DNA from: a virus
Reading direction: 5' to 3' (one strand)
Length of the DNA: 24,614 nucleotides
Virus record (IMG/VR): IMGVR_UViG_3300030339_000226
Span: 1-24,614 of that record
Below are positions 1 to 24,614 of this stretch, piece by piece. Numbering within the stretch: position 1 is the first letter of the stretch; every line of letters starts with the position of its first letter. Position numbers and translations under genes: made by a program. The notes under the pieces are model-generated. The model saw nothing but the letters and a program-made list of their open reading frames with translations, did not search any database and was not told the DNA's origin.

Positions 1-39
1 GCCCCCAATAATACCACCTAATGAACGAAGTTCAACCAT
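1..39 (-). CDS. Possible start of a gene running off the left edge
   Basis: An ATG on the minus strand at 39 opens a frame of 13 codons (begins MVELRSLGG) with no stop before the window edge. The same frame stays open back to a TTG at 102, just after a TAG. It would be the next gene after the terminase large subunit, the usual place for a portal or other head gene, but too little is visible to name it. No convincing ribosome binding site is seen. Confidence 0.25.
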   Translation of the reverse strand, partial: MVELRSLGGIIGG

Positions 40-110
40 ATCTATATTACAACCATAGGAACGGAGGTTGTAATATGAGTTACCATTACCTATTTTAAGC
101 AACTATATAT

Positions 111-305
111 ACCCGACATAAGGAGTGGTTGATATTGTTGCGTTATTATTAAAGGCGTTAGCCGTTCTAAAACAATAGAACATCCCCGACGTTAGGAGTG
201 GGTTGTTTTGTTGCGTTATTTGCGTTAGGGATTGCAGTGGAAATACTGAAACGAAGTGAAAGGATTGAAACGGAAAGCCCGACCCGACGTAGGAGGGTAA
301 CGCCC
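111..305. repeat. Bacteroidota-type intergenic element with three CCCGAC-AGGAG units
   Basis: This noncoding stretch lies 12 bp past the terminase stop codon. Two 37-nt units at 111-147 and 184-220 align without gaps (CCCGAC, then AGGAGTGG, then TTGTTGCGTTATT or close to it). A third CCCGACGTAGGAGGG is at 283-297. The last part starts GCGTTAGGGATTG (222-234), has a GGAAAGCCCGACCC segment (272-285) and closes with TAACGC (298-303), which pairs with GCGTTA at 222-227. I recall elements with this wording between genes in many Bacteroidota genomes; their function is unknown to me. It may be a folded RNA or a dispersed repeat. Confidence 0.55.
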
Positions 306-317
306 AGATTTATTATA

Positions 318-2015
318 TTATCCTTTAGGAGATAGATTAACTCCAGTACCTGATGTATTAATCAATCGTAGCCATACTTTTCTACACATTAAGTATTTGA
401 AAGCATCAGTCATATTGCTCGACTCTTTAGGTAATCGATGAACAGGTAGTTTATCGCCTTTCTTTTCTTTAACAACAAAACTGTCCATAGACTTAGATGT
501 ACTTACTTTAGTAGGTATCGATTCTAACTGTATCTTTAAGTAAGGACAATTTGTACGATCAATCTCTAAGATTGGTAACAACTTATTGCGTCCGCTCATA
601 AGTTCCATCATAAAGTTATACTCTGTATTGCTGCCTATATCGCCCTGTCCCTGGCTCATTAGCGTTACTATCCATCCAGTACGTTTATTGTTTGCATCGT
701 ATTCTATTGCTTTCTTTATTTGAGTAGCAACATCCTGCTTTACCTTCTTCATATTGTTAGCAGCTCGATCATAGTATAACTTTAGTTGCTTCACCCTTTG
801 TGGTGCAAAGTAGGATATAAAGTCGTCAGCCAACTCACGTATATAGCGCGGTGGTAGTGTTAGCATTTCTTTCATTACACGGTACTTTCGTCCGTCCTGT
901 TGTCCAAATACTATCCACAGCGTTCCACCTACATCCAAGCCGGCTTCTAATGCACGGTTATTATCGAGATGCTTCAGTATGCGGCAATCGGGTTCTGTAC
1001 CATAAGGCAATGTATCTAAATATTTATAATTACATCCATCTGCATAGAAATGTCGTTCGCTAAGTAAGGAATAAAATCGTGTAGCTGCAGAAAGTTTGGG
1101 TATAATAGATAATATTCCGGACATTACACCTTCGAGTCCGACTGCAAATTCATCGTCGAACCAGTCGAGAGAAAGTATATCAACATTTATAAATGAAGAT
1201 GCAATCCAAAAAAGCGAAACATCTTTTCTACATCGGCGCCAACGAACTTCCCACCGAAGCATATTGCGCTCAGCTAAGGCTATTTTTCTTAGGTTTTTCG
1301 TCTCCAATATCGAAGCGTACTCTTTCTTCGTTTCGTTATAAACAAATGCCACTTGTAGCAGCAAAATAAGCTTTTCTTTGTTGTTTTTCTTTACATACTT
1401 CAATATCCAGTCATGTTCGCCAATATGATTTGGATCGGGCATATCAGTAGTAAATGTTTGAGAGCGATACATAGGCGATTCGCCGTATTTAGCACGGTAA
1501 CCGCGCACAGCTTTCAGTAAGTTTGCTATTTTGGTTTCGGGAAAATACTTTACTTCGTCACCAAATACACATACATAGGAACGTCCAGCTCCAATACTTG
1601 GACGATCTAATGAAATAAACGTTAGATTAAAACCTGTAAAAAATGTCATTGTACCTTTCCAATTGGATAGTATATTGTACATTTTCTTTTCCCAATCTTC
1701 TGGCGGTTCCCGGTCAATAACATAATGAATTCCCTCTTCCCACCCGTGAAGGCGTAAACCTTCCTGAAGCGAAGGAATAACGTTTTTGTGTAAGTTAGTA
1801 TAAGTGTCGCTTACCCAGGCGCCAGGCGCACCGGGTAAATCATAAACACATTCCTGTAAGCGTTCAACAGCAAAGTTGGTTGTTTTAGTGGAGGCACGTC
1901 CCAGCGGTAAATATAAATTTTTAGGCATAGCCATTCCAAACAGCTGAGCAAGCCAGTTTTCATACCTGACTTCAACATCTTCTCTATTCAGATTCAATCT
2001 TTGCTTCTTGCTCAT
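318..2015 (-). CDS. terL: Phage terminase large subunit
   Basis: The motor and nuclease that cuts and pumps phage DNA into the procapsid. Visible motifs: a deviant Walker A, GRASTKTT, at residues 39-46; a Walker B ending FGDE at 151-154; a TFTTD motif near 187-191 in the place of the coupling motif; then an RNase H-like nuclease with acidic residues D361 (LDVGG), D416 (YYDRAANN) and D537 (MTDAFKYL). The length of 565 aa suits the family. Its start overlaps the upstream gene by 32 nt, so the two are translationally linked. The Walker A lacks the usual GK[ST] order (it reads S-T-K-T), a variation known among terminases. The TerL assignment rests on the order and spacing of both domains. Confidence 0.85.
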   Translation of the reverse strand: MSKKQRLNLNREDVEVRYENWLAQLFGMAMPKNLYLPLGRASTKTTNFAVERLQECVYDLPGAPGAWVSDTYTNLHKNVIPSLQEGLRLHGWEEGIHYVIDREPPEDWEKKMYNILSNWKGTMTFFTGFNLTFISLDRPSIGAGRSYVCVFGDEVKYFPETKIANLLKAVRGYRAKYGESPMYRSQTFTTDMPDPNHIGEHDWILKYVKKNNKEKLILLLQVAFVYNETKKEYASILETKNLRKIALAERNMLRWEVRWRRCRKDVSLFWIASSFINVDILSLDWFDDEFAVGLEGVMSGILSIIPKLSAATRFYSLLSERHFYADGCNYKYLDTLPYGTEPDCRILKHLDNNRALEAGLDVGGTLWIVFGQQDGRKYRVMKEMLTLPPRYIRELADDFISYFAPQRVKQLKLYYDRAANNMKKVKQDVATQIKKAIEYDANNKRTGWIVTLMSQGQGDIGSNTEYNFMMELMSGRNKLLPILEIDRTNCPYLKIQLESIPTKVSTSKSMDSFVVKEKKGDKLPVHRLPKESSNMTDAFKYLMCRKVWLRLINTSGTGVNLSPKG

Positions 2016-2610
2016 CGTATAAGTCTAAAAATGAAATTTGTTTAACCTGACCTTCTTGTTTTAACCGGTCCTTATCGCGTTCAGATATTTCTAAATTATC
2101 AATCATTTCGGCTAATGAATTACGATCAACAACCGGTAATTTTATTGTGCCCGGATTAAGTGAATATACTTTAATTGGTTTTTTGTAAAGTGCTTCAGGT
2201 ATTTTAGGAGGTTCAGGAATATCAAGACATTTCATTTTATAGGCTTTTGTCATTAAATCGCCATAAACTTCCATATCCTTTGACCCTTTTGAAGTTGTAA
2301 GTACCAAATTGGCAGCTGCTCTCATTTCTTCAAACATAGCATTTCGGTGCGCTTGTTTCTCTATTCCATCATCACCATAAAACAGATTTATAGCTTCATC
2401 GTATAATTCGCGAGCACGGCGATAAGGTATATTAAACGGAGGACGTTGAATAAATGATATGGCGTTTTCTTTGCCATATTTGCGACGAAGTGAGTTAATA
2501 AGGTATAGTAAGTCCAAATACTTTTGTTCGTCGTCAGATAATGATTGTTTCGAACCTGATTGGATATAATCCTGTAACAGATCAAATAATGATTTATTAT
2601 AATCCTCCAT
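1984..2610 (-). CDS. Terminase small-subunit-like protein, probable
   Basis: A 208-aa soluble, helix-rich protein directly upstream of, and overlapping, terL. A central segment runs YRRARELYDEAINLFYGDD (about residues 63-81) and is followed by a helical stretch and a PEPPKIPE proline segment, then a KPIKVYSLNP region. I recall this pattern in proteins encoded just before terL in Bacteroidota phages. The position fits a small subunit, which recognises phage DNA and stimulates the large subunit. No clear helix-turn-helix is visible here, whereas the next gene upstream has one, so the true DNA-recognition subunit could be either, or both could cooperate. Confidence 0.45.
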   Translation of the reverse strand: MEDYNKSLFDLLQDYIQSGSKQSLSDDEQKYLDLLYLINSLRRKYGKENAISFIQRPPFNIPYRRARELYDEAINLFYGDDGIEKQAHRNAMFEEMRAAANLVLTTSKGSKDMEVYGDLMTKAYKMKCLDIPEPPKIPEALYKKPIKVYSLNPGTIKLPVVDRNSLAEMIDNLEISERDKDRLKQEGQVKQISFLDLYDEQEAKIESE

Positions 2611-2953
2611 ATACTATTTCATCTTTAGCTTTTTGAAAAGCTACATTATCGCGTAACTTATCCAACCGTTGAGCCTGTGTAGCATTGGTATCAGCATCGT
2701 CAACCATAGCAAGTCCTTCACGTGCCTGATAGTAAAGTATTCCACGCTGGTAATGATATTCAAGAACTGAATCAATAAGCATGTAATAATACATGAATTC
2801 AATTTTCTTTACCTTGTAAAACATGGCTAATTTTTCAGGAGTATAACCTATTGAAGCCAGTTTTTCATATTCATCCCAATTTATTTTTTCTAACCAATCA
2901 GGAATTTTGTCAAGACTTTCCCAATTTGCTGCTTTCATTATTTCTGAATTCAT
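2597..2953 (-). CDS. Small HTH-like protein, terminase small-subunit candidate
   Basis: From the chosen start this is 118 aa. The frame is open to an ATG at 2998, but the ATG at 2953 is preceded on the minus strand by AAAGAGGTAT, one of the few good Shine-Dalgarno sites in the window, so I prefer it. The overlap with the upstream gene is then 44 nt. Residues around IGYTPEKLAMFYKV read like a helix-turn-helix of the kind found in small terminase subunits, followed by a helical tail rich in A, Q and D. It overlaps the next gene by 14 nt. Its place two genes before terL supports a packaging role; this is inference. Confidence 0.55.
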   Translation of the reverse strand: MNSEIMKAANWESLDKIPDWLEKINWDEYEKLASIGYTPEKLAMFYKVKKIEFMYYYMLIDSVLEYHYQRGILYYQAREGLAMVDDADTNATQAQRLDKLRDNVAFQKAKDEIVYGGL

Positions 2954-3485
2954 ATACCTCTTTTGATTTACAAAATATATATTGTTCTTTAGCGGCATTT
3001 TCGCCGTAATTACCTGATCCTTCTATTTCAAAAAGTCCTATATCTGTTTTTACACAAGTTACTTTTCTGTGTGTCCACTCATAAATTACTGTTATTTGTT
3101 CTGTTTTTGACAACAAATCCAATCGTTGAGCTATTTTCGGCATTCTGAACTTAATACTTTCGGATATTTCGATAGTTACCTGGTCGATTAATCCATTTTC
3201 TTTCCAACGTAAAAGCGAATTTAATATCCGATCGTTAATTGAATAGGTGGCAATAAATAAACTCCGGATAGTTCCTGCATGTCGTATCAGATAAACGATA
3301 AATGTGAAAGCATTAAAACTCTTTGTTGTTTCAATAAAAAAGCACTCATTTTCTTCCGGCAACCGGCCACATAATTGTTTCAGGTTCTCTAACCTGGCAT
3401 TGTGCATACGTTCAAATTTAGCAGAAAACATACGTGCATTAATACGTTCCTGTCTTATTTCGTCAAGGTCAAAATAAAAACTCAT
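2910..3485 (-). CDS. Phospholipase D-like domain protein, putative
   Basis: A 191-aa protein. The central part has alternating strands and helices typical of a PLD fold, and near the C-terminus it has H139-x-K141, D148 and G156-S-G-N159, resembling the HxK...GSxN signature of PLD-family nucleases. The spacing to the Asp is not canonical (HxKx6D rather than HxKx4D). Only one such motif is present, so an active enzyme would need to dimerise, as known bacterial single-motif nucleases do. It starts inside the stop of the upstream gene (4-nt ATGA overlap) within the packaging gene block. It could act as a DNA-end nuclease or be a catalytically dead structural protein. Confidence 0.4.
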   Translation of the reverse strand: MSFYFDLDEIRQERINARMFSAKFERMHNARLENLKQLCGRLPEENECFFIETTKSFNAFTFIVYLIRHAGTIRSLFIATYSINDRILNSLLRWKENGLIDQVTIEISESIKFRMPKIAQRLDLLSKTEQITVIYEWTHRKVTCVKTDIGLFEIEGSGNYGENAAKEQYIFCKSKEVYEFRNNESSKLGKS

Positions 3486-4168
3486 TCCCCTAATAATCTG
3501 TTTACTTCGGCCAGTTCATTTTGTTTCACCTCTAAATCGGCTTTACGTTCAGCATCTAACTGAGGTTTATCACCTTTTGCCAAATTACTGTTAATACGCC
3601 AAATATTATGATTTAGTTTAATTTGTTTCAACACTAAATCTTTCATGCTAAGCATTCTAATTTCTTTTACATGACTATAATGTTTAAAAATAGGATGTTT
3701 ACCAAGCAAAACCTTATGTTTTTTATAGTATTCAAGTTCAGCATAAATAGCGCGGTTCTCAGTATAATTATCAATTAATTTTTTGGATATATCGGCACAT
3801 TCACTCAGATTATTACAGTCGCGAAGTTTTTTATGCAAATCTCTGTAAGTATAAAATGAAGTAAACTTATCAGTTACCAGGGCTTTTAGTTCTATCGGAC
3901 AATCAGGTTGATTTATAAATGGAAATTCACTCCTGAAGGTATCGCGAGAAAAATTGCTTTTCGTTTGTGGTTCACTGGTCGAATTATGAGACGGAGGATC
4001 CACATTAGCAATTTTACACAGCGAATCCTTCAACAACTTTACATTTTTTATCGGATCTATTTTTATTAATCGGATTAAAAATGTGTTTTTGCTGTATTTT
4101 TCGAGAAGTGCGATTCCCTGATCAGAATCGCACCCTTTTTGCAACCAGTTTAAAACTTCCTGTTTCAC
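3482..4168 (-). CDS. Hypothetical phage protein with coiled-coil C-terminus
   Basis: I do not recognise this 228-aa protein. The first 50 residues are helical and mention no motif; a serine- and asparagine-rich linker sits near residues 58-78. The C-terminal third (about 170-228) is charged and heptad-like, ending in LEVKQNELAEVNRLLGE, and looks like a coiled coil. It is 6 bp from the glycosyltransferase-like gene before it and overlaps the next gene by 4 nt, so it is part of one transcript with the terminase genes. A role in DNA packaging or head assembly is possible but unproven. Confidence 0.6.
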   Translation of the reverse strand: MKQEVLNWLQKGCDSDQGIALLEKYSKNTFLIRLIKIDPIKNVKLLKDSLCKIANVDPPSHNSTSEPQTKSNFSRDTFRSEFPFINQPDCPIELKALVTDKFTSFYTYRDLHKKLRDCNNLSECADISKKLIDNYTENRAIYAELEYYKKHKVLLGKHPIFKHYSHVKEIRMLSMKDLVLKQIKLNHNIWRINSNLAKGDKPQLDAERKADLEVKQNELAEVNRLLGE

Positions 4169-4174
4169 TTTAGT

Positions 4175-5071
4175 TTAAATTTCAAATTTAGACTTTTCAG
4201 GGAATTTATTTTCCAGATATTTTTTTACCAATTTACACCATCCATTTTCTGAATTATTCAGAAATTTTTTACCGACAATCAATCTTGAAAATGCTGCAGG
4301 ATCAGGTTCTGAAGAAACAACGCGCAACAGATAATTACCATTCAAACCATCGTTATTAGTTGCCGAAAAACCGGAATAGAAATGATTGTAATAGATTGAA
4401 GGAATAAGAACACCTTCAGGAGCATTTATTTTAGTCAATATTTCAAATAATTCAAGCAATTTTTCTTTTTCGTAAAAAAACGGAACATGCATATCAAAAT
4501 TATTTGTGTCATTTTTCAATTTTCTGAGCACATCTATTGTAGCATTTCGGTTTACCTTATAAGTTTCTGTAGCTCCCGGAATTTCCAATAATTTTCCCTG
4601 TACAGATAAAGCCTGAATATCAGCAAGCATTACCGGACTGTTGAAATAGATATCATCGTTACTCCATACAAACTTATCGCTTACCAGTTCTGAGGCAATA
4701 GCCCTGAAAAGTTTATTTGTAGTATCAATTTGTGGATTTTTTGAAGCAATTTCCACCGGAATATGAATCGCTTCGTCACTTAACCACGCCGGACGATCGC
4801 CAATTATTACAACCGCAAAATCTTCCCGGAAATTACGTTCTATTGAACGAAGTGCATACTTTAACTCATCTCCCTGAGCGGCTGACTGCAGGAATGGAAT
4901 ACACACACAAATTTTTCCGGCACCGATTATGCCAATTTTCAAATCCGATGATTCGTTACTTTCAACGTTTTCGTTTAAATTATCGGCGGATTCGTCTCCA
5001 TTTTCAACCTTATCGTTGTTTTTGTCCGTAATTTCAGGAGTAACATTATCCTGTTTTTTTTGTTTCTTCAT
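4175..5071 (-). CDS. Stealth-like glycosyl- or sugar-phosphotransferase, putative
   Basis: A 298-aa protein whose first 42 residues are a low-complexity K/N/D/E tail. The body resembles conserved region 2 of Stealth-family sugar-phosphate transferases: ELKYALRSIE (69-78), a GDRPAWL segment (91-97) and SNDDIYFNSPV (137-147), where the paired Asp residues would bind metal and nucleotide sugar as in GT-A folds. DMHVPFFYEK (193-202) and YYNHFYSG (227-234) may be the later conserved regions. The classical N-terminal region 1 is missing. It is the first gene after the terminator at 5251-5286 and heads the terminase block. It may modify the virion, phage DNA or the host surface; the target cannot be read from the sequence. 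Confidence 0.5.
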   Translation of the reverse strand: MKKQKKQDNVTPEITDKNNDKVENGDESADNLNENVESNESSDLKIGIIGAGKICVCIPFLQSAAQGDELKYALRSIERNFREDFAVVIIGDRPAWLSDEAIHIPVEIASKNPQIDTTNKLFRAIASELVSDKFVWSNDDIYFNSPVMLADIQALSVQGKLLEIPGATETYKVNRNATIDVLRKLKNDTNNFDMHVPFFYEKEKLLELFEILTKINAPEGVLIPSIYYNHFYSGFSATNNDGLNGNYLLRVVSSEPDPAAFSRLIVGKKFLNNSENGWCKLVKKYLENKFPEKSKFEI

Positions 5072-5201
5072 TTTTAGTGAATTTTTGGTTTATAACTTTG
5101 TTTAATTGCTTTGTTGTTTTGCACATTAACTTTAATATGCGCAACATTTACATTTGTTTTTTCATGTTAAATTTGTTTTTGCATGGATATTTATATTATA
5201 A

Positions 5202-5233
5202 ATTATAGCAATACAAATTTGCAATTGCAAATT
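5202..5233 (-). promoter_or_regulatory. Candidate promoter with 18-bp palindrome for the terminase block
   Basis: The 237-bp gap between the terminator and the gene starting at 5071 holds no gene. It contains a perfect 18-bp palindrome, AATTTGCAATTGCAAATT (5216-5233). On the minus strand, TTTGCA within it lies 18 nt before TATAAT (5202-5207), a sigma70-like spacing. The match to the Bacteroidota consensus (TTTG, about 20 nt, TAnnTTTG) is weak. The palindrome could be an operator for late-gene control. Confidence 0.4.
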
Positions 5234-5250
5234 GTATAAATAAAGGACAA

Positions 5251-5286
5251 AAAAAAGGCTGAATATGTTATATTCAGCCTTTTTTA
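5251..5286 (-). terminator. Rho-independent terminator after the capsid genes
   Basis: Arms AAGGCTGAATA (5255-5265) and TATTCAGCCTT (5271-5281) form an 11-bp stem with a 5-nt loop, flanked by A and T runs on both sides. It sits 23 bp after the stop codon of the gene ending at 5309 and ends the capsid transcript. The flanking runs would also let it act in the other direction. Confidence 0.9.
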
Positions 5287-5308
5287 AGTTTATTGAAAAT
5301 ACCTTCAA

Positions 5309-5887
5309 TTACAATCCATCTCCTACCGATCCGCCGGTACCTGGCAATCCAAGTGCTGAATTAACAACAGCATCATCAGTTATAGGAATTAATTGTTTCG
5401 AAATGTGGCCTAATGCAGCGCCTGCAAATGATTGAACCAACTGAATAGTATGTTTAGTGCCTTCGTTGTTACTTTGTCCGTTATCCTGCGTAAATTTAAG
5501 CGGATTGCATGGTAATCCTGCAATTTTGCAGTCGGGATCACCGCATGGCACAAGAATTCCACCTAATCTGCCATTCACATTATTTTCAAGGAATTCGTTC
5601 AATTCAAGTGAATCGCCTGGATGTTCAAAATCAACATGGTGGATAAATCCACGTGCGTCATCGTTACCACTCAGCTGATGAAACACATTTTGTGTGCTGT
5701 CGGTGGCATAAATACCAATCGGCTTTTTACCTGTTTTAAACGCAAAAGCAGTTACCCTGACGCCTTTGTCGTCACGGGTGTAAGTCTGAATATCTTCCCA
5801 ATCGAAAAGAACGATATAAGCTGCTTTACCTTTAGGCCGCCCTGCATTAGAGCTGGCCTTTTTTACTGATACTCTTTCGTAACTCAT
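5309..5887 (-). CDS. Virion-associated protein of unknown function
   Basis: A 192-aa protein encoded 31 bp after the capsid gene and just before the transcript terminator. It looks mainly beta-stranded in the first 110 residues, with a Cys-containing segment PCGDPDCKIAGLPC (about 114-127). The C-terminus is glycine-rich (LPGTGGSVGDGL), like the GSGSNGGGL tail of the neighbouring capsid protein. Position suggests a decoration, head-completion or tail-tube protein, but I do not recognise the family. Confidence 0.6.
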   Translation of the reverse strand: MSYERVSVKKASSNAGRPKGKAAYIVLFDWEDIQTYTRDDKGVRVTAFAFKTGKKPIGIYATDSTQNVFHQLSGNDDARGFIHHVDFEHPGDSLELNEFLENNVNGRLGGILVPCGDPDCKIAGLPCNPLKFTQDNGQSNNEGTKHTIQLVQSFAGAALGHISKQLIPITDDAVVNSALGLPGTGGSVGDGL

Positions 5888-5918
5888 TTTACTATATTTT
5901 TTTTAGAGTATTTAAAAA

Positions 5919-7361
5919 TTAAAGTCCTCCGCCATTTGAACCGCTTCCGGACAAATCTTCGGGTAAATAAGCAAAAATTGCTTCTTCCATGGCAAAACCT
6001 ATACCTTTCCAGAATTCCATGAAAACTTTAACGTCGTAGTTTGCTACCTGCAGGAATATCTTGGCATCGGAAGTATTACGGCTCATCAGGTGAATAAAGT
6101 TTTCTTTAGGCGTAATAAAGAACACACCGGTACCAATCAAACCATCAACCGGAGCAAATGACAAGTTGGTAAAATCGAGACGGAGATTACCCGCATCCTG
6201 ATTTTTAGTGGTAGGATACAATTTCTGATAAGCACGTTGATATATCAAAATCAAATCAGGATCCGCATGGATCAACATTTTTTTCTTTTTGTACAACGGA
6301 GCTACTGAATCGGCTGCCAAATTCATTTTTTCAATGATATTTGCAGGTGTAAGTTCAACACCATCCAATAACCAGGTTACCGAATTATCATGTTTTGCGC
6401 TCAATGCCTGGAGAATAGTAACAACACCATCCATCGAATCTTCAGCAGCTGAACCTGCCGCATTATCCTGAGTTTGTACATGTTCTACATACTTACCGGT
6501 GGACATTGCATTTTCAAGATCTTGACCTAACTGAGGGATAAGCAATACATCAACGATATATTTTACAATTGGCATCTGATCAGGTGTCAGATTTTCATCG
6601 TATAAATAACCAATGAACTGATCAATGATATCACTTGGTGTGATTGGAACGTTTACCTTCAGTTTGAAGTTTTTGATTGTAATCGGCGAAAACGTTGATG
6701 TACCTTTAGGAGTCCATTTTGGAGTGAATTGTTGCAATACACTATCCATGATAGCTTTAGCGGCTCTCCATTCTGTTTTGTCAGTTGTGACGGTTGTCAT
6801 ATACTGAGTAATGGTGAGTTCCTGTTTCAGACTCTGAAAAATATCAACTTTCACACCGGACACATACTTACCAAATTCATCCTGTAATTCAGAAGTATTA
6901 ATGGTGTCGTCACCACTATACTGCATGTTACCGGTTTTGAAATAAGCATCAATCACTTTGTTGTGCTGATAGCTCATGTTGGGCTTAAATGCAGCCTTTT
7001 TTCCATTGTTCAAAGTCATGTCAATTTTTTCAGGATCGTCAAGTTCTTTTTCTGTTTCCAATTTAGCCTTATCGGCTTCCAAAATTTTAATTTTTCCTAA
7101 TGCAGCATTAAGCTGAGTGTTCATACTGGCAACTGTTTGTTGCAACGCCGTGATTTCTGAACTGGGTACGGTCAGGTCAACTCCTTTGGATTCTTCGGCT
7201 TTCAAATCGTTTTTGAATTTCTCCAAAAACTTTTCGCCAAACTGGTCCTTCAGTTCTTTTTCCTGTTCGGCTGATAAAACTGCTTTACCATCAGCTCCTT
7301 TTGCAAGTGCACTGATACCGAAAATTCCCAGAATGACCGCTAAAATTTTTTTAAATTCCAT
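5919..7361 (-). CDS. Major capsid protein, HK97-like
   Basis: A 480-aa protein directly downstream (10 bp) of an S49-type prohead protease, the standard protease-capsid order. An N-terminal region (about 25-110) is charged with a heptad-like stretch (ITALQQTVASMNTQLNAAL), as in scaffold/delta domains that the protease removes. The rest (about 130-465) has the mixed alpha/beta make-up of HK97-fold capsids, with LLDGVELTP, PDLILIYQRAYQ and a late strand-rich segment. The C-terminus is Gly/Ser-rich. Odd feature: residues 6-22 (ILAVILGIFGISALAKG after a KK pair) look like a signal peptide or membrane anchor, which is not expected for a capsid protein. Confidence 0.75.
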   Translation of the reverse strand: MEFKKILAVILGIFGISALAKGADGKAVLSAEQEKELKDQFGEKFLEKFKNDLKAEESKGVDLTVPSSEITALQQTVASMNTQLNAALGKIKILEADKAKLETEKELDDPEKIDMTLNNGKKAAFKPNMSYQHNKVIDAYFKTGNMQYSGDDTINTSELQDEFGKYVSGVKVDIFQSLKQELTITQYMTTVTTDKTEWRAAKAIMDSVLQQFTPKWTPKGTSTFSPITIKNFKLKVNVPITPSDIIDQFIGYLYDENLTPDQMPIVKYIVDVLLIPQLGQDLENAMSTGKYVEHVQTQDNAAGSAAEDSMDGVVTILQALSAKHDNSVTWLLDGVELTPANIIEKMNLAADSVAPLYKKKKMLIHADPDLILIYQRAYQKLYPTTKNQDAGNLRLDFTNLSFAPVDGLIGTGVFFITPKENFIHLMSRNTSDAKIFLQVANYDVKVFMEFWKGIGFAMEEAIFAYLPEDLSGSGSNGGGL

Positions 7362-7371
7362 GGTGAAAATT

Positions 7372-8292
7372 TTATTGTGAATAATTAATTAATAAATATC
7401 TGTCTTTTAAAACTTTTGCTCTTTTTATAGCGTAATCTAAATTACCAACTCCATCTATCAAACCGTATTTTTTTGCATCTTCAGCAAAAAACATACGTCC
7501 TGAAAGTATTCCTTCAACGGTTTGATCAAGTTTTTTCCCGCGCGAATCAATCACATCATTTTCAAATTTCAATTCGAGTGGATCTAATTCTTCACTCTGC
7601 AGGAGATCATAAGCGCCATCGCCTCCATCTTCGGCTTTTCTGAAAGGTAGATTTTTCCATTTACTTCTTGTAGAATAAACTACATGATTGGTAATACCTT
7701 CTTTCATATCACGTTCCTTGGTTGATTGCCAACCCATCATCACACCAATACTCCCAAATTCTGATGATATATTGTTTCGTGCAATAATTTCATCGCAGTG
7801 CGAAGCCACATAATATGCAGCCGATGCACATAAATCGCACAATGCAATTACCGGTTTACCCAGTGAATGAGCATAATTAATTAAATCGAGATATGGAGGT
7901 ATAGCATCAACAGATCCACCACCTGAATCAGTATCAAGTATCAGGGCGTCAATGTTTGGATGTGAAATAGCTTCACGGGCAGCGTCACAGATTTCTAACG
8001 CTCCGTATGAACACCAGCTGCCATATTTAAGCATGGTACCGATGTTTTCAAAAATAGCAATACTTTCTTTGGGAGCATTATCGTATTGGCTTGCTTCGGC
8101 ATTTGATTTTGATGTCGAAGCTGCAATCATATACTGAACAGGGTTTGTATCAGATAATATCTGATTAAACTTATCGTCGGAGTACTTACGGTTCAGTAAT
8201 TTATAAACGATTGTTTCATTGGCAACCATTTCTTCGGGGCGAATCATCCACCTCGAATTCATAATTGTAGATAAGAGTCTGCTATATTTCAT
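7372..8292 (-). CDS. Prohead protease, SppA/S49-like serine peptidase
   Basis: A 306-aa protein with the SppA/ClpP-like core: LILDTDSGGGSVDAI (SGGGSV at 123-128, oxyanion region), the nucleophile Ser157 in CASAAYYVAS, then GSIGVM (180-185), which follows the active serine in S49 peptidases. A lysine after that region would complete a Ser-Lys dyad. In phages this family cleaves the capsid scaffold domain during head maturation; the capsid gene follows 10 bp later. There is no N-terminal membrane anchor, unlike cellular SppA. A near-perfect inverted repeat (TTGCACAAT and ATTGTACAA, about 8292-8314) lies at its start codon. Confidence 0.8.
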   Translation of the reverse strand: MKYSRLLSTIMNSRWMIRPEEMVANETIVYKLLNRKYSDDKFNQILSDTNPVQYMIAASTSKSNAEASQYDNAPKESIAIFENIGTMLKYGSWCSYGALEICDAAREAISHPNIDALILDTDSGGGSVDAIPPYLDLINYAHSLGKPVIALCDLCASAAYYVASHCDEIIARNNISSEFGSIGVMMGWQSTKERDMKEGITNHVVYSTRSKWKNLPFRKAEDGGDGAYDLLQSEELDPLELKFENDVIDSRGKKLDQTVEGILSGRMFFAEDAKKYGLIDGVGNLDYAIKRAKVLKDRYLLINYSQ

Positions 8293-8333
8293 TGCACAAT
8301 AATTAATTGTACAATTTTATACATAAATATAGC

Positions 8334-8355
8334 TATTTAAAAGGACTTTTAAATA
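8334..8355. repeat. AT-rich perfect inverted repeat between two virion genes
   Basis: TATTTAAAAG and CTTTTAAATA are exact reverse complements separated by GA. The hairpin covers the stop codon of the 139-aa gene and precedes the protease gene. With only A-T rich pairs it would be a weak stop or an mRNA processing or stability site. Confidence 0.5.
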
Positions 8356-8768
8356 ATCAAATATTTAGCTTTTTCGGCCGAATATCGCTTAACGTATAGT
8401 TTGGTCTCAATAATTTCACCAGTAGTTGAATTAGATAATACAACCGGATTATCAGGAGTTCCAACAATTTTAATTTTCTCATTATTAAATACTAATTTCA
8501 TAATCAGATATTGTCCGCAAATATTAATCGATTCATTATCTGAATCTTCATTTTGTCCGCGAACTGTAATATCTAATTGTTGCTCAACCGGACTACCATT
8601 TTCCGGTTCCGATTCTTCAAACGTTGCTTCGCTTATTTTCAATTGTGTAAACGTGCCTACACATCTGGCAAAATTACCAGGATAATCCACCATTGAGACT
8701 GCATTAAGCGCTGCGTACCAAATTTCGACAATGCGGTTAAGCTTGTCATTGTTTCTTGTAATATACAT
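8349..8768 (-). CDS. Hypothetical virion-region protein
   Basis: A 139-aa protein, not recognised. It starts with a polar helix, then becomes beta-rich (LDITVRG, INICGQYLIMKLVF, IKIVGTPDNPVVL) and ends in YSAEKAKYLII. It precedes the protease and capsid genes on the same strand with a 56-bp gap. A structural or assembly role is likely from position alone. Confidence 0.6.
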   Translation of the reverse strand: MYITRNNDKLNRIVEIWYAALNAVSMVDYPGNFARCVGTFTQLKISEATFEESEPENGSPVEQQLDITVRGQNEDSDNESINICGQYLIMKLVFNNEKIKIVGTPDNPVVLSNSTTGEIIETKLYVKRYSAEKAKYLII

Positions 8769-8796
8769 GATATTTGTTTGATTGTTAGCGTTTTAT

Positions 8797-8813
8797 ATCT
8801 GTAAATTACAGAT
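8797..8813. promoter_or_regulatory. 17-bp palindrome upstream of the capsid operon
   Basis: ATCTGTAA and TTACAGAT flank a single central A, giving a perfect dyad in the 89-bp gap before the gene starting at 8768. It has the form of an operator for a dimeric regulator. No consensus promoter was found beside it. Confidence 0.4.
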
Positions 8814-8857
8814 TAAAACCAGTTAAATATAATTTTTATTCTGAAAAATTTTTTAAT

Positions 8858-9373
8858 TTATTGAATTACAGAACTTTGTATTTCACGTACTACCGAATTT
8901 AACACGTTTTCACGGTTTCTGTAGTCTTTTTTCTTAATACGATCGTATGTTATCGCATTTTTTTTGATATTGAATGCCTTTAGAATTCCTTCAATTATCA
9001 TATTTTTTTTGAACTGTTTTTCGAAGCCGGTAACGAAGTACTCGCGGATTATAAGGTTAAACATCGCCTCCAGATAATCATTAATTTGTTGCTCCCGGTA
9101 CAATGGAAAATATAAAAAATTGCTTCGTACAATATACGCACTATCTGCGCAAATCGGAAGTATTATTTTTACAGGATTATTGTACTTTTCAAATTTACGT
9201 TTAACCGGAAGATCGCTTATCAACCACATCGAATCAATATACTTACCAATGTCATTTCTTTTATGAAGTTTAATAGCTCCGGTTTCGTCCTCACCAAATT
9301 CGTGAATCAAAAAATCATGCAATTCGGGTTTCAAATCGATAATAATAACAGGATTACAGTTTTCGGCTTCCAT
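8858..9373 (-). CDS. Hypothetical phage protein
   Basis: A 171-aa protein that I do not recognise. The middle part is hydrophobic and strand-rich (VKIILPICADSAYIV, FLYFPLYREQQINDYL), followed by helical segments (LEAMFNLIIREYFVTGFEKQFKKN) and a basic C-terminal end with AITYDRIKKKDYRNRENV, perhaps a DNA-binding element. It is the first gene downstream of a promoter candidate at 9402-9433 and of the repeat array, so it may head the late transcript. Confidence 0.6.
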   Translation of the reverse strand: MEAENCNPVIIIDLKPELHDFLIHEFGEDETGAIKLHKRNDIGKYIDSMWLISDLPVKRKFEKYNNPVKIILPICADSAYIVRSNFLYFPLYREQQINDYLEAMFNLIIREYFVTGFEKQFKKNMIIEGILKAFNIKKNAITYDRIKKKDYRNRENVLNSVVREIQSSVIQ

Positions 9374-9401
9374 ATTACGAAAAATTTTAAGTTTTTAGAG
9401 T

Positions 9402-9433
9402 AAAAATTATGTTTTTAGCTATAAAAATACAAA
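9402..9433 (-). promoter_or_regulatory. Candidate Bacteroidota-type promoter
   Basis: Reading the minus strand, TTTG (9430-9433) is followed after 20 nt by TAATTTTT (9402-9409), which matches TAnnTTTG at all but the last position. It lies 29 bp before the start codon of the gene at 9373 and fits the primary sigma consensus of Bacteroidota. Confidence 0.5.
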
Positions 9434-9518
9434 TTAAATATCTGAATACCAAATTATTATACATAAATTTTATCAAAATATTAAAAATATTGAGTTTAAA
9501 AACAAAATATTTTTTTTA

Positions 9519-9702
9519 CCTACTACATACTACATGCATATAATTAACATTATATCAGCATGTTAAATGTAGTATGTTATGTAGTAGGCTCAATTTGTAG
9601 TAGGTTGTAGTATGTATGTAGTAGGTTAATTATTTATATAAAGGTACTACAATTTTTTAACTGATTATCAGCATTTTACATGCTTTTGTAGTATGTAGTA
9701 GG
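9519..9702. repeat. Array of TGTAGTAKG repeats, candidate origin or control site
   Basis: Within a 555-bp noncoding gap (9374-9928) I count nine near-identical 9-mers. Two overlap at 9519-9534 on the minus strand (as TGTAGTATGTAGTAGG); on the plus strand they are at 9569, 9580, 9596, 9606, 9618, 9687 and 9694. The identical 16-mer at 9519-9534 (inverted) and 9687-9702 (direct) bounds the array. A degenerate inverted copy is at 9643-9651. ATCAGCAT occurs at 9554 and 9667, ahead of repeat groups. The flanks are extremely AT-rich. This is the look of iterons for replication initiation, or a set of regulator or partition sites. Positions 9703-9901 show nothing else I can name. Confidence 0.75.
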
Positions 9703-9901
9703 TTAACAATCAAAATTATTTTATTGCGTTAAAATAAAATTTATATAATTAAAAATAATTTTTTATTTAAATAATAAGAATACGAGAGAATCACTGTTTG
9801 ACAAACAACTAAAAATAAAAACAAAACGGTATGCATAATTATAGCTGAATGGGGGATAATGAAAGCGCATGAATCAGGAAATCGTTTGTGTATTGATCAG
9901 A

Positions 9902-9930
9902 TAAAAAAAAACCTGCATTGCTTCAGGCTT
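9902..9930 (-). terminator. Probable rho-independent terminator
   Basis: On the minus strand AGCCTG and CAGGTT form a 6-bp stem (one G-U) with an 8-nt loop, followed by a run of T (plus-strand A run 9903-9911). It starts at the stop codon of the small gene ending at 9929 and would end that operon. Confidence 0.6.
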
Positions 9931-10135
9931 ATTCAAAATCATTCATTAAGTATTGCTGATATTCTTCATCAGACATTTCGGTTAGATCACCAGATAAATA
10001 GTTGTTATTATCTTCGTAAACCTGAATGGTAATTGATTCAACGCCGGAATCTTTGTTTCTTATCCTGGTAACCGACTTCATTGTTACCACATCGTTATTT
10101 CTATTCCTGAAAGGTTTATTATTTTCAAAATACAT
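9929..10135 (-). CDS. Small hypothetical protein (acidic tail)
   Basis: The frame is open further to 10234, but its upstream part overlaps the well-formed gene at 10125-10337 in another frame, so I start it at the ATG at 10135 (68 aa, MYFENNKPF), preceded by an A-rich leader. It then overlaps the upstream stop by 11 nt. The protein has a basic, strand-forming first half (DVVTMKSVTRIRN) and an acidic end (MSDEEYQQYLMNDFE). Function unknown; it is the last gene before a terminator. Confidence 0.5.
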   Translation of the reverse strand: MYFENNKPFRNRNNDVVTMKSVTRIRNKDSGVESITIQVYEDNNNYLSGDLTEMSDEEYQQYLMNDFE

Positions 10136-10337
10136 TTTTTGCTTTTTTATTATTTTCAAGTATTTGAACGTCAACTTTGATGCATTTCCAACCATATTTC
10201 TTTGCTTCTTTCCAAGTAATGAAAGTATTCTCAAGAAAGTATTTAATGCATTGTTTTTTTTGAGATGATAACGTAGTATAATCTACATTTTCTTTTTTCC
10301 CGACCATTACGAAAAGTGTTTGATTAAATTTTTTCAT
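10125..10337 (-). CDS. Small basic hypothetical protein
   Basis: 70 aa, lysine-rich, beginning MKKFNQTLFVMVGKK and ending in a basic tail. It contains ITWKEAKKYGWKCIKVDVQIL, which could be a small alpha/beta fold. It follows the HTH gene by 19 bp on the same strand and overlaps the next small gene. I do not recognise it. Confidence 0.5.
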   Translation of the reverse strand: MKKFNQTLFVMVGKKENVDYTTLSSQKKQCIKYFLENTFITWKEAKKYGWKCIKVDVQILENNKKAKNVF

Positions 10338-10356
10338 ATTATAGTTTTTAAATATT

Positions 10357-10599
10357 TTAATCGTTCATTATTATTACAGTTTGATTCAGAAAAATATTTG
10401 ATTTTAGTTTCCCTTTTTTGATATGATCGTAAATTGTTCGTGGACGCATATTAGTTACTTTCTGATATTCAGATACAAGCATTAATCCTAAAGCCTCATT
10501 TGCAAGGTAGTGCAATGCATCAATTTTTTTTTCTATTGATAAATGATTTAAAAACATAATTTCATCCGATGTAAGTATTTCTTTATTATCGTTTTGCAT
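10357..10599 (-). CDS. Small helix-turn-helix DNA-binding protein
   Basis: 80 aa. The C-terminal half, EYQKVTNMRPRTIYDHIKKGKL (about 44-65), reads as a MerR/excisionase-type winged helix-turn-helix, with a following strand LNQTVIIMND. The N-terminal half is helical. Such small proteins act as excisionases or as local regulators. It is now separated from the methyltransferase gene by the cassette segment at 10635-12464; without that segment the two stop/start regions would lie about 35 bp apart on the same strand. Confidence 0.65.
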   Translation of the reverse strand: MQNDNKEILTSDEIMFLNHLSIEKKIDALHYLANEALGLMLVSEYQKVTNMRPRTIYDHIKKGKLKSNIFLNQTVIIMND

Positions 10600-10644
10600 A
10601 ACTGTGCAATTTTATTAATGAACATATCGGGATGTTAGCGTGCA

Positions 10645-11061
10645 TTATAAAAAAGGGGCAGATAGCGGAAATTCTACTATATCAAATAGTTCACGAAATG
10701 AAGCTCCGAGTTTTGACCATTTTTCGCTTAAATAATTCGTGGTGAAAATTATGTACGGGATTTGAATTTCTTTTGGTTCTTTTCCTTGTTTTTCGACTAA
10801 TATTGAAAATTTTAAATCACCACCATTTTGTCTATCGTCAATAACATGAAAGAATTTTTCAAAATCGAAATTTGCAGGACAATCGTCAATTATTAATAAC
10901 TGTGTGTTTTCATTCAAATCTGAAAAAGCAAAACGGCTTTTCATTTGACTATGACCACCACAAAGAGTTACTGTTTTATCTTTTCCTATATATTCAGAAA
11001 TCATTTTTGCTACTCTGGTTTTTCCAGTAGCTTCTTTACCGATAAAAATTCTTGCTTTCAT
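10645..11061 (-). CDS. Small P-loop ATPase, cassette-borne
   Basis: 138 aa with Walker A GKEATGKT (8-15), Walker B LLIIDD (55-60), a sensor-1-like IIFTTN (104-109) and a possible arginine finger R123 in SFRELFDIVEF. This is a minimal AAA+/SF3-like core with no extra domain. The stop codon lies 10 bp inside the left boundary of the first cassette, and the start is 60 bp before the R'' box of the attC-like site at 11122. It therefore runs against the attC orientation. It may be a stand-alone regulator, a defence component or a helicase helper; its partner is unknown. Confidence 0.7.
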   Translation of the reverse strand: MKARIFIGKEATGKTRVAKMISEYIGKDKTVTLCGGHSQMKSRFAFSDLNENTQLLIIDDCPANFDFEKFFHVIDDRQNGGDLKFSILVEKQGKEPKEIQIPYIIFTTNYLSEKWSKLGASFRELFDIVEFPLSAPFL

Positions 11062-11121
11062 ACTTTTTGAATTAAATTGTTTATTAAATATTTATTGTAA
11101 AACTTGAAATTAGAATAACGA

Positions 11122-11256
11122 CACGCTAACACACGCCTATGTTCATTGGCTAGCTGACGTGCATTCCGGCAGTTTTGCTCCCGCATTCACTTTGTCGTTC
11201 CACGACAGCGAACGCTCCCGCAAACCGCCAAATGCCCATAGCCTCGGTCGTTAGCG
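11122..11256 (+). other. attC-like recombination site 1
   Basis: R'' CGCTAAC (11124-11130) and R' GTTAGCG (11250-11256) are exact complements. Inside, CTATG (11137-11141) pairs with CATAG (11237-11241), and CATTGGC pairs with GCCAAATG with one extra A, like the extrahelical base of attC sites. Unpaired spacers (ACACGC and CCTCGGTC) separate the R and L arms. It is much richer in G+C than the phage DNA around it. The extended R'' box CACGCTAAC matches the start of its own cassette at 10634-10642. Confidence 0.7.
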
Positions 11257-11301
11257 GTAAGTGCAAAAAAAAGAAAAACAAACATTTTTAAATAAATTGA
11301 C

Positions 11302-11739
11302 ATGTCAGTAATAAAAGAAATTAACGAACTACACATCTCGACAAAAACGATTTTGGTATCTCTTGTATGTATAATTCCTTTTTGGTACTTATCACTTTTT
11401 ATTTTAAACAGACATTTCGTAAATTCAAACCAAATACATATTCCGATTATTGTTGCATTCTGTTTATCGGTCTGCTATTATATTTTAAATTTTATTACTA
11501 CTCTTATATTTTCGGAAACCCAAGAAGGCGATAAAAACCAACCGTTAGTAGATAGAATTGCATTTCTAACAACTATGACTTGTATAGTGTCTATTTTTTG
11601 GATTTCGACTGTATTATTTATTGGTTATTATTACGACTGGAAATTTATATCTATGACTAAGATTACATTTCTTATATCGTTTATACATTTTAGTTTATTC
11701 TTAGTAATTAAATTGTCCCAAAAGGAAAAGAAAAAATAA
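11302..11739 (+). CDS. Four-helix membrane protein, cassette-borne
   Basis: 145 aa with four hydrophobic segments, about residues 16-35, 47-69, 87-110 and 120-137, and a basic tail KLSQKEKKK. It is one of few plus-strand genes, with a 51-bp A-rich leader from the cassette start and 126 bp to the attC-like site at 11866, the classical cassette layout. A possible 25-codon hydrophobic frame follows at 11747-11824 but is too short to call. No family is recognised. A superinfection-exclusion or other membrane-acting role is a guess based on its phage setting. Confidence 0.65.
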   Translation: MSVIKEINELHISTKTILVSLVCIIPFWYLSLFILNRHFVNSNQIHIPIIVAFCLSVCYYILNFITTLIFSETQEGDKNQPLVDRIAFLTTMTCIVSIFWISTVLFIGYYYDWKFISMTKITFLISFIHFSLFLVIKLSQKEKKK

Positions 11740-11865
11740 AATTATAATGTCTAAAATTATTACGAAAGAGAAATATCTTATTTCGTTTTTTGTTGGTTTC
11801 ATGACAAAATGGATTAATAATTAATAAAATACGACTGAACTACACGACTGACAACCAAGCACCTA

Positions 11866-12002
11866 ACCGCTAACACACGCCTATGTTCATTGGCTGGCTG
11901 ACGTGCATTCCGGCAGTTTTGCTCCCGCATTCACTTTGTCGTTTCACGACAGCGAATGCTCCCGCAAACCGCCAAATGCCCATAGCCTCGGTCGTTATAG
12001 GC
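11866..12002 (+). other. attC-like recombination site 2
   Basis: Identical to site 1 at 124 of 127 positions (11868-11994 against 11124-11250), differing by one A/G and two C/T changes. Its R'' ACCGCTAAC (11866-11874) complements GTTAGCGGT at the start of its own cassette (11250-11258), not its present R' (GTTATAGGC at 11994-12002), which belongs to the next cassette. This mismatch between R'' and R' is what a cassette junction should show. Confidence 0.7.
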
Positions 12003-12019
12003 AAGCGAAAGAAAAAAGC

Positions 12020-12316
12020 CTACCATTGCCACTCACCGTTAATGCGTACAACTCGACTTCTTTTAATTATAATCGGGTCATTTGGTCTATCTTCGTCTTT
12101 AAATTCTTCATTCCAATTGGTTCTACCAATCAGAAATGTTTCTGATATTTTAGGTCTTTTAGAAACTTCGTGGACTTCACTTGTTTCAGTGTACCAGATT
12201 TCCTCGTCTGAAAATTGAATATCTTCTAAAATCAATTGTTTTTTTTCTTCTTCAAGATTTTTTATTTGCTCAATTTTAGCTGAAATGTCAGCTCTTATTT
12301 CTTTTCTTGTTCTCAT
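12020..12316 (-). CDS. Coiled-coil hypothetical protein, cassette-borne
   Basis: 98 aa. Residues 1-35 (RTRKEIRADISAKIEQIKNL and onward) form a charged coiled coil, followed by an acidic patch and a C-terminal strand region ending in VVRINGEWQW. It lies within the third cassette, opposite to the attC orientation, with its stop 20 bp from site 2. No plus-strand gene of similar length fits in that cassette. Not recognised. Confidence 0.55.
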   Translation of the reverse strand: MRTRKEIRADISAKIEQIKNLEEEKKQLILEDIQFSDEEIWYTETSEVHEVSKRPKISETFLIGRTNWNEEFKDEDRPNDPIIIKRSRVVRINGEWQW

Positions 12317-12377
12317 TTTTTTTGATTTTGATTTTTATATTTATGAATTTGAAAGTTTGACAGAAAGAGAATCGCCA

Positions 12378-12470
12378 GCCTATAACAAACGCCTATGGTC
12401 GGCACTCCGACAACTTTTAGCGGTTTGACAGTGGTGTGCGTTTCGTGCCACCATAGCCTAATCGTTATAT
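12378..12470 (+). other. attC-like recombination site 3
   Basis: A shorter site of a different subtype. R'' TATAAC (12381-12386) pairs with R' GTTATA (12464-12469). The L arms form CTATGGT/ACCATAG (7 bp), then a single unpaired C, then GGCAC/GTGCC (5 bp), closing a roughly 40-nt loop: the textbook attC fold with one extrahelical base. Its left end, TATAACAAACGCC, equals the start of the Vibrio cholerae VCR as I remember it, which sets the orientation. The extended R'' GCCTATAAC matches its own cassette start at 11994-12002. The R' TT belongs to the methyltransferase stop codon. Confidence 0.7.
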
Positions 12471-14264
12471 CGCCATTTTTAATTCTGTTACATTGATAGT
12501 TCCGGCAATTGCTTCGGCAAGTACACGTGCCTGGTTGCATTCTACGGCGTTGCCTATAAATTTCTTTTTGTCGGCTTGTGTGCCGCACAGTTTGTATGTA
12601 TCGCCAAATCCCTGAATGCGGAGTAATTCTTCTATCAGTAACATGCGCATGCGTACATCGATTATACCGTGTGTATTGCACAGGGTTTTAAGTTGGATCA
12701 TTATTTCGGTATCATCCGGATTAATGCATATTTCAACGTTACCACTGGTAGTTTCAATCAGGTAAGGCGGGGCTTTGTCCATTCGGGCTATCAGCGTAAA
12801 GCATGGACGGTTAATGTTACCGCCCTTATTGGCAAACTGTGGATTCATTAAATAAAAATGTTTCCGGTTGGCTGTAATGGTTGGACATGGGTTTTTGAGC
12901 GAACAGCCTATGTTTTTAAACTGAGTATCCATAAGCCATTGTGCCGATACCAGGTTAAGTTTTGGATTAGCGGTAACAGTTCCGGCAGGCTGCAATATAG
13001 ACGATGGTTTACTCATACCATATTGCTGATCCATAAATTTTGACGTTACTAATGCAAATCGATCTTTTGTTGTTACTGTTCCGCAAGGTTCGGTAATCGG
13101 AGTATTAAGACCTGGTGAATTGTACGTCATTATACTTTGAAATTTGGAAGTTACCAGCGCAAATCTATCTTTGGTTGTTACTGTTCTGCAAGGTTCTTCT
13201 ATCGAACTGTTGTAGCCGTTACCGTAATAAGCTGTCAATAGTTGGTGATGATCTACTGTTGTAATAGTTTTAGCCGGACGATCGAGTGTGAAGTTTTTAT
13301 CAGCTGGCCGTCCGCTGAAAGCCTGACTCATAAACTTGGCTTTAACCAAACCAATTCTATCCTGACAACTTATAGTTGGACATGGTGCATCTACTGAAGG
13401 TGGAACGTATGTTTTGCGTTGGCTCATGCTGTTGTACTTTAGCATAAAATCATTGTCTCCATTTATTACAAAGCGTTCGATACCGGCAATTATACGCATA
13501 AGTGTTGCATCAACGAGCGGTTTCTGGCGGCTGAATATGCTTTCGCCTTCCACGTCCAGTTCCAGCACATCTTTAACCGATTTCCATTTTTCGAGAAATA
13601 TATCACCTTTTTTTGAGTGCGTTTGTACCGGGAATGCTATGTTCAATTTATCTTTGGCAAATATGCCGAAGTAACGAACACGGCTGGTATATGCTCCGTA
13701 ATCGGCTGCATTAAGTCTTCGGAAATCGTACAGATAACCCATGTTGATCAGATTATTGCGCCATTGATTATAGTAAATTCCTTTTTGCTCTTTAGCAGGT
13801 TTTCCGTTTGCGTCAAGTGGTCCCCAGTCGATAAATTCTACCACGTTTTCAACACCAATAATGTCAGGGCAAAGTACATGCACATAGCGTTCGATATGTT
13901 CGGGCAAACTTCGGCTATCGGCATCGCGACTCATTCCACCTTTGGCTTTTGAATGGTGGGTACATTCGGCCGAAGCCCAGAACAATACTTTAGCATTTGG
14001 ATATCGGAGTTTTGCATTTTCAATTATCTGTACTAATCGTTTTGGATCCAGCGTTGTAAAATCTTCGACAAAGTGAACCGTATCAGGATGATTGGCTGCA
14101 TGGCTTTCTATAGCACGTGCATCGTGATTGATACCAATTACCACACGGCAAAGTTTATTGCCCTGTTTATCGGTAGCGCGGTGAAAACCTTCGGTTACAC
14201 CACCAGCTCCGCAAAAGCTATCGATCACGATAATACGTACATTATAATCCGGAAGTATATTCAT
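12465..14264 (-). CDS. Phage-type C5 cytosine DNA methyltransferase
   Basis: 599 aa. Motif I is DSFCGAGGVTEGF (15-27, SAM binding). Motif IV is ASAECTHHS with the presumed catalytic Cys101; the usual PCQ is ECT here, as I recall for a phage subfamily of this enzyme. Motif VI is GVENV (E139), motif VIII-like RVRYFGIF is at 195-202, and motif X FIGNAV at 569-574. The region between motifs VIII and X, where target recognition lies, is built of seven repeats of about 30 residues (P-x-x-T-[IV]-[ST]..D...LV). It probably protects phage DNA from restriction. No restriction enzyme gene is adjacent. Its stop codon abuts the cassette array. Confidence 0.85.
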   Translation of the reverse strand: MNILPDYNVRIIVIDSFCGAGGVTEGFHRATDKQGNKLCRVVIGINHDARAIESHAANHPDTVHFVEDFTTLDPKRLVQIIENAKLRYPNAKVLFWASAECTHHSKAKGGMSRDADSRSLPEHIERYVHVLCPDIIGVENVVEFIDWGPLDANGKPAKEQKGIYYNQWRNNLINMGYLYDFRRLNAADYGAYTSRVRYFGIFAKDKLNIAFPVQTHSKKGDIFLEKWKSVKDVLELDVEGESIFSRQKPLVDATLMRIIAGIERFVINGDNDFMLKYNSMSQRKTYVPPSVDAPCPTISCQDRIGLVKAKFMSQAFSGRPADKNFTLDRPAKTITTVDHHQLLTAYYGNGYNSSIEEPCRTVTTKDRFALVTSKFQSIMTYNSPGLNTPITEPCGTVTTKDRFALVTSKFMDQQYGMSKPSSILQPAGTVTANPKLNLVSAQWLMDTQFKNIGCSLKNPCPTITANRKHFYLMNPQFANKGGNINRPCFTLIARMDKAPPYLIETTSGNVEICINPDDTEIMIQLKTLCNTHGIIDVRMRMLLIEELLRIQGFGDTYKLCGTQADKKKFIGNAVECNQARVLAEAIAGTINVTELKMAI

Positions 14265-14342
14265 TGTTTTATTTATTTCTGAATCCTATTAAATTCATAC
14301 ACAAAAACCCATGGAAAATAAGATTGGTAGTTCTCTCATGGC

Positions 14343-14591
14343 TTAGTCAATTATTAATCGTAATGGTATAGCTTCAGCATAAGGAGTTGGAACTTTACAT
14401 ACTATAAGTTCAGCATCAAACTGTTCTGCTTTTTCTAGTTCCTCCGCAGGTATTGATATGCGGGTAATTAAACATATTACTTTAATTCCTGTTTCTGATG
14501 TGCCTTCCCATATGCGGGCCTGAATTCCATCGCTTAATGGTCCGGCTTTTACAGTTACAATTTGTGTTGTTGATTCGATAGTTAGTTTCAT
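14343..14591 (-). CDS. Small hypothetical early protein
   Basis: 82 aa, mostly beta-stranded (TQIVTVKAG, KVICLITRISIPA, AELIVCKVPTP), with no recognised motif. It is the third of three small genes that share the leader TTAAAGCAA just before the start codon, suggesting common translation or regulation. It is the last of the three before the methyltransferase. Confidence 0.55.
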   Translation of the reverse strand: MKLTIESTTQIVTVKAGPLSDGIQARIWEGTSETGIKVICLITRISIPAEELEKAEQFDAELIVCKVPTPYAEAIPLRLIID

Positions 14592-14623
14592 TTTGCTTTA
14601 AAATTTTAAATATTATTTTTTAA

Positions 14624-14878
14624 TTATTCAAATACAGCACTGTTACATACCCTATAAAGTATTACAATCTTGTTGTTAAATATATTTACATTACATATCT
14701 CTACTCTTGTAGTTTCATAAATTGAATCAGATTTATCGCATATTACTCTGAAATATTTATTTATAAATTCAGGGGTAACTGCTAATTCTAAAATTGGATT
14801 TATCCAATTAGAACCAATATTAATATTTTGCTGAATTACTTCGTCGTAAGCTTTTTGTATTCTTTCAGGTATTTCCAT
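14624..14878 (-). CDS. Small hypothetical early protein
   Basis: 84 aa with a helical N-terminus (IPERIQKAYDEVIQQ) and a strand-rich C-terminus (VEICNVNIFNNKIVILYRV). It has the same TTAAAGCAA leader as its two neighbours. No family recognised. Confidence 0.55.
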   Translation of the reverse strand: MEIPERIQKAYDEVIQQNINIGSNWINPILELAVTPEFINKYFRVICDKSDSIYETTRVEICNVNIFNNKIVILYRVCNSAVFE

Positions 14879-14903
14879 ATTGCTTTAAAATTATTAGTTA
14901 GTA

Positions 14904-15131
14904 TTATTTTATAACCAATTCAAAGAATTTGGCTGATTTATCTATTCTATACAGTGGATCGCAAGGAATTTGCGGACAAATTTTTTCACCTTCAATAATT
15001 TTACCTCTGAATGCACATCTTAAGCAATCGACTTCGCTGTTTTCATGATCTGTTTCTGATAATTGAGCTGATTTATATTCATTGTCATTTACAAAAACAG
15101 TGTTTTGATCTTTAGAAATAAATAGTTTCAT
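14904..15131 (-). CDS. Small Cys-cluster protein, possible metal binding
   Basis: 75 aa. Cys36, Cys39, Cys52 and Cys57 (DCLRCAFRG ... CPQIPC) could bind zinc. The string DCLxCAxR recurs in the early protein encoded at 18840-19220. The gene follows the large stem-loop at 15166-15253 and shares the TTAAAGCAA leader with the next two small genes. Confidence 0.55.
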   Translation of the reverse strand: MKLFISKDQNTVFVNDNEYKSAQLSETDHENSEVDCLRCAFRGKIIEGEKICPQIPCDPLYRIDKSAKFFELVIK

Positions 15132-15165
15132 TTGCTTTAATTTAAATTGTTAGTATTAGTATTTG

Positions 15166-15253
15166 AAAAAAAACAGCACGGCTGATTATTTTTACTATCT
15201 GATTTTAATAATTTTAAGGATTACCTCTATAACCCTATTGTGCCGTGCTGTTT
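15166..15253 (-). ncRNA. Large stem-loop, terminator or structured RNA
   Basis: AAACAGCACGGC (15171-15182) and GCCGTGCTGTTT (15242-15253) are exact complements over 12 bp around a 59-nt interior. On the minus strand the interior can form GGGTTA/TAATCC (one G-U) and TTATT/AATAA hairpins, giving a three-way junction. The 3' arm is followed by eight T on the minus strand, and the 5' arm begins 7 bp after the stop codon at 15261. It could be an unusual terminator or a small structured RNA that ends in one. Confidence 0.6.
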
Positions 15254-15260
15254 ATGTTAT

Positions 15261-15656
15261 TTATAATGGTTTTTCTTCAATATTTTCAGTTATTGTATCT
15301 TGAATAGTAGAGCAAATTACACTTCCATTACCGGTATAATTGTAGAATACTTCGTACAGCGTAGTTTCTTCTTCTGTTTCCGTAGCATCTATTATCACAT
15401 CTTTAATATGCTCAGGATTTAGCGGATGTATCCAATAAATTTTTTCATCTTCAATTGGTTCCGGTTGCGCTTCAAGTATTTCCTTTACATGTTTACTATT
15501 CAAGGCTATTACATAGATCATATCGCCTCCAATCAGTTCAACTTCATAAATATAAAATCTATATTTACTGTTCATTTTACGTGTTAGTGCTCTTTTTTGA
15601 GCGCGCGTTCCTTTAAAATCTGATGTTTTGAACGCTGAATTGCTTGTTCTTTTCAT
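15261..15656 (-). CDS. Hypothetical early protein
   Basis: 131 aa. A basic N-terminus (KGTRAQKRALTRKMNSKYR) precedes strands such as YIYEVELIGG and MIYVIALN, and an acidic second half (ATETEEETTLYEVFY). It lies 1 bp after the 60-aa gene and before the large stem-loop. Not recognised. Confidence 0.55.
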   Translation of the reverse strand: MKRTSNSAFKTSDFKGTRAQKRALTRKMNSKYRFYIYEVELIGGDMIYVIALNSKHVKEILEAQPEPIEDEKIYWIHPLNPEHIKDVIIDATETEEETTLYEVFYNYTGNGSVICSTIQDTITENIEEKPL

Positions 15657-15657
15657 A

Positions 15658-15840
15658 TTATTGCAGCATTTTTATTATAGTTGGTATTTCAGTTTCTTCC
15701 CATTGGTACGATACACTGCCGTGTCTTCCATGGGGTGGTAATTTTTTACCGATATTTATTGCTATTTCATTCAGATCGGCGGTGAAAATCCTGCGGTGTA
15801 ATTTTGTTGTCAGAATTTTGTTTAATTCAGTAGTAGTCAT
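15658..15840 (-). CDS. Small hypothetical protein next to VapE
   Basis: 60 aa, packed between the helicase gene (1 bp gap) and the next gene (1 bp gap), which supports it being real. It begins MTTTELNKILTTKLHRRIF and may hold a short helix-turn-helix, with HGRHGSVSYQW near the end. No family is recognised. Confidence 0.55.
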   Translation of the reverse strand: MTTTELNKILTTKLHRRIFTADLNEIAINIGKKLPPHGRHGSVSYQWEETEIPTIIKMLQ

Positions 15841-15841
15841 A

Positions 15842-17095
15842 TTATATAAATTTTAAGTGATATCCTTTTCGTGGTTCATTATTATCTGTTTTCGAACGGT
15901 ATGTTACAGCCTGATAACCCAGTGCATTGAGTGCGAGCCCTATTTTTTGAGGCGTTATTTTATTCATATCTTCACTTTTAATGCGTCTGTCTTTAATTAA
16001 TCGTTGTAAAATTTGAGTAGGATTAAGTTTTTCGCCTTCATTATCGTTTTCCGGAATTTCGGTGTAACTCTGAATATAGCGCATTGCATCTGTTTCAAAT
16101 TTGTATCGTGCATTGTAGGCATTGAATTCTTCGTAATCAGCCTTATCAAAATGGTAATTGAATGAACTTGATTCACAAAGTGTAAGTGCTTCGCTCCACA
16201 TCTGATCCACATCTACAATGGTGGAATATTCCTGTTGAATATCAGCTATTTCAATGCATCCGAAACGGCGTGTATCCGGACCGTACCAACTCTGGATAAA
16301 GCCTCCGTTTTCTTCATTAAAATTAGTATTGAACATCGAACAGGCTAAGCGGTTTTTTTTGGAAGGAAATTCCTCATGACGCATTTTGGTGGTGATGTGT
16401 GTACAAGTTTGTGCCATTTTGAATGTATTAATACTACCTTTCGAAAGTCCGTTAAGTTCCTCAAAGTTTACTATCATATACCTGGTATATGCATCTTCAA
16501 TGTCAAACTTATGTTCATCTTTCGATGCCTGAACATAAAATTCGCTTAGTTCGTCCGGAAGAATGAATTGTGTAAAATATGTTTTACCGCTTCCACCTCT
16601 TACATCGACAAATCCTAATGCTACATCGTTTGCAATTCCTTTAGTCCAACAGGCAACGCAGGCAACTAACCATTTGCGAATAAGTCTATCAGTACGTTCG
16701 CGATAATAAGTATCAGAATTGCCATCGAATACGCGCGGAATTATATGTGAACTTAATATGTCAATATGGCTAACACCTTTCCACTGGCCGCGGATACGAT
16801 TAAAATAATTAATTACCGGATTAACAGGTGCAATCTGATTTGGTGACCGGATAATTTTGCGGAGCATATTGTCTCCTACAATAATACTTTCGCTCATAAG
16901 ATGTAGCGATATATCGTTGAATGTGGGAGGAAATGTGTAACGATGTTTATCCTTACAACTTATTTGAATTTTAGCAGGATCCTGAATAGGAATTCTGATA
17001 TCATAGTGTTCCATCAAAAAACTAACAACTTGCTGTACTTTATCGTCGAACAGTGAGCGTTCGTTACTGATAGCGGGCTTTTCAATTTGGGGCAT
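15842..17095 (-). CDS. VapE-family SF3-like helicase/ATPase
   Basis: 417 aa. Walker A RGGSGKT (166-172), Walker B-like MIVNFEEL with Glu212-Glu213, a sensor-like SMFNTN (253-258) and arginines in DTRRFGCIEI (274-283) fit the virulence-associated E group of phage replication ATPases. The C-terminus (about 350-417) looks like a winged-helix domain. It would unwind DNA at the phage origin, possibly with a partner primase. It overlaps the upstream gene by 14 nt, so the two are probably made together. Confidence 0.8.
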   Translation of the reverse strand: MPQIEKPAISNERSLFDDKVQQVVSFLMEHYDIRIPIQDPAKIQISCKDKHRYTFPPTFNDISLHLMSESIIVGDNMLRKIIRSPNQIAPVNPVINYFNRIRGQWKGVSHIDILSSHIIPRVFDGNSDTYYRERTDRLIRKWLVACVACWTKGIANDVALGFVDVRGGSGKTYFTQFILPDELSEFYVQASKDEHKFDIEDAYTRYMIVNFEELNGLSKGSINTFKMAQTCTHITTKMRHEEFPSKKNRLACSMFNTNFNEENGGFIQSWYGPDTRRFGCIEIADIQQEYSTIVDVDQMWSEALTLCESSSFNYHFDKADYEEFNAYNARYKFETDAMRYIQSYTEIPENDNEGEKLNPTQILQRLIKDRRIKSEDMNKITPQKIGLALNALGYQAVTYRSKTDNNEPRKGYHLKFI

Positions 17096-17765
17096 GTTCT
17101 TCTAAGTATTTGTTAAGAAATTCTTCACGGGCATTTTTAAGTGCCACCGGCATCATTTTATTTTCAAAGTCTTTACGCTTTTCCCAATAATCCTGGCCTT
17201 CAAGATCATTGAAATCTTTTTTCATAATTTTCAATATTTCTAAACTCACACTATTCCTTGTTTTATCCAAATGATCTTCGAGATCTAAATTGTATTTATC
17301 ACGCTGTTTGCGTGTTAAAATGCTACGTTCCAGGTTATATTGCATAAAACCATACAGTATTCGTTGTGCGTCAACTGATCCGTAAAACGGGCCATATTCA
17401 GCACGCATAATTTTCTCAAAAATTATTTTCAAATCGGTTAAATACATGAATTTATAGTCTTTATATATCATATATGCAACCGCATTTAGTTCTGTGAGTT
17501 GTTTATTTATATTGCTGAATTTGTTAAGAAAATCGAGCCAACGAGCAATATAATTAACTGAATTATTTATTTCAGTTTCAGGATATATTATATTAATATC
17601 CTCTATCGTCATGCGGGGTTTCGCAATTGATTCTTCAATTGTATTAATATTATCGTAAGCAACTAATAATCGTGCCGGTGATAAATCATTATAGAATAAT
17701 TTATAGTTCGGATATAATTTTAGTGTTCGTTTTTGAATTGCCGTTAAATTTTCAAACTGAATCAT
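17082..17765 (-). CDS. Hypothetical replication-linked protein
   Basis: 227 aa, helix-rich, with IEESIAKPRMTIEDINIIYPETE and a central segment AYMIYKDYKFMYLTDLKIIF that precedes a YGPFYGSVDAQRILYGF stretch. I recall similar proteins upstream of replication genes in Bacteroidota phages but cannot name the family. The 14-nt overlap with the VapE gene suggests it is a replication helper, such as a loader or primosome protein. Confidence 0.6.
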   Translation of the reverse strand: MIQFENLTAIQKRTLKLYPNYKLFYNDLSPARLLVAYDNINTIEESIAKPRMTIEDINIIYPETEINNSVNYIARWLDFLNKFSNINKQLTELNAVAYMIYKDYKFMYLTDLKIIFEKIMRAEYGPFYGSVDAQRILYGFMQYNLERSILTRKQRDKYNLDLEDHLDKTRNSVSLEILKIMKKDFNDLEGQDYWEKRKDFENKMMPVALKNAREEFLNKYLEEHAPN

Positions 17766-17785
17766 TACTGTTTTTATTTGAGTTA

Positions 17786-18046
17786 TTATATTCCTTTTAA
17801 TTTTTTAATCTCAGCATTTAACCTGTTAATTTCTTCTTGCTGTTGTCTGAGTCTCATCCATACACTTATTTCACGCCGGGTTTCTTGTTCAATAAATTGC
17901 TGTTTATCCGGAATCTGGTTATCAGTTGCAAATCTTCCTTCCGAATCTTTAGCTCTTTCGCTTATTTTCGGTTTTCGGGTTTTTTGCTTCGTAACTATTT
18001 CGGCAAAAAATGGAAATTCAAGTTGATTTAGCAATACTGAATTCAT
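17786..18046 (-). CDS. Small basic coiled-coil protein
   Basis: 86 aa with a basic middle (KQKTRKPKISERAKDSEGR) and a C-terminal coiled coil (LRQQQEEINRLNAEIKKLKG). It lies 4 bp after the gene before it and 20 bp before the next. Possibly a DNA-binding dimer; unproven. Confidence 0.55.
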   Translation of the reverse strand: MNSVLLNQLEFPFFAEIVTKQKTRKPKISERAKDSEGRFATDNQIPDKQQFIEQETRREISVWMRLRQQQEEINRLNAEIKKLKGI

Positions 18047-18050
18047 GATT

Positions 18051-18536
18051 TTAAACCTGATTGGTTGGTTTTGTTATATTAAAATCACTATGCTCTTCTG
18101 TTTTGGATGGTTCCTCACCGGTAAGTTGTTTATCAGTAGGCTTAAACATAGATTTGTAACCGTTAGCAATAAATAATTCAAGCATTTCAATTGCACGCTG
18201 TTGATTATTACCACTATATTTGCGAAGTCTCGAAAGGATAATATTCTGGCGACGCGATCCGATTTGGATATTATAATCTTCGAGTAGATATTCTTTATAA
18301 GTTTTCCACATTTCGGCAAAATCGTTACCTTCAAATGGTAGTTTTATATCAATAGCTGCTATCGGTTCAACTAATTTATCGAATTCATTTTGCTGATTAA
18401 TAATCTTTACCCATTGCTCACATAGTTTTTTTAAAGCTTTTTTTGTGCGTACATCGCTTACACCTTCGGCAAATTCTTCTACCATTTTATTGAATGATGT
18501 GAGTGAATTAGATAGTAATATCCATTGTGGTCTCAT
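18051..18536 (-). CDS. Early protein with W-x-x-Y-x-EYLLEDY domain
   Basis: 161 aa. Residues 73-131 (FAEMWKTYKEYLLEDYNI and onward) clearly resemble most of the 73-aa protein encoded on the plus strand at 20580-20801, including the ERLxxLxKxxxxxxxxAxxxLExxIAxG pattern. The N-terminal 70 residues are an extra helical part. It shares a 4-nt overlap with its upstream gene. The domain is reminiscent of DnaD/replication helper folds but I cannot confirm this. Confidence 0.6.
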   Translation of the reverse strand: MRPQWILLSNSLTSFNKMVEEFAEGVSDVRTKKALKKLCEQWVKIINQQNEFDKLVEPIAAIDIKLPFEGNDFAEMWKTYKEYLLEDYNIQIGSRRQNIILSRLRKYSGNNQQRAIEMLELFIANGYKSMFKPTDKQLTGEEPSKTEEHSDFNITKPTNQV

Positions 18537-18838
18537 GTTGGCGTGTTTAATTTGTTAGTTACTTTGTTAAATAGTTCGTATATTTCAAGTTTTTCAGGCG
18601 AAAGAAAAAGCTCATTTTTCTTTACTTCGAGATATTTACGAAAAGCAATTTCGAGTTTTTCAGGTTCCCCGGTATGTGGATTTATTACTGATAAAATAGG
18701 AATTCGTTCTACAGTGGATTCGCCACCATGCGGATGTTCAAAATTTATCAAGTAATCTACCATTTTAACTTCCAGTCCGGCATTACGAAATAATTTTATA
18801 GCGTCGGCCGATGAAAATATAATTTTAGCAGTAATCAT
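18533..18838 (-). CDS. Hypothetical early protein
   Basis: 101 aa, mixed alpha/beta, starting MITAKIIFSSADAIKLF and with INPHTGEPEKLEIAF in the centre. It sits 1 bp after the Cys-rich gene and overlaps the next by 4 nt. Not recognised. Confidence 0.55.
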   Translation of the reverse strand: MITAKIIFSSADAIKLFRNAGLEVKMVDYLINFEHPHGGESTVERIPILSVINPHTGEPEKLEIAFRKYLEVKKNELFLSPEKLEIYELFNKVTNKLNTPT

Positions 18839-18839
18839 A

Positions 18840-19220
18840 TTATTTGTATCGTTTGAAGTTTCCGGGAATCTGATCTTTGCGCGTTTCGAATGAACAAGGG
18901 AATACGATTGTCATATTATTGCATCCGTGACATGGAATGCGAAGTGCACAATCAAGACAATCGCCATTTCGGATAAATTGATAAATTTCGTTACGTGTAT
19001 CGATGCGTCGTTCATCTTCAGATATGGTATAAAACTGTATGTCGAATTCCGGAACTCTTTCCTGAGCCGCGAAGCAACTACCGGCAGCATCCCATCGGCA
19101 TCGAATATCATTCATTATTCCGGTAACACTTACTACCTTATTATTTTCCTTGCGTATATTTTCAATATATACGTTCATCACATTGAGTGAAGTTTCAAAA
19201 TCTTTGATTGAGTATTCCAT
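18840..19220 (-). CDS. Cys-rich early protein, possible metal binding
   Basis: 126 aa with seven cysteines. Five are clustered as C88-x2-C91-x5-C97-x2-C100-x8-C109 and two lie earlier (41, 49), a pattern suiting zinc or an iron-sulfur centre. GDCLDCALR matches VDCLRCAFR of the small protein at 14904-15131, suggesting a shared mini-domain. It lies between the LuxR-type regulator and a small unknown. Confidence 0.6.
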   Translation of the reverse strand: MEYSIKDFETSLNVMNVYIENIRKENNKVVSVTGIMNDIRCRWDAAGSCFAAQERVPEFDIQFYTISEDERRIDTRNEIYQFIRNGDCLDCALRIPCHGCNNMTIVFPCSFETRKDQIPGNFKRYK

Positions 19221-19301
19221 AAGTCAGTTATTAATTTTCGATTAATTGATTTAAGAGGTGGAGAGATGTTTTTTTAAAATGTTGTATGTTTTTGATAAAT
19301 G

Positions 19302-19865
19302 TTACTCAACGCTTTGAGCTACATGTTTTAAATAATATTCTGTTATTGATGCATTGTTATGTTTACTAATTTTACGAAGTATATTATTGGTGTGTTTTTC
19401 AACCGTGAAGCGACTAATACAAAGTAGTACTGCAATATCGGAGACTGTTCGTCCTTCGGATATTAATTTCATTACGCGTTCCTCTCCAACCGATATTTTT
19501 GTTTCTTCTTTCGGAAAACAGGTTTCGCGCCACTCTTTACATTCACCGGCCAGTGGACATTGCGTAAATTCAAAATGAAAATTGCCTTCAGCGTCGATAT
19601 CCAACCGATTATCATAAGTCCCGAAATTACATTTCAAAAATCCGCGAACTATAAGGAATTCAAAATGCCATCTGTTTTGATCATACTGTTGATATCGCTT
19701 TTTCAGGTTTTCCACAGCTACAGGGTAACGATCGGTAATTACTTCGAGAAACGATGTAATAAAATCACGATTAGATTCCAGCAATTCAAAAGATTCCTGA
19801 TTTTTGATCCGGATCTCCACTTCGCCATGTGGCATGGAGAAATTTTCAATATTTCTTATGTCCAT
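19302..19865 (-). CDS. LuxR-type HTH regulator with Cys motif
   Basis: 187 aa. The C-terminal 124-180 is a LuxR/GerE helix-turn-helix: VGEERVMKLISEGRTVSDIA followed by LCISRFTVEKHTNNILRKI. A strand-rich N-terminal part carries C79 and C103-x5-C109-x6-C116 (QCPLAGECKEWRETC), perhaps a metal site. No receiver domain is present, so it is not a two-component partner. It is the second gene of the early minus-strand operon and probably controls early or late phage genes. It overlaps the upstream gene by 10 nt. Confidence 0.75.
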   Translation of the reverse strand: MDIRNIENFSMPHGEVEIRIKNQESFELLESNRDFITSFLEVITDRYPVAVENLKKRYQQYDQNRWHFEFLIVRGFLKCNFGTYDNRLDIDAEGNFHFEFTQCPLAGECKEWRETCFPKEETKISVGEERVMKLISEGRTVSDIAVLLCISRFTVEKHTNNILRKISKHNNASITEYYLKHVAQSVE

Positions 19866-20080
19866 TGCAGTTTTCCGGTTTTAAAATCATCAATGATTGA
19901 TTCAACTGCTTCAAGTTCTAACTTAGTAAAATTCTTTTCACGGAATTTATAACTGAATGTTGGTATCGACCATCCTGTTTTATCAATTACAGTCTGTTTG
20001 AACAGACTTTTTTGTTTTGTTTCCAAAAGTCTGTAATAACTGATAACAGTAGTTTTTTTCTTAATTTCTTGTTTTGTCAT
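19856..20080 (-). CDS. First early gene, small HTH-like protein (Cro-position)
   Basis: 74 aa and basic at the N-terminus (MTKQEIKKKTT). GWSIPTFSYKFREKNFTKLELEAVESII (about 36-63) resembles a helix-turn-helix. It is the first gene divergent from the XRE repressor, the position of a Cro or antirepressor, and its start is 35 bp from the early promoter. The family is not recognised, so the Cro role is inferred from position. Confidence 0.6.
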   Translation of the reverse strand: MTKQEIKKKTTVISYYRLLETKQKSLFKQTVIDKTGWSIPTFSYKFREKNFTKLELEAVESIIDDFKTGKLQWT

Positions 20081-20114
20081 TATTATATTTATATTTAATA
20101 TTAATTTGATACCG

Positions 20115-20146
20115 CAAATATATAACTAATTTGAGATAATCTCAAA
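20115..20146 (-). promoter_or_regulatory. Early promoter, Bacteroidota consensus
   Basis: On the minus strand, TTTG (20143-20146) is followed after exactly 20 nt by TATATTTG (20115-20122), a full match to the Bacteroidota consensus TTTG-N(19-21)-TAnnTTTG. It drives the early operon beginning at 20080. Its -33 box lies inside the operator palindrome. Confidence 0.75.
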
Positions 20147-20147
20147 T
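20129..20147. promoter_or_regulatory. Repressor operator, perfect 19-bp palindrome
   Basis: ATTTGAGAT and ATCTCAAAT flank a single A. Further half-sites ATGAG (20153-20157) and CTCAT (20184-20188) lie toward the repressor gene. The dyad covers the -33 box of the early promoter, so a bound repressor would block the early genes. Confidence 0.75.
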
Positions 20148-20223
20148 ATAAAATGAGTTTTTTTCAATATTTTTTTATATAATCTCATTACATATTGATA
20201 ATCAATTAATTATATTTACAAAT

Positions 20224-20574
20224 ATGAATTTAATTAGAAATATAGAAATTATTAGAAAGCAAAAGGGTTATAGTCAAGAATATATAGCTCAAAATATGCA
20301 TGTAGATAATGCTGTAATTAGCAATATTGAAAAGGGTAAGCGAAAATTGAAGTGGGATGAAATTGAGATTTTCTCAAATATATTCGAAATGAGTATCCTT
20401 GATTTAATAACATATCCAGAAGTTTATGTAAAAAAAGATGCTCAAATGAATATATTAACAGAACCATTGGAAGAATATGGTTTAAATGATAAGGAAAAAT
20501 TAATAAAGACACTTTATGATAGAATTAATTATCAGGAAAAAATAATAAATGCATTATTAAAAATTGAATTATAA
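20224..20574 (+). CDS. XRE-family lysogeny repressor
   Basis: 116 aa. Residues 3-60 are a Cro/CI-type HTH (IRKQKGYSQEYIAQNMHVDN, then ISNIEKGKRKLKW). The C-terminal part (about 75-116) is helical and probably dimerises; there is no LexA/CI-type self-cleaving peptidase domain, so induction must work another way. It is divergent from the early operon across a palindromic operator and is followed 5 bp later by a companion gene. Confidence 0.8.
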   Translation: MNLIRNIEIIRKQKGYSQEYIAQNMHVDNAVISNIEKGKRKLKWDEIEIFSNIFEMSILDLITYPEVYVKKDAQMNILTEPLEEYGLNDKEKLIKTLYDRINYQEKIINALLKIEL

Positions 20575-20579
20575 ATACT

Positions 20580-20801
20580 ATGTTAAACAATTCAGAATTT
20601 TTAGAAACCTGGAAAATATATAATGAATATCTTTTGGAGGATTACGGAATAATACTAAATGACACACAAAAACAAGAACGGCTTGCTGATATAGAAAAAT
20701 TGGCGAATGGAGATGAAAAATTTGCTAATGATATACTTGAAATTATGATTGCACGTGGAGAAACAACTATTTTAATGCCTGATGATAATGAATTTGCCTA
20801 A
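20580..20801 (+). CDS. Small companion of the repressor, paralogue of an early protein
   Basis: 73 aa, starting 5 bp after the repressor stop and so co-transcribed with it. Residues 7-66 (FLETWKIYNEYLLEDYGI and onward) match residues 73-131 of the protein encoded at 18051-18536 on the opposite strand, but the N-terminal extension is missing. It could compete with that early protein for a shared partner; this is inference. Confidence 0.65.
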   Translation: MLNNSEFLETWKIYNEYLLEDYGIILNDTQKQERLADIEKLANGDEKFANDILEIMIARGETTILMPDDNEFA

Positions 20802-20818
20802 AATTTTTTTTATGATAT

Positions 20819-21012
20819 CTGCGGCAAAACTGCGGCAGTAGTTTGTACTAATTATTAAATTAATAGTTTAATATAATCTGATATACAATTGTTTAACTAT
20901 TTTAAAAAAACAAAAAGGGAAGGATAACAGTCCCTCCCTCTCCGCTTTTTTAATTTTAAAACGTTGTATGTCAAAAACATACAACGTTTTTTATTTTATT
21001 ACTGCGGCAGTA
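20819..21012. other. Candidate phage attachment site (attP) region
   Basis: In the 295-bp gap between the repressor pair and the integrase. TCCCTCCCTCTCCGC (20931-20945) reads like a tRNA-Ser 3' end: T-stem 3' strand, acceptor CCTCTCC, discriminator G, then C. CTGCGGCA occurs at 20819, 20830 and 21002, the last two as ACTGCGGCAGTA (20829-20840 and 21001-21012), flanking that core like integrase arm sites. A strong hairpin lies between core and right arm. Phage genes on both sides imply an unintegrated or circular form. Confidence 0.5.
20958..20992 (+). terminator. Strong rho-independent terminator
   Basis: AAAACGTTGTATGT (20958-20971) and ACATACAACGTTTT (20977-20990) pair over 14 bp with a 5-nt loop, followed by T residues. 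It would end the repressor transcript before the integrase. With an A run at its left it could work both ways. Confidence 0.85.
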
Positions 21013-21096
21013 ATGCAGCACTTCAATGTTTGTTTACAGTTTTAAAATAAAAAACGCTGTAATTTAATAAGTTAAACTAATTTAAAACTTATTTTT

Positions 21097-22245
21097 ATGG
21101 CAATTATTAATGACAATTTCAAAATGGATTATATACCGGCGCGAATTTGCGATGGTAAAGAATTATGCATAAAATATTACGCATGGGACCAAAAAGAAGG
21201 TAAAAGAAAACGAAAAGTTATGCGCTTTAATCACTTAATTGGAAAATTCCCAAAACGTGAAATATATCGTATGATGAATAAAGCCGTATTTGATATAAAC
21301 GTAAAACTTGAATCAGGAAAGAACCCATATATCGAATCTGAGTTACCAAAAGCATATTCAAAATTATCTGATGCTGTTAATATATTTAGTGAAATTAAAG
21401 AACAGGATATGCGGGAGGATGGATTTAGAAGTTATAAATCATTCATTAAAAAATTGAATGATTGGCTTATTCTTCATAACTTAACAAATTGTTATGTAAT
21501 AGATTTTAACAAAGATATGGCTGTTGATTTCTTAATTGAGATTGAACGAAATAAAAGTATAGGTAATCGGACTTATAATAATTATGTAGAATTTTACAGG
21601 GGACTCTGGAATTGGTTAATTGAAAAAAATTACTGTAAAAATAACATATTTACAAATTTCAAAAAAAAGGAAGAAGAAGAAAAAATAAGGCAAATTATTG
21701 ATCCGAAATCACATTTAAAAATTATAGATTACTGCCGGAATAATATGCCAAATATGGAAATTGTTATCGATTTAGTTAGATCTTCGTTTATCCGTCCTGC
21801 AGAGATATGCCGTATAAAAATTTCTAATATTGATTTATTTAATAAAGTTATAAGTATTCCACAGGGAAATTCAAAAACAAAAAAATTCAGATTTGCATAT
21901 CTACCTGATTGGTTAGTATATAAAATTATTAATAATATGTCACTTGAAAATTATCCTTTAGATTTTTACCTTTTAACAAGAAATTTAAAACCAGGTACAA
22001 AAAAAATAGGTACCAGGGAATTGGATAAATACTGGGCGAAAATAAGAACTGATTTAAATTTAGGAATGGAATTGCAGTTATATTCGTACAGAGATACTGG
22101 GATAACAGCACTTGAAGATGCGGGTATTCAACGGCGTGTAATTATTAAGCTTACCGGTCACCAGAGTGAAGAAATGGCTGGAAAATATATTCGCCAGCCA
22201 TCACGTGAACTTATTGATAATATTGTAACAAAAATAAAAGAATAA
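21097..22245 (+). CDS. int: Phage tyrosine integrase
   Basis: 382 aa. N-terminal arm-binding (1-80) and core-binding (about 90-190) regions precede the catalytic domain: R233 (FIRPAEICR), Lys near 260-263, Y329-x-x-R332 (LYSYRDTG), GH at 354-355 (LTGHQSEEM) and nucleophile Y364 (GKYI). The first His of HxxR is Tyr, and a D follows the Arg, variants seen in this phylum. It integrates or excises the phage at attP, just upstream. It is not an integron integrase. A short AT-rich inverted repeat (21066-21073 with 21086-21093) covers the ribosome-binding region. It ends 4 bp from the convergent holin gene, over a weak GAATAA/TTATTC hairpin. Confidence 0.9.
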   Translation: MAIINDNFKMDYIPARICDGKELCIKYYAWDQKEGKRKRKVMRFNHLIGKFPKREIYRMMNKAVFDINVKLESGKNPYIESELPKAYSKLSDAVNIFSEIKEQDMREDGFRSYKSFIKKLNDWLILHNLTNCYVIDFNKDMAVDFLIEIERNKSIGNRTYNNYVEFYRGLWNWLIEKNYCKNNIFTNFKKKEEEEKIRQIIDPKSHLKIIDYCRNNMPNMEIVIDLVRSSFIRPAEICRIKISNIDLFNKVISIPQGNSKTKKFRFAYLPDWLVYKIINNMSLENYPLDFYLLTRNLKPGTKKIGTRELDKYWAKIRTDLNLGMELQLYSYRDTGITALEDAGIQRRVIIKLTGHQSEEMAGKYIRQPSRELIDNIVTKIKE

Positions 22246-22249
22246 AATC

Positions 22250-22723
22250 TTATTCAATTTTGTTTTCCTCCTTATCTTCCAAACTCGATAAATCGACGTC
22301 GAAATGACGGGCTGTTTTATCGATCATTATTTTCTGAAATAACTTTGCCCAGCTGGAGCCGTTACAACTGCTTTCGTTTTCTAGGATACTCCACAACTCT
22401 TTAAAACAATATATACCCGCTGCCCAGTTGGCAAAAAACAGGTTATCGAACATTACGAAGATCATAGTTCCGGCAAAGTGAGCCAGTAATACGATCACAA
22501 ATAGTTCGATAATTGAGGTTATAACCTTTGCGAATTTTGCACTTTGGAATTTACCTGATGCTTTTCCTGATGTTTTTTTGACTCGTTGGCTTAGCCGATA
22601 AGCCGTAAAACTATCGACGAGAATAAAAAGTATTCCGACAAAAAGTACCGGAAATGTAGGCTTAACAGTAGCTAATAAACCACCGAAAAGCGCGATGAGC
22701 CATTTAAGTAAGGTAGAGTTCAT
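22250..22723 (-). CDS. Phage holin (holin 4-like)
   Basis: 157 aa. Two hydrophobic regions (about 7-40 and 66-100) flank a basic cytoplasmic loop (RVKKTSGKASGKFQSAKF). ILVDSFTAYRLSQ carries the Asp in a membrane-near helix, and KELWSILENESS followed by a helical tail is typical of the Phage_holin_4 group. It would form the inner-membrane pore that lets endolysin reach the wall. No endolysin gene is beside it in the window. It overlaps the upstream small gene by 4 nt. Confidence 0.7.
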   Translation of the reverse strand: MNSTLLKWLIALFGGLLATVKPTFPVLFVGILFILVDSFTAYRLSQRVKKTSGKASGKFQSAKFAKVITSIIELFVIVLLAHFAGTMIFVMFDNLFFANWAAGIYCFKELWSILENESSCNGSSWAKLFQKIMIDKTARHFDVDLSSLEDKEENKIE

Positions 22724-22968
22724 TGTGATAAATTATTTTGAGTTGGATCAAACGGTTTTTCATTCTCAGTAACTTTTTGATTAAAAATGATAATTTCCGT
22801 ATCAGTTTCTTCGAAATCTACTGTTTTTTTGTCAATCTCTTGATATCTAACTTCTTTATATCCTAACGAAGTCAACATTTCTTCAGTAGGATTACTTACC
22901 CAGTTTTCACCAATTTTCATAAAATTGGTTGGGTAAATGAGTTCATTGTCTATTAATTTTGCTTTCAT
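22720..22968 (-). CDS. Small protein between tail fibre and holin
   Basis: 82 aa, starting MKAKLIDNELIYPTNF with WVSNPTEEMLTSLGYKEV. Small proteins with this start and the NPT..ML..LGY pattern occur after tail fibre genes in Bacteroidota phages as far as I recall, but no function is known to me. It lies 1 bp after the tail protein and overlaps the holin by 4 nt. Confidence 0.6.
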   Translation of the reverse strand: MKAKLIDNELIYPTNFMKIGENWVSNPTEEMLTSLGYKEVRYQEIDKKTVDFEETDTEIIIFNQKVTENEKPFDPTQNNLSQ

Positions 22969-22969
22969 A

Positions 22970-23770
22970 TTATATTACTCCTTTTCCGTTATTATCCATG
23001 TAAGCTTCAATTCCGTTAGTTAAAACAGCCATTTCAGCATCAGTTAGTCCTTTTCCGGCGAATGCAAATGACATTTGAATATTGCTTCCAAATGTCGAAC
23101 CATAAGCTCCTAAAAGAAACAAATTAAAATTAGGTAGTGATAAACTTGCGACAGTTTCATTACTGAATACATTTCCATTTTTATAAATTTTATAAGTTGA
23201 AGATGATAATCGTGAAGCTGTCCAGAATCCTAATCTTGTATTATTTGTCAAACCAGCTCCAGCTCCATTGCTCAATTCAATATAACATCTTCCTGATCCC
23301 CATGCTGTTTGAAATAAAAAAAAGTTTTGATTTGAATCGACGCCCATTTCCGCAGTATTACCTCCGCCTCCTGATGTTCTTGAATAAAATCCGGCTGATG
23401 AATTATTTTGTGATAAACGAACAGCCTGATTAGACATATTATAATTAGTATTTATATATGCTGTTGAATTAGTGAAGCCCGTAAAACCCTCTAATGCTGC
23501 AAATGTGATATTTACATCCTTAGTTGCATGATGTGCGTTTTTTACTAAGTTTCTCAAACTGCTTTCCTGAGTTTCTCCGGCGAGAATGTACATTATATCA
23601 AAATATTCAGATAATGTCGTAATTCCTAAGCCGGTTTTTAGATATTTTACAAAAGTGTTTATATTCTGAACCTGAGCTGGACTTAAAGGAGTTACCAGTC
23701 CTGTTATATATAGTACTGTTTCAGATTCTAATGAACTTTGACCAAAAAATCTTTTTGCGTAATGTGTCAT
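22970..23770 (-). CDS. Tail protein with lectin-like domain
   Basis: 266 aa. A helical head (about 20-65) leads to a beta-rich body with Gly/Ser/Asn turns and a concanavalin/LamG-like pattern: TYKIYKNGN, then NLFLLGAYGS, then the closing MSFAFAGKGLTDAEMAVL. This ending is common in phage tail fibres that bind host glycans. It follows the repeat-bearing fibre gene by 1 bp. Receptor binding is inferred. Confidence 0.6.
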   Translation of the reverse strand: MTHYAKRFFGQSSLESETVLYITGLVTPLSPAQVQNINTFVKYLKTGLGITTLSEYFDIMYILAGETQESSLRNLVKNAHHATKDVNITFAALEGFTGFTNSTAYINTNYNMSNQAVRLSQNNSSAGFYSRTSGGGGNTAEMGVDSNQNFFLFQTAWGSGRCYIELSNGAGAGLTNNTRLGFWTASRLSSSTYKIYKNGNVFSNETVASLSLPNFNLFLLGAYGSTFGSNIQMSFAFAGKGLTDAEMAVLTNGIEAYMDNNGKGVI

Positions 23771-23771
23771 T

Positions 23772-24614
23772 TTAATATTCTCCCCAAGAAGTTTTAACTA
23801 TCCACGTATTCGTTGCAGTTCTTACCTGTTCAAATACGAGCGTGTAGGTTTTATTAATTTTCATAGAAATTGCAGTGCCATTCAACCAAACAGGTGTGAA
23901 TCCAGAATATACTAATGTAGGCAGGACAACTCCGGTTGCAAAATGCAAAACTGATTCATTTAAATTCCCTGCGGTTGGTGCCGGAATTGTCAAAGTACTG
24001 TTAACTCCGGAAGGCAACGTGTTCAGAATGTTCGTCGGAACATTCAGTTGAAGTGCATAAGTTTCAGCGATAGCCGAAGCGGTTAGTACGTTCACTTTCA
24101 GAATAGCGTCAACAGTCGGGAATTTAACGCCAGTTCCATCAGGGGCTAAACTGTTTTGTTTGTTGGCAGAGTTTTCTTTTGTTGAATATACATTACTCCA
24201 TTGTTGCTGAGTAAGAACAGGATTATCAGTTGTTGTATCGACGTAACTTTGATAAGCTGATTTTCCTGTAGCACCCCTCAAATCACCAGTCTGGTAACTT
24301 GTGGCATCAGTGTCAGTAATTGTAAGAACACCAGTTCCGGCATTATATGAAGTGTTTGAAATACCACGTCCATCAGCACCTTTTAAGGCTGATAAAGCTA
24401 CAAGATTAATCCAGTTAGTATCACCAGCCAAACGCCATTGTAGATAATTTCCGTTATTATTCATTTCAACGGATTTACCAGCTGCGCCTGTTAATGCAGC
24501 TACTGAAATTAAATTAATCCAGTTTTCATCTCCGAGTAATCGCCATTGAATATAGCCTCCGGAAACCTGAAACTCCACAGTTTTTCCGTCATTTGAACCA
24601 AATTTTACCAAGTT
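23772..24614 (-). CDS. Tail fibre protein, 5' end cut by the window
   Basis: 281 codons (24612-23770 frame) are visible, with no stop before the edge; the apparent TTG at 24611 is probably internal, as the codon before it is AAC. The visible N-terminal part has two repeats of about 37 residues, GK[TS]VE...Y[IL]QWRL.GD.NWINL...AL.GA.G, and the edge VKFGSNDGKTVEF looks like the end of a third. This is a collagen-like (GxxG) fibre shaft, leading into a beta-rich head. It is the first gene of the visible late-operon end. Confidence 0.7.
   Translation of the reverse strand, partial: NLVKFGSNDGKTVEFQVSGGYIQWRLLGDENWINLISVAALTGAAGKSVEMNNNGNYLQWRLAGDTNWINLVALSALKGADGRGISNTSYNAGTGVLTITDTDATSYQTGDLRGATGKSAYQSYVDTTTDNPVLTQQQWSNVYSTKENSANKQNSLAPDGTGVKFPTVDAILKVNVLTASAIAETYALQLNVPTNILNTLPSGVNSTLTIPAPTAGNLNESVLHFATGVVLPTLVYSGFTPVWLNGTAISMKINKTYTLVFEQVRTATNTWIVKTSWGEY

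Follow-up and report, generated by a model that had tools for sequence, protein, structure and literature searches.

The alpha protein of phage P4 is a helicase initiator whose C-terminal winged helix reads short repeats, in ori and crr. Iteron plasmids carry direct repeats together with IHF/HU bending sites and an AT-rich flank, and their initiators are not helicases. In PICIs, the gene for the initiator is followed directly on its 3' side by the origin, in which two iteron sets flank an AT-rich region; a pri-ori segment from an E. coli PICI has been tested for plasmid maintenance (PMC6092414). In SaPIs, a primase either precedes the helicase or is fused to it (PMC10061031). In the literature searched, no paper was found that describes iterons linked to VapE in phages of Bacteroidota. 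The repeat array described here is probably (at a probability of roughly 0.8) an iteron-type replication origin of a Bacteroidota phage, bound by its VapE-family helicase.

The window, i.e., the whole stretch of 24,614 nucleotides analyzed, is a linear virus record from a Bacteroidota tailed phage; its genes include an integrase, an HTH repressor, a VapE-family helicase, and a head maturation protease. The terminases of three Duneviridae, Cellulophaga phage Ingeline and Flavobacterium phages 6H and laban6-1, show 37-41% identity to that of the window. A nucleotide search of the phage collection returned no match. The ORF list and base composition place the candidate origin in a noncoding gap of exactly 555 bp (9374-9928), with an AT content of 77% as compared with 66% for the window. 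This gap holds nine exact copies of TGTAGTAKG, on both strands and all within 9519-9702; no exact copies occur elsewhere in the 24.6-kb window. A tenth copy, on the minus strand at 9643-9651, is the TGTAGTACC variant, which is the form used by one relative (L005). Across 2000 dinucleotide shuffles of the gap, the mean number of exact copies was 0.0085 and the maximum 1; the repeat array is real and far beyond chance.

The array is bounded by an inverted 16-mer (CCTACTACATACTACA at 9519-9534 and TGTAGTATGTAGTAGG at 9687-9702) that is complementary at 16/16 positions and sits inside a longer imperfect repeat, I1; each 16-mer is built from two head-to-tail units of 7 bp (Table 1). Read in the direction of VapE, start-to-start spacings are 7 bp within the first double, 42 bp to the inverted single, and 28 bp to the direct units, which follow one another at 11, 10, 16, and 12 bp; a further 40 bp leads to the inverted double, again at 7 bp. 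The outer flanks and the right linker are the most AT-rich parts; flanks outside the array average 79% and 77% AT, and reach 88% on both sides in the window. The first-pass annotation had described at least nine TGTAGTAKG repeats in mixed orientation, an identical inverted 16-mer as boundary, and an AT-rich, 555-bp noncoding setting, all of which are borne out. Beyond that description, comparison across loci indicates that the ten units are oriented and spaced in a pattern that is kept across dozens of phages.

Table 1. Features of the candidate origin and associated genes in the window
Feature	Position	Strand	Remarks
171-aa gene that directly follows the array and opens the structural operon	8858..9373	-	Not the specificity factor (swaps)
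Outer double, a pair of units at 7-bp spacing (TGTAGTATGTAGTAGG on the minus strand)	9519..9534	-	Also kept in relatives
AT-rich linker, 33 bp, with one-mismatch IHF-like site	9535..9567	.	
Five direct single units, 7-mers starting at 9568, 9580, 9596, 9606, 9617	9568..9623	+	
Single inverted unit, TGTAGTACC variant	9645..9651	-	
AT-rich linker, 35 bp, with TGATAATCA palindrome and one-mismatch IHF-like site	9652..9686	.	
Other outer double, in opposite orientation to the first	9687..9702	+	Also kept in relatives
VapE-family helicase, proposed initiator	15842..17095	-	Pfam PF05272; PDB 7pds by profile and fold
VapE C-terminal winged helix, residues 355-416, proposed repeat reader	15848..16033	-	AlphaFold2 pLDDT ~85-93; DUF3874 weak match
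Partner gene upstream of VapE, DUF6633-like, conserved	17082..17765	-	

Domain searches and structural modeling of the 417-aa VapE protein recovered a helicase and a winged helix only. The AlphaFold2 model, based on 44 aligned VapE sequences, has a pLDDT of 90.7, and the C-terminal region in this model runs strand, helix, short turn, helix, two strands, the order of a winged helix. The nearest solved structure is PriRep1 with dsDNA (7pds; profile E = 2.3e-27, Foldseek E ~1e-14, probability 1.0), a molecule named as similar to D. nodosus vapE; further structural matches include NrS-1, the poxvirus E5/D5 helicases, and, lower down, the SaPI5 primase-helicase. On profile and fold, VapE is thus homologous to the PriRep1/SaPI Rep helicases. 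No primase domain was recognized in the 417-aa protein or in its DUF6633-like neighbor. The latter is kept directly upstream of VapE in relatives (30-59% identical), and occupies the position where SaPIs carry a primase.

VapE alignments were searched against viral contigs, GTDB genomes, and two taxon-wide genome samples, yielding ~100 non-redundant VapE genes (counts are on 99). Clusters of at least six copies of one 6-mer lie within 1.5 kb downstream of 55/99 genes and upstream of 4, a contrast that is not decisive by itself because the upstream control is mostly coding DNA; 56 of the 99 downstream regions exceed the maximum of 20 shuffles. For 44/99 genes no cluster appears within 1.5 kb downstream, and some arrays lie further away. 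Relatives whose VapE is as little as ~21% identical still carry an array downstream of the gene; among those at 35-65%, the distance to VapE is usually 70-260 bp and sometimes 1.2-3.6 kb. The window array is on the same side as in these relatives, but 6.1 kb from VapE, behind cargo genes comprising a methyltransferase and small genes. One record with a VapE identical to that of the window (G004) is a fragment that ends before any array. Searching viral contigs by array pattern alone identified 42 new stretches, 28 of them encoding VapE; of the remaining stretches, six are chance matches within structural genes, others are truncated records, and a few lie near other large helicase- or primase-like ORFs.

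Several observations accompany these surveys. The methyltransferase separating VapE from the array in the window is a C5 cytosine enzyme (12465-14264) in which several internal segments are near repeats; a 138-aa protein (10645-11061), also located between VapE and the array, has a P-loop (GKEATGKT) and an LLIIDDCP motif and resembles a single-domain SF3-like ATPase. In three stretches from the pattern search (L148, L149, L169), TGTAGTA-type repeats occur near large helicase/primase-like ORFs that are not VapE. The Winoviridae phages lotta8-2 and FPSV-S1 carry GGAACA and GTTACAC arrays of looser layout directly behind VapE (L082:5050-5340 and L083:4996-5242). In bins labeled Lachnospiraceae, Atribacteria, and Clostridia (L078, L080, L081), CGTTCC and AATTAC arrays lie no more than 300 bp downstream of VapE, in a geometry that differs from that of the window.

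The layout shared among relatives consists of inverted outer doubles, ~42-bp linkers, one inverted single, and direct singles at intervals of 10-11 bp. An identical or nearly identical layout is built from the units TACTACA, TACCACA, TACAACA, TACAACC, TTCAACA, TTACAAC, TTACCTA, TTACAAT, and TGACTAC. In one relative with the unrelated unit TTCAACA (L117), the spacings are 7, 42, 28, 11, 10, 16, 11, 40, and 7 bp, each within 1 bp of the window. The same repeat pattern thus recurs behind the same helicase gene while its letters change, so that spacing, rather than sequence, appears to be conserved. The first-pass annotation had named absence of the repeat from close relatives as a point against a role as origin; the relatives instead keep the layout and change the letters.

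A sequence-free template, in which orientations and spacings are fixed and any 6-mer is allowed, matched 24/99 VapE downstream regions and none of 375 kb of flanking control. Over 3.0 Mb, on both strands, all template matches fell in VapE-bearing records, though most loci had been recruited via VapE. The strict template misses phages 6H and laban6-1, as well as BT-TP2 and L006, the layouts of which are mirrored or looser. Left linkers in relatives measure 38-45, 52, and 62 bp, corresponding to one helix face; at 10.5 bp, linker phasing gives a Rayleigh R of 0.72 (n = 20, p ~4e-5), a value that is optimistic since the sequences are related. The E. coli IHF consensus occurs in 9/53 long linkers as compared with 0.28 expected, and with one mismatch (again relative to the E. 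coli consensus) in 24/53 as compared with 5.65 expected; the linkers of the window contain one-mismatch sites only.

The main alternative reading assigns the array to the gene that follows it, as an operator at which the 171-aa protein or another phage regulator binds the repeats and controls the late structural operon. In most loci, the array is followed first by a member of the 171-aa family (alignment A7; pLDDT 86.7, confidently predicted), and the window array adjoins its own member. The first relatives, found via this protein, suggested that the array belonged to it: a relative with 84% identity (L005) has TGTAGTACC repeats at the same place, and two others with 74% identity (L006, L007) have TGTAGGACG repeats. 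This assignment was reversed by VapE searches and natural swaps. VapE searches led to L009 (42%) and L010 (37%), in which TGTAGTA arrays lie directly behind VapE and are followed only by a remote relative of the 171-aa protein. Averaged over all pairs, repeat core compared against VapE or 171-aa identity gives means that differ little, so that the information comes from the swap cases alone. In L033 and L034 the DNA is essentially identical (~100%) up to the end of VapE and across the whole array, but unrelated from ~35 bp past the last unit, and their 171-aa homologs are only 27% identical; at this sharp recombination boundary (L033:7130-7180 and the corresponding position in L034), identical initiator-origin modules are joined to unrelated structural operons. 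L009 and L037 similarly share VapE (81%) and unit type, but only 19% of the 171-aa protein. The reverse swap is seen between the window and L006, which share 75% of the 171-aa protein and differ in repeat; L006 encodes a 1316-aa DnaG-type primase fusion, and its fragment contains no VapE. It is thus the replication gene that the repeat type follows.

Judged from these exchanges, the array and the VapE gene are one heritable module, with fixed spacing and units that change together. The operator reading is further weakened by arrays that lie behind VapE without an adjacent 171-aa family member (L058, L067) and by the 171-aa protein itself, for which no DNA-binding fold was found. This protein matched nothing in Pfam, PHROGs, or NCBIfam and had no fold match; a scan of GTDB with its alignment returned no match. 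A LuxR-type regulator was also considered as universal partner of the array and rejected, its gene being missing from several array-bearing loci. Though an origin could double as an operator, the swaps and the patchy presence of the LuxR-type gene speak against the regulator array that the first-pass annotation had entertained, and we regard the operator as an unlikely explanation.

An origin served by VapE, the first option of that annotation, is favored by the comparison: in many relatives the array lies downstream of VapE, the two travel together across a shared breakpoint, and the layout is SaPI/PICI-like. Initiation itself is what we infer from these features. VapE molecules would bind the 7-bp units via the C-terminal winged helix, and the oppositely oriented doubles, ~180 bp apart, would fold with the inner singles into one complex, possibly aided by IHF/HU-like bending in the two ~35-bp linkers. 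Such a complex could load one or two VapE helicase rings onto the adjacent AT-rich stretch, with melting of the AT-rich outer flank and the start of replication. The unit might then drift freely while the cognate winged helix follows, and the complex would hold the geometry. The GC-skew check proposed earlier was run for the window, 6H, and laban6-1 and showed no turning point at the array; skew in all three follows the coding strand and is therefore uninformative on the origin.

Three further readings are each less probable still than an operator. The units could represent arm-type sites of an attP-type recombination site, with IHF bends, for a tyrosine integrase, since phage attP has oppositely oriented arm sites with IHF-bent linkers, which the arm-like pairs and IHF-like linkers resemble. 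However, arrays are intact inside bacterial contigs carrying prophage rather than split in two halves, which contradicts this reading unless another recombinase uses the array in those elements; one 664-kb contig, for example, has the array at around 351.8 kb, with an integrase-like gene at 380 kb, and the window integrase is ~12 kb from the array. A parS-like partition or pairing site, with boxes around a bend site, has an analog in P1 parS, where heptamer boxes surround an IHF site; no ParA/ParB-like gene was recognized among the genes scanned, however, the array follows a helicase gene, and the phages carry integrases, so that this option of the first-pass annotation finds no support and is very improbable. 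A role in RNA, as an element or terminator of the transcript that links early and late genes, is equally hard to credit: the two 16-mers could pair in RNA, but an Rfam search gave no match, several relatives have degenerate outer pairs and perfect inner units, and direct units at 10-11 bp with helical phasing fit a DNA-bound protein.

The Duneviridae phages 6H and laban6-1, with a terminase related to that of the window (~37% identity), have a very similar geometry made of TCTCAAC units near their replication proteins, which, unlike that of the window, the VapE profile does not recognize. These arrays (L013:38195-38355 in laban6-1; L012:40384-40560 in 6H) are unannotated in the records, and lie next to or near the replication gene. 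A VapE-type geometry without a recognized VapE makes a shared third factor possible; the likeness may reflect shared or convergent construction, or a third protein. At somewhat less than even odds, Bacteroidota phages may contain a class of origins defined by geometry rather than sequence, in which one nucleoprotein layout is common to VapE and DnaG-type modules, its letters turn over in concert, and it is exchanged as an initiator-plus-origin cassette. A layout recognizable without its repeat sequence would allow origins to be read off genomes, each paired with its initiator, and dozens of natural protein-DNA specificity pairs for one winged-helix family would follow.

Among described systems, iteron plasmids are similar in their direct repeats, bending-protein sites, and AT-rich flank; their initiator, unlike VapE, is not a helicase, and no plasmid Rep family match was found among the window genes scanned. 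P4 alpha with ori/crr can be likened to the present system as a helicase initiator with a C-terminal winged helix, though alpha has its own primase domain, which the window VapE does not, and unit and layout also differ. The rep-ori of SaPIs and PICIs (PriRep1, 7pds; SaPI5 primase-helicase, 7ola) shares more: a homologous VapE/Rep helicase, iterons downstream of the helicase gene (here, in the relatives), element-specific iteron sequences, and AT-rich DNA beside the iterons. In SaPIs and PICIs a primase adjoins or is fused to the helicase, whereas none is recognized in or next to the 417-aa protein. PICIs place two iteron sets around an AT-rich region; here there are two inverted outer doubles, and the inner units lie between them. 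The fixed geometry, in which inverted doubles combine with an inverted single and IHF-like linkers, is a feature of the present arrays, as compared both with SaPI/PICI origins and with the looser layouts beside VapE of other phyla (L078, L080, L081). PICIs are satellites without a structural operon of their own, whereas the window has a head maturation protease, a terminase homolog, and a structural operon. These comparisons suggest that the arrangement is a SaPI/PICI-like initiator-origin unit, here in tailed Bacteroidota phages.
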